DNA of 43,902 nt, taken from assembly GCF_036492835.1 (NCBI RefSeq), contig NZ_AP025326.1:1-43902 (forward strand). Reading direction: 5' to 3'. Position numbers and translations under genes: made by a program. Shown piece by piece: positions 1 to 43,902 of this stretch. A model generated the notes under the pieces. That model did no database searches. It saw nothing but the letters and a program-made list of their open reading frames with translations, and was not told the DNA's origin. The DNA comes from Fulvitalea axinellae. Its GTDB lineage: Bacteria > Bacteroidota > Bacteroidia > Cytophagales > Cyclobacteriaceae. Positions within the stretch are counted from its first letter, which is position 1. Each line of letters begins with the position of its first letter.

Positions 1-78
1 CTTTCCCAAATCCCGCAAAGCTGAAGGATATTCCGGATCGCCAATCCCAACACTCTCTATAGGAAAATCACTCAACAT
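1..78 (-). CDS. dprA: DprA/Smf-family protein, N-terminal 26 codons (gene spans the circle junction)
   Basis: Read on the minus strand from ATG at 78-76, this stretch is open to base 1 and gives a protein start containing IGDPEYPSALRDLGK, the usual DprA segment just before the Rossmann domain. Exactly 26 codons fit, so the frame passes to base 43902 without a partial codon. There it continues SAPGVLYFRGDL, again the expected DprA sequence. The two parts together make a 250-residue protein; the function is described under the 43228-43902 part. The gene is downstream of and co-oriented with the unknown gene at 224-805. The join is an inference from frame and family match, but two independent matches make it strong. 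Confidence 0.85.
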   Translation of the reverse strand, partial: MLSDFPIESVGIGDPEYPSALRDLGK

Positions 79-223
79 AAATCCTTAAAAAACAACCACT
101 TACCTTTACATTATAAACAATAAAACAAGAACTAAGTTTGGTGTAAACGTCTGTTTATGAGTTAATTATGATCAAAAAACACTTATCTGCAATAATATAT
201 CGTATCTTCAAAAATGCCCGTTT

Positions 224-805
224 TTATAAATAAAAATGCTTCCATAACCATAGATCCGAATAATTGGTGAAGCACATATCCTCGATTCTAAAAATCTGGA
301 TCCTGTCTTCCCTCAAAGGCTCGATTTTCCCTGTACTGATAGACTGCCTGACCAAATAAGTTTTCGACCTAAGCCAACTCGTATCCCGTTGAACTCTCGC
401 ATGCACCTTGACAAACGTATTACCTTTGTCAACCTCAGGAATAATGTCCTCCAACAAACCCAACAAAACCGCATCATCATCATTCCCTCCGTCTCCTTTG
501 TCAACCCAGCCATTGTCCCTCAATGCCCGAATGCCTTTATTTCCCTCAAATCCGATATTTTGCTTCAACACAAAAGTTACATCTATCAAACCGTACTTCG
601 ATATTGTGCCCTCAATATTGTTGTTCCGTATCGTTTTGATTCCAACATTCAGATACTCCTCAAGCATAGACTTTATTTCTTCCGAAATGGCCTCCCCACG
701 TTTTGAAATATTGATGGGAATATCCACCCCTATATAATCCTCAATAGCCTTATACTTTAGCCCTGAGTTAATTTTCCTAAAAATGTCAATCTTATCCATA
801 ATCAA
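224..805 (-). CDS. Hypothetical protein, 193 aa
   Basis: I do not recognise this family. The frame runs 193 codons from ATG at 805; an internal ATG at 799 is an equally good start (MIMDKIDIF). The protein has no signal peptide or membrane segment and is mixed alpha/beta in character, with an acidic stretch DKGDGGNDDDAV near residue 105. It is divergent from parA, with about 230 bp of shared upstream DNA, and its 3' end faces dprA. It is more AT-rich than parAB, which hints at a separate origin. Length and solubility would fit a small cargo or immunity-like protein, but nothing in the sequence proves that. Confidence 0.6.
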   Translation of the reverse strand: MIMDKIDIFRKINSGLKYKAIEDYIGVDIPINISKRGEAISEEIKSMLEEYLNVGIKTIRNNNIEGTISKYGLIDVTFVLKQNIGFEGNKGIRALRDNGWVDKGDGGNDDDAVLLGLLEDIIPEVDKGNTFVKVHARVQRDTSWLRSKTYLVRQSISTGKIEPLREDRIQIFRIEDMCFTNYSDLWLWKHFYL

Positions 806-1037
806 AAAATACGCTTTAAACTTTTCACTTTCCCGTCATTCAAATGAAGCATTCTGACGCCTTACGTAACCCTTTTTCCCATTAGGTCGATCCAACAGCA
901 TTTTCGCATTCTATAAAGCGAAAAACAGTTACATAGTAGCCGTTATCTCCGAAAAAATACAAAAAACAAACCTCAAACCCCAAAACCCGCTCCATCCGGA
1001 ATTTCATTTTCTCAAACGAAAACCCGAACTTTCATCC
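806..1037. promoter_or_regulatory. Divergent promoter region of parA and the 224-805 gene
   Basis: This gene-free gap lies between two divergent start codons and must hold both promoters. It contains a perfect hairpin with arms TTTTCGC (901-907) and GCGAAAA (918-924) and the palindrome TTACGTAA at 862-869. Either could be a Par operator. ParA-family proteins often autoregulate at such sites, but I cannot assign the binding protein. Confidence 0.35.
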
Positions 1038-1796
1038 ATGCCAAAAATCATCTCCATCATAAACCACAAAGGCGGCGTAGGCAAGACTACCGTCACCGCC
1101 AACCTAGGCGCCTCGATGGCCCGGCTCGGAGCCCGAGTCCTGATCGTCGACTTTGATCCCCAAGCCAACCTCACCGACCATTTTGGCCTGGAAGAGGGGC
1201 ACGCCGGCGACGTCGCCGACGTAATCCTCGAACGCCGGAAGCCCCGGTCACAAACCTATGAGGGCGACGGCTACCAACTCGACATCATCCCCGGAAACCT
1301 TGACCTCTCGCTCGCCGAAAAAGAGTTCGCCGGCCGTATCTCCGGGTTCTCCAAATGCAAGCAGCTCGTTCAGGAACTCGACGCCCAATACGACACCGTC
1401 CTCATCGATTGTCCGCCTTCCCTCGGCTTCCTCACGCTCAACGCCCTCAACGCGTCTACGCATGTTCTCGTACCGGCCGAAGCTTCCAAATTCTCGGTCA
1501 AAGGGCTCAACACTATCCAAAACCTCATTGAAGAAGTCAAGATCGAAAGCAACCCCGGCCTGCAGCTTATTGGCGTAGTCATCAACAACATGAGGAACCT
1601 CCGCGTATCCAAACAAATCTCCGACTACCTCCAGAGCGAACACTTGACCTTAAAAACACAGGTCAGAAACTACAAACACTATATCGAATCCGCAGCCACT
1701 GGCACCACCGTATTCGAACACGAAGAGGCCCAAAACGCCCAGAAAGACTATACCGAACTGGCCAAGGAAATCCAGAATGAAGAAATTCCAGCTTAA
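1038..1796 (+). CDS. parA: ParA-family partition ATPase
   Basis: This 252-residue protein is a P-loop ATPase of the ParA/MinD class that would move plasmid copies along the nucleoid together with ParB. The deviant Walker A KGGVGKTT lies at residues 11-18, the switch-I/A' segment FDPQANLTDHFG at 39-50 and Walker B VLIDCPPS at 121-128. It has no N-terminal helix-turn-helix, so it is of the short ParA type in which ParB usually acts as the autorepressor. The ATG at 1038 places the P-loop at the usual distance from the N-terminus. Its last 20 bases overlap the start of parB in another frame, showing a translationally linked operon. Confidence 0.95.
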   Translation: MPKIISIINHKGGVGKTTVTANLGASMARLGARVLIVDFDPQANLTDHFGLEEGHAGDVADVILERRKPRSQTYEGDGYQLDIIPGNLDLSLAEKEFAGRISGFSKCKQLVQELDAQYDTVLIDCPPSLGFLTLNALNASTHVLVPAEASKFSVKGLNTIQNLIEEVKIESNPGLQLIGVVINNMRNLRVSKQISDYLQSEHLTLKTQVRNYKHYIESAATGTTVFEHEEAQNAQKDYTELAKEIQNEEIPA

Positions 1797-2754
1797 TACA
1801 GCCACTCTCGCAAACAAAAAAAGGAACCTGTCCCGAATCGCCAAACAAACGCGTGAAGACGACCTCCTGATCCTTGATGACTTCAAAAACCTCATCAGGC
1901 CCCACAAGCCTGACGAGTTCAGCCAACTAAAGGAAAACATACGCGCCAATGGTGTCCGCGACGCCCTTGTAGTCTGGGACGACTCCGAACGGAAAGTCCT
2001 CATCGACGGACACCACCGCTGGAAAGCTCTCAACGAACTCCGCCAAGAAGGCCACGACATCGACTACCGTGTCGAAATCATGGCTTTCCCCACCGCCGAG
2101 GAGGCCAAAGACTGGATGATCGACAACCAGCTGGGACGCCGTAACCTCACAGACCCGGAACGGAAATACCTCATAGGGCTCTACTACCGCCGCGAAAAAC
2201 AACGACATGGAGGCGACCGCAAATCAAGTGGTCAAACTGACCACTCGGTCCAGACCGATTCGAAAAGCGCCACACAAAAGACAAGTGGTCAAACTGACCA
2301 CTTGAAAACTGCCGACGAAATTGCCCGTCGCGAGGGAATGGGAGAAAAGACCGTCCGCCGTGCAGCCGAATACTCTAAGGGCATCGACATCCTCGCCCAA
2401 AAACGTCCCGAAATCCGCGACCGCATACTTTCCGGCGAAATCAAACTCCGGCAGGCCGACATCCAAGACATCGGTAAAGGCAAAATAGCGCCCGAACAAA
2501 TCCTGACCCAGATAGACAAACAAGAAAAGAACGAAACTCCCGAAACAAGCCAAAATACCCCGGAAAATACAGTCCAACAGCTCCGTATGCCGGTCAAAGA
2601 GGACTTCTTCGCACAAGACCTCAGCCCTAAAGAAATCGATAAGCTAAACCGTGCCCACGATAAAATTGAGAGCGCCGTTCGTCAACTCCAAAAAACCGGA
2701 CTGACCAAAACCCAGATCCGATGGATTCTAACCCATTCCATCCCAAAAAAATAA
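1777..2754 (+). CDS. parB: ParB-like partition protein
   Basis: The 325-residue product has a ParB/sulfiredoxin-fold N-terminal domain at about residues 30-125. Its nucleotide-binding box reads GHHRWKA rather than the GERRxRA of chromosomal ParB. A helix-turn-helix region follows (DEIARREGMGEKTVRRAAEY, about 182-205), then a charged linker and a C-terminal helical region suited to dimerisation. Between the N domain and the HTH the peptide SGQTDH occurs twice; at DNA level each copy is a perfect palindrome (separate entry). It overlaps parA by 20 bp and is probably its DNA-binding partner. The HHR variant is common in plasmid and phage ParB-like proteins, so CTP use should not be assumed. Confidence 0.88.
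   Translation: MKKFQLNTATLANKKRNLSRIAKQTREDDLLILDDFKNLIRPHKPDEFSQLKENIRANGVRDALVVWDDSERKVLIDGHHRWKALNELRQEGHDIDYRVEIMAFPTAEEAKDWMIDNQLGRRNLTDPERKYLIGLYYRREKQRHGGDRKSSGQTDHSVQTDSKSATQKTSGQTDHLKTADEIARREGMGEKTVRRAAEYSKGIDILAQKRPEIRDRILSGEIKLRQADIQDIGKGKIAPEQILTQIDKQEKNETPETSQNTPENTVQQLRMPVKEDFFAQDLSPKEIDKLNRAHDKIESAVRQLQKTGLTKTQIRWILTHSIPKK
2227..2304. repeat. Two perfect palindromes inside parB (candidate parS or operator sites)
   Basis: Site 1 (2227-2245) is AGTGGTCAAACTGACCACT: 8 bp arms around AAC. Site 2 (2282-2304) has the same core with 10 bp arms (CAAGTGGTCA and TGACCACTTG). Both encode Ser-Gly-Gln-Thr-Asp-His in frame, 55 bp apart. Codon choice in both copies preserves the palindrome. 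Centromere sites inside or next to par genes are well known for other plasmids. That these are the parS of this plasmid is inference, since a repeated peptide could also explain the repeated DNA. Confidence 0.5.
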
Positions 2755-2767
2755 CCACCAAAAAAAC

Positions 2768-2794
2768 GGAGAGACAGGGCGGGCCTATCTCTCC
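2768..2794 (+). terminator. Hairpin after parAB
   Basis: Arms GGAGAGA and TCTCTCC enclose a short inner AGG/CCT stem and begin 13 bp after the parB stop. There is no clear U-run, so this is a probable rather than certain terminator. Confidence 0.5.
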
Positions 2795-2917
2795 ACTCAG
2801 GTAAATATATAATTGAAGTCAATATTATACCCTTATCGAGGGGATATAAGAGGATGAGATTATTTAAAACGATTTACAATCAACATTTATACATTATAAA
2901 TATGGAGCAAAGCAAAA

Positions 2918-3400
2918 TCATTTTTTCTTCCTCCAAATTTTAAAAGTAAATATTATTGGTTGGTTACAGAAATCATTGGGACATCTTGTGAATAGGTCAT
3001 AGTCCATTGATTTAAATATTTCAAGAAGCTCTTTCCGTGTTATATCATCTTTGATGACTTGTCCTGAATAATCTTTTATTCTTAATGCAAATATTTCAGG
3101 GATGAAATTATACATATCATTTGGGTCTCTTTTAAGATTCAGAGTTATAATACAAGACTCTATTTTTTTATTAGTTAGCTTATCAAAGCAACTGGAAAAT
3201 CCTATTTTTTCGTTTTCGAAATCGGTATTAGGGAAAAGAGTTACAACACAATCAAGATTTATCGATTCGTTTATATTAAGTGGAATAACGGCATGCCTTA
3301 AATGCTCATTAAGACTAGTCTCCCAAATATCACTTTTCTGGGAAAAAGCTAAAAAAGGGACTAATAAAGAAAAGGCCAACCCTAAACAGATAATACGCAT
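2918..3400 (-). CDS. Secreted hypothetical protein, 160 aa
   Basis: The protein begins with a clean signal peptide (MRIICLGLAFSLLVPFLAFS, cleavage expected after the AFS stretch), so it should reach the periplasm or beyond. The mature part is about 140 residues with two or three cysteines and a basic tail ending in WRKKK. I do not recognise the family. The gene is AT-rich compared with parAB, stands alone in the opposite orientation and is flanked by repeat elements, which suggests acquired cargo. Confidence 0.6.
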   Translation of the reverse strand: MRIICLGLAFSLLVPFLAFSQKSDIWETSLNEHLRHAVIPLNINESINLDCVVTLFPNTDFENEKIGFSSCFDKLTNKKIESCIITLNLKRDPNDMYNFIPEIFALRIKDYSGQVIKDDITRKELLEIFKSMDYDLFTRCPNDFCNQPIIFTFKIWRKKK

Positions 3401-3660
3401 AATAAAAATTATTTATTCCAGATTATATTACAATGTTGTTATTCGTGTATTTTCCTTTGGTGTTTTCTTTGTCAATAGCTCATCAGGCTCTCCGAAGTAT
3501 CATATTGGAGCATTTTAGATCCATAAAAACACATTTAATTTAAGACATTGGTTTTCTCCTTGAAATCAATCACAAAAAAATAACCCGAGACGCAAACCGC
3601 CCCGGGCCCCAACCAAACCAACACCACGTTCAGTACAGATTCCAATTTCCCAAGAATTCA

Positions 3661-3735
3661 AAACCACCGCCGTTGCCAGGCTCCTGTCTGGTGACCATCC
3701 ATACCTGCAGGTTCCGACCTGCCCCCACGCGAATG
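3661..3735. repeat. Stem-loop repeat (SL family)
   Basis: This copy carries the hairpins of the SL family: AGGCTCCTGTCT followed by GCAGGTTCCGACCTGC. It is joined directly to a REP-like palindrome at 3749-3783. The whole gap 3401-3854 holds only these two elements; I see no gene in it. Confidence 0.6.
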
Positions 3736-3748
3736 GTAACACAACAAC

Positions 3749-3783
3749 GATCAACGTACAGACACGGGCATGCCCTGCCTCCC
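3749..3783. repeat. REP-like palindrome, copy 1
   Basis: The core GACACGGGCATGCCCTG matches the other copies of the dispersed family; the flank ATCAACGTACA is shared with copies at 12631, 20450 and 41072. Confidence 0.65.
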
Positions 3784-3854
3784 ATTAAACCCTCCGGAAT
3801 AATACTCTTTACTCTGTACGCTTTACCAGCGAAGCGATTTACTAGCGCGTAGCG

Positions 3855-4610
3855 CTAAACCGCCGAATGATACCCCCTCAACTGCAACGCGTTAAACGCC
3901 CCATTGCGCAAAGGATACATCATCCCGTTGACTTCCTGCAGAAACTCAATTCCAACCAAGGCCAACGTATGCGCCGAAAGCGCCTTGTCATAAGTCGTCA
4001 CAAGAGAAACAGCCTGCGCCGTCCCCTCCTTGACCCCGAATTCCGAACTCACCGCGAACGCCGACTTAAGTTTACCCTCGCCAAAATCCAGCGAAGCCAC
4101 CGCCGACCGTACCCGGAAATGCGTAGCTCCCGCCGGCGCCACAACATCCGTGACCGGCACGACCGAAGCCGAAACCGTCAGCTCTTCCCCCGTATCGTCA
4201 AAGCCCAGCGACACCTCGGAAAACAAAGTCGAGTCCAGCCCCGCCTTCCCGTTAAACTCAAACCCGGTAACCAAAGCCAAATCCCCGTCCGCCACGGTAC
4301 GCTCGCCACGCCCGTTCGTCGTATCCGCCTGCAAGACCTTCATCAGCCGTTGCGTCAGCCTCGCCGCCGAGGACCCCGTAGGCGCCCCGGCCAAAGAATT
4401 ACGGAACGCCGTCCTGATCAGCTTACCCTGACGCCCCGCCTCGGCAAACTCCGCCTGGTTCTCCCGCGTCCTGGCGAACGCCGGATCCGTCCGCATGCGC
4501 TCCGCGCTCACGCCACCGGCCTCGCGCACCAAATACTCCCCGTTCTGACGGTAAAACGACATCCCGCCGATCTTACCCTGGATTTTGATAATTCCCTTCT
4601 GTCTAGCCAT
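3855..4610 (-). CDS. Conserved Bacteroidota protein of unknown function, 251 aa
   Basis: The N-terminus (MARQKGIIKIQGKIGGMSFY) followed by a REAGG segment and the motif RTRENQAEFAEAGRQGK is a pattern I associate with a conserved Bacteroidota family of unknown function, often found singly. It has no signal peptide or membrane segment. The middle and C-terminal parts look beta-rich (GLDSTLFSEVSLGFDDTGEE and following). It is GC-rich like the backbone and stands alone between repeat clusters. I cannot assign a role. Confidence 0.75.
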   Translation of the reverse strand: MARQKGIIKIQGKIGGMSFYRQNGEYLVREAGGVSAERMRTDPAFARTRENQAEFAEAGRQGKLIRTAFRNSLAGAPTGSSAARLTQRLMKVLQADTTNGRGERTVADGDLALVTGFEFNGKAGLDSTLFSEVSLGFDDTGEELTVSASVVPVTDVVAPAGATHFRVRSAVASLDFGEGKLKSAFAVSSEFGVKEGTAQAVSLVTTYDKALSAHTLALVGIEFLQEVNGMMYPLRNGAFNALQLRGYHSAV

Positions 4611-4669
4611 AAAACCAACAAAATTAAATACAACAACACGGCCCTACACCGCAACAAATACCATTTTTA

Positions 4670-4800
4670 TGGAGGCCGTTTCAAGCTTCCAACTTAGCGT
4701 AGCGTTCTCATGAACACCTTTGGAAATAAAATAACGGCAGTGAATAACCTGGTGACCAACCATACCGGCAGGTTCCTACCCGCCCACACGAGAATTTTCC
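4670..4800. repeat. Stem-loop repeat, degenerate copy (SL family)
   Basis: It contains GGCCGTTTCAAGCTTCCAAC, TAGCGTAGCG and CCGGCAGGTTCCTACC. The same order of pieces recurs at 20484-20575 (TAGCGTAGCGATCTCATGAAC) and partly at 14447 and 41578. The gap 4611-5010 holds only this and the 190 bp-type element. Confidence 0.5.
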
Positions 4801-4835
4801 ATTCTAGCATTCCCGATACAGCTTCCATTCCCCTC

Positions 4836-4935
4836 ACTAATCTCAGGCCTTTATTTTTCTTCCATCCAAAAGCATTGCGGTTATGGAAGAAAAATTTGTA
4901 GCCGTATTTAGAAGGATTTTTGCTTCATTTTGATC
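4836..4935. repeat. 190 bp-type element, truncated copy with inverted core
   Basis: Inverted repeats ATTTTTCTTCCAT (4853-4865) and ATGGAAGAAAAAT (4883-4895) flank a 17 bp core (4866-4882). The core is the exact reverse complement of the core in the copy at 19581. The flanks (CTCAGGCCTTTATTTTTC and TTTGTAGCCGTATTT) are in the same orientation as in the other two copies. Similarity stops near 4915, about half way through the full element. Confidence 0.75.
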
Positions 4936-5010
4936 CTTCAAAAGAAGACCCTCGCCAAAGAAAAGACGTAATCATAAGGTCTCGGAACTATCCATCCACG
5001 ATCCAAAAAC

Positions 5011-5226
5011 TCACTTCCTATCCTCCAACGCCCCGACCCTCTCCCGAAGCTCCCGCTCCGAAGCCGCCATGCGCTCCTCTATCCGCCCCACCAAACCGCG
5101 GATACCGTGAAGCTCCCCCGTCAACCTTCGGATATCCCGGACCAACTCCCTAAGAAAGAATCCAGCCACCGGCGCCATGCCCACGCCGACCCATTCCCGA
5201 AAAGCCTCAAGAATCTCCTTCTCCAT
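5011..5226 (-). CDS. Small coiled-coil protein, 71 aa
   Basis: This short protein has an N-terminal amphipathic segment (VGVGMAPVAGFFLRELV) and then a long heptad-like helix (RRLTGELHGIRGLVGRIEER to the end), like small holin-associated or XhlA-type proteins. A GGAGG ribosome site lies 6 nt before ATG at 5226, which is strong for this plasmid and supports a real gene. It has no close neighbour. XhlA-like function is only a resemblance. Confidence 0.55.
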   Translation of the reverse strand: MEKEILEAFREWVGVGMAPVAGFFLRELVRDIRRLTGELHGIRGLVGRIEERMAASERELRERVGALEDRK

Positions 5227-5317
5227 AATCCTCCATTTTCTTACATCTCGATTTTATACAATCCTTCAAGGGGCTTCACCCCAAGGCGCTAAGGGTGTCC
5301 CCCCAGTGTGCCAGCAC

Positions 5318-5326
5318 TTATCCACA
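5318..5326 (+). promoter_or_regulatory. DnaA-box match
   Basis: TTATCCACA fits the DnaA-box consensus and lies about 630 bp before the iterons, in an otherwise empty gap (5227-5545). The same 9-mer also occurs by chance elsewhere (for example inside mcrB), so its role in the origin is uncertain. Confidence 0.35.
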
Positions 5327-5545
5327 GCCCTGCAATCGCCAACCAAGCCCCGGAAATCCTTCGAAACAGCACTTTATTTTACATAACAAAGGTTATTGGC
5401 CTTAAAATACTAATCGACATAGCCAATCAGCGTCGCTTTTTGTATAATACGGCTAAAGGGTTAAATCTTCCTTAAAGCCTTCGTATGATACGCCCGTTTT
5501 TGCACGACAATATCACCTTTCCCGAAAAAACACAATATTATATTT

Positions 5546-5755
5546 ATGAAAAGACTGATTATTTACCCGAAAGACATTCAACGAATTACAGGGAAATCTG
5601 CCAGCGGAGCCCGAAGAGAGTTGCGTCGGATTAAAAAAATATTAGGCCGTAATACCAATCAATATGTGACTTTTGAAGAATACGCCTATCATTCTGGACT
5701 CACTTTGCCAGCTATCGCATATATGCTTGACCTTACGCCTTCGGCATTAGGTTAA
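5546..5755 (+). CDS. Small conserved Bacteroidota DNA-binding-like protein, 69 aa
   Basis: The sequence (MKRLIIYPKDIQRITGKSAS, then RRELRRIKKILG and YVTFEEYAYHSGL) follows a pattern of small Bacteroidota proteins with two short helix-turn-helix-like segments, often found on mobile DNA. It is basic in its first half. It lies between the DnaA-box match and the iterons, so it could be a copy-control or regulatory protein of the origin, but this is inference from position only. Confidence 0.65.
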   Translation: MKRLIIYPKDIQRITGKSASGARRELRRIKKILGRNTNQYVTFEEYAYHSGLTLPAIAYMLDLTPSALG

Positions 5756-5855
5756 ATCTTTTTACTATCGTAAACTTTACTGAACAAGCTGTTTTTAGCT
5801 TGACAGGAGAGGAAAATATTCAATCTTTCTTTAATAATCCAAAATAAAAAGCAAC

Positions 5856-5871
5856 GCGCGCATGTGCGCGC
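5856..5871 (+). terminator. GC hairpin followed by a T-rich stretch
   Basis: Arms GCGCGCA and TGCGCGC form a tight perfect hairpin, followed by TTTGTTTTCTTTATTTTT. It may end the 5546-5755 transcript. The AT-rich stretch 5875-5930 just before the iterons also suits a DNA-unwinding element. Confidence 0.5.
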
Positions 5872-5952
5872 AAGTTTGTTTTCTTTATTTTTATTATTTT
5901 AATATTTTCGGTGGTTGTAACTACCTGTCTTACAATAGACTACAACCCCTTG

Positions 5953-6036
5953 CCCCAACCTAAAGTACGCGAACCCCAACCTAAAGTACGCGAACCCCAA
6001 CCTAAAGTACGCGAACCCCAACCGCAGATACGCATA
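5953..6036 (+). repeat. Origin iterons (four direct repeats, 21 bp period)
   Basis: Three identical 21 bp units begin at 5953, 5974 and 5995 (CCCCAACCTAAAGTACGCG plus AA). A fourth variant at 6016 reads CCCCAACCGCAGATACGCA. A 21 bp period is two helical turns, as expected for Rep_3 iterons bound on one face. An isolated half-like unit CCCCAACTTTTGTTACGC follows at 6091. With the AT-rich stretch before them and the Rep gene after them, they mark the vegetative origin. Confidence 0.9.
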
Positions 6037-6120
6037 TCACCAACGAATTATTAACTTATAGCAACCTATTTACCGTAAACACCCCTCTAACCCCAACTTT
6101 TGTTACGCATTTTGTCTCTT

Positions 6121-6162
6121 TTTGCGTATCATGGGTTGGGGTTCGCGTATCTGCGGTTGGGG
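6121..6162 (-). repeat. Two inverted iterons before rep (probable autoregulatory operator)
   Basis: On the minus strand, 6162-6142 reads CCCCAACCGCAGATACGCG and 6141-6121 reads CCCCAACCCATGATACGC. These are two iterons in tandem, facing the direct array. They lie 76 bp before the chosen rep start. Rep_3 proteins commonly repress their own promoter by binding inverted half-iterons as dimers, so this is the likely operator. Confidence 0.75.
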
Positions 6163-6237
6163 ATAGATGGCTTTTCGCCACTATTTTCCCCTCTCTGGAT
6201 TCCATCACCCGTCCAAATCAGCAAAATACCGAGACTA

Positions 6238-7446
6238 ATGAGCATGCTTCCGGATTCCCTCGGTGATTACCGAATAGTCAAATCAAACGAGTTTATCAAT
6301 CAGAGATCAGGCTTCTCCCTGATTCAGCAAAGGGCGATACAGTTAGCCATTGCCCAGATTATGCCCGATGATGATGACCTCAAGCCCCGGAAGATCCTTA
6401 TCAGGGACGTTCTGGGGCTACAGAAGGGAGACCGGATATCCGGTGCCCAGTACCGTAATGTCCGCGAGCAGATTATGCAGCTCACAAAAACGTCCATCGA
6501 CCTGATCAACGACCCCAACGATGATGAGAGTGGCTTTGATTCCATTTCCTTCATCGAGCGTGTCCGCAAATATGAAGGCAAAAACTATGTTGTCGTCGAG
6601 TTTAGCCAAAGCGTAAAGCCTTTTCTCATCAAACTCAACAAGAACTTCACGACCTATTCGCTTAAATGGGTCTTCGATTTTGAACACGTTTATTCCCTGC
6701 GTATCTATGAACTCTGTAAACAGTACGAGCGAATCGGGCAACGAGTCATGACTGTCAAATACCTGAGGGCCTTACTGTTGATTGAAGACAAATACAGGGA
6801 CTTCAGCCTGCTCCGCAAAAAGGTTCTCGACCCTGCCATTAAGGAGATCAATACCCTTTCCGATATCCGGGTAGACTACGAGCCTATCAAAAGAGGAAGG
6901 GCTTACGCCGAATTGCGCTTTTCAGTCAAGTCTGTTGCCTTAACAAGCAAAAATAAGCAAGGGGAAAACGTTGCCGAAGCAACGGGCGGTCCCATGGATC
7001 GGAAACCAAAAAAATCGCGTTCGGCAAGAACTATGGCAACCGCCAAATCCGAAAAAAAGAAACCACGGAAAGCCGAAGCACAACCCGAATCCCCGGCCTT
7101 GGAATTCTCTTGGGACGTAGGCCCCGAAACCCAACCGACCGAAGAGGAACTTCGCCAAAAGTACCTCGCCGACTACGAACGCTATTACCAGGAGGTCCGC
7201 ACCGACTACCTCCGGCGCGCCACCCGCGAACAGAAAAACGCCTTTCAGGCCCACGTCCACGAAAACGGCACTATTCCCGAGCGAAATTGCCTAGAACGGT
7301 TAGTGTCAGGCAAAGCCGACCGCACCGACTGGAACATGTTCGCCACCTTCGTCATCCGTACCCAAGGCGCCGACCAAGACCGCCGCTATCTGGACCCGCA
7401 GGCCTACGTGCAGGACCGTCTGGAGGAACATAACCGGAAGGCTTGA
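6238..7446 (+). CDS. rep: Rep_3 (RepB/RepE-type) replication initiator
   Basis: The N-terminal region (YRIVKSNEFINQRSGFSLIQ, then RAIQLAIAQI) is the classic start of Rep_3 initiators. Two winged-helix domains follow to about residue 230, including SLKWVFDFEHVYSLRIYELC in the first half and LRALLLIEDKYRDFSLLRKK with a KEINTLSDIRVDYEPIKRGR segment in the second. From about residue 235 a lysine-rich linker leads to a C-terminal helical tail. The frame is open up to a TTG at 6100, but that would include the inverted iterons. ATG at 6238 (or 6244) is preferred and gives 402 residues. It binds the iterons to open the origin and probably represses itself. Confidence 0.92.
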   Translation: MSMLPDSLGDYRIVKSNEFINQRSGFSLIQQRAIQLAIAQIMPDDDDLKPRKILIRDVLGLQKGDRISGAQYRNVREQIMQLTKTSIDLINDPNDDESGFDSISFIERVRKYEGKNYVVVEFSQSVKPFLIKLNKNFTTYSLKWVFDFEHVYSLRIYELCKQYERIGQRVMTVKYLRALLLIEDKYRDFSLLRKKVLDPAIKEINTLSDIRVDYEPIKRGRAYAELRFSVKSVALTSKNKQGENVAEATGGPMDRKPKKSRSARTMATAKSEKKKPRKAEAQPESPALEFSWDVGPETQPTEEELRQKYLADYERYYQEVRTDYLRRATREQKNAFQAHVHENGTIPERNCLERLVSGKADRTDWNMFATFVIRTQGADQDRRYLDPQAYVQDRLEEHNRKA

Positions 7447-8140
7447 CCGGATAACCTACGCATACGGATTTCCAGTCCCGTATCCTGAAGCGGAACCCAA
7501 GACCACATCCAAAATCCCGCCACAATCTCGCAAACGCCCCGTAAACGCGTCCAAACCGGAAAAACGGACAAAACCTCGCCGACACCGAAAAAACGCGACA
7601 GCGCCTCGGAAAAAAAAGAGATCCTGAACTGACCGCCCCAAACATTCCAAACCCACTCACCGTTACGCCCGATAAAACCGATCCGAAAAGCCGGCCTCTC
7701 ATGCGCGCATACGCGTGCGGACCTGATCAGATCCAGATCAGCTGGGTTAAGCCCTTGGGGCTAACTTAACCCAGCGATCGACAGATCAATGGTCCCCGGC
7801 GTCCGCAAGGGTCCGCCAAACGCTCCGGACCCGGTCTGATTGGCGAGAAAACGGAAATCATCAGAAACGCCCATATTTCGCGTCAAAACATTCAAACCAT
7901 ACGAAGGTTCATTTTTTCGAAATAAAGCCGCTCACGCCCCTTAAAAAACGTTCTGGAAGCCGGCGAAACGAAACGGTATACCCCCGCCGACACAAAACCG
8001 AAAAAAATACGCTTAAGCCCAAGCCGTATTATTAAAAGGGAAAAACGCCGAAACCGGTCGCGCAAAACCACGGATTCACCTCCGAACCGCCTAATATCAA
8101 ATGACCCGAAACACATAAAACGCGCACACCTAATGGTACT
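7447..8140. other. Non-coding stretch after rep
   Basis: I see no convincing gene here; frames open in both directions only because the DNA is GC-rich and low in stops. It contains a strong hairpin at 7741-7775 and a small palindrome CTGATC..GATCAG just before it (about 7723-7741). Confidence 0.5.
7741..7775. repeat. Strong hairpin downstream of rep
   Basis: Perfect 11 bp arms GCTGGGTTAAG and CTTAACCCAGC surround a 13 nt loop that can form an inner GCCC/GGGC pairing. There is no T-tract, so it is not an obvious terminator. It could be a resolution, single-strand-origin or protein-binding site. Confidence 0.5.
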
Positions 8141-8320
8141 CTCAAATGACTGATACACAGTGGTATATAGGCGATGTAACCCAAAAATCACACTATCAAT
8201 CCCAAAAAACAGAACATAGCATAGCCTCAAACAACGATCCTGTCAAATGACACTGTCAACTACCTATAATACAAATACATAGAGGTCTCATTTCAGCCCC
8301 GTGAATAGTCCCAAAAAGAC

Positions 8321-8370
8321 GGTCAACGTAGAGACATGGCATGCCTTGTCTCACATGCGAATGGTAAAAC
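8321..8370. repeat. REP-like palindrome, copy 2
   Basis: GTCAACGTAGAGACATGGCA is followed by TGCCTTGTCTC and a GCGAATGGTAA tail. It lies inside the first 150 bp direct repeat. Confidence 0.6.
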
Positions 8371-8496
8371 ACATCAATCAAAAAACAAAACATAGCATAG
8401 CCTCAAACAACGGCCCTGTCAAATGACACCTACAACTACCTATAATACAGAGATATAGAGGTCTCATTCCAGCCCCGTGAATAGTCCCAAAAAGAC

Positions 8497-8538
8497 GGTC
8501 AACGTAGAGACATGGCATGCCTTGTCCAATACGCGGAT
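8497..8538. repeat. REP-like palindrome, copy 3
   Basis: It has the same core as copy 2 (AGAGACATGGCATGCCTTGTC), inside the second 150 bp direct repeat. The tail has diverged to ACGCGGATGA. Confidence 0.6.
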
Positions 8539-8966
8539 GACCCTCATCAAATGACACTCTCAAATCGCTGAAAATCAACACAATACAAGTGTCATGTCAA
8601 CCCCCGATACTCACAAAGTGTAGGGACCGTCCCCGCACCCGGATAACCCCGCTCCAAAAATGACCTTTTGACACCTACAACTCGCTGAATAACAATAAAA
8701 TGACAGTGTCAACCCCCAGTCATGAAAACCGAAAAAATATAACTGACAGTAAAGGCTGACATATAAAAACACTATCAAAATTAGATATAACATATAGAAT
8801 CAAAAAATAAGAATAATTTTAACAATTGCACATACAATATTATCCAACTATGTCAGTTATATTGTCAAATAGTTATTTTTATATTTATCATCGCAAAACG
8901 TTTCAAAACCGGGTTCACCGACCGGAACCGGACGTTATCGGCCCCAAGAAACCCAAAACAAACAGC

Positions 8967-10805
8967 ATGCGACTAACCCCGCAAGACTACTTACAAAACG
9001 CCGTTACGCTCCTCCCCGTCCTTGCGGGCGACAAAGACTCGCCCATGCGCAGGATCGTCCACGCCCTAACCGACAGCGACGCCCCAACCCGCACCGTAAC
9101 ACGCCTCGCCAAAGACGCCGGATCCACTCCCAAAACGGTCCTGAAATACCTTGGGATACTCCGGTCACAAGGCGTCAAATTCCTCGAAACAGAGTCCGGT
9201 TCGGCCCCTCGACTACCTCAGTTGAAAGATATACAATCATCATACAGTCAGAGTGTTATAGGTGTCACAAACGTCGCTTGCAATCACCTTTCGGCGCACT
9301 GCCAAAACGCTCACGCCCTGACCTTGGCGCTCCGCTCTCCCAAAGGCTCGTCCCTGCGCAAAATAGCCTCGGTGCTCCTCACCGAACCGCCCTCCAAACT
9401 GTACCGTTTGGTCGGCCTAACAGGCCTTTCCCGTTCCACTTTTTTCCGGGGTCTCGCCAAGCTCAAAAGCCTAGGTTTCCGCTTCTTGCTGGCCCCTTAC
9501 CGGGGCGCTCCCGTCGCTTTTGCCTTAAAACCCGGAACTCCCGCCGATACGGCCAAAAGCTATCCGACTGTCCGGGCCCTAAAGCTGGCCCTGAGCCATA
9601 TCGGCGTCACCCCGGACACCGAAACCCTGACAAAACTACATACCGAATACCGTCACAAAAAGGATTACGAACCCGTTTCTGCAACAGATTTGGCCACCAA
9701 AATCAAAAGGGACCACTACGCCAAAACCACGGAAGAACCGACCGTCGAAACCGCCGGAAAAAGACCCCTAAATCCGGAAAAATTCCTGCCCAAAAATTTC
9801 GTCGAGCACTTCGAATCCCCGTCCGAATGGCCCGCCGGGGAACTCCGCCCGGAACAGCAAATCATGGATTTGGCCGACAGGCCCGAACAGATTGAACAGG
9901 ACATCCTGACTGCCGGTCATTCCGTCCTAGGGCAACATGCCGAATTCATCGCCTCGAGGATCCTTGTCTGGTGCCTTCGTAACAAATGCGCACGGCCCGT
10001 CAGCAGGGAAAAATTCGTCAAGGAAATGATAGCCCAAGACATTCGTCACGGCCTCTACGCCAAGCTCGTATCCGTCCAAACAGAAGACCGGGAACAAGCC
10101 ATCACTACTGAAAAAAGCGCTCCCGGCCACAAAGCCAACACTTCAAAAACCCGGAATTCCCGCGCCCATACCCGGGAGGAGATCGCCGCGGTCTTCAAAT
10201 CCAAAGGAATCGACAATCCCGAATACACCGAAACGATCCTGAAAGCCAGCGCCAACGCCGCCAAAAAAGGAAAACCCATCCGGAACCTCAACAAATACAT
10301 CGCGACCTTCCTGAGAAACGGAAACGAAAACCCGGGAAAACAAACGCAAATTCCTACTGCGCAAACAGTTATAAATGTCAATGCTCCTAATACCTATATC
10401 ACGACAAACCCGCATTACGAAACGGAGTCCAGTAAACATAGTACGAATGCCATACCAACCGAAAAACAAACCGAAAACGGAACACAAAACACTGACCAGC
10501 AATCTATTCCGAGTGTCAACAATACCCCCGTCAACACCGAATATATAGCCCAAGACCCGGCCCAAGTCGCCAGCCAACTGATCAACATGATAAACAGAAA
10601 CACCGATACTATCCAAAACGCCCTCGATGCGGTCCATCAGAACGCCATAATTTCCAGAGAAATAGTCAACGTAATGTCAGGCCTGTTCCCAAGCCTAACC
10701 GACACCGCCAAGACAGTCGCTTCAGGCCAAAGCCCCACACCTGGCGCCGTCTCGAAAGAGTCCCGGACTCCCCAAGGCTGGACCATCCACCGCCGTGACC
10801 CATAA
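8967..10805 (+). CDS. Large protein with two winged-helix-like domains; candidate second initiator or regulator
   Basis: Counting from ATG 8967 the product has 612 residues. Residues ~28-75 (RRIVHALTDS...TPKTVLKYLGILRSQGVKF) and ~126-185 (SLRKIASVLL...SRSTFFRGLAKLKSLGFRF) are two copies of one helix-turn-helix pattern with a following wing. A tandem winged-helix pair is what iteron initiators use. The rest is long and low in complexity, with Asn/Thr/Gln-rich sequence at ~410-500 and a final helical segment. In-frame starts at 8850 (ATG) and 8826 (TTG) exist, but they would place the TGTCA boxes inside the gene. I do not recognise the family. The upstream module array and the plasmid context suggest replication, partition or copy control. 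Confidence 0.75.
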   Translation: MRLTPQDYLQNAVTLLPVLAGDKDSPMRRIVHALTDSDAPTRTVTRLAKDAGSTPKTVLKYLGILRSQGVKFLETESGSAPRLPQLKDIQSSYSQSVIGVTNVACNHLSAHCQNAHALTLALRSPKGSSLRKIASVLLTEPPSKLYRLVGLTGLSRSTFFRGLAKLKSLGFRFLLAPYRGAPVAFALKPGTPADTAKSYPTVRALKLALSHIGVTPDTETLTKLHTEYRHKKDYEPVSATDLATKIKRDHYAKTTEEPTVETAGKRPLNPEKFLPKNFVEHFESPSEWPAGELRPEQQIMDLADRPEQIEQDILTAGHSVLGQHAEFIASRILVWCLRNKCARPVSREKFVKEMIAQDIRHGLYAKLVSVQTEDREQAITTEKSAPGHKANTSKTRNSRAHTREEIAAVFKSKGIDNPEYTETILKASANAAKKGKPIRNLNKYIATFLRNGNENPGKQTQIPTAQTVINVNAPNTYITTNPHYETESSKHSTNAIPTEKQTENGTQNTDQQSIPSVNNTPVNTEYIAQDPAQVASQLINMINRNTDTIQNALDAVHQNAIISREIVNVMSGLFPSLTDTAKTVASGQSPTPGAVSKESRTPQGWTIHRRDP

Positions 10806-10810
10806 AAAAT

Positions 10811-10850
10811 GTAGAGACACGGGCATGCCCTGTCTAACACGCGAATGGTC
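10811..10850. repeat. REP-like palindrome, copy 4
   Basis: GTAGAGACACGGGCATGCCC and TGTCTAACACGCGAATGG begin 6 bp after a stop codon. The ATG in the GCGAATGG tail is the first start codon of the next gene. Confidence 0.7.
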
Positions 10851-11444
10851 CCATTCCAATTTTCCTCCCACCTGCTGGCCGAAACATGGGGAACAGACAC
10901 CCTTACCTACGTCTCCACCATCTACAACGCCTGCATGTCCGAGTCGGAAACCGACCTGGAGCACGAAATAAAACTCAGGGCCTACAGCGAAAATCTGGCT
11001 CCGGAATACTGGCAATCCCGGATGAAAAACGGAAACAACCACCAAATCCCCGATCGGATAGGCTGGAACGCCATCCGCAACAGGCACAAAGACGAACTTA
11101 AACAGATCGCCTACAACTTCTTCGCCTCCATATTCCAAGCCCAAAACGCAGAATCTTGGGAAGAGGTCGAACTCATGGTCTCGCCCAAATTCATGCAGGA
11201 ATTCTTTGCGGACAACCCTTCCATGATATTCAAGAAAGATAATCGTAAAAACAAGTCCGAAGAAGGTCTTAAAGCGTCAGGAAAATGGCTAAAGCAGTTT
11301 GTTGAAGAATTGATATTAAACGATACAACATTTTCAAAATCGATAGTTGAAGATAAATTTATATCCGCATTTGAGAAGTATGTACTGTTTAATTTGTACA
11401 TTAAAAGAGAAGAATATGGATTTGAATACTTAAACACAAAATGA
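10845..11444 (+). CDS. C-terminal-fragment-like protein, cassette A, 199 aa
   Basis: Its N-terminal part LAETWGTDTLTYVSTIYN matches LAEIPGTETLTYVSTIYN in the 12649 gene. Further shared blocks are W-A-[RK]-N-x-HK-[DE]-x-L followed by FF..IF.A, and EELIL near the C-terminus, so the two are paralogues. The only start codon that keeps the conserved block lies inside the REP-like repeat, and the sequence begins abruptly. This looks like the C-terminal end of a larger protein cut off at a repeat. The LRR lipoprotein gene follows with an ATGA overlap. The arrangement resembles displaced toxin-tip/immunity cassettes of polymorphic toxin loci, which is inference. No catalytic motif is recognised. Confidence 0.6.
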   Translation: MVPFQFSSHLLAETWGTDTLTYVSTIYNACMSESETDLEHEIKLRAYSENLAPEYWQSRMKNGNNHQIPDRIGWNAIRNRHKDELKQIAYNFFASIFQAQNAESWEEVELMVSPKFMQEFFADNPSMIFKKDNRKNKSEEGLKASGKWLKQFVEELILNDTTFSKSIVEDKFISAFEKYVLFNLYIKREEYGFEYLNTK

Positions 11445-11449
11445 TATTC

Positions 11450-12496
11450 ATGAAACAAGTCCCATACAAATTAGTGCTACTTCTAGCACTAATTTTTTTT
11501 TCATGTCAGAAAGAAAAAAAGCAATTGGAGAAAAAGGAGCTAAGAGTCATCGGGTATCCATACCAATTACATCCGGACTCCGTAAATAAGATTAATCCTT
11601 TAGCGATAGAGGAGATACGGCTATACCGTAGGGAACTAGATTCTTTGCCTGATATCATCTCGAGATTCAAAGAAGTCAAAGAAATATACTTAACCGAAAA
11701 CAACTTCACCCGAGTCCCCGACATCATCCGCCAGTTCCCAAAACTGAAAGTGCTAAGCCTCACGGACAACCCCATCAAAGAGCTCCCCGACTGGCTTTCG
11801 GAAATGAAGGAACTCGAAATTTTAGGCGTTGGGGACTGTGAATTTTCCGAATTTCCTGCCTGTATTCTGAGTATGCCTTGGCTGGAATCATTAGTTATTG
11901 GCGGAAACAATATCTCCGTCATCCCCGACGGGATAGGAAATTTAACCAAACTAACTTATTTAAATATAACAGATTTAGATATCTCCGATTTGCCCGAATC
12001 CATAGGCAACCTTCGGGACTTGGAATATTTATCAGTCACTGGATCAGAGAACCTGCTAACCCTTCCCGAATCTATGGCGAATCTTCAAAAATTAGATCAG
12101 CTCAACATGGTAAACATGAACTTTACCGAACTTCCCGAAGTCGTTTGCCAATTGACCAACCTAAAGATCTTAAGCCTGGAAAGAGAAAGCCTGCTTCACC
12201 AAAACCACAAACCGCTCAAGACCCTGCCCGCCTGCATAGGCAACCTCCAAAACCTCGAACACCTTTACCTCCAAGGGTGCGCCCTCGAATCCCTGCCTCC
12301 CGAAATCGGAAAACTCAAAAGCCTGAAAACCCTGCAGGTAGAGTCCAACAACCTGCGAACTCTCCCCCCCGAAATGGTCACCCTACCCGATGACATGACC
12401 TTCTATTGGCAAGGAAACCCCTGGAAAACCATCCCAAAAGAACTCCAAGACGTAAAATGGGACCAAGGCCTCCCCAGAAGAAGGGCTTTCCTCTAG
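11450..12496 (+). CDS. Leucine-rich-repeat lipoprotein, cassette A
   Basis: The product starts with a lipoprotein signal peptide (MKQVPYKLVLLLALIFFSC, lipobox FFSC). At least ten bacterial-type LRR units follow, with the pattern LP..I..L..L..L.L..N.L; clear ones are LPESIGNLRDLEYL and LPPEIGKLKSLKTL. It should be anchored by lipid in the inner or outer membrane with the LRR solenoid binding a protein partner. The in-frame ATG at 11441 overlaps the preceding stop (ATGA), but ATG 11450 gives the more usual signal peptide. It pairs with the 10845 gene and is paralogous to the 13385 protein. LRR proteins are known among immunity proteins of polymorphic toxins; a plain adhesion or binding role is also possible. 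Confidence 0.85.
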   Translation: MKQVPYKLVLLLALIFFSCQKEKKQLEKKELRVIGYPYQLHPDSVNKINPLAIEEIRLYRRELDSLPDIISRFKEVKEIYLTENNFTRVPDIIRQFPKLKVLSLTDNPIKELPDWLSEMKELEILGVGDCEFSEFPACILSMPWLESLVIGGNNISVIPDGIGNLTKLTYLNITDLDISDLPESIGNLRDLEYLSVTGSENLLTLPESMANLQKLDQLNMVNMNFTELPEVVCQLTNLKILSLERESLLHQNHKPLKTLPACIGNLQNLEHLYLQGCALESLPPEIGKLKSLKTLQVESNNLRTLPPEMVTLPDDMTFYWQGNPWKTIPKELQDVKWDQGLPRRRAFL

Positions 12497-12504
12497 AAAG
12501 CAAA

Positions 12505-12570
12505 AAACGCCATCGCAGGTTTCCTGCACCAACCTTCATAGGCTGAAAGCCTTGCATTCGTCAACCTAGG
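12505..12570. repeat. Stem-loop repeat, degenerate (SL family)
   Basis: GCCATCGCAGGTTTCCTGC resembles the copy at 21183 (CCATCGCAAGTTTTGCAAC) and begins about 10 bp after the LRR stop codon. The gap 12497-12648 holds only repeats. Confidence 0.45.
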
Positions 12571-12628
12571 ACATCCGCCCTGGATCCACGTCAAATTATA
12601 TAGCCCGGCCCGGATTGACCCCAAACAC

Positions 12629-12673
12629 AATCAACGTACAGACAGGGCATGCCCTGTCTCACACGCGAATGGT
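12629..12673. repeat. REP-like palindrome, copy 5 (perfect palindrome)
   Basis: AGACAGGGCATGCCCTGTCT is a perfect 20 bp palindrome, the cleanest of the family. Its central ATG (12649) is the first start codon of the next gene. Confidence 0.75.
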
Positions 12674-13380
12674 CACCCCTTGACAATGGCCCGAAACTTC
12701 AGTACTTTAACCTCACCGGACACGGAGAATTCGCTTTTTCCGCCAGCGCTGGCGCCAGCGCCTTTTACGGCCTCCTGAGGGGTGAAGCCGGGCTTGATCT
12801 CGATATAGAATACACGCGTATGCTTGCCGAAATACCCGGCACCGAAACCCTGACTTACGTCTCCACTATCTACAACTCCCTGCGTTACCGGTCGGATGAT
12901 ACGGCCACGCGAAACGAACGCGAGAAAGCCATGAAGGATGCCCAGAAAAAACGACAAGAGCTTTTGGCCGATGGGGAAACCATGCCCGAAGCCCAAAAAC
13001 AGGAATGGGACCTGTTGGAGAAATACTGGGAAACGTACCAAGAACAGCGCCCCCTCTGGAAAAGCGAAGTCTGGGACGCCTACAAAAACGAGCATAAGGA
13101 AAACCTGAACGAACTCGCCCGAAAGTTCTTCCAGCCCATCTTCGAAGCCAAAACCGGAGCCCAATGGTCCCATATCAATCTGATGACCGTTGACGGGGAA
13201 TTCATGAGAAAAAGGGCTGGATTCAAAACACCCGATAAGTTAAAGGAACAGCTCGATCAGAAGTACTCTATTCAAGAGTACAAGTATACCACCATACAAC
13301 ATCTGGAAGAATTGATTCTAATCAATCAGTATAAAAACCATCAGAAGCATGCCTTCGACTATTATTACTACAGCAACTAA
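12649..13380 (+). CDS. C-terminal-fragment-like protein, cassette B, 243 aa
   Basis: The first ~16 residues are read from the REP-like repeat. After them comes LTGHGEFAFSASAGASAFYG and GEAGLDLDIEY, a small-residue, glycine/alanine-rich stretch, then the block LAEIPGTETLTYVSTIYN shared with the 10845 protein. The rest is helical and charged, with WDAYKNEHKENLNELARKFF matching the same region of cassette A. An in-frame TGA at 12616 rules out a longer upstream reading. The protein therefore looks like the distal part of a larger, probably exported, protein truncated at the repeat. It is followed 4 bp later by a lipoprotein gene. Function is unknown; a toxin-tip role is inference. Confidence 0.6.
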   Translation: MPCLTREWSPLDNGPKLQYFNLTGHGEFAFSASAGASAFYGLLRGEAGLDLDIEYTRMLAEIPGTETLTYVSTIYNSLRYRSDDTATRNEREKAMKDAQKKRQELLADGETMPEAQKQEWDLLEKYWETYQEQRPLWKSEVWDAYKNEHKENLNELARKFFQPIFEAKTGAQWSHINLMTVDGEFMRKRAGFKTPDKLKEQLDQKYSIQEYKYTTIQHLEELILINQYKNHQKHAFDYYYYSN

Positions 13381-13384
13381 GAGG

Positions 13385-14434
13385 ATGAGAGATCTATTCG
13401 TGATTTTTTTGAGCATGCTTTCCGCATGCTCTTTTTTAAAAAAAGAGGAACCGGTCAGTAGGGAATTGGAAACCGAAAGAAAAGTAATTAGACAGCTTGA
13501 GGAAAAATTCGGATTTATAAATGTAGACGAGAAAGTACACGACTATAGCTACTACTTGGATAGTGCTGGTTTCGTTGAATACATTAGGATTATAGATAAA
13601 AACCTCGAAGAACTCCCCCAAGAAATATTTCAATTAAAAAGGTTAACCAGCATTGGTCTGTTTAGTGAAAATATCACCGATATCCCGAAGGACCTAGACA
13701 AAATAGAGAGTCTGGAAAAAATCAACCTGTTGAAAATGCCCATCAGAAGGGTATCTAACCTAAAACTTCCCGACAAACTAAAATTCATCAATTTCACCGA
13801 ATGCCCTTTGGAGGAATTCCCCAAACTTTATAAGGAGAATGACTCAATTCCTTATGATCTTATCATTTCCGATACAAAAATAGATACTATACCCGATTTT
13901 GTCGGAGAGATGAACCTGTCCGAACTCGATGCCGAGCATTGCCCGCTGACCTACGTCTCCCCCAATCTGGGCGATTGCGAAAACATCACCCAGCTCAATT
14001 TTGAGGGAATAAAAAACCTAAAGCTCCCGGACGAACTACGCAAACTAAAAAAAGTCGAGGACCTAAATCTGAAATGGACGGCCCTGCGAAAAATCCCCGA
14101 TTTCGTATGGGAAATGAAAAACTTGGACGCTTTATACATCACGTCCAACCTCATCACGGAAATCCCTCCGGAAATAGGCAAACTAAAGAAACTGAAGTTT
14201 CTCTACGCTCAAGGTAACTACATAGCCACCCTACCCAAAGAGTTCGCCCAGATAAAAGGGATCGAGCTGATCCACCTGGAAGGTAACCCCATCAAGACCA
14301 GATCCCTGCCCGCCGAACTCTTCTTCCCAAGAACCACAAAAGAAAAGCCCGAATTGCTAGTCAACGTCCCAGGACGCTACGACTGCTTCTCCGTCCCCGA
14401 AGAACAAGTCCGGCAAGCCTTCGATGTGGATTAG
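13385..14434 (+). CDS. Leucine-rich-repeat lipoprotein, cassette B
   Basis: ATG 13385 gives the signal peptide MRDLFVIFLSMLSAC with lipobox LSAC. About eight to nine LRR units follow, several degenerate (LPQEIFQLKRLTSIGL; IPPEIGKLKKLKFLYAQGN). The last ~45 residues are unlike the LRR and include ELLVNVPGRYDCF. The start follows the preceding stop by 4 bp, so the two genes are co-translated. It is paralogous to the 11450 product in design, but the repeats have diverged strongly. This is the expected outcome if each lipoprotein matches its own partner. An upstream in-frame ATG at 13349 would spoil the signal peptide. Confidence 0.85.
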   Translation: MRDLFVIFLSMLSACSFLKKEEPVSRELETERKVIRQLEEKFGFINVDEKVHDYSYYLDSAGFVEYIRIIDKNLEELPQEIFQLKRLTSIGLFSENITDIPKDLDKIESLEKINLLKMPIRRVSNLKLPDKLKFINFTECPLEEFPKLYKENDSIPYDLIISDTKIDTIPDFVGEMNLSELDAEHCPLTYVSPNLGDCENITQLNFEGIKNLKLPDELRKLKKVEDLNLKWTALRKIPDFVWEMKNLDALYITSNLITEIPPEIGKLKKLKFLYAQGNYIATLPKEFAQIKGIELIHLEGNPIKTRSLPAELFFPRTTKEKPELLVNVPGRYDCFSVPEEQVRQAFDVD

Positions 14435-14446
14435 TCACAAAAATAA

Positions 14447-14545
14447 CGGCCGTTTCAAGGTTCTGACCTTGGAACCACCCGCCGTCGCCGGGCTCCTGCC
14501 CGGTGACATCCATACCGGCAGGTTCCCACCTGCCCCGGCGGATGG
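14447..14545. repeat. Stem-loop repeat, full copy (SL family)
   Basis: Three hairpins in a row: CCAAGGT-type (CAAGGTTCTGACCTTG), CCGGGCTCCTGCCCGG and GGCAGGTTCCCACCTGCC, ending in CCGGCGGATGGT. It begins 12 bp after the LRR stop codon. This is the best reference copy of the family. Confidence 0.75.
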
Positions 14546-14585
14546 TCCCCAAAAATGCTTAACGCACGACCATCGCACGCCATTA

Positions 14586-14603
14586 ATTCACATATTTGTG
14601 AAT
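14586..14603. promoter_or_regulatory. Palindromic operator before the GNAT-XRE pair
   Basis: ATTCACA TATT TGTGAAT is a perfect 7-4-7 inverted repeat 21 bp before ATG 14625. It is placed where an autorepressing XRE antitoxin would bind. Confidence 0.6.
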
Positions 14604-14624
14604 CATTTTCCCTATATTGCCGTT

Positions 14625-15107
14625 ATGTATATAACCGAAAGGGAAACGGGCAATACGGTGCCTGTCACCGTGGAAACCGTCGGCCCCGACGACCTGCCCC
14701 GGCCAGCGGAACTTTGTTTTGACTGGAGGCTGGAACACAGGGAAGGAGCAGGCGTTTACGGCCTTAAGACCGGTGATGGAAACCTTGTCGGCCTGATCAG
14801 TCTCCGGACGGACCGGGCCCCAAACGAGGTGCATGTCAAACTGGTCGAACGGATAGGTTTTCGCAAAGGCGCTCCCGGACCATGGAAAGGCATCGCCCAA
14901 GCCATGCTCGCCTTCGCCGCCAAAACAGCCCGCGAAGCGGAGAAAGAACCTGGCGCCGCCTATCTGACACTGGTGACAAAAACCGAACTCTACCGCTTCT
15001 ATAGCGATTTGGGATTCGTCACCTACAATTACCCCATTATGGGCCTTGTGGACCCCGAACTCGACGCATTGATACGAACGCATTACCCCGAAAACCATGA
15101 CCGATAA
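14625..15107 (+). CDS. GNAT-fold acetyltransferase-like protein (probable toxin)
   Basis: From ATG 14625 the product has 160 residues. The GNAT fold is suggested by GNLVGLISL (beta-4), a helix GIAQAMLAFAAKTA after a loop RKGAPGPWK (the acetyl-CoA loop region, atypical Q/RxxGxG/A), and AYLTLVTKTELYRFYSDLGF, the usual end of the fold. It overlaps the next gene, an XRE protein, by 11 bp. GNAT toxins that acetylate aminoacyl-tRNA are well known, but usually with RHH antitoxins encoded first; here the partner is XRE and comes second. A longer frame upstream (14424) runs through the SL repeat and is not used. Confidence 0.7.
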   Translation: MYITERETGNTVPVTVETVGPDDLPRPAELCFDWRLEHREGAGVYGLKTGDGNLVGLISLRTDRAPNEVHVKLVERIGFRKGAPGPWKGIAQAMLAFAAKTAREAEKEPGAAYLTLVTKTELYRFYSDLGFVTYNYPIMGLVDPELDALIRTHYPENHDR

Positions 15108-15567
15108 CAGACCCAAAGCCACCGAACAAGACTGGAAAATATTCGACGCCGTCATGAAAATCCGGCGCAAACAAAACCCCGGCCCGGAGGAGACCGCCTT
15201 TCTAAAAACCGTCGAACTGAAAAACGAAATGGCCCTTTATATCGCCGAAGGGACCTATAATGAGTCCTGCGCTTTCGCCAAACTCCTAGACCGTTTCCGG
15301 GAAGCCCTCGGCGCCAACCAAGCCGTCTTCGCCAAAAAGCTCGGCTACCGCTCCCCGTCCACGATCACTAACATCAAAAACGGCCGTTCCGCCTCCGAAG
15401 AGCTATGCTTCGCCCTGGCCAAACTGTCCGGCGGAATCATTGGCCCCGAGCTATGGATGCGCGTCGCCCAAATCGAAAACCTCCATCACCTCAACACCCA
15501 CAAAGACCATTACCAGTCCCGCCTAAAAGCCGTAATACCGGCCGTATCACTGCCCGCCAGCGCCTAA
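15097..15567 (+). CDS. XRE-family DNA-binding protein (probable antitoxin)
   Basis: The 156-residue protein has a helix-turn-helix at about residues 65-105 (REALGANQAVFAKKLGYRSP, then STITNIKNGRSA), preceded by a helical N-terminal domain and followed by a C-terminal helix and a short tail. Translational overlap with the GNAT gene and the palindrome before that gene fit a toxin-antitoxin operon with autorepression. Such a pair would stabilise a plasmid that otherwise has only ParAB. Confidence 0.75.
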   Translation: MTDNRPKATEQDWKIFDAVMKIRRKQNPGPEETAFLKTVELKNEMALYIAEGTYNESCAFAKLLDRFREALGANQAVFAKKLGYRSPSTITNIKNGRSASEELCFALAKLSGGIIGPELWMRVAQIENLHHLNTHKDHYQSRLKAVIPAVSLPASA

Positions 15568-15742
15568 TCTTTGCAGGGCCTGTTCAGCGATAAGGATACT
15601 GGTATCCAAGAGAAATTTGTGTTCGCCCTTATACTATCAGAATCCAAATTGACACATCTAACCGTTTTAAGGTAAGCCGATGGAAGAACCACCCAAATGT
15701 ATGTTCCTATCCTGTCATTGTGGATAAAAATTCATCCTGAAA

Positions 15743-15891
15743 TCAACAACTTTCCCTTATCTGTAACTCATACAAGTGCAAAGGATCCTCTACATGGGTT
15801 ACCTCGCTTTTGATTAACCTGTTAATATACAGTACCAGCTCAGGGAATATATCTAAAAAACTTTCACCTCTGGAGTATTTGGAATGAATAA
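15743..15891 (-). pseudogene. Gene remnant, 48 codons without a good start
   Basis: On the minus strand an open stretch ends at TGA 15745-15743 and reads back through ESFLDIFPELVLYINRLIKS and VEDPLHLYELQ. The amphipathic helical pattern looks like the end of a real protein, but a stop lies upstream and no ATG precedes it. Confidence 0.35.
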
Positions 15892-15907
15892 CCTACCAAT
15901 TGGAGCC

Positions 15908-16010
15908 TCACCTTTTACCATTTAAAAAATCAAGGTAGGCTTTCTTGATCTCACATTCATCATCGGCCACCCACTTTCAAGTGCTCTTGACAAGCCGCAT
16001 AACGGTACTT
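15908..16010 (-). pseudogene. Frameshifted gene remnant
   Basis: On the minus strand a protein-like end, WVADDECEIKKAYLDFLNG followed by KR and a stop at 15908, lies next to DKYRYAACQEHLKVGG in a different frame. This suggests one decayed gene. The rest of the gap 15568-16139 shows nothing else. Confidence 0.3.
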
Positions 16011-16139
16011 ATCCAATAGGAGAGGCGTAGCCGAATAACCCGATTACAGACTAGCCATACGAATAATATCCGTACGAGATTTTGTAAAAATAACCGGGTT
16101 TGAAATAGGCAAAATATCTTTTTTGAAAAGTTAGGCCAT

Positions 16140-16325
16140 TCAGACGGCCTGCTTTTTTAGATTTATCCATATGACTATACCTCCAACCACACCAGCTCCC
16201 AAAGCCTGCACGGCAGAACTCTGAAGGTCTTCATTGAAGGCGTAATTAAGTGCTGTAGTTAAGACGGTGATCATTAGAAAGGCTAATATAGTCTTTATTA
16301 TAACTGTTTTTTTAGTCGGTTTCAT
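16140..16325 (-). CDS. Small membrane protein, 61 aa
   Basis: It starts with a lysine-rich stretch (MKPTKKTVIIK), then one hydrophobic segment (TILAFLMITVLTTALNYAF) and a second (ALGAGVVGGIVIWINL), with positive residues at both ends. Both ends are therefore probably cytoplasmic. It follows the 16395-17384 lipoprotein gene in the same direction, 69 bp later. Immunity to a bacteriocin-like partner would fit the size and topology, but I recognise no family. Confidence 0.55.
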   Translation of the reverse strand: MKPTKKTVIIKTILAFLMITVLTTALNYAFNEDLQSSAVQALGAGVVGGIVIWINLKKQAV

Positions 16326-16348
16326 GCTGTTTTTTGTTTTATAGTGGA

Positions 16349-16371
16349 AGGCCTCCTTATGAAGGAGGCCT
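16349..16371. terminator. Hairpin between the lipoprotein and small membrane protein genes
   Basis: Perfect 10 bp arms AGGCCTCCTT and AAGGAGGCCT with a 3 nt loop lie between the two minus-strand genes. There is no U-run on the minus strand, so it may reduce rather than end transcription. Confidence 0.5.
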
Positions 16372-16394
16372 GTTTATCTAGTGTTTTATAATTG

Positions 16395-17384
16395 TTAGGG
16401 GTTAAGTGTCGTAATATCGATACTTGATCCAACGGGGGTAATAAGTAAATCTTCTATATCTGTTCTATTAAGATAATCTTCAAGCTCCTCATTACTCATT
16501 TCGCCATCATTCATAGCAGTTGATACATCGATTATATACAGAGCGGAGTTCCCTGCGGCACCGCCAGCCATTGCACTTCCATAAGCGATTTGGCCTCCTC
16601 CAGGAAGTGCATTTATGGTCCAAACAGAAACGGCGGCAACGGCAGCTCCCTTGACGTCTGCCGCAACGAGGTTCCCCATGAAATTCCAGAATTTACCGCC
16701 GTCTACTGGGTCTGGATCCTCGGGACCCACCACTACGGTTCCATTGTTGGCGCTACGCATCTGTTTCTGATTTTGTGAAAGAGCAGCCCATTTATTGAGG
16801 TTTTCATTCCAATACTGACTGGTATGTTTAGTAACAGATGTCGCTGTAAGAAAGACATACAATTCTTTTCCGCTTAATTCTGAAGAGGCTCTTTTTTCAA
16901 GGTCAGAGACTAAGGCTATATTGGTCTCGATATTATTTTCGCTTGTTTGGTTGATAACAAGATCCAAATTCTTTACTAGATCTCTAAAAGCATCGGTAGG
17001 ATTAGGAAAGGCGACTGATGACTGCTTTCTCTTTTCTACAGTGGACCAACTGTCAGATACATAGAGTGAGTTTTCTATATATTCTTCGGCCATCTTAATA
17101 TTTCCTCCCTTTTCACGGGCCAACTCCTTCATGTATTCAATCGCTAGGCCTCGGACACCTTGAGTGTTATCATTTTTCCTGTCAAGTCTGTTAGTATTGA
17201 ACGTTCTGTCTTCCTTAAACCTTGAGTAAGCATAATCCAGATATTCATTATGCTCAAGCCCCACAATGTCAAAATCTTTTGGGGTTAACTTAATGGTGTT
17301 TTTATCTTCCAAACTATTGTTTGAACAAGAAAATGAAGATAAGCATAAAATGATGCTAAAAAATTTCAAAAATGAACTTTTCAT
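16395..17384 (-). CDS. Lipoprotein with glycine-zipper segment, 329 aa
   Basis: ATG 17384 gives a lipoprotein signal (MKSSFLKFFSIILCLSSFSC, lipobox SFSC). The middle is helical and charged. Near the C-terminus comes a long small-residue hydrophobic stretch: GAAVAAVSVWTINALPGGG, then QIAYGSAMAGGAAGNSALYI. It is like glycine-zipper segments of pore-forming peptides or of membrane-spanning phage and toxin proteins. An acidic tail follows. A longer start at 17426 would move the signal peptide inside. I do not recognise the family. The gene is AT-rich and precedes a tiny membrane protein gene; the pair may be acquired cargo. Confidence 0.65.
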   Translation of the reverse strand: MKSSFLKFFSIILCLSSFSCSNNSLEDKNTIKLTPKDFDIVGLEHNEYLDYAYSRFKEDRTFNTNRLDRKNDNTQGVRGLAIEYMKELAREKGGNIKMAEEYIENSLYVSDSWSTVEKRKQSSVAFPNPTDAFRDLVKNLDLVINQTSENNIETNIALVSDLEKRASSELSGKELYVFLTATSVTKHTSQYWNENLNKWAALSQNQKQMRSANNGTVVVGPEDPDPVDGGKFWNFMGNLVAADVKGAAVAAVSVWTINALPGGGQIAYGSAMAGGAAGNSALYIIDVSTAMNDGEMSNEELEDYLNRTDIEDLLITPVGSSIDITTLNP

Positions 17385-17426
17385 AAAATTTATATTAATG
17401 TTATAAACTGGTAGTGCAAATATCAT

Positions 17427-18023
17427 TATGTTTTATAACAGTTTTTTAAATATAAAGGCATATATATAACATGATTAAATGTTTATATTATTAATGTTAA
17501 TAATTAACAAAACTATTTTTTTTTTTTAAAACAAATAATTCTGAAAGTTGTAAACTCACTGTTAATTCATTTGAAATAAATGAATGTTGGTATGAATTAA
17601 AGTATTTATGTTTTGTGGATATAGAATCCGCTATTGAATAAAGCAGTTAAAAATTTAATGATTAATGACTAAATAGCCTTTATAATTGTTTTAATGTTAA
17701 AACATTACATTTAATTTTTAAATAAGTTAAATTAACAGGTGATTGAAAACCTTTTTAATTGTGGAAATAAATAAAACATAAGAGAGAAACAATAATTGAA
17801 TGATGTGATTAGATTTCTTTTTGTCCTGCATTATGTAACTCAAGTAGAGTTCCGAAATACCAAATGATTCTGAAACGGAGACTTCCAGGTGTACAAACTG
17901 CTTAATCAATAGAAGTACATCTTGGAATAGGCTGAGAAATAATTAGTGAGAACAGATCCAGAATATATTGAGTGGGAGATTATTAGGTATAGGGAGGTTT
18001 AAAGAGGGACAAACAAGACCCTC
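17427..18023. other. AT-rich gap without a supported gene
   Basis: About 600 bp, strongly AT-rich, with a long T-run near 17516-17526 and GTTAATAATTAAC-type palindromes near 17493. A 60-codon minus-strand frame at 17727-17909 has no ribosome site or recognisable feature. Confidence 0.4.
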
Positions 18024-19286
18024 CTACCGCCCCGCCCCAACCTCAACCAACTCCTCCCACCTCGTGCTGAACCGCCTCGAAAGCCTCTCCTGCCGGTGGC
18101 TCCAGCCCCGCCCGGCACCCTGCGACCCCAGCTTCACCGTCCCCGCCCCGAACTTCCCGTTCAGCCGGTCCGTCGCCAGCGACAGCGCCGTGTGCCTCTC
18201 CCGGCCCACCTTGTCGAACAGGTCTCCCGTCACCTCGTTCTTCGGCACCAGACCGCCCGCTATCACGCCCGCCTTCTTATACCGGACACCTTTCCTGTGG
18301 ATCCGTTCCGCCGCCCGCATCGCGTAACCAGCCAGCTCCAGATCGCTGTCCGAAGGCACCGGCAACGGCACCGTCAGCTGGTCCGAACAATGCGGAATAT
18401 CCGTCCTGAACCGGTTCGTCATCAACAGCACCGTCAGCGTCGACGCGCAACAGCCCTCCTCCCGGACCTTCGCCCCGCACATCGACACAAACGCCGACAA
18501 AGCCTCCTTTAGCTTCCCCAGCCCCTCGATATCCGACCCGAACGACCTCGACACGCACACCGACTTCTTCCTCGGCCTCACCAGCTCCAGACTCAGGCAA
18601 GCCTCCCCCGCCAGCTCCCGTTGCGTCCGCAGCCCCACCACCGACATATGCCTCCTGACCCACGCCGACGGCATCTCCGCAAACTCCAGCGCCGTCCTCA
18701 CGCCCTGCCTGCCCAGCTTCTTGCTCAGCCTTCCGCCTATGCCCCAAACCCCGTCCACGGGCGTCATCTCCAGCGCCCGGCGCTCCTTCTCCGCGGTGTC
18801 TATCACACAAACGCCCCGCAAGTGCCCGTACCGTTTCGCTATCCTGTTCGCCACCTTCGCCAGCGTCTTCGTGCGCCCAATCCCGACACATACCGGCAAA
18901 CCCAGCTCCAGCCCGATCACTTCCCGGATCCGGTACCCGTACTCCTTCAGCCCCTCCATACCCGAAAGGTCCAAAAACGCCTCGTCGATCGAATACACCT
19001 CGACCGCTGGCGAAAACCTGCCCAAAACGTTCATCACCCTTGCCGACATATCCCCGTACAGCGTATAATTCGAAGAAAACACCCGTACCCCGTACCGTTT
19101 CACCGTCTCCTTCATCTTAAAAATCGGCGCCCCCATCCCGATTCCGCAAGCCTTCGCCTCCGCCGACCGCGCCACCACGCAACCGTCATTGTTCGACAGT
19201 ACAACCACCGGCACACCCCGGAGCCCCGGATCAAAAACCCGCTCGCAAGACACATAAAAACTGTTACAGTCCACCAAAGCATACAT
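18024..19286 (-). CDS. umuC: UmuC-type Y-family DNA polymerase
   Basis: The 420-residue protein begins [18 protein letters not shown], with the first catalytic Asp, and has [11 protein letters not shown] with the catalytic Asp-Glu pair near residue 100. A helix-hairpin-helix region follows ([20 protein letters not shown]) and then the little-finger domain. It would carry out error-prone translesion synthesis as the catalytic part of a Pol V-like enzyme with cleaved UmuD. ATG 19286 is used; the codon at 19292 is TTG. UmuDC cassettes are common plasmid cargo, giving the host UV resistance and mutability. The umuD gene lies upstream in the same direction, but about 500 bp of repeats separate the two. 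Confidence 0.93.
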
Positions 19287-19344
19287 AACCAAAACCAGCT
19301 ACCTATCAATCATAACGGAATATATTATCAATAATAAAACAGCA

Positions 19345-19440
19345 ACCTTCCGCCATCCCCTTGCCGTCCCCTGCCGTCGGAAGGCTCCCGCCTTGTGACC
19401 AAACAAACTGGCAGGTTCCGACCTGCCCCGGCGGATGGTC
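19345..19440. repeat. Stem-loop repeat (SL family)
   Basis: CCGTCGGAAGGCTCCCGCCT, then GGCAGGTTCCGACCTGCC and CCGGCGGATGGT match the full copy at 14447. It is part of the repeat cluster between umuD and umuC. Confidence 0.65.
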
Positions 19441-19450
19441 CACCAAAACC

Positions 19451-19497
19451 GATCCCCGTACAGACACGGGCATGCCCTGTCTCACACCCGAATGGTA
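19451..19497. repeat. REP-like palindrome, copy 6
   Basis: CGTACAGACACGGGCATGCC, CTGTCTCACACCCGAATGG. It directly follows the SL copy. Confidence 0.7.
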
Positions 19498-19580
19498 ACA
19501 CCCAGATTTTCACGTTCCAATGATCATATAGGGATTGGTCAAACCCCAGACATTGACTATCATTCCAACCACCGTTCCCC

Positions 19581-19773
19581 AAAACTAACTTCAGGCCTTT
19601 ATTTTTCTTCCATAACCGCAATGCTTTTGGATGGAAGAAAAATTTGTAGCCGTATTTAAGAGATTTTTTGGTTACTTTTTCATCTGAAAAAGTAACACCG
19701 GAGCTTGTTTAGCGCAGAATACCAATGGTATCGGAATTCCGTATTTTAAGCGCCGATAATTATCGAGACGCAT
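19581..19773. repeat. 190 bp-type element, full copy
   Basis: Inverted repeats at 19601-19613 and 19631-19643 flank the 17 bp core AACCGCAATGCTTTTGG. A second hairpin has 10 bp arms GTTACTTTTT and AAAAAGTAAC (about 19671-19696). The rest matches 37727-37922 with scattered changes, ending in GATAATTA..CAT. The element has no coding frame. Confidence 0.7.
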
Positions 19774-19788
19774 GGACAGAACCGACAA

Positions 19789-20220
19789 TTATTTCCTCCT
19801 CTGAATAGTATAAGTAACAACCCCCCAAACCATAAAATCATCCCCGTCGCCTACCTCGATATCCGGAAAATCCGGATTCGCCGCCAACAGCCAAACCCTG
19901 CCCCCTCGCCTGGAAAACCGCTTCAGCGTAAATTCCCCGTTCACGCAGCAGACCGCCAAATCGCCCTCGCGTGGCCTCACCGACCGGTCCACCACCAAAA
20001 CGTCCCCGTCATGGATATTCGCGCCCGACATCGACTCGCCCCGCACACGCGCGAAAAACGTCGCCTCCCGGTTGCCTACAAGCTCGCGGTTCAGATCGAT
20101 CACGCCTTCCAGATAATCCTCCGCGGGCGACGGAAACCCCGCCGTCACGGGAAACATCACCAACGGAACGCCCCCTAATCCCGCGTTCTCCGGCACATAC
20201 AAAGCCAACGGTCCAGCCAT
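19789..20220 (-). CDS. umuD: UmuD-like S24 peptidase, Pol V subunit
   Basis: From ATG 20220 the product has 143 residues, like E. coli UmuD (139). The self-cleavage site Ala27-Gly28 lies in PVTAGFPSPAEDY. The nucleophile Ser63 is in RGESMSG and the general base Lys100 in GEFTLKRF, at almost the same spacing as in E. coli. RecA-stimulated cleavage would activate it to form Pol V with UmuC. A start at 20259 is also open but adds 13 unneeded residues. It is transcribed towards umuC, but repeats of about 500 bp lie between them. Confidence 0.9.
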   Translation of the reverse strand: MAGPLALYVPENAGLGGVPLVMFPVTAGFPSPAEDYLEGVIDLNRELVGNREATFFARVRGESMSGANIHDGDVLVVDRSVRPREGDLAVCCVNGEFTLKRFSRRGGRVWLLAANPDFPDIEVGDGDDFMVWGVVTYTIQRRK

Positions 20221-20343
20221 AACGATAACATTTTTAGACAAATCCACTAACACGCCCAAACCATACCCATTCGGTCCGGAACATAGCCATAACCCGCTTT
20301 AACACAACCAAGAACCTCTCCCGATATTCCCCTTTCGCCAATA

Positions 20344-20389
20344 AATGTAGAATTATTTTCCTTCCGGAAAAATCAATTCGGCTACATAA
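20344..20389. promoter_or_regulatory. Imperfect palindrome upstream of umuD
   Basis: Nested arms ATGTAG/CTACAT (20345-20350, 20382-20387) and TTTTCC/GGAAAA (20356-20361, 20366-20371) are centred near 20365, about 140 bp before umuD. It might be a damage-response operator or a leader hairpin. I do not know the LexA box of this host, so this is only a candidate. Confidence 0.3.
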
Positions 20390-20449
20390 TTTACACATGC
20401 TAAAAAACATAACATAAAACTGCGTAGGCAATTCCTGTCTCTCGAAGAT

Positions 20450-20482
20450 GATCAACGTACAGACAAGGCACGCCCTGTCTCG
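20450..20482. repeat. REP-like palindrome, copy 7
   Basis: ATCAACGTACAGACAAGGCA then CGCCCTGTCTC; the central CATG has changed to CACG. Confidence 0.6.
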
Positions 20483-20483
20483 C

Positions 20484-20575
20484 CGGCCGTCGCAGGGTTC
20501 CAACTTAGCGTAGCGATCTCATGAACGCTTTAGGCTTTAGGAAATAGACAACGACAGTAAATAACCTGCCACTAG
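20484..20575. repeat. Stem-loop repeat, degenerate (SL family)
   Basis: GTCGCAGGGTTCCAACTTAG, GCGTAGCGATCTCATGAACG and a following AAATAACCTGCCAC match the copy at 4670 closely. Between umuD and the 20765 gene (20221-20764) I see only this, the REP copy and the palindrome. Confidence 0.5.
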
Positions 20576-20764
20576 ATAGCCCACCACCTCAACCCCAAAA
20601 ACGCCTAAAACCGAACAAAAAACCGCCGTAAAAACGTCCGAAAACGATACACACTTTTTTGCAACCCAAACCGAGAATCGCCTTAACGGCTCCAAGAACC
20701 CCGATTCCGAGATTTGGCACGCCCTATGGATTAGAATTGGTATAACCGACAAACAAACAACGCC

Positions 20765-21172
20765 ATGAAAAGCCTGATCCTAGCCGTAGCATTTCTTCTC
20801 ACACTCACAGCCCAAGGCCTCGCCAAAGGTTTCCAGAAAGACGCCGTACTCCAGGCAGTGGAACAGCAAGTCATCGGCAAAAAAGACTTCCACGGCAGAA
20901 CCATCGCCGTATCCCTTTCCAAAGAGACCGGCACCATGACCGTAACCGTCAACCCCGACAGCGTACAGAAAACCGCAGACACCCACACCCTGATCAACCT
21001 CGAAAAGATCAACGACCTCGACTACAAAACACGCGTAATGCGCTACTTCGGCGGACTCCTCAAAGAAGACGTATACGGCATCAAAAAACTCACCGTCCAA
21101 GCCGGCGAAAAAGTCATCACCTCCGCCTTCACCCGCTCAAACCTCAGCGCCGTAGTAAAGCTCTTTTACTAA
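20765..21172 (+). CDS. Secreted hypothetical protein, 135 aa
   Basis: The start MKSLILAVAFLLTLTAQGLA is a good signal peptide with a cleavage site after GLA. The mature ~115 residues are basic and soluble, with an alpha/beta pattern and no cysteine. I do not recognise the family. It stands alone with its own terminator at 21303. Confidence 0.65.
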   Translation: MKSLILAVAFLLTLTAQGLAKGFQKDAVLQAVEQQVIGKKDFHGRTIAVSLSKETGTMTVTVNPDSVQKTADTHTLINLEKINDLDYKTRVMRYFGGLLKEDVYGIKKLTVQAGEKVITSAFTRSNLSAVVKLFY

Positions 21173-21182
21173 AATGCTGTAG

Positions 21183-21265
21183 CTAGAAAAGAGCCATCGC
21201 AAGTTTTGCAACTTGTGACCACCCTTACAGCAAGGTTCCCACCTTGCCCCTACATCAGGCAACAA
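21183..21265. repeat. Stem-loop repeat (SL family)
   Basis: CGCAAGTTTTGCAACTTGTG and GCAAGGTTCCCACCTTGCC start about 10 bp after the 20765 gene's stop. The hairpin arms have changed (CAAGGT..ACCTTG) but pairing is kept, a sign that structure matters. Confidence 0.6.
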
Positions 21266-21302
21266 AGAATTCCTCATAATAGATCGGTTTGACATAAATC
21301 CC

Positions 21303-21326
21303 AAAGGGCCCGCAAGGGCCCTTTTT
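21303..21326 (+). terminator. Rho-independent terminator
   Basis: AAAGGGCCC, loop GCAA, GGGCCCTTTTT: a strong stem with a T-run, 130 bp after the 20765 gene. Confidence 0.8.
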
Positions 21327-21433
21327 ACATACCAAGAGACCAACACCCTCAATGCTTTTCCGTATATTCCGTCTTAAAGCCGGATCGTGTCGACTTTTTC
21401 CGGAAGAAATCCCGTTTCCCTACTTGAAATCCT

Positions 21434-21458
21434 AGCCTGTCTTCATTCAGGCCTTTTT
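21434..21458 (+). terminator. Terminator-like leader hairpin just before the methylase-kinase gene
   Basis: GCCTG (21435-21439) pairs with CAGGC (21448-21452), followed by CTTTTT. It ends only about 10 bp before ATG 21469, so it may be an attenuator or may insulate the gene from upstream transcription. The short stem makes it modest evidence. Confidence 0.4.
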
Positions 21459-21468
21459 ACACATAAAA

Positions 21469-24186
21469 ATGAGAACAGACCAACAACGTGACCTTTTTGG
21501 TTCCTTATGGAAAAACTTTCAAGAACATGGATACCTATTAGAGTGGAAAGACCGTAAAGCTTATCTCTTAGGATTGGTGTTCTACAAATTCCTTTGCGAT
21601 AACCAATTGCGCCATCTGAGGTCTGACCCCGAACTTTATGATGATTTTTTTGGCTTGGAGGGTACTCCCGATATGGAAAGGAGGGGCGCTAACCGTCTGG
21701 AAGTCGACATCACTCAGAAGATTGGATATTTCATCTATCCGGACGAGTTGCTGACTTCTGTATGGCAACGCGATGAGAGGTCTTTTTTTAATGAAGGTCC
21801 TCAATACTCTGTAGAAAGAGCCCTTTATGCTATAGAATCAAGACTATTTGGCTCGGACTTTTACGATTCGTTTGCGGGGATATTCTCCGACATAAACTTT
21901 ACCCAAATAAGGCATTTGGGGAAGTCTACGACAGACGGCCTTCTTCGGGTTATAGATTTTTTGGCGAGCATACCGGATGATCAGCTGGATTACGGAATGC
22001 TTTTCGACTTCCTCCTCGAAAAATTCGCTGAAGAAGGTGGCCGTAAACGGGCGGAAGTTAGGACCCCTGCCAGTGTTTCGGAACTACTTACAGGTTTGGT
22101 AACAGCGAATCGGCCAGAGATCCAAAAGGCCTACGATCCCGCTTGCGGAAACGCCACGCTTTTGATTGATTTAGCTAAAAAAGGAGGTGTCCAAGTTTTG
22201 ATGGGCCAAGAAATTAATCGGTCTGTTTACAACATCGCCAGAATGAATTTGATGGCTCACGGGGTTCATCCTGGTAATATCGATATACAGCTTGGAAACA
22301 CGCTTGAAGAGCCTTCACCCGAACATAATGATATACGCTTCGATGCTGTAGTTTCAGTGCTCCCATTTAACACAAAGTGGAGAGGGATAGAACGTATTGG
22401 TTTGGGCGATAGATTTATGTCATTAGGCGGTTTAGCTCCAAAAAGCAGGGCGGATTATGCCTTTGTGCAACATATGATCCAGCGCCTTGATGAACATGGC
22501 ATCATGGCCGTTATACTTCCTAGTAACGCTCTTTTCCGTGGAAATGCGGAAGCCCGTATTCGTCGATTCCTTATCGAGGATCGAAATTACCTGGACGCTG
22601 TTATTGAATTACCGGCTAATATCTTCCATGGGACCTCTACATCTACCAGTATTTTGGTTTTTAAGAAAGACCGTACTGACAACAATGTTCTTTTTATAAA
22701 TGCCAGTCGGCATTTTGAGAAGGCCAAATTTCAAAACCATCTGAGGCCTGAGGATATTCAGCGTATATTGTCCACTTACTCCAGTCGCAGAATTAGTGAC
22801 GATTATAGTCATCAAGCTCCTTTAAGTGAAATTGCCTCAAATGATTATAATCTAAGTATCTCGCGTTACATCTATAAAGAAGGGGACTCACTAGATCCGA
22901 ATAAAATTTACCTTCCTCTTTCCGATGTGATAACCCAAGTAAAAGGCCGAAAGCTAAGGACTGAGGAATTATCGATCAAGATTAATGTTCTTGATTTGTC
23001 ACCTGATCCTTTTGATGTAGCGCAAAGTTTTACTGATAAAGAAAAAGAGTGGAATTCCGGATCTGGGAAGTTAATTGAAGAAGACACTTTCCTTTTCGCC
23101 TTTTATAACGATAAAGTTTATCTGACGCAGTTTAAATATACCGGTACTCCTATCTTCATTCGAACAGGAACCTCCCTGCCCTTTAAATTAAAAATAGGGA
23201 GGGTGGATCCGAATTTCTTTATTCGTGAAATGTTCTCAGATTACATGAAGCAACAATTAAGGAGGTATGTGTCAGGAACAACAGCAATACAGAGGGTCTC
23301 GTTCTCCAATTTCCGCAAAGTAAGGGTCGAATACCTTCCTTTGAATGAGCAAATAAGCCGAGTTAAAGAGGCTAATAAAGAATATATACAGGCGAAAGAA
23401 TTAAAGATTCAGGCCGAACGGGAACGTTTGGGCATAGACCAAGCATTCTATACAGAAGCGGCTTCATTAAAACATAGCCTCGGTCACGATCTATCCAATT
23501 TTTCTTCCGGCTTATCTCTACTTGAGAAGCATATCGATTTGGACAAAGTAATAAACCCTAAAAGAGGGAGGTCCTTAAGGGATGTTCTGGAAGACATGAA
23601 GCAAAGTAAAAATGATATAACGCAACGGCTAGGTTCCTTTGAAAAGCGGTTGCGAGGTAAAGAACCGTTGGAGGAAACCTCTCTTTCTGATGTCATTGAA
23701 GCGGTGGATTCTATTTTTAAAAGAAGCCTTCATTTTCGTTGGGAAGTGATAAAAGATATAACGGATAATCCGAAAGACATAAAGTTCCAATGGGCCCCGG
23801 AAAGTTTTAATACTGTCTTGAAGAATATCCGTCAAAATGCTTTGGACCACGCGTTTAAAATCTCAAATCCGGATCGAGACGAAATAGCCTTTGAAGTTAC
23901 AATATTGGTAGATTGGCTTGAGCCTCAAAACCGTTTAGGCGAGCAAGCGAACTATACAAGATATATCGCATTGGCCTTTAAAAACAACGGGGCTCCTTTT
24001 CCCAAAAAGTTCGGTTTCAAGGGGCTCACCGAATCGGGACAAACTACCGACAGAAAGAATCATAGTGGTGTGGGAGGAAGTGATATTTTGAGGTTGATGG
24101 AGCAAATGAACGGTAAGTTTGAATTGAGTACAGACGACGATGCGGAATTCCCGGTAACGTACAGGCTGTTATTACCTTTGATCTGA
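21469..24186 (+). CDS. Degenerate HsdM methylase - HsdS-like TRD - histidine kinase fusion, 905 aa
   Basis: Residues 1-470 follow type I HsdM closely: N-terminal helical domain, SAM motif I DPACGNAT (223-230, normally GSG), PKSRADYAF, LPSNALFRG, ELPANIFHGT and NLSISRYI. But catalytic motif IV, normally NPPF, reads SVLPF (296-300), so methyl transfer is doubtful. Residues ~480-630 look like one HsdS target-recognition domain, ending LPLNEQI. Then comes a helical linker and a kinase-like part: H-box with HDL (His673 likely), N-box KNIRQNALDHAF (785-796), G1 FKNNGAPFP and G2 HSGVGGSDI (865-873). So one polypeptide has DNA recognition and a GHKL ATPase/phosphotransfer module, with no membrane segment. 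A response-regulator gene follows after 54 bp. The proposed role is a cytosolic DNA-state sensor; this is inference. Confidence 0.82.
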   Translation: MRTDQQRDLFGSLWKNFQEHGYLLEWKDRKAYLLGLVFYKFLCDNQLRHLRSDPELYDDFFGLEGTPDMERRGANRLEVDITQKIGYFIYPDELLTSVWQRDERSFFNEGPQYSVERALYAIESRLFGSDFYDSFAGIFSDINFTQIRHLGKSTTDGLLRVIDFLASIPDDQLDYGMLFDFLLEKFAEEGGRKRAEVRTPASVSELLTGLVTANRPEIQKAYDPACGNATLLIDLAKKGGVQVLMGQEINRSVYNIARMNLMAHGVHPGNIDIQLGNTLEEPSPEHNDIRFDAVVSVLPFNTKWRGIERIGLGDRFMSLGGLAPKSRADYAFVQHMIQRLDEHGIMAVILPSNALFRGNAEARIRRFLIEDRNYLDAVIELPANIFHGTSTSTSILVFKKDRTDNNVLFINASRHFEKAKFQNHLRPEDIQRILSTYSSRRISDDYSHQAPLSEIASNDYNLSISRYIYKEGDSLDPNKIYLPLSDVITQVKGRKLRTEELSIKINVLDLSPDPFDVAQSFTDKEKEWNSGSGKLIEEDTFLFAFYNDKVYLTQFKYTGTPIFIRTGTSLPFKLKIGRVDPNFFIREMFSDYMKQQLRRYVSGTTAIQRVSFSNFRKVRVEYLPLNEQISRVKEANKEYIQAKELKIQAERERLGIDQAFYTEAASLKHSLGHDLSNFSSGLSLLEKHIDLDKVINPKRGRSLRDVLEDMKQSKNDITQRLGSFEKRLRGKEPLEETSLSDVIEAVDSIFKRSLHFRWEVIKDITDNPKDIKFQWAPESFNTVLKNIRQNALDHAFKISNPDRDEIAFEVTILVDWLEPQNRLGEQANYTRYIALAFKNNGAPFPKKFGFKGLTESGQTTDRKNHSGVGGSDILRLMEQMNGKFELSTDDDAEFPVTYRLLLPLI

Positions 24187-24240
24187 TACACTGAAAACAA
24201 CAACTTCTTTTCCATATTTTTTGAATTTTAGTACTGAAAA

Positions 24241-25221
24241 ATGGACCTACAAAGACAAGCTCCTATTAAAACCCTTTTGGTTGATGATGCCCCGAGTAAC
24301 AACTTTATAGATAATGCGGAAGGTGAAGGCTTAGACCTGAAACCCGTTTCGAATGTCGAAGGTATGCGGAAAATCCTAGAGAGTGAGAACCATGTTTTTG
24401 ACGCGGTGATTTTGGATGTTCGTTTTTATGAAGACCAATCGGAAGGAAGAACAACCCAAGCGGCCTACCGACAGGCTAGGGAGTATCTATCCAATAAGGA
24501 CCTAAAATACTTTACGTATACTGGTCAGGATTCGATTAAGAAAGATGACTCTTTCCATGAAACGTATGGTTTTGACGACGACGAAAACTTCTTATACAAG
24601 AAAGGAATAGATGAAGACAAACTTATCGAAGACATCAAGAGCTTCGTAACTGAGGAAGGCGAAAACTGGAAATTAAAGAATCGACATACTCATATTTTCT
24701 CCGCTTCCGCCATTGATCATCTCCAGCTTCTGGAACCTGATCTATTAAAACTGGCGAAGACTTTGGATTCAATAAACACGGGAGATCAGGATGTGGAAGA
24801 CCTGTTTAACTGTTGCCGACGAATAATCGAAAATATCTTTAAAGCATGCGCAACCCAAGAGATTTTACCTAACCATTTTGTGGCCAACGAAGTAGCTCTT
24901 AACCCGTCAAGTAGATTTCTTTCTGGTCAGAAAGCCGAACATAACTACATTGCCTTTAAGCCTACCGGTGGTCACAGCCCGTTTCCTAAATCGGTTGCAA
25001 ACGTGCTGAGATCTATTTTAGAGATAACGAATGAAGGTTCGCACAGCAACTTAACCCAAGATTGTACACCTCATCAGAGAACATATCTCTTAACGGCGGT
25101 AATAAACAATCTATTCGCCCTGGTATCTTGGACAAAAGACCATCTTTCAAAAAATGATCTTCAGAAAAAACAGTGGAGTCAAACATCAGTGTCTAGGCGA
25201 AGAAGAGGCTCAAGAAACTAA
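24241..25221 (+). CDS. Response-regulator-like protein with a helical output domain, 326 aa
   Basis: Residues ~8-135 form a receiver domain: acidic pair Asp15-Asp16 (LLVDDAPSN), phospho-acceptor Asp59 (VILDVRF), Thr94 (YTG) and a conserved Lys in LYKKG (~120). The rest, ~145-326, is helical and not a known DNA-binding output. It carries SILEITNEGSHSN near 270, resembling HEPN/abortive-infection C-terminal domains, and ends in a basic tail RRRRGSRN. It is encoded directly after the methylase-kinase gene and is its natural phosphorelay partner. The lack of a helix-turn-helix argues for an effector rather than a transcription factor. No nuclease motif can be named with certainty. Confidence 0.8.
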   Translation: MDLQRQAPIKTLLVDDAPSNNFIDNAEGEGLDLKPVSNVEGMRKILESENHVFDAVILDVRFYEDQSEGRTTQAAYRQAREYLSNKDLKYFTYTGQDSIKKDDSFHETYGFDDDENFLYKKGIDEDKLIEDIKSFVTEEGENWKLKNRHTHIFSASAIDHLQLLEPDLLKLAKTLDSINTGDQDVEDLFNCCRRIIENIFKACATQEILPNHFVANEVALNPSSRFLSGQKAEHNYIAFKPTGGHSPFPKSVANVLRSILEITNEGSHSNLTQDCTPHQRTYLLTAVINNLFALVSWTKDHLSKNDLQKKQWSQTSVSRRRRGSRN

Positions 25222-25239
25222 CTTTCTATTCGTGAAAAT

Positions 25240-25277
25240 AAGTTCTCCATCAAGATTTTATGCTGGATGGAGAACTT
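25240..25277. terminator. Bidirectional hairpin between convergent genes
   Basis: Perfect 12 bp arms AAGTTCTCCATC and GATGGAGAACTT with a 14 nt loop lie between the response regulator and hsdR stop codons. No long U-run. Confidence 0.6.
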
Positions 25278-25295
25278 CCGATAAACCAAACACTC

Positions 25296-28200
25296 TCAAA
25301 CATAAACACTCCTGCCCCCACCATGATAACTGGAGTACACATGCTGATACACAGCCATCGCCTTTAGGCTCACATCCTCATCAGTATACGACCGCTCCGG
25401 CAACCAAAGCAACTGGTCGTAGATCGAACTTTTCACCTTGGCCTTGGCCTCCCTGCTCTCCCGCCAACGGTCTATCTTTAGCTTCTCCCCCTTCAGTATA
25501 TCGAGCGTCTTGGACGCTACCTCCTTCACCTTATTGCGTTCCTCCGCATTCAGCTCCTTTCCTTCCAGCAAAAGGTCGAATACAGCCAACACCTCCTGGT
25601 CGCCAACCTGCTCCCTTACGGCGCGTTGCTCTTCCAAATGCAGGTCCTTGATAAACTCGTGCAATTTATCGAATGAGCGTTGCGTGTTCTCCAGATCCTT
25701 GCCCTCGTTATATTCCCGGATAATTTTCTTGTACCGCTCATAAAACGATACCCGCAAAGGGTTCTCCCGAAGCATGTGCTCCAGCTTGCGCTCCACCGCC
25801 TCCTGAAGGTCGTAGGTAAAACGTTTCTTACGGGGTGTCTTGACGAAGGCCTTCCGCAACTTGTCAAAATCGAGACGGCTTAAGTCCACATAAGCGTTTC
25901 CCGTTTCCCGCACGCCACTGCTTTGGGTTGTCACACTGTCGTCCACCACTTCCTGAAGCTCCCGGATAATGTCGCTTACGTCGGCCGACGCCGTCTTCTG
26001 GTTCAGGGCTCCGTATATCGCCTCTATCGCGTGATGGGCCTTTGAGTGGGCTTTGGCCTCCTCTTCCGGAAACAGGGCCTTATATTTCCGGAATACGTTC
26101 CGGGCCATAAACTCGAAGGTGGCCCGGCTTTGCCGGTTCAGGCATACCGCCTCCACGGCTTCCCCGATTATCCTCAGTCGTTCCATCGGCTTGGCATTGT
26201 AAAGGTCCGCGAGCCGAAACCCCAACTCCTTCAGGTAATTCCGGGTATCCCTTATCGCCTGTTTCAGCTCCTCTTCAAGTTCGGACAAAGGCTCCGGAGG
26301 TGGTCCCGGCGGGTGCCCTTCTCCGCTCCGTCCGCCTTCCCCGTACACGGAATAGGCTTTTTCCAGCTGTTTATAGACATTCCCGTAATCGATGATCAGA
26401 CCGTTCTCTTTATCCTCGTCATATACCCGGTTGGCCCGCGCGATGGTCTGCATCAGCGTATGCCCTTTGATCGGTTTGTCCAGATACATCGTCGAGACGC
26501 ATTGCGCGTCAAAGCCCGTGATCCACATCGAGCACACGATCGCTAATCGGAAGGGGTTATCCTCGTCCTTGAATTCTTTTTCCAGGTTCCGCTCTACCAT
26601 CTTCCGCCGGTGTGGCGCTATCTCCAAGCCCAATTTCCGGAACTTGTCCACCTCGTTCTGCTCGTTGCTTACCACTACGCATACTTCCGTCTTTTCGGCT
26701 CTACCCAGCGCTTCTTCAAGCTTCTTCCGTTCTCCCTTGTCCTGACATTTGTCCAGCTTCTCCCTCAGCTCTTCCACATAGTCCGGCCAATGTTTCACGA
26801 TCAGCCCGTGCATCCGTACCGCCGTCGGCTTGTCCAAAGTTACCAGCATCGCCTTTCCTTGGTAGCCCCGTTCGTTGAAATGCCATACCAGGTCTTTGGC
26901 TATATCGTTAAGCCTCGATTCGGCCGTCAATACGGGATACTGCCGCTGGAACATATGCGTCAGCTTTTTCCGCTTGTCCTCGTCCAGGTTTTCGTCTTCC
27001 AGAATCTCGGCCATGCGCTCGTCCAGCGCCGGGTTCTCGATATCCAGTTTTTCCCCGCGGTTCAAGTATCGCAACGGCAAAGTCGCCTGGTCGTCCACAG
27101 CGCGCTTAAAGTCGTATACGGATACGTAATCCCCGAAGATTTTCCGTGTAAGCTCTCGCTCCTCCTGTATGATCGGGGTCCCCGTAAAGCCGATAAACGA
27201 GGCGTTCGGCAAAGCGCGGAATCGCATATTCCCCGCGTAGATCCCCCCCTGTGTCCGGTGGGCCTCGTCCGATATCACGATCACGTTCTTGCGTTCCGTA
27301 AGCAGGGGGTACTCGGTTTCCGTCTTGTCGTCCACCGAAAACTTATGGATAAGCGTAAACACGTAACGGTGGTTCTCCCTCAGCAATTCCCGGAGATGGG
27401 CCCGCCCCGTCATGCCCTTCTTTTTGCCGGCTACAAGCTTGGGGTCGTTCACCGCGCCCACGCCCGAAAACGTTTCGTATATCTGGTTCTCCAACTCGCT
27501 CCGGTCCACGGCGATCAAAAACGTATAGCCCCCCCCGAGCTTCCGGTGCGCCTTCTCGCACAAAAAGACCATTGAATACGATTTCCCGCTGCCCTGGGTA
27601 TGCCAGTAAACGCCCAGATTGCCCTCCAGATCCTCTATCCGGCGGATATTCTCCAACACCCGGTTCACTCCCAGATACTGGTGGTTTTTCGCCATCAGCT
27701 TCGACACTTCTCCCTTCGAGCTGTCAAACAGAAGAAAGTTTTCGAAGATGTCCATAAAGCGCTCCGGTGCGCAGGTACCCCTTAACATCGTGTCCAGGCT
27801 TACCTTCCCCTCTTCCTCTTCCGATATCCTTTTCCATTCCAAAAAGTACTTGTAGGGGCTCGTAAGCGTCCCCACCCTCGATTCCGTCCCGTTGCTCAGG
27901 ATAATGAACGCGTTGGCGTGAAACAGCTCGGGAATAGTGTCTTTGTAATCTTTCAGGTTTCCCGAATACGCTTGGCGAAGGGCGGTGTCATGCGCCTTCA
28001 GCTCGAACAGAGCCAAGGGCAACCCGTTCACGAATCCCACTATATCCGGCCTGCGCAAATACAGCTCTCCCTGAACCTCAAACTGCCTGACGGCCAAAAA
28101 ATGATTGTTGCCGTAATCCCCGAAATCGAACACCCTCAACCTTGTCTTCACCAACTCCCCCTCATCGTTCGTAAAGCTCACGGGCACGCCTTTACGCAAA

Positions 28201-28490
28201 AGTTCGTACTTGTCCTTGTTGATCGCCCCCAGGCTCTTGCCCGATTCCTTTCGTGTCAGCCTTTCCTCGGCTTGCCGGTACGCTTTTTCCGGCAGGCCCG
28301 GATTCAGCTTTTCCAAAGCCTTCCGCAAGTGTCGGGTCAACACCACTTCCGACCGGTCTTCCCGGCCCAAAAGCCCTTCCTCTCCGAAACTCTCCTTTTT
28401 CCAGGCGCTCTTTACCTCCCATCCCAACTCCCGCAATACGTCCTCCGTCGCCTGTTCTACCAATCCGTCTTCTGAATATTCGTAGCTCAT
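25296..28490 (-). CDS. hsdR: Type I restriction endonuclease subunit R
   Basis: The 1064-residue protein has an N-terminal PD-(D/E)xK nuclease (Asp149 in RRPDI, then ELK with Glu163 and Lys165). The SF2 translocase has Walker A HTQGSGKS (297-304), DEAH (408-411), FTGTPI (435-440) and motif VI TIARANRV. A long helical C-terminal part would dock on the methylase core. It would translocate and cut DNA lacking HsdM modification. ATG 28490 lies 4 bp after the mcrC stop. It is thus the last gene of an operon in which mcrB and mcrC stand between it and hsdS. All key motifs are intact. Confidence 0.95.
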   Translation of the reverse strand: MSYEYSEDGLVEQATEDVLRELGWEVKSAWKKESFGEEGLLGREDRSEVVLTRHLRKALEKLNPGLPEKAYRQAEERLTRKESGKSLGAINKDKYELLRKGVPVSFTNDEGELVKTRLRVFDFGDYGNNHFLAVRQFEVQGELYLRRPDIVGFVNGLPLALFELKAHDTALRQAYSGNLKDYKDTIPELFHANAFIILSNGTESRVGTLTSPYKYFLEWKRISEEEEGKVSLDTMLRGTCAPERFMDIFENFLLFDSSKGEVSKLMAKNHQYLGVNRVLENIRRIEDLEGNLGVYWHTQGSGKSYSMVFLCEKAHRKLGGGYTFLIAVDRSELENQIYETFSGVGAVNDPKLVAGKKKGMTGRAHLRELLRENHRYVFTLIHKFSVDDKTETEYPLLTERKNVIVISDEAHRTQGGIYAGNMRFRALPNASFIGFTGTPIIQEERELTRKIFGDYVSVYDFKRAVDDQATLPLRYLNRGEKLDIENPALDERMAEILEDENLDEDKRKKLTHMFQRQYPVLTAESRLNDIAKDLVWHFNERGYQGKAMLVTLDKPTAVRMHGLIVKHWPDYVEELREKLDKCQDKGERKKLEEALGRAEKTEVCVVVSNEQNEVDKFRKLGLEIAPHRRKMVERNLEKEFKDEDNPFRLAIVCSMWITGFDAQCVSTMYLDKPIKGHTLMQTIARANRVYDEDKENGLIIDYGNVYKQLEKAYSVYGEGGRSGEGHPPGPPPEPLSELEEELKQAIRDTRNYLKELGFRLADLYNAKPMERLRIIGEAVEAVCLNRQSRATFEFMARNVFRKYKALFPEEEAKAHSKAHHAIEAIYGALNQKTASADVSDIIRELQEVVDDSVTTQSSGVRETGNAYVDLSRLDFDKLRKAFVKTPRKKRFTYDLQEAVERKLEHMLRENPLRVSFYERYKKIIREYNEGKDLENTQRSFDKLHEFIKDLHLEEQRAVREQVGDQEVLAVFDLLLEGKELNAEERNKVKEVASKTLDILKGEKLKIDRWRESREAKAKVKSSIYDQLLWLPERSYTDEDVSLKAMAVYQHVYSSYHGGGRSVYV

Positions 28491-28494
28491 ACGC

Positions 28495-29805
28495 TTATCG
28501 CTCTAACATGGGGAGCCTTACTCCCACTTTAAAAATATTATAATAGCCGTCTATTTCCGTGGCCTTTAAATTTACGTCAAAAAGATCCGCCACACCATTT
28601 TCCTGATCAGGATAAATAATCAGACAGTCGATCACCTCTCCCCGAGGGATATTCAAGTCTTTATGAACCTCCCGCAAACGGGCGTAACCGCTGACTTGGC
28701 GCATATCCTTATGGATCCGGCCCTTGACGTATTTTTCTTTATACTTCGCGTCCACCACCATTTTATACTCCAGACGCTTATCATCATGCGGGGCATCCAG
28801 CAGATAATCCAGCTCATTCCCTTTCTTCCTGACCTGGAATTTCACCTGATTCCCAAACCGGTCCTTCAGCAAGCCCAAGGCGTAGAGCTCGAACAGCTTG
28901 CTCATATCTATCCAGAACGGGGGCGTGTTGACCATCGCCTCCACCGTATTGTTCAGGTTATACCCGAACCGCTTCAGTATCATCTTGGCCAGATCCAAAG
29001 CCTGCCCATACTCTTTGTAAAAGGCGTTGAACTTGCTGTGCTTGATCTCATGCGGGCCGATCTCCTCCGATACCTCCGCGAAGGCCGGCATAATATAATG
29101 AAGCGTATTGTTCAGCTCCTTATGGTCGGCGAAACGGTGAAACGTAGGCAAATACCGCTGTACAAACACCAAGGCTTTTTTCAACAGCCTGTTTTCCTTA
29201 TGGTCAAAACCGAAGGCCTCATGGGAGCAGTACACATGCAGGCGCTTCTGTTGTGACAGGTTGTGCTTGACGGTTTTCCCAACCAGCACCTTTCCCTTCA
29301 CCCTTCCGTACAGGTTCCGCTCCACCGGATAATAAGACTTCTTCAGCCCCTTGCGCACGATGTCCTTCAGCACAGCCAAAAACTCCACCACCAAAAAGGG
29401 CGTCAGCATATCTTTTTCTTGCGATATCCGAATACTGGGCCTGTCCCATTTCACTATGGAGAGCTCCTTGATCTCTTCGCGCACTTCCGCATGCTTCAGG
29501 CAGGAAAACAGCATCCCCAAGTGGTCCAACTGCCGGCCTTCCACATTGAGCTTGGGCTCCACATACAGTGCCCTTTCACCCTCTATTATCCAGTCCGCCC
29601 CTACAAAGTAGCCCGTTGTCAGCTGATATTCATCGTTTGCCTTTTTGTCAAACCGGAAACACTCCTGCTCTTTGCTTTTTCCCTTATGCGTTTTCGGAAA
29701 ACGTTGGACGTAACGTTCCTCCCGCATGCCCTCGGCGGAAACCAAACGGGGCTTTTTTTCGCTTGCGCCCGTATGTTCTCTGCAACTAATCAGTTTATGC
29801 TTCAA
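28495..29805 (-). CDS. mcrC: McrC, nuclease subunit of McrBC-type (type IV) restriction
   Basis: The 436-residue protein has an N-terminal DUF2357/McrC-like part, the conserved segment PPFWIDMSKLFELYA (295-309) and a PD-(D/E)xK nuclease core with ELDYLL (331-336) and VVDAKYK (Asp352, Lys354). McrC associates with the McrB GTPase ring and cuts DNA carrying modified cytosines. It overlaps mcrB by 11 bp and precedes hsdR by 4 bp, so all three are translationally linked. Length is somewhat above the usual ~350, with the extra residues at the N-terminus. Confidence 0.9.
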   Translation of the reverse strand: MKHKLISCREHTGASEKKPRLVSAEGMREERYVQRFPKTHKGKSKEQECFRFDKKANDEYQLTTGYFVGADWIIEGERALYVEPKLNVEGRQLDHLGMLFSCLKHAEVREEIKELSIVKWDRPSIRISQEKDMLTPFLVVEFLAVLKDIVRKGLKKSYYPVERNLYGRVKGKVLVGKTVKHNLSQQKRLHVYCSHEAFGFDHKENRLLKKALVFVQRYLPTFHRFADHKELNNTLHYIMPAFAEVSEEIGPHEIKHSKFNAFYKEYGQALDLAKMILKRFGYNLNNTVEAMVNTPPFWIDMSKLFELYALGLLKDRFGNQVKFQVRKKGNELDYLLDAPHDDKRLEYKMVVDAKYKEKYVKGRIHKDMRQVSGYARLREVHKDLNIPRGEVIDCLIIYPDQENGVADLFDVNLKATEIDGYYNIFKVGVRLPMLER

Positions 29806-31720
29806 GGCTCAGGGCTTCAATTTTATCCTTGGCGTTTTCCAGCAACAAACCGTCCTTCACGTACTCCCGCAAAATGGGCTTGATCTCATACTCCAGTTTC
29901 ATCTTCAGCTCCCTATCGCCTTCGCCTTCTTTTAGCATAAAATAGCTGTGCCCCAACTGCACGTCACGGTAGTCGAAGTCGGGCGCCAAAAATTCTGAAC
30001 CTTTTCGCTTTCCTTTCTTGTCAACCTTGACAAACAGGGACGAAACCTCCTCAAACAGTTTCTTGGCTTTTCCGTCAGTGATCACCGCCTCGTTCGGCAA
30101 TACCTCCTCAAAAGCGAATCGCCTCCGGATGGCGTAATCCATATGACCAACGCTCCGGTCTGCAGTATTCATCGTCCCGATAATATACAGGTTCTCCGGA
30201 ATGACGATCTCGCGGTCCCCTTCCAAAGCGTAAAGGCTTTCCACGGCCTTGCCCCGGTACTCCAATCCGTAAATAAGCTCCCCCAACACCGTAGGCAAAT
30301 TCGCCCGGTTGATCTCGTCGATAATCAGGACGTAGTTTTGCTCCTTTACGCTAACGGGTCTTTGCCTCTGAGCTTTGTGTTTCTCTTTAAACTCGTTGAA
30401 CTGTTTTAACAATTTGACAAGATATGAGGCGTTACTCTTCATCCCAAATTGCGCAGCTATCGCTTTAAAGGATTTTGGTGAATCGATTTTATGTTCAAAA
30501 GCGATCTTAAAATCCCGGATAAAAATATTGTGGATAATTGGATTCCCGTTACTGAGGTTCTGCCAGCGGTCCCCCGAATATCGGAACCGTTTTTCCTCTA
30601 TATCTACAACATACGCTACGGTTCCGTTAATATTATATTTGCCGTCGGTGTCAATTCTCTCCGATATCTCCTCCTTAAACCCCTCCAACGCCTCTTCAAA
30701 ATCGAGTTCCTCCGATATTTTTTCCGCAGGCTTTTTACTGTCCTCAAGGTTCTTCAAAGCCTTTTGGGCAAACTCCGCCAGCACCTTATCCTCCGCTTCA
30801 TAAACTACTTGCCCGTTTTCATCACTCTTGGCGCTGATCCCCCGCACAAAGTCCTCATAGCTATAAGAAGGGTGAAATTGGATAATCTTGTATTCGCCAC
30901 ACTGTTCAAATGGAACCTGTTCAAACAGATATTTGGCGACGGCGATTTCATACGAGTCGTTCCCGTTTTTGGCTTTAGGTCCTGGCCCCTTCCGATACTG
31001 ATCATAACGTTCGATAATTTTATTAAAAGAGGCCATGTTCGTATTTGAGGCGCTTGGCGAACGCAAAAGCACGCTTTCGTTTTTTACGGAATCCACCGTA
31101 TACTCGGTCGTTCCCCCTTCGCTGAAAAATGTCAACCCCTCGGTGACTTCTCTTCTTATACGTTCCTTTGTCAGCGTTGCGCCAACCATAGCCTTGGCCA
31201 TACGCTTGGCCGTAAAAGTCTTGCCCGTACCTGGAGGGCCTTGCAATACGATCTGCTTTTTATAGCGCAATAGGTCAAGTTTACGCTGGAGGTCTTCTTC
31301 TTGAACTGTTATCATGTAACTAGTCTTATATGAATCATACCAAGAAGTTATAAACTTCCATGTTGGTGTCTTTTTGTCTTGGGCAATTTGCAATGTCCCT
31401 TGAGGTTGGGGAAAATCATCCTCACCCTTGAAAAACTCAAGTACGTTTACCTTCCGAAAATTTTTATGCTTATATTTTTTGCTTAATCCTTCATCTTGGA
31501 AAGGTTCTCCTGTTACTTGGCAAAGGGCTATTGCTGTCTTACCTTCTTTTACGCAAATGATATCACCTTTTTGGATGCGATTTTTGAAGGCTTCACATTG
31601 TGAATTATTCCATTCGCCAGTCCCTATGATGGGTTGTTTCTCCTTGAGTAATAAAGAGGAGTCTATTTTTTCACCTTCTCTCCCATTAGGAAGGCACATC
31701 TGTATATGCCAAAAATTCAT
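29795..31720 (-). CDS. mcrB: McrB, GTP-dependent motor with an EVE-like N-terminal reader
   Basis: Residues 1-135 (MNFWHIQMCLPNG..., KGDIICVKEGKTAIALCQVT) have the pattern of EVE/PUA-like modified-base readers. The AAA+ module has Walker A GPPGTGKT (161-168), Walker B LIIDEINRAN (465-474) and the McrB signature MNTADRS (517-523), with an arginine-rich segment AIRRRFAFEE. The ~300 residues between Walker A and B are longer than in E. coli McrB. With McrC it should restrict DNA with modified bases such as 5-methyl- or hydroxymethylcytosine; the exact target depends on the reader. It starts 19 bp after hsdS. Confidence 0.9.
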   Translation of the reverse strand: MNFWHIQMCLPNGREGEKIDSSLLLKEKQPIIGTGEWNNSQCEAFKNRIQKGDIICVKEGKTAIALCQVTGEPFQDEGLSKKYKHKNFRKVNVLEFFKGEDDFPQPQGTLQIAQDKKTPTWKFITSWYDSYKTSYMITVQEEDLQRKLDLLRYKKQIVLQGPPGTGKTFTAKRMAKAMVGATLTKERIRREVTEGLTFFSEGGTTEYTVDSVKNESVLLRSPSASNTNMASFNKIIERYDQYRKGPGPKAKNGNDSYEIAVAKYLFEQVPFEQCGEYKIIQFHPSYSYEDFVRGISAKSDENGQVVYEAEDKVLAEFAQKALKNLEDSKKPAEKISEELDFEEALEGFKEEISERIDTDGKYNINGTVAYVVDIEEKRFRYSGDRWQNLSNGNPIIHNIFIRDFKIAFEHKIDSPKSFKAIAAQFGMKSNASYLVKLLKQFNEFKEKHKAQRQRPVSVKEQNYVLIIDEINRANLPTVLGELIYGLEYRGKAVESLYALEGDREIVIPENLYIIGTMNTADRSVGHMDYAIRRRFAFEEVLPNEAVITDGKAKKLFEEVSSLFVKVDKKGKRKGSEFLAPDFDYRDVQLGHSYFMLKEGEGDRELKMKLEYEIKPILREYVKDGLLLENAKDKIEALSLEA

Positions 31721-31739
31721 ATGCTATCGTAGTAAAAAA

Positions 31740-32963
31740 TTATCCAACCAGATCCTCCACGTCCACCATACCTGTCATCAGACGGGGCAAGAGCAGGTCG
31801 CAGGCTTCTTTTAGGTGTTGGTTTTGAAGAGATAAGTTTTCTAATTGAGATACAATTGCCGAAGAGATTGATTGGAATGAGTCCTGTAATGATTTGCAAG
31901 GAAGTGTAATAATATAATTTTGCAATACATTCCAGTTAGCTCTTGGCATCTTAGTCCCATTTGATGATTGTGTTGCCGATTCAACAAACTCATCACTAAA
32001 TACAGTTTGTAAGATTATACCGTGTAAGTTTTTTACGGTAGGCCTCAAAACAATTGTATCTGTTGAAGTTATTCCAATATTTAACGCTACTCCAACCTTA
32101 TGAAAATATGGTCGTATTTTACCAAAGAGTACATCACCCGTTAAGTAACGAAACTTCATGCTATCTACTTTTTCTGAGGTTTCCCACTTATTGAGCGTTA
32201 TGGATTTTCTAGGAATATGTTCAAGCCCTATATAAGGTAACGGACTTTTTAGGTCTGATGGATATACCGTATCCTTAATCAAATTTACTACATCACCTAA
32301 TTTCACTCTCTCCCACCCCTCAGGCAATCCCGTCTCCTTATCCAAAGCCACATCCTCATGCCCGGGAAACTTCATCCGAACAAACCACTCCTCATACGTT
32401 AGCCTCGCCTTCTCTTCCAAGAGCTTGATCCGCTTGAGGTTGTTCTCGATCAAGTCATCATATGCCGAGAGGATGCCGGCGATTTTGCGTTGGGTGGGGA
32501 GTGGAGGGAGTTTTAATTTAATTTTTTTAGAATCTGGAACCTTCATGTGTTCCACAGTAGATCCAGAACCGTATGCCTTTATATTTGATTGGCAATACGG
32601 AGCTAATAGAGAGTAGTACAAAAAGTTTGGATCACAAACGTCTTTGTTTGCTCGGTATAATACGGTTCTCTGACCTAAAAACACTTTTTCGTCAGTCTTT
32701 AGAATTCCCACTTCGCCTAATGGGGCTTCTCGGGTTAAGATGATATCCCCTTTTTTAGGAACTAGCCTACGTGTCCACTTAGTATATGTTTCTTCATTAA
32801 CAAAAAAGACATCATCTAGATCGATTCTACCATGCCGAACATTAGATGTTCGGATCATTTTGAAAGGGGTGATATAATCAACCTTTGGAGCGGTTCTATT
32901 CAAGCAATCTACGATCTCTTCGCAAACAGAGTCAATAGTTATAATTTCCCACTTCTCTCTCAT
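31740..32963 (-). CDS. hsdS: Type I R-M specificity subunit S
   Basis: The 407-residue protein has two target-recognition domains: TRD1 from the N-terminus to the conserved helix LPPLPTQRKIAGILSAYDDL (about 150-170), and TRD2 from GLPEGWERVKLGDVV to the end. The second conserved helix region is near SLQNQHLKEACDLLLPRLMTG. It dictates the split recognition sequence of the HsdMSR complex. Its ATG overlaps the hsdM stop (ATGA) and has a clear GGAGG ribosome site 10 bp before it. TRD2 is more AT-rich than its surroundings, which is usual since TRDs are exchanged by recombination. Confidence 0.93.
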   Translation of the reverse strand: MREKWEIITIDSVCEEIVDCLNRTAPKVDYITPFKMIRTSNVRHGRIDLDDVFFVNEETYTKWTRRLVPKKGDIILTREAPLGEVGILKTDEKVFLGQRTVLYRANKDVCDPNFLYYSLLAPYCQSNIKAYGSGSTVEHMKVPDSKKIKLKLPPLPTQRKIAGILSAYDDLIENNLKRIKLLEEKARLTYEEWFVRMKFPGHEDVALDKETGLPEGWERVKLGDVVNLIKDTVYPSDLKSPLPYIGLEHIPRKSITLNKWETSEKVDSMKFRYLTGDVLFGKIRPYFHKVGVALNIGITSTDTIVLRPTVKNLHGIILQTVFSDEFVESATQSSNGTKMPRANWNVLQNYIITLPCKSLQDSFQSISSAIVSQLENLSLQNQHLKEACDLLLPRLMTGMVDVEDLVG

Positions 32964-34924
32964 AACCTCACCTCCTGAATCTTCGCCATCAAAGCTTCCG
33001 CTTTGCCGTTCAGTTCGGCCAGATCACTGTGGATCTCCCGCAGGCGTCCCTTGTAATCGAAATCCATATCGATATCGATCTTCACGCCCACATAGCGCCC
33101 CGGCGTCAGGCTATAGTCCTGTTCTTCGATCTCGGCGCGGTCCGCGATCTTGCAGAACCCTTCCACGTCCCGGTATTTTCCTTCCGGAAAAAGCGTAGCC
33201 AAAGCCTTCCAGTCCTTGATCGCCTGCGCCATATCCTTATGAAGGCTTCCCGCGTCTTCCTCATACGCTTTCAGCGCCCGGTTAAGCTTCGTCACCTTAG
33301 CCTTCGGTGCTTGGTTCAGTTTGCTTGTTTCCGGCTTCTTAAGCTTTTTGCCCTCGTTTTCGGCAATCGCCGCCTGGGCGTCTTCCACCGCCTTTCTTAC
33401 GGGTGCGAACCCTTCCGAAAATCTATGATATATCGCTTCCACGTTCTCCATACTCAAGGCTTCCGCTTTGGCCTCGCTTAGGCTTATCCCGTAGCCCTCG
33501 GCCTCTACCGTTTCCTTCAGGTTCCGGTAGGCCGGTCCGTATAGCTTTTTTATTTTTGAGAGTATGCCTTCCGCGTATTCCCGGTGGGCTCCCATGGCCT
33601 GGGCGTAAGCCGTTGCGTCCTGGCGGTACATGCCCATCACACAACGCAGGTTCGTCAGCTGTCCCGGCGAAAAGTCGTTGATCGTCGTCGTCACCTCCCG
33701 GTAGGTGTTGCGGGCGTCCAGCATCAACACCTTGTCCTTGTTCGCCTCCGGCTTGCCTTTGTCGTAAAACCACACGTGGCAGGGAAGCGAACGCGTATAG
33801 AAAAAGTTGTTCCCCACGGACACGATGCAGTCCACGTCGCCCGTCTCGATCAGCTGTTTACGGATCAGCTTCTCCGCGTTGCCGGCGTCCGTAGCCGAAG
33901 AGGCCATAACGAAGCCCGCCCGGCCCCGGTCGTTCAGATAGCTGCGGAAGTACTGCGCCCAAAGGTAATTGCCGTTCCCGATGGTTCCCTTGCCGGTCAG
34001 TGGAGGCCCGAAAGGCAGGCGCTTGTCTTCCGCCAAAAATTTGTTCTTGGCGTCCACCTTGTCCACGTTAAACGGAGGGTTGGCCATCACGAAATCGCAC
34101 TTGCCTACCAGATCATGAGGGTCCGAATAAAAGCTGTTGCTCTCGATAACCTTCCCTTCTATCCCGTGGATGGCCAAGTTCATCTTCGCCAGCTTCGTGT
34201 TATTGCTCTTCAGCTCCGTACCGTACACCCTGATCGTTTCATTGACCCGCTTACGCTCATGGTCTTCCACAAAGTGCGCCGTCTGCACGAACATGCCACC
34301 CGATCCGCAGGCTGGATCATGCACCACGCCGTGGTTCGGCTCGATAAACTGCACGATCAGGTTCACCAACGACGGAGGCGTAAAGAATTCGCCGCCTTCC
34401 TGCGCGCCTGCGCCCTGCATCGAGAATTTCATCAAAAAGAACTCGTAAATACGGCCGAACACGTCGCCCTTGGCCTTTTTGACGGCCTCCTTGTTAAAAA
34501 CCCGGACCAGATCCCGCAACAACCCGTCGTCGAACTCCTGGTAATTCCGGGGCAAGATACCCGCCAAGTCGCTATACTCGTCCTCGATCAGTTTCATCGC
34601 CCCGTTGATCGCCGTCGCCAGATCGACATCCTCCGGCAAGTCGGCCAGATAATCGTACTGCGCCTTTTCAGGTAACAGGATGGCCCCCGCTCCTGCGTAA
34701 TCCTCCTTCGTGGCCTCCCGTTTGCTTCCCGTCCGGGGATTCACCGGCAATTCGGCTTCCACCTGCGTTTTGGCGTCCTCGTAACGGTTCTGCGCAAAAC
34801 GCAATAACACCAAGCCCAACAGCGGGTCCTTATACTCCGCCGCCGTCAATTTGGAATTCGAACGCAACGCGTCCGCTGAGTCCCACAACTCCTTCTCCAG
34901 TTCCTTTATAGCTTCCTGATTCAT
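32960..34924 (-). CDS. hsdM: Type I R-M methylase subunit M
   Basis: ATG 34924 (MNQEAIKELEKELWDSAD) gives 654 residues; the upstream open stretch is not needed. It has an intact SAM motif I DPACGSGG and catalytic motif IV NPPF, in contrast to the 21469 fusion, and a C-terminal helical region that packs on HsdS. It would methylate adenine at N6 in the HsdS target. It is the first gene of the operon hsdM-hsdS-mcrB-mcrC-hsdR. The two HsdM-type proteins on this plasmid are only distantly alike, so the fusion is not a recent copy of this gene. Confidence 0.94.
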   Translation of the reverse strand: MNQEAIKELEKELWDSADALRSNSKLTAAEYKDPLLGLVLLRFAQNRYEDAKTQVEAELPVNPRTGSKREATKEDYAGAGAILLPEKAQYDYLADLPEDVDLATAINGAMKLIEDEYSDLAGILPRNYQEFDDGLLRDLVRVFNKEAVKKAKGDVFGRIYEFFLMKFSMQGAGAQEGGEFFTPPSLVNLIVQFIEPNHGVVHDPACGSGGMFVQTAHFVEDHERKRVNETIRVYGTELKSNNTKLAKMNLAIHGIEGKVIESNSFYSDPHDLVGKCDFVMANPPFNVDKVDAKNKFLAEDKRLPFGPPLTGKGTIGNGNYLWAQYFRSYLNDRGRAGFVMASSATDAGNAEKLIRKQLIETGDVDCIVSVGNNFFYTRSLPCHVWFYDKGKPEANKDKVLMLDARNTYREVTTTINDFSPGQLTNLRCVMGMYRQDATAYAQAMGAHREYAEGILSKIKKLYGPAYRNLKETVEAEGYGISLSEAKAEALSMENVEAIYHRFSEGFAPVRKAVEDAQAAIAENEGKKLKKPETSKLNQAPKAKVTKLNRALKAYEEDAGSLHKDMAQAIKDWKALATLFPEGKYRDVEGFCKIADRAEIEEQDYSLTPGRYVGVKIDIDMDFDYKGRLREIHSDLAELNGKAEALMAKIQEVRL

Positions 34925-35054
34925 GAATGTCCTTTTCCATATCCGGCCAAAAAAGAAAGGGCCCAAACGCCCCAAAAACTCACTTCATCGGCCTATTCCC
35001 AAAAAATATCAAGTTAGCCATTTACAAACAGGAATACATCCCTTCACCAAAAAA

Positions 35055-35091
35055 ACGTGGAGACATTGGTATGCCGTGGCTCCTCTTACGC
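35055..35091. repeat. REP-like palindrome, degenerate copy 8
   Basis: ACGTGGAGACATTGGTATGC, CGTGGCTCCTCTTACGCAT. It lies upstream of hsdM in the gap 34925-35278, which should also hold the promoter of the R-M operon. I see no gene there. Confidence 0.45.
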
Positions 35092-35278
35092 ATAGAAACC
35101 GGATTGTACATCAAAATTAACGACCGATAATTCCCGCATATTTTACTAAAATAATCCCGTAAATCAGGTTCTCTTTAAACAGAATGACTCACTTAGTTTT
35201 AATGCATTGTCGTACAATCGTTTGACAACTTATCCGAGCAGTCTTTTTTCGCTTTACTATTTGCTTTGTACTACTTAC

Positions 35279-36205
35279 TTACGCTATACTGTTTATAAGC
35301 GAATCATAAGCCAGCTTCAAAAGACGCTTATGTTCCGGATCACTAAACCGCTCGACAAAATATAGATCAAAGTCAAGAATCATCGATTCGAAAAAACTAT
35401 AGTAAGGCCCATTATCCTGAATGACCGACAACAAGTCTTCCATCAGAATATCTTCCAATGAAGTAATCACGGTCCGCTCGCTATACTCTTCTCTATCGAA
35501 CCTCTCTAGCCTTCTGGCTAGCTTATCGAACACCTTCTCATAGCATTCCTTGCGTTTTACCCTCAAAGGGTCGCGGTTCAGATCATAAACCTTGACGCTC
35601 ATCTCTCCCTCTCCAGTATAGTATCCTACTTCTCCGTCAGGAAAACACAACAAATGATCTCTCGGATTATCCAGTTCAGGGTTTAGTAATAGCCGTGGCT
35701 CCTCAGCCAAGGGAGATAAATGCGCGTGACACTTTTTCTTATCCAATTTCTCGTTTCGCAACGGAGGGTGTTTTATCCGTTTCTCCTCATCCTTCAGCGG
35801 AAAATAGTTGGATTTCGAACCGTTACAGCTCTCGCAAGAGTAGACCAGATTACTCCACTCATAACCCAACCAATAATAGCCGTTGGAAACAATCTTCTTG
35901 GTTCTTTTTAGTTTCTGTCCGTCAAGTTCCTTATCCTCTTCCTCAAGCCAACAGTCCCGAACTTTGTCTTTAGGCCGGTAATGGTCGACGCGCAAAGGGC
36001 TTCCCACACTGATATCGCTTTCGCAATAGGCGCATTTATTGTTGTAAATTGACTTTAGCGCGTCTTTGACGCTGGTATGGGCATAATAATATTTTTTGAA
36101 GTCATGGTCGTTATTTTCCGTTAAAGCCTGATTTATAAGGACCTTACATTTCTTGGTTTCAAGTCCTCTAGGTACGTCGTCAAAATTCTTACTGACCTTT
36201 TTCAT
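35279..36205 (-). CDS. ptuB: HNH nuclease, Septu PtuB-like
   Basis: The 308-residue protein has a zinc-binding HNH core: CAYCE (Cys58, Cys61), VDHYRPK with catalytic His75, then NLVYSCESCNGSKS with Asn119, Cys124 and Cys127. The C-terminal half is helical. It overlaps the upstream ATPase gene by 17 bp. An ABC-type ATPase followed by an HNH protein in one operon is the layout of the Septu anti-phage system (PtuA-PtuB), and of retron Ec78-type effectors without the retron. No reverse transcriptase is nearby, so Septu fits better. Confidence 0.82.
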   Translation of the reverse strand: MKKVSKNFDDVPRGLETKKCKVLINQALTENNDHDFKKYYYAHTSVKDALKSIYNNKCAYCESDISVGSPLRVDHYRPKDKVRDCWLEEEDKELDGQKLKRTKKIVSNGYYWLGYEWSNLVYSCESCNGSKSNYFPLKDEEKRIKHPPLRNEKLDKKKCHAHLSPLAEEPRLLLNPELDNPRDHLLCFPDGEVGYYTGEGEMSVKVYDLNRDPLRVKRKECYEKVFDKLARRLERFDREEYSERTVITSLEDILMEDLLSVIQDNGPYYSFFESMILDFDLYFVERFSDPEHKRLLKLAYDSLINSIA

Positions 36206-37577
36206 GATCTCGCTTGCGCTTCAGTGCTTCAAAAAAATCGGGGTTGCTGGTCTTGATAACCTTCACTTTGTCCCTCAACGCAGCCCGTTCTTTCGCCTCT
36301 TTATAACTGTCCCCGGTCATCACTTCCGAAAAATCATCATTCGTATTGGCGACTAAATTATCCAAATCAAAAACTTCCGATCCCAACAACACGTTCGGCA
36401 ACATATTCTTGATCTGGCTTTCGATAAAATCCAGGCGCTTTACCGTAATCCCCTCCGATTCCGTACGGTTTACTTTCAAAAACACACTGCCTTCAGGAGC
36501 GCCGAGCAAAGGTATCGGACTATGGGTCGAAGCGATGAACTGGACCTTGGGCAGATGCCTGCTTAAAATATCCGGCAAGTCTTTCTGCCATTTAGGGTGT
36601 AAATGCAGATCCAACTCATCGATAATAACGATTCCCTCTACGTCCGACGGATCCTTGATCGAGTCTCCGCCAAGCCTATGCAAGAGATCCCCTACCCATG
36701 ACAACAACATCCGGTTACCCGAAGCCAGCTGATGAATGCGTTTCGGCGTTTTGGGATCCTCTTTCTCAAAATAAAAAATATCATGGTCCCCGACTTCTAT
36801 ACGGTCGATATTGTCCATTAAGTCGATCAGGAAATCCCGGACAAGATTGTAACGGGTTGTATGCTTGATTTTGTTTTTGGCTTCTTTATGAAAAAGTTCT
36901 AACTTTTCGGTTAATTCGGATAATTTATTTTTAGATTTTTGTTTTTCGAAATAGTTTAAAAAACTATGGCTGAAATCACTTAGTTTCACATTCGACGATT
37001 CTCGCAGACTACTCAAGCTTTTGTCCTCAAAGAACAAATCTAATAGTATATTATTATATTCTTTGTCTAGTGATTTTTCCGCTTTCAGCTGATCGATTTC
37101 CTCATTCTTAAACAAATCTTTCAAATCATCTTCAAAAGGGTAAAGCAGGTCTCCGTCAGCCGAAAAAAGACTCTTTATATGCGACTCATACCCCGCCGAC
37201 AATTTCTTGCCCGAGGGTATACGCACCGGCCCGTAGGCTACAAAAGGAACCTGAACATTCTTTCTTTCCCCCTTTTGGCTTACCCAACGCGCTGTGTAGC
37301 CCGTCTTGGTCATATTTTTTACCGATACCTGAAGGTCCACGGAGCTCCCTTTTTCCTTCTCTCCCAAGTACCGGTCATCATCTCGCTTGTCCCAAAGCCC
37401 GTTCAACCCGATAGCCAATCCCCGCAACAGGGACGTTTTCCCGAATCCGTTCTCCCCAGTCACAAAAATCCATGGCGCACCCGCCGGCAAATCCTTTTCT
37501 CCGGTTTCCCGTATTCCTTGAAACCCTCGGATCTCAAACTGTTTTAGGCTATATTTCGGCGTTTCTTTATCCATCAT
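36189..37577 (-). CDS. ptuA: ABC/SMC-type ATPase, Septu PtuA-like
   Basis: The 462-residue protein has Walker A GENGFGKT (41-48), the ABC signature LASGNRM (284-290), Walker B GIVIIDELDLHLHP (315-328) and the H-loop IASTHSP (348-354). The sequence between Walker A and the signature is helical, with a charged insertion around 150-240 that would form a coiled-coil arm. There is no TOPRIM domain, so it is not an OLD-family nuclease. Together with PtuB it would sense infection and release the HNH nuclease. It is the first gene of this pair, transcribed in the same direction as the R-M operon. Confidence 0.82.
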   Translation of the reverse strand: MMDKETPKYSLKQFEIRGFQGIRETGEKDLPAGAPWIFVTGENGFGKTSLLRGLAIGLNGLWDKRDDDRYLGEKEKGSSVDLQVSVKNMTKTGYTARWVSQKGERKNVQVPFVAYGPVRIPSGKKLSAGYESHIKSLFSADGDLLYPFEDDLKDLFKNEEIDQLKAEKSLDKEYNNILLDLFFEDKSLSSLRESSNVKLSDFSHSFLNYFEKQKSKNKLSELTEKLELFHKEAKNKIKHTTRYNLVRDFLIDLMDNIDRIEVGDHDIFYFEKEDPKTPKRIHQLASGNRMLLSWVGDLLHRLGGDSIKDPSDVEGIVIIDELDLHLHPKWQKDLPDILSRHLPKVQFIASTHSPIPLLGAPEGSVFLKVNRTESEGITVKRLDFIESQIKNMLPNVLLGSEVFDLDNLVANTNDDFSEVMTGDSYKEAKERAALRDKVKVIKTSNPDFFEALKRKRDHEKGQ

Positions 37578-37726
37578 TATATTAGAGTGAGGTCGATTCT
37601 AAACACGTAAAACTAATAATCAAATAAGTACATCCAGTCTACTTTGTACTATGCACTTGAACAAAATTATTTTTGTTTTATTCGTCTTAGTTCTCCGATC
37701 AATTATTGATTCCAATGCGTTCCAAA

Positions 37727-37922
37727 AAACTAATCTCAGGCCTTTATTTTTCTTCCATAACCGCTATGCTTTTGGATGGAAGAAAAATTTGTAGCCGTTT
37801 TTGAGAGATTTTTTGGTTACTTTTTGATCTCTCAAACAGTAACACCGGGGCGTGCTAAGTGCAAAATGTAAGTGGTTTCGAGATTACGAATTTTAAATGC
37901 TGATAATTAAGTCAGAGTGCAT
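37727..37922. repeat. 190 bp-type element, full copy
   Basis: Inverted repeats at 37746-37758 and 37776-37788 flank a core in the same orientation as at 19581, with one base change (CGCTATG for CGCAATG). The second hairpin is degenerate. It fills most of the gap 37578-37942 between the ptuA start and the regulator gene. Confidence 0.7.
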
Positions 37923-37942
37923 ATACTTATTTCGAAATACCC

Positions 37943-38176
37943 TTATGTCCTCGTCGTAAAACGATCTTTGTATTCCCGCCTCGTAGACTCAATCAAATCC
38001 AGAATATCGACATCCAAAATGTTCGCTATCTCATGCAGTACCTCCAAGCGGGGCTGTTGTCGGTTCTGGACATAACCGTTTACCATATTATAGCTTTTCC
38101 CTAGTCTTTCAGCCAACCAGACCTGTTTGATCCCTTTTTCTCCTAATACCTCTTTTATACGGTTCTTCATGCTCAA
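37943..38176 (-). CDS. XRE/Cro-type regulator, 77 aa
   Basis: A minimal helix-turn-helix protein: MKNRIKEVLGEKGIKQVWLA, then ERLGKSYNMVNGYVQNRQQP and a short C-terminal helix. Small XRE proteins of this pattern are common beside restriction and defence genes in Bacteroidota and behave like R-M controller proteins. It is divergent from the 38382 gene, with two perfect palindromes in the shared region. A start at 38170 (second Met) is equally likely. Confidence 0.82.
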   Translation of the reverse strand: MSMKNRIKEVLGEKGIKQVWLAERLGKSYNMVNGYVQNRQQPRLEVLHEIANILDVDILDLIESTRREYKDRFTTRT

Positions 38177-38210
38177 ATAGTAATTGTCCCAAGATAAGAC
38201 AACGTCACAG

Positions 38211-38254
38211 ATATATCGTTTTTCGATATATAAAATAATCCCTTAATAAGGGAT
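38211..38254. promoter_or_regulatory. Two perfect palindromes between divergent genes
   Basis: ATATATCG TTTTT CGATATAT (38211-38231) and ATCCCTTA A TAAGGGAT (38238-38254) lie between the XRE gene start at 38176 and the ATG at 38382. They are likely operators through which the XRE protein controls itself and the divergent pair. Confidence 0.6.
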
Positions 38255-38381
38255 GTGAATTATTATTTGATTAATATTATAAATAAACACCGAAAAACCA
38301 CATTGATAAATATGTGAACTTTTGTTCATTATTTTTCTGAGGCCACTTAGACCTAATCTTCTAATCCGAAATTTTACTTTT

Positions 38382-39545
38382 ATGAACGACCTAAGCGCCC
38401 CCGATTTGGTACGCCCAATCAAAGAGTCTTTCGCGGTGAAAAAAATACGAAATGTGGATGTCCAATGGGTTGGGTTTCATAAAATCGTAAAACCGAAACA
38501 AACCGAAGACGACAAGGAAAAGTCTGTCGAGTTCGAGGTCAAAGAACTTTCGCCCATTATCCTTGACGATTCCTTTGGAAGTTTTCTCAACGATCAGTTC
38601 AGAAAACTTTGCGGCAAAGGGAACCATTTCCATTTCAAAGACGATGATAAAGCTAAAGAGCCCCGTCAAAGCCTTGAGAAATTGCTTACTGAAACCGACC
38701 CCGATTTTTGTCACGAGCAATCCATCAAGATAACACGCAAATTTAACGATGAGCACAAAACGCGTAAAGCCAAAAACGGAATCTTTCTCATCGCCAAGAT
38801 GAAAGTGACCAGCGATCAGTTTCCGAATGTCCTTCCCTTGGTGTTTTTGATTAAAATTGATGATAACAATGTCCTCCAATACAAGGAAGAGGAAACGGAA
38901 GACGGCAAAAAACGAACGAGAACAACTCCTATAAAACTTAATATTTCCGATAACCTGCAGGCTATCCAAAAGATGGCCATCATTGACCAGTCTGATACTT
39001 TCGCCTGGGATGTGCTCGCTTATGAGCGGAATTCTCCCACCGTCTATTTCCGAGACTTCCTTCAGGTCAAAATTGACCCGGAACATGGTAAAATGATGAC
39101 GGGAGAGCTTGATAAGATCATGCGCTCATTCGCCAGAGAATGTTATAAGATTGAAGGGGTCAAAGATTCTGAATCGTTAAGGAAAATCCCGTATCTCAAA
39201 AAATACAGAAACTTCGAACGGACCCAAAAAAACTTTAATACCGAAGATCTCCTGAGGGTTGTCACTGAAGAGATCCCAAATGAAAATGATAAGAATATAG
39301 TCAGAAATAACCTGGAAAACCGTTTGGTTAGCCATGGTGTCGCCGGACAGACTTTTGAGATGGACCAGTCCGTTTTCTATGATAAAACAAAAGCTCTTGT
39401 TACGGGATCCGTCAATTTTAGATGGGACGCGGACGCTATCCTGCACTCCGTAAAGAAATCGGGATCGGATGAGAATATATCCCTTCTTATTTTTGAGATT
39501 CCCCGCGACGATGCGGATAAAATACAGGATATAAAAGCACGATAA
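38382..39545 (+). CDS. NA37/YejK-like nucleoid-associated protein homologue, 387 aa
   Basis: ATG 38382 (MNDLSAPDLVRP) is preferred over the ORF start at 38322. The order of features resembles the NA37 (YejK) family: an alpha-helical first part, a beta segment FLIAKMKV...LPLVFLIKID, the block QAIQKMAIID..FAWDVLAYER, the segment YFRDFLQVK, and a last beta-rich part KALVTGSVNFRWDADAI. The match is by eye and distant. It ends 1 bp before the next gene, a membrane protein, so the two are probably one unit. NA37 proteins bind nucleoid DNA; here it may be the sensor or adaptor of a two-gene defence system. Confidence 0.55.
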   Translation: MNDLSAPDLVRPIKESFAVKKIRNVDVQWVGFHKIVKPKQTEDDKEKSVEFEVKELSPIILDDSFGSFLNDQFRKLCGKGNHFHFKDDDKAKEPRQSLEKLLTETDPDFCHEQSIKITRKFNDEHKTRKAKNGIFLIAKMKVTSDQFPNVLPLVFLIKIDDNNVLQYKEEETEDGKKRTRTTPIKLNISDNLQAIQKMAIIDQSDTFAWDVLAYERNSPTVYFRDFLQVKIDPEHGKMMTGELDKIMRSFARECYKIEGVKDSESLRKIPYLKKYRNFERTQKNFNTEDLLRVVTEEIPNENDKNIVRNNLENRLVSHGVAGQTFEMDQSVFYDKTKALVTGSVNFRWDADAILHSVKKSGSDENISLLIFEIPRDDADKIQDIKAR

Positions 39546-39546
39546 A

Positions 39547-40977
39547 TTGGCCCCCTTATCTACACTGAAACAACTCCTCGCCGAGTATACCTTCACTAAC
39601 GAATACGACTCCCTTGATTCCCTTCGGACTGTCCTTAAAAACCCATCCGATAACATACGGTCGTTTTATAACAAAACCATAAATTCCGAATGGAAGGATT
39701 TGTTCCTATTCGAAGAGGAAATGCCTGACGGTGATTATGAACGACTAATTTCTTGGTCTTCTGACGAATCTATCTCTATAGAAAAAGTCAGAATCACTCT
39801 GAACAAGAAAAAAATCCGTGACATAACTCTAAATGAAAACACCTATTGCTTCTTTTCCGAAAACGCTTTTAATCAATGGCTAGAAACTCTTGATCCATTC
39901 CAAACCACCATCCCCTTCAACCAAGAAGGGTATGCCCGATTTCTGGTGAAAGGTCTGACCAATGAATTCTTCGGTAATAACTTCGCCGTACAAAAACTAG
40001 ACTCCCCAGACTCCGATCACAAGCCTCCCCATTATACCGATCACTTGCCCGAGCCCGAAAAAATAGAAGAACAAGTCAAATCATTCGTCAAGACCGACTT
40101 CCTTATCAATCCGAAAGCCTTTGTCATTAAAGAGGGAGAACCTTCAAAACCAATACGAAAACGATTTGAGAAACACGCCAATATACTTCTCGCATCTTCT
40201 TTGGCAAGTGAGCTGTACGATACAAACCCCGTCAGAGAAATAGCCCTTAATGTGGAGATACGCCATGAGATACAACTTTGGAATGGCCAAGGGCTTAATG
40301 TCTTCAACAGCGAGCTCCTCACGACTTTATCCCGTATCATAACTTGGATTTATGAGGAACGGACAAGCGCAAGGCTTAGAATCTTTCGGAAAGAAATCCT
40401 TTCCCACGCTCAATCACAACCAAATGAAGACCTTATAAACATACTCTCCAAAGCGGGAAAACAAGCCTTCAGCCAATCCATAGAAATATACGGATTCCTC
40501 ATCGACGAAAGACGAGAACAATACGAACAGGAAAACAGAATCATCCAAACCGATATCCAAAAGCAAACCGATCAATACAATGCCCGGATTAGGAATACGG
40601 CCACCAATTTTGCCAGGGATTTCCTCGCCTCCCTGTTTATAATCACTGTAGGAATATCCGAAAAGTGGATTGGTAAAGACTCCAAAAAGCTCCTGCCTTA
40701 CCTTATGAACGGAATAGCCATATACTTTTTACTTTCCCTCATTATACAATCATGGAGCACTATCCTTGAACTTTCCTTTACAAAAAGAGACTTCACCCGC
40801 TGGATCAACCGTCAAGGCTATCTCCTCGATTCAACAAAAAAGCGATACCTCGATGAAACAAAAAACAAACAACGCTACACCATAACCTACCTAATCGTGG
40901 TAGCCATATTGTATGCTCTAATCATTATTTTCTCCTTTTGTTATAAATATTGGATACCTGTCTATGTGTCGACATAA
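39547..40977 (+). CDS. Membrane protein with large cytosolic N-terminal domain, 476 aa
   Basis: The first ~350 residues are soluble and end in a charged helical stretch (ERREQYEQENRIIQ..., coiled-coil-like). Hydrophobic segments follow at ~357-372, ~384-403 and ~446-468 near the C-terminus. The frame begins at TTG 39547, one base after the preceding stop; the first ATG is 58 codons later, so a TTG start with translational coupling is likely. I do not recognise the family. A soluble domain followed by a C-terminal membrane module is the design of several abortive-infection effectors that damage the inner membrane, which is inference. Confidence 0.65.
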   Translation: MAPLSTLKQLLAEYTFTNEYDSLDSLRTVLKNPSDNIRSFYNKTINSEWKDLFLFEEEMPDGDYERLISWSSDESISIEKVRITLNKKKIRDITLNENTYCFFSENAFNQWLETLDPFQTTIPFNQEGYARFLVKGLTNEFFGNNFAVQKLDSPDSDHKPPHYTDHLPEPEKIEEQVKSFVKTDFLINPKAFVIKEGEPSKPIRKRFEKHANILLASSLASELYDTNPVREIALNVEIRHEIQLWNGQGLNVFNSELLTTLSRIITWIYEERTSARLRIFRKEILSHAQSQPNEDLINILSKAGKQAFSQSIEIYGFLIDERREQYEQENRIIQTDIQKQTDQYNARIRNTATNFARDFLASLFIITVGISEKWIGKDSKKLLPYLMNGIAIYFLLSLIIQSWSTILELSFTKRDFTRWINRQGYLLDSTKKRYLDETKNKQRYTITYLIVVAILYALIIIFSFCYKYWIPVYVST

Positions 40978-41000
40978 CCTCCGGTTACAACCCCACCCCA

Positions 41001-41050
41001 ATAATCACGTACGGACTGGGCTCACCCTGTCCGCCCACCCGAATGATAAC
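41001..41050. repeat. REP-like palindrome, degenerate copy 9
   Basis: ATAATCACGTACGGACTGGG, CTCACCCTGTCCGCCCACCC then GAATGATAAC, beginning ~25 bp after the membrane protein gene. Confidence 0.5.
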
Positions 41051-41070
41051 ACCCAAATTAACACAACAAT

Positions 41071-41118
41071 AATCAACGTACAGACACGGGCATGCCCTGT
41101 CTCCCTTGCGAATGGTAA
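41071..41118. repeat. REP-like palindrome, copy 10
   Basis: ATCAACGTACAGACACGGGC, ATGCCCTGTCTCCCTTGCGA then ATGGTAA. It is in tandem with copy 9, in the same orientation. Confidence 0.7.
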
Positions 41119-41219
41119 AACAAACCAAAAAAACAAGCCTGGTGCGGGCGCCCCGCTCCACACAATACCTTTCAATACCCAAGAAAATCGGAACATAAAC
41201 CTAAATACGGATTAAGGAG

Positions 41220-42107
41220 GTAAATGTCTAATTTAAAGATAGTTAACCCGGCTAAAAAAAGAAAAACCGTGTAACTTCCCCGTTCTGTAATAAAGGCCCC
41301 CGTTCCGTAAAGAAGGCCAACCCGATCAAAATCCCGAAAACAACAACACCCCAAAACCCAAAACCACCCGTCTCCAAAAAAAACAGCGACACCCCACGTC
41401 CCGTATCCCGCAATTCCCCCAGTTGAGACAACAGGCCCATCGGTGTTCGTCGTCAAGCCCGGAGCGGCAATCGCGCCGGCTCGCCTTCCCAGCCTCCGTT
41501 CCTAATGTCACTCCGGCAGGCAAGCCGCCCTACGGGTGTCGCTCCACTGCGGTGGCCAATCCAAAAAAATACGCGTAGGCCGTTTCAAGCTTCCAAGCTT
41601 GGAACCGACCCTACATCCAGGTTCCGACCTGGCCACCTCCGTTCCGCTCCAAGCCGTCACGCTTCCCGCTTTCCGGGCCCTCCTCCTCACGGCGCTTCCC
41701 CCTGTGCCGTCGGCCTGTCAGCATTACGTTCCCTTGCCCTTCCGCTCCTGCCGTCGCTACAGGGCGGTCACTCCATACCGCCCCGCCGCCGGCCCAGCCA
41801 GCGCCAGAGTTAGGCTCGCCTGCGTAGTCGGTCGGGCATCGGCGACTTTAACAAAAAGCCTCCGGCAGGTAGGTCGCCTCGTGTTTGTCCGTTCCTCCGC
41901 AATCCTCCGGAAACGGACAAACAAGGCCGGCCACACCCTCCGCAAGCTCCGGGCTCTTCGGCCACCACCCTCCCTCCGCTCGCAGGCGGCTCGCGCGGCT
42001 GACGCCGCCAAGGGCCTTCGCAAAAGCGAAGCCCGTCCACATCCCCGACCACCACCCCAAAAGGGCCATAGGCCCGAAAGACAATAACCCGGCCTACAGG
42101 GCTGGGA
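41220..42107. other. GC-rich non-coding stretch with strong hairpins
   Basis: Several overlapping frames are open on both strands, but all are proline/arginine/alanine-rich and cross repeat elements, so none is supported. Clear structures are the SL copy at 41578-41640, an 11 bp perfect inverted repeat GTTTGTCCGTT/AACGGACAAAC (41883-41893, 41912-41922) and the hairpin GGGCCTTCGC AAAA GCGAAGCCC (42012-42034). An unannotated structured RNA is possible. Confidence 0.45.
41578..41640. repeat. Stem-loop repeat (SL family)
   Basis: AGGCCGTTTCAAGCTTCC, CCAAGCTTGGAACC and CCAGGTTCCGACCTGG. Hairpin arms again differ from other copies while pairing is kept. Confidence 0.6.
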
Positions 42108-42150
42108 AACGTACAGACACGGGCATGCCCTGTCTCACACGCAGATGGTC
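42108..42150. repeat. REP-like palindrome, copy 11
   Basis: AACGTACAGACACGGGCATG, CCCTGTCTCACACGCAGATG then GTC. Confidence 0.7.
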
Positions 42151-42413
42151 AAACAGAAACAGATCGGAAAAACAAGAATAGAAACACCCCTAAAAAACCG
42201 CGTAGCGAAACCCGCCCCGCCGAAAAACAAACGAAAAAGAGCAGAAAACGCCACGGGAACGTCCGGAAACCGGAGCTATTATCCGCTCCTCCGTCGCTCC
42301 TAACAGCCCCGGCCCCCGGCCGAATGTAAAGGCTCCTTTCTTCTCTTTTTTTTCCCTTTTTTTCTGTTCTTTCCGGGGATAGTCTTTGTTGAAATGTAAA
42401 CCCATCCAAACGC

Positions 42414-42448
42414 AAAAAATCCGGCATGTCATACACACCGGATTTTTT
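42414..42448. terminator. Bidirectional rho-independent terminator
   Basis: Perfect 11 bp arms AAAAAATCCGG and CCGGATTTTTT with a 13 nt loop give T-runs on both strands. It serves the minus-strand gene that ends at 42480. Confidence 0.8.
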
Positions 42449-42479
42449 TCAACATCTGAAATGAAGCTACTACTATTTA

Positions 42480-43121
42480 TTATTCAGGCCTTGACTTTAA
42501 AACCGTTTTTTTATCCTTGGAAACCAGACAGAAATAGCCTTCCTCATCCCAAAAAGATTTCCCTAAATACCGGTCAAAAAACATATAATCGGGCTTAGGA
42601 TTCACTAGTATTTTTTTTATCAACTCTTTCGTTTTTAGGTCTTTAAAGTGAACTTCAATAGCAGAAACGTTTACGTCGAGTTCCATAAAGATACCTGCAC
42701 TGAACTTGTTGTCAGGTGACTTCATAGAACGTCCCCAATAGTTAGCATATTTTAGCCCTTGTTCAATAGATCTTTCCTTGGCCTCTTTAAAATGATCATA
42801 CGGTAAATCGTATTCTTTACATATTTTTTTAGCAATTGAATCCAGGGCTTCGATTAAAATAAGTTTCCTTTCATTGATTTCGTTAGACCAATAATTATCA
42901 TAATCAAGGTAAGCGTCAACAAGAAGAACCCCTCCCAATAATTTAAATGAAGTATTCCTTTTTTCAGGAAAAAAATCAACGGCGAGACGCCATATGTTTT
43001 CTGTTTTAATTGGGGTGAAATTTGAAGAAAACACAGTGTCAACAATCGTCGACTCCAAATTAAATTCCCTTTCTCGTGGAGAATTTTCAGCGCTCTGCAA
43101 TAATATATCTCTAAAATTCAT
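42480..43121 (-). CDS. Hypothetical protein, 213 aa, immunity-like character
   Basis: It is soluble, with no signal peptide. The N-terminal ~120 residues are helical (ALDSIAKKICKEYDLPYDHF) and the C-terminal part beta-rich, with alternating charged and aromatic residues (AGIFMELDVNVSAIEVHFKD; KSFWDEEGYFCLVSKDKKT). I do not recognise a family. The build recalls orphan immunity proteins of polymorphic toxin systems, but no toxin gene is adjacent. The gene is AT-rich, unlike the GC-rich DNA before it, and has its own terminator. Confidence 0.6.
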   Translation of the reverse strand: MNFRDILLQSAENSPREREFNLESTIVDTVFSSNFTPIKTENIWRLAVDFFPEKRNTSFKLLGGVLLVDAYLDYDNYWSNEINERKLILIEALDSIAKKICKEYDLPYDHFKEAKERSIEQGLKYANYWGRSMKSPDNKFSAGIFMELDVNVSAIEVHFKDLKTKELIKKILVNPKPDYMFFDRYLGKSFWDEEGYFCLVSKDKKTVLKSRPE

Positions 43122-43227
43122 GTCTATTGGGTCTGTTTATTTTTGTTGCCTTAGTCTAGGCCCTCTTCCCCTCTCATTCTTTTTCCTGTTTTCTCATAAT
43201 AATCACCATACAAGTCTCCTCTCCCCC

Positions 43228-43902
43228 TTAAAAAATCTCCATCTGCCCGCCAACCTTCTTCCGATCCCGACCCCAAACCAAAACCTCAGCCACAAACTCC
43301 GTTACCGACCGCTCCGAATCCAGCCCGCGCCAACCCCTCTCCATCAAAATACGGTTCCCCGCCACGGCTTCCAAATCAACCCCGCCCGCGAACTCCGGCA
43401 AAAAATGGCTCGCCAGACAAGCCCCCGGCCTCCCGTACCGCTCCGCAAACCCGGCCGTATGCATCGTCCCGCCCTTGGCGCCCGATTCCATAACGAAAAC
43501 CCCGTGACTCAGCCCCGCCTGAATCCTGTTGCGCGCCACAAACCAAGACCTGTCAGGCCCCGTACCCGGCGGATACTCGCTGACCCAAGCCCCTCCGGCA
43601 CGCAAAATATCCTCGGCCAACTTGCGGTTCCCCTCCGGATAAACCTTGTCCAAACCCGTAGCCATCACCGCCACCGAAGGCCTGCCGCAACGGACCGAAG
43701 CCAGATGGCCCACCGTATCGCAACCCAGCGCCAGACCGCTGACCGTCACAAAACCCTCTCGCTTCACAAAATACTCCGACACGATCCTGTCCCCCGCCTG
43801 GCGCCCGTGACCGCTCAGCCTCCTGCTGCCCACCACAGCCACCGCCGGCCCCGATTCCAGACAAGACAAATCCCCCCTGAAATACAAAACCCCGGGCGCC
43901 GA
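43228..43902 (-). CDS. dprA: DprA/Smf-family DNA-processing protein, main part (continues at base 78-1)
   Basis: The frame enters from the window end and holds the DprA Rossmann core: VVGSRRLSGHG, SGLALGCDTVGH, ATGLDKVYPEGN, SEYPPGTGP, ARNRIQAGLSHGVFVMESGA and GGTMHTAGFA, all in the family's order. DprA binds single-stranded DNA and loads RecA during natural transformation. With the 26 codons at 78-1 the protein has 250 residues. It lacks an N-terminal SAM-like domain and most of the C-terminal winged-helix domain, leaving essentially the core. A core-only DprA on a plasmid, without other competence genes, might serve plasmid establishment or act as a nucleotide-sensing SLOG-type protein. The internal TTG at 43887 is not a start. 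Confidence 0.9.
   Translation of the reverse strand, partial: SAPGVLYFRGDLSCLESGPAVAVVGSRRLSGHGRQAGDRIVSEYFVKREGFVTVSGLALGCDTVGHLASVRCGRPSVAVMATGLDKVYPEGNRKLAEDILRAGGAWVSEYPPGTGPDRSWFVARNRIQAGLSHGVFVMESGAKGGTMHTAGFAERYGRPGACLASHFLPEFAGGVDLEAVAGNRILMERGWRGLDSERSVTEFVAEVLVWGRDRKKVGGQMEIF

Follow-up and report, generated by a model that had tools for sequence, protein, structure and literature searches.

A histidine kinase fused to type I methyltransferase-like domains is paired with a response regulator in Bacteroidota, often among defence genes

We analyzed a window of 43,902 nucleotides from Fulvitalea axinellae (assembly GCF_036492835.1, contig NZ_AP025326.1, positions 1-43,902), to which all coordinates below refer. 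A single forward-strand frame (21469..24186) encodes a sensor kinase of 905 amino acids that joins a degenerate HsdM-like domain, one TRD, a DHp helix, and a HATPase domain. The HsdM-like domain covers about residues 10-474 (21496..22890, forward; motif comparison and Pfam N6_Mtase at 176-470, E 9.4e-77), the single HsdS-like TRD with its following helix residues 484-652 (22918..23424, forward), and the histidine kinase (DHp and HATPase) residues 656-905 (23434..24183, forward), the last based on conservation and profile matches to sensor kinases. Domain ranges were set by homologue profiles, and the methylase profile included the window sequence itself. No membrane-like stretch was seen in the window fusion protein. 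The gene for a response regulator of 326 amino acids starts 54 bp after the fusion gene (24241..25221, forward) and encodes a receiver and a mostly helical output domain (24661..25218, forward) with weak similarity to DUF4145/HEPN-like domains. This is the layout of the original prediction, one HsdM-TRD-kinase frame followed by a receiver gene, with one correction: the kinase alignment places the predicted phospho-acceptor at His669 (codon 23473..23475, forward), not at His673 as had been claimed.

The pair is convergent with type I restriction-modification (R-M) genes on the reverse strand. These encode HsdR (25296..28490; Pfam HSDR_N and SWI2_SNF2), HsdS (31740..32963; Methylase_S, E 1.2e-23), and a stand-alone HsdM with an intact NPPF motif (32960..34975; N6_Mtase, E 2.4e-74). 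Within this operon lie a McrC-like gene (28495..29805; McrBC, E 8.8e-31) and a gene for a McrB-like AAA ATPase (29795..31720; AAA_5, E 1.2e-16), also on the reverse strand.

The fusion and its regulator are a real family. In 39 of 40 recovered regulator loci, the kinase gene immediately precedes the regulator gene on the same strand, with gaps of -110 to 143 bases; at the remaining locus, L111, the upstream open reading frame fails the kinase profile. Lack of a conserved regulator beside the fusion had been named beforehand as a point on which the original prediction could fail; the pairing holds. All recovered loci that could be placed belong to Bacteroidota, other phyla having had no sensitive profile search. 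We dropped a hybrid kinase-receiver outside the family (L052), L090 (taken as a duplicate of L053 because their contigs are equally long), G195 and G532 as partial matches, and all rows with E above 1e-8. L112, whose regulator is broken, is not among the 40, and its fusion is counted among the 38 kinases, which exclude L106 and L107, whose frames are short or broken, and L111, where no kinase was found. The close relatives L103/L105 and L007/L053 were both counted, and L105 was omitted from the identity-matrix correlation.

The residues of a phosphorelay are conserved on both sides of the pair. The kinases carry the H, N, and G boxes of two-component systems: His669 is present in 37/38, the exception being an alignment gap, and N790, G841, G867, and G869 are invariant in 38/38, which answers the question of a HATPase fold at the level of sequence. 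The Asp of the G1 box is replaced by Asn in 35/38. All 40 regulators keep D16, D59, and K121, the acidic pocket, phospho-Asp, and Lys of a receiver, with Asp59 (codon 24415..24417, forward) the predicted phospho-acceptor. Kinase and receiver identity matrices correlate at r 0.73, the highest of ten domain pairs compared (32 loci; pairs not independent). HK853/RR468 is a named example of two-component systems. The pair shares its DHp, HATPase, receiver, and phosphorylation residues, but has an M/S-type input, the G1-box Asn, and an output outside the common DNA-binding families. The methylase profile matches 31/38 fusions and the TRD profile 35/38, some of these being members of the profile; therefore, other inputs exist among the kinases.

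The methylase part of the window fusion is degenerate and predicted not to methylate. Motif I reads DPACGNATL (starting at residue 223), but motif IV is SVLPF (residues 296-300) where NPPF is expected, which departs from the pattern (N/D/S)PP(F/Y/W). A working methylase as the sensor is thus not supported, and we reject methylase activity as the role of the window sensor on motif IV (VLPF). NPP(F/Y) is kept in 24/24 stand-alone HsdMs adjoining the pairs and retained by few fusions. NPPF and a detectable methylase domain occur together in four (L091, L099, L103, and L105, with L103 and L105 97% alike), among which L099 retains both DPFAGSGSF and NPPF. The L047 fusion has NPPW and the L104 fusion SPPF. 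Some family members may methylate, because one of these three motifs is present in six fusions. Several others lack both methylase motifs. The methylase domain is the fastest-drifting part of the fusion (locus pairs not independent) and is absent from L097. Compared with EcoR124II-type HsdM and HsdS, the fusion has the same M domain fold and an S-type TRD followed by its helix, but has lost the catalytic motif, carries a single TRD, and has a kinase appended; a separate intact HsdM is present at 22/40 loci.

The homologue profile of the fusion matches the S subunits 3okg, 5ybb, and 1yf2, and the L097 TRD-kinase matches PADLOC Specificity_I. There is only one TRD stretch, placed between methylase and kinase, rather than the two TRDs of an HsdS. 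It is better conserved than the methylase domain in 170/210 locus pairs, whereas in real M/S systems the HsdS halves exceed HsdM conservation in just 37/210 and 30/210 pairs (pairs not independent in either comparison). The fused TRD thus changes slowly, in contrast to the TRDs of HsdS, and variable sites are probably not what it reads; recognition of a variable sequence by the sensor is not supported. A match between the fused TRD and the HsdS of its own locus was found in 16/21 HsdS-bearing loci; other HsdS score at least as well in 14 of these 16. The own HsdS is the top match in only two, L109 (narrowly) and the window, where the margin is clear (E 2.1e-6, 37.7 bits; best other HsdS 26.6 bits). 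The idea that the fused TRD is a copy of the TRD in the local HsdS, with the same specificity, fails in most loci. The window remains compatible with it: there the match would fit a TRD whose site is that of the local R-M system.

Across the family, the pair is frequently sited among anti-virus genes. HsdM is present in the retrieved stretch at 22/40 loci; in 16 it immediately follows the regulator. It was not seen at the other 18, several of which are short stretches. The pair often comes after a WYL regulator, which in 16 of the 40 loci is no more than 200 bp from the kinase gene, and single loci occur in BREX, type III CRISPR (Csm), and McrBC contexts. This siting suggests an internal alarm for invading DNA or DNA-mimicking virus proteins. 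The data support the original view of a two-component system in the cytosol, with a sensor of M/S type, that is kept as a pair and here lies on a contig rich in defence genes.

We consider it rather probable that the pair is a soluble two-component alarm derived from a retired type I methyltransferase, with a non-methylating M/S-type sensor that alerts a defence operon. This reading builds on the observed architecture, the pairing of the genes, the conserved residues of a phosphorelay, the decay of the methylase, and the defence setting, from which we infer its ligand, dimer mechanism, phosphotransfer, and output as follows. The sensor would retain the shape of an M plus half an S subunit, which closes on DNA, its methylation chemistry lost, and its S-type helix would continue into the DHp helix of the kinase. 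DNA in a foreign state, or a DNA-mimic protein, would bind the sensor and change the dimer, leading to autophosphorylation of His669 and transfer of the phosphate to Asp59 of the regulator, which might then switch on, or back up, the adjacent restriction or defence operon. Counting against this alarm, besides the L111 exception, the fusions with an intact motif IV, the match of the window TRD to its own HsdS, the existence of other inputs, and the 18 loci where no HsdM was seen, are the convergent arrangement in the window, where the pair shares no operon with the type I genes, and the weak correlation of the output domain with HsdM (r 0.25, p 0.004; pairs not independent). If the alarm is real, restriction systems contain a phosphorelay sensor of their own, built out of the machinery with which they recognize DNA, and there is a path from sensing invading nucleic acid, or a restriction inhibitor, to a regulated response. 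Restriction enzymes are not known to possess such a route. Coordination of R-M, BREX, and CRISPR loci would become testable, and pseudo-methyltransferases would gain a function; H669 and D59 are now defined as mutation targets, together with the conserved gene pairs.

It is possible, if somewhat unlikely, that the pair is an ordinary regulatory one that senses the cell's own methylation or the state of the R-M complex and, like C proteins, tunes local R-M genes rather than responding to infection. WYL regulators and HsdM do adjoin the kinase-regulator genes, R-M-linked two-component-like pairs are already known (PMC8011034), and the window TRD resembles its own HsdS. However, the pair is also found with BREX, CRISPR, and McrBC, and sequence divergence in its methylase, TRD, kinase, and receiver does not follow that of the adjacent HsdM (r 0.05-0.12, p 0.08-0.26; 19 loci, pairs not independent). 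Furthermore, on the Pfam evidence, the regulator output bears no resemblance to the common DNA-binding domains. In 37 output regions, no DNA-binding Pfam family was found beyond weak single-member matches; ten families have one member each, including OB_RNB, Rho_RNA_bind, and two phage ssDNA-binding families.

A decoy or guard is a fairly doubtful alternative: the fusion would mimic the M2S clamp and bind phage DNA-mimic anti-restriction proteins, tripping the kinase so that the regulator starts a second line of defence. Ocr/ArdA-type proteins bind type I-like enzymes. The loss of methylation, the slowly evolving TRD, its greater or equal likeness to foreign HsdS in 14/16 loci, and the siting beside type I R-M and BREX are all consistent with a decoy. 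DNA-mimic inhibitors also contact the methylase part, though, and this part drifts fastest and is missing from L097; in the window, moreover, no HsdS matches the TRD better than the own one. Only tentatively do we entertain the wider proposal that a catalytically dead copy of the type I M/S clamp acts as bait, attracting phage anti-restriction DNA mimics or foreign DNA, its His-Asp phosphorelay triggering a second defence layer, as a portable module in type I R-M, BREX, type III CRISPR, and McrBC loci of Bacteroidota.

The regulator itself could be the toxic effector: a HEPN-like RNase, gated by phosphorylation, that brings about abortive infection. We judge this unlikely. R193 and H268 of the output domain are invariant in 40/40 aligned regulators, S1CSD-TOTE-2 matches 2/37 output regions, and the output profile scored P 0.0016 against 23 DUF4145 domains (reversed control 0.17). 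Yet the hhalign probability was just 15.7%, and when four DUF4145 rows were used at first, P was 0.14, not an improvement on the reversed control (0.13). The Rx4-6H motif of HEPN RNases is absent from the window output domain, which has no Arg 4-6 residues before H268 (ILEITNEGSH), and one of the 40 regulators, L051, matches Schlafen AlbA_2; its R and H columns are therefore probably alignment accidents. The output profile comprised 37/40 regulators (L051, L053, and L105 left out), and of 23 DUF4145 rows retrieved, the three that fell below the cut-off (L138-L140) were left aside; Abi_C (PF14355) gave one row and was left out. Against solved structures, the profile had two matches, neither useful, the best being a CdiI immunity protein (E 0.0097). 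An OB-like tail at the C terminus, present in several relatives, is missing from the window regulator.

We consider it highly improbable that the fusion still works as an HsdM-HsdS methyltransferase, with a kinase part that serves only to regulate methylation: the N6_Mtase fold is clear (E 9.4e-77) and L099 keeps DPFAGSGSF and NPPF, but motif IV in the window is VLPF and several fusions are without both motifs.

The closest prior art is the HEF_HK (PF19191)/Response_reg_2 (PF19192) pairs, two-component-like pairs linked to R-M and published in 2021 (PMC8011034). As here, these are adjacent soluble kinase-like and receiver-like genes enriched beside R-M, also in Bacteroidetes, but type II R-M and cytosine methylases dominate there, the kinase is paraMORC-like, and no M/S fusion is described with them in the accessible text of PMC8011034. 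The earlier remark that no described anti-phage system has this layout needs qualifying in the light of these R-M-linked pairs. PF19191 and PF19192 were not among the 11 families listed for 17 fusions (E 0.01) or the 8 listed for 17 regulators (E 0.1). We found no description of an HsdM-TRD-kinase fusion in the accessible portions of the open-licence literature. There may be an earlier computer prediction of such a system, given that a figure legend in the accessible part of PMC13092281 names HATPase and REC domains among predicted systems.

Other known systems share parts of the arrangement. A structure search of the regulator matched only the receiver (residues 6-142), with PorX among the matches; PorXY of Bacteroidota likewise combines a receiver with a non-DNA-binding output, but PorX bears a PglZ domain (PMC12839542). 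MADS includes methylase and specificity proteins within a defence system, and the window fusion matches PADLOC mad2 (6.6e-38) and L097 mad5 (4.7e-11); plain type I MTase models, however, score far higher on the window fusion (1.1e-102), and NCBIfam MAD2 reaches 22.4 bits against a cut-off of 720. Detocs also uses a kinase-to-receiver relay in defence. To our knowledge it is without any methylase or TRD, which sets the pair apart, and PADLOC on 17 regulators gave two single-member matches only, neither named Detocs.

Family members were also sought on mobile elements. No relatives were found in viral contigs with the A7, A8, L054, and L043 queries, or in a phage collection with a regulator query. 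A fusion query against that phage collection matched 90 records; of the 20 listed, all but the L054 record align with nothing beyond the methylase part. The source of L054 is an unverified gut scaffold. Among plasmids, an L048 regulator query found none, and three Myroides records hold family members: a Myroides fusion query matched 2027 records, with more than 80% of the query length covered only in those three. The first genome-contig scan returned none, and the second one Flammeovirga locus.

The kinase-regulator pair is a family. Using the regulator (a receiver with a helical output domain, 326 residues) as a single query sequence, we found matches in 4 of 194 genomes of the order, counting its own; among 390 genomes of the order, 18 matched at E 1e-8. 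Of 395 phylum genomes, 149 matched at E 0.001, mostly through short matches confined to the receiver, and 13, again counting its own, matched at 2.1e-9 or better. A search of 395 class genomes gave 16 matches, two of them partial and dropped. These order, phylum and class genome sets overlap, and we infer that the searched genomes belong to Bacteroidota. A Myroides plasmid, a Flammeovirga contig and a gut scaffold brought the total to 40 regulator loci. A kinase gene lies immediately upstream on the same strand in 39 of them (gaps of -110 to 143 bases). Since the loci were chosen by their regulator, this adjacency is an independent result. Furthermore, identity matrices for kinase and receiver correlate at r 0.73, higher than for the nine other domain pairs compared. 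The sole regulator lacking an upstream kinase gene (L111:1-1311) is preceded by another short frame, which has no kinase-profile match even unfiltered. A glycine-rich stretch in that frame may resemble RAMP proteins from type III CRISPR systems.

Restriction-linked two-component systems are already known as a general kind; the HsdM-TRD-kinase sensor is, as far as the literature searched goes, unprecedented. Kinase/receiver-like pairs linked to restriction-modification, mainly to type II systems, were reported in 2021 (PMC8011034), but the parts of that report consulted do not mention the HsdM-TRD-kinase fusion. Neither the fusions nor the regulators (17 each checked) matched the Pfam families of those pairs, HEF_HK (PF19191) and Response_reg_2 (PF19192). 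Schlafen-kinase fusions adjoining BREX are mentioned in PMC12839542. No description of an HsdM-TRD-kinase sensor was found in the open-licence literature searched.

The methylase part is degenerate in most of the fusions. We aligned 38 fusions against 24 stand-alone HsdM from the same loci, and all 24 of the latter have NPP(F/Y). The window fusion has VLPF, while others show, for example, RPM, CPPF, HPPF, KPPF, NPPL or DLP, or lack a motif that can be recognised. NPPF together with a detectable methylase domain occurs in four fusions (L091, L099, L103 and L105); L047 has NPPW and L104 SPPF, and L102 has its NPPF in a protein that gives no methylase match. The kinase residues hardly vary while the methylase motif decays. 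A hallmark of the family is the ATP-binding G1 box, where 35 of 38 kinases carry Asn instead of Asp (window fusion residue 839). The original prediction placed phosphotransfer at His673 and Asp59. Asp59 of the regulator is correct; 5 of the 38 kinases carry a histidine at position 673, and the family-wide histidine is His669. The window fusion is predicted to be a methylase that has stopped methylating, and the input module of the family has probably been retained for some role besides catalysis.

The 21 loci with all parts give 210 locus pairs, and in 170 of these the fused TRD shows higher conservation than the methylase domain of the fusion, although such pairs are non-independent. The ordinary systems of those loci show the opposite, with HsdS halves exceeding HsdM in only 37/210 and 30/210 pairs. 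The TRD has a median identity of 22.8% over 34 fusions, the methylase 18.2% and the kinase 20.9%. An own-locus HsdS hit exists at 16 loci, and at two of them it is the top match for the fused TRD. Overall, the comparisons favour a conserved ligand or surface over changeable sequence specificity. The window is one of those two loci, its own HsdS being best by a clear margin (E 2.1e-6), which counts against this reading there.

Half-S proteins probably associate in pairs to form an S-like clamp. In the fusion, an S-type helix is followed by a DHp helix. The DHp helix is the element through which kinases dimerise. A clamp of this kind may close on DNA or a DNA-imitating protein. Closure could shift the S-type/DHp helix, starting autophosphorylation. 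The signal may be DNA, its modification or an anti-restriction protein, among which sequence does not discriminate.

Apart from weak single-member hits, the regulator output domain matched no recognised DNA-binding family. A weak similarity links it to DUF4145/HEPN-like domains but disappears with a smaller comparison set, and the HEPN catalytic motif is absent from the window output domain. A TOTE-type S1/CSD domain is matched by 2 of 37 output regions, which we read as part of a tail absent from the window regulator. Together, these observations suggest that the output domain may work as an effector or through partner binding. A DUF4145 domain (G331:C39:23500-23769) also lies inside a 1164-residue downstream gene at one locus (L042:336-3830).

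Pairs occur beside diverse defence genes. HsdM is present within the fetched stretch at 22 of 40 loci, immediately after the regulator at 16. A WYL-type regulator precedes the kinase gene by at most 200 bases at 16 loci and occurs anywhere in the stretch at 20 (identified by Pfam for L044, annotation for L006 and similarity for the rest). At L099:3776-19286, the pair sits between a helicase gene and the BREX genes BrxA-BrxB-BrxC-PglX, and this fusion has both methylase motifs intact. A distant member, itself without a PADLOC match, lies within a Csm (type III) CRISPR operon (L049:1005-11641; Cas10, RAMP genes, Csm4, kinase, regulator, Csx1-like CARF gene). The pair at L051:2438-6686 precedes AAA and McrBC genes. 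A Schlafen AlbA_2 match in one of 17 regulators, assigned to L051 by its sequence, is a putative case of output swapping. At L097:8168-13236, a TRD-kinase without a methylase part and its regulator are followed 76 bases on by a CHAT-TPR gene. GmrSD genes lie downstream at L040 and L047 (Pfam) and L043 (similarity). Neighbouring HsdM sequence correlates with neither sensor nor receiver sequence, which suggests that the sensor is portable; output domain and neighbouring HsdM correlate weakly (r 0.25, p 0.004). A divergent sigma-54 activator gene (L007:13314-14792, by Pfam) stands in front of one pair, with similar genes in L047 and L053 (by similarity), 119-137 bases from the pair.

The window is one entire contig of 43,902 bases within a 7.39-Mb genome. 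It is plasmid-like, because it carries a Rep_3 replication initiator gene and Y-family polymerase and S24-peptidase genes with relatives on the Myroides plasmid, although no exact overlap of at least 15 bases was found between its ends. The fusion gene (21469-24186) and regulator gene (24241-25221), both on the + strand, converge on a type I restriction-modification operon encoding HsdM, HsdS, McrB-like, McrC-like and HsdR proteins, and the pair ends near the end of that operon. G+C is 41.6% in the pair, lower than in the contig (47.0%), which is in turn lower than in the type I genes (50.2%). The McrB/McrC-like pair (28495-31720) sits between HsdS and HsdR, and PtuA and PtuB (Septu) homologues identified by PADLOC (35279-37577) flank the far side of the operon. 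Two leucine-rich-repeat proteins are also encoded on the contig (11441-12496 and 13349-14434).
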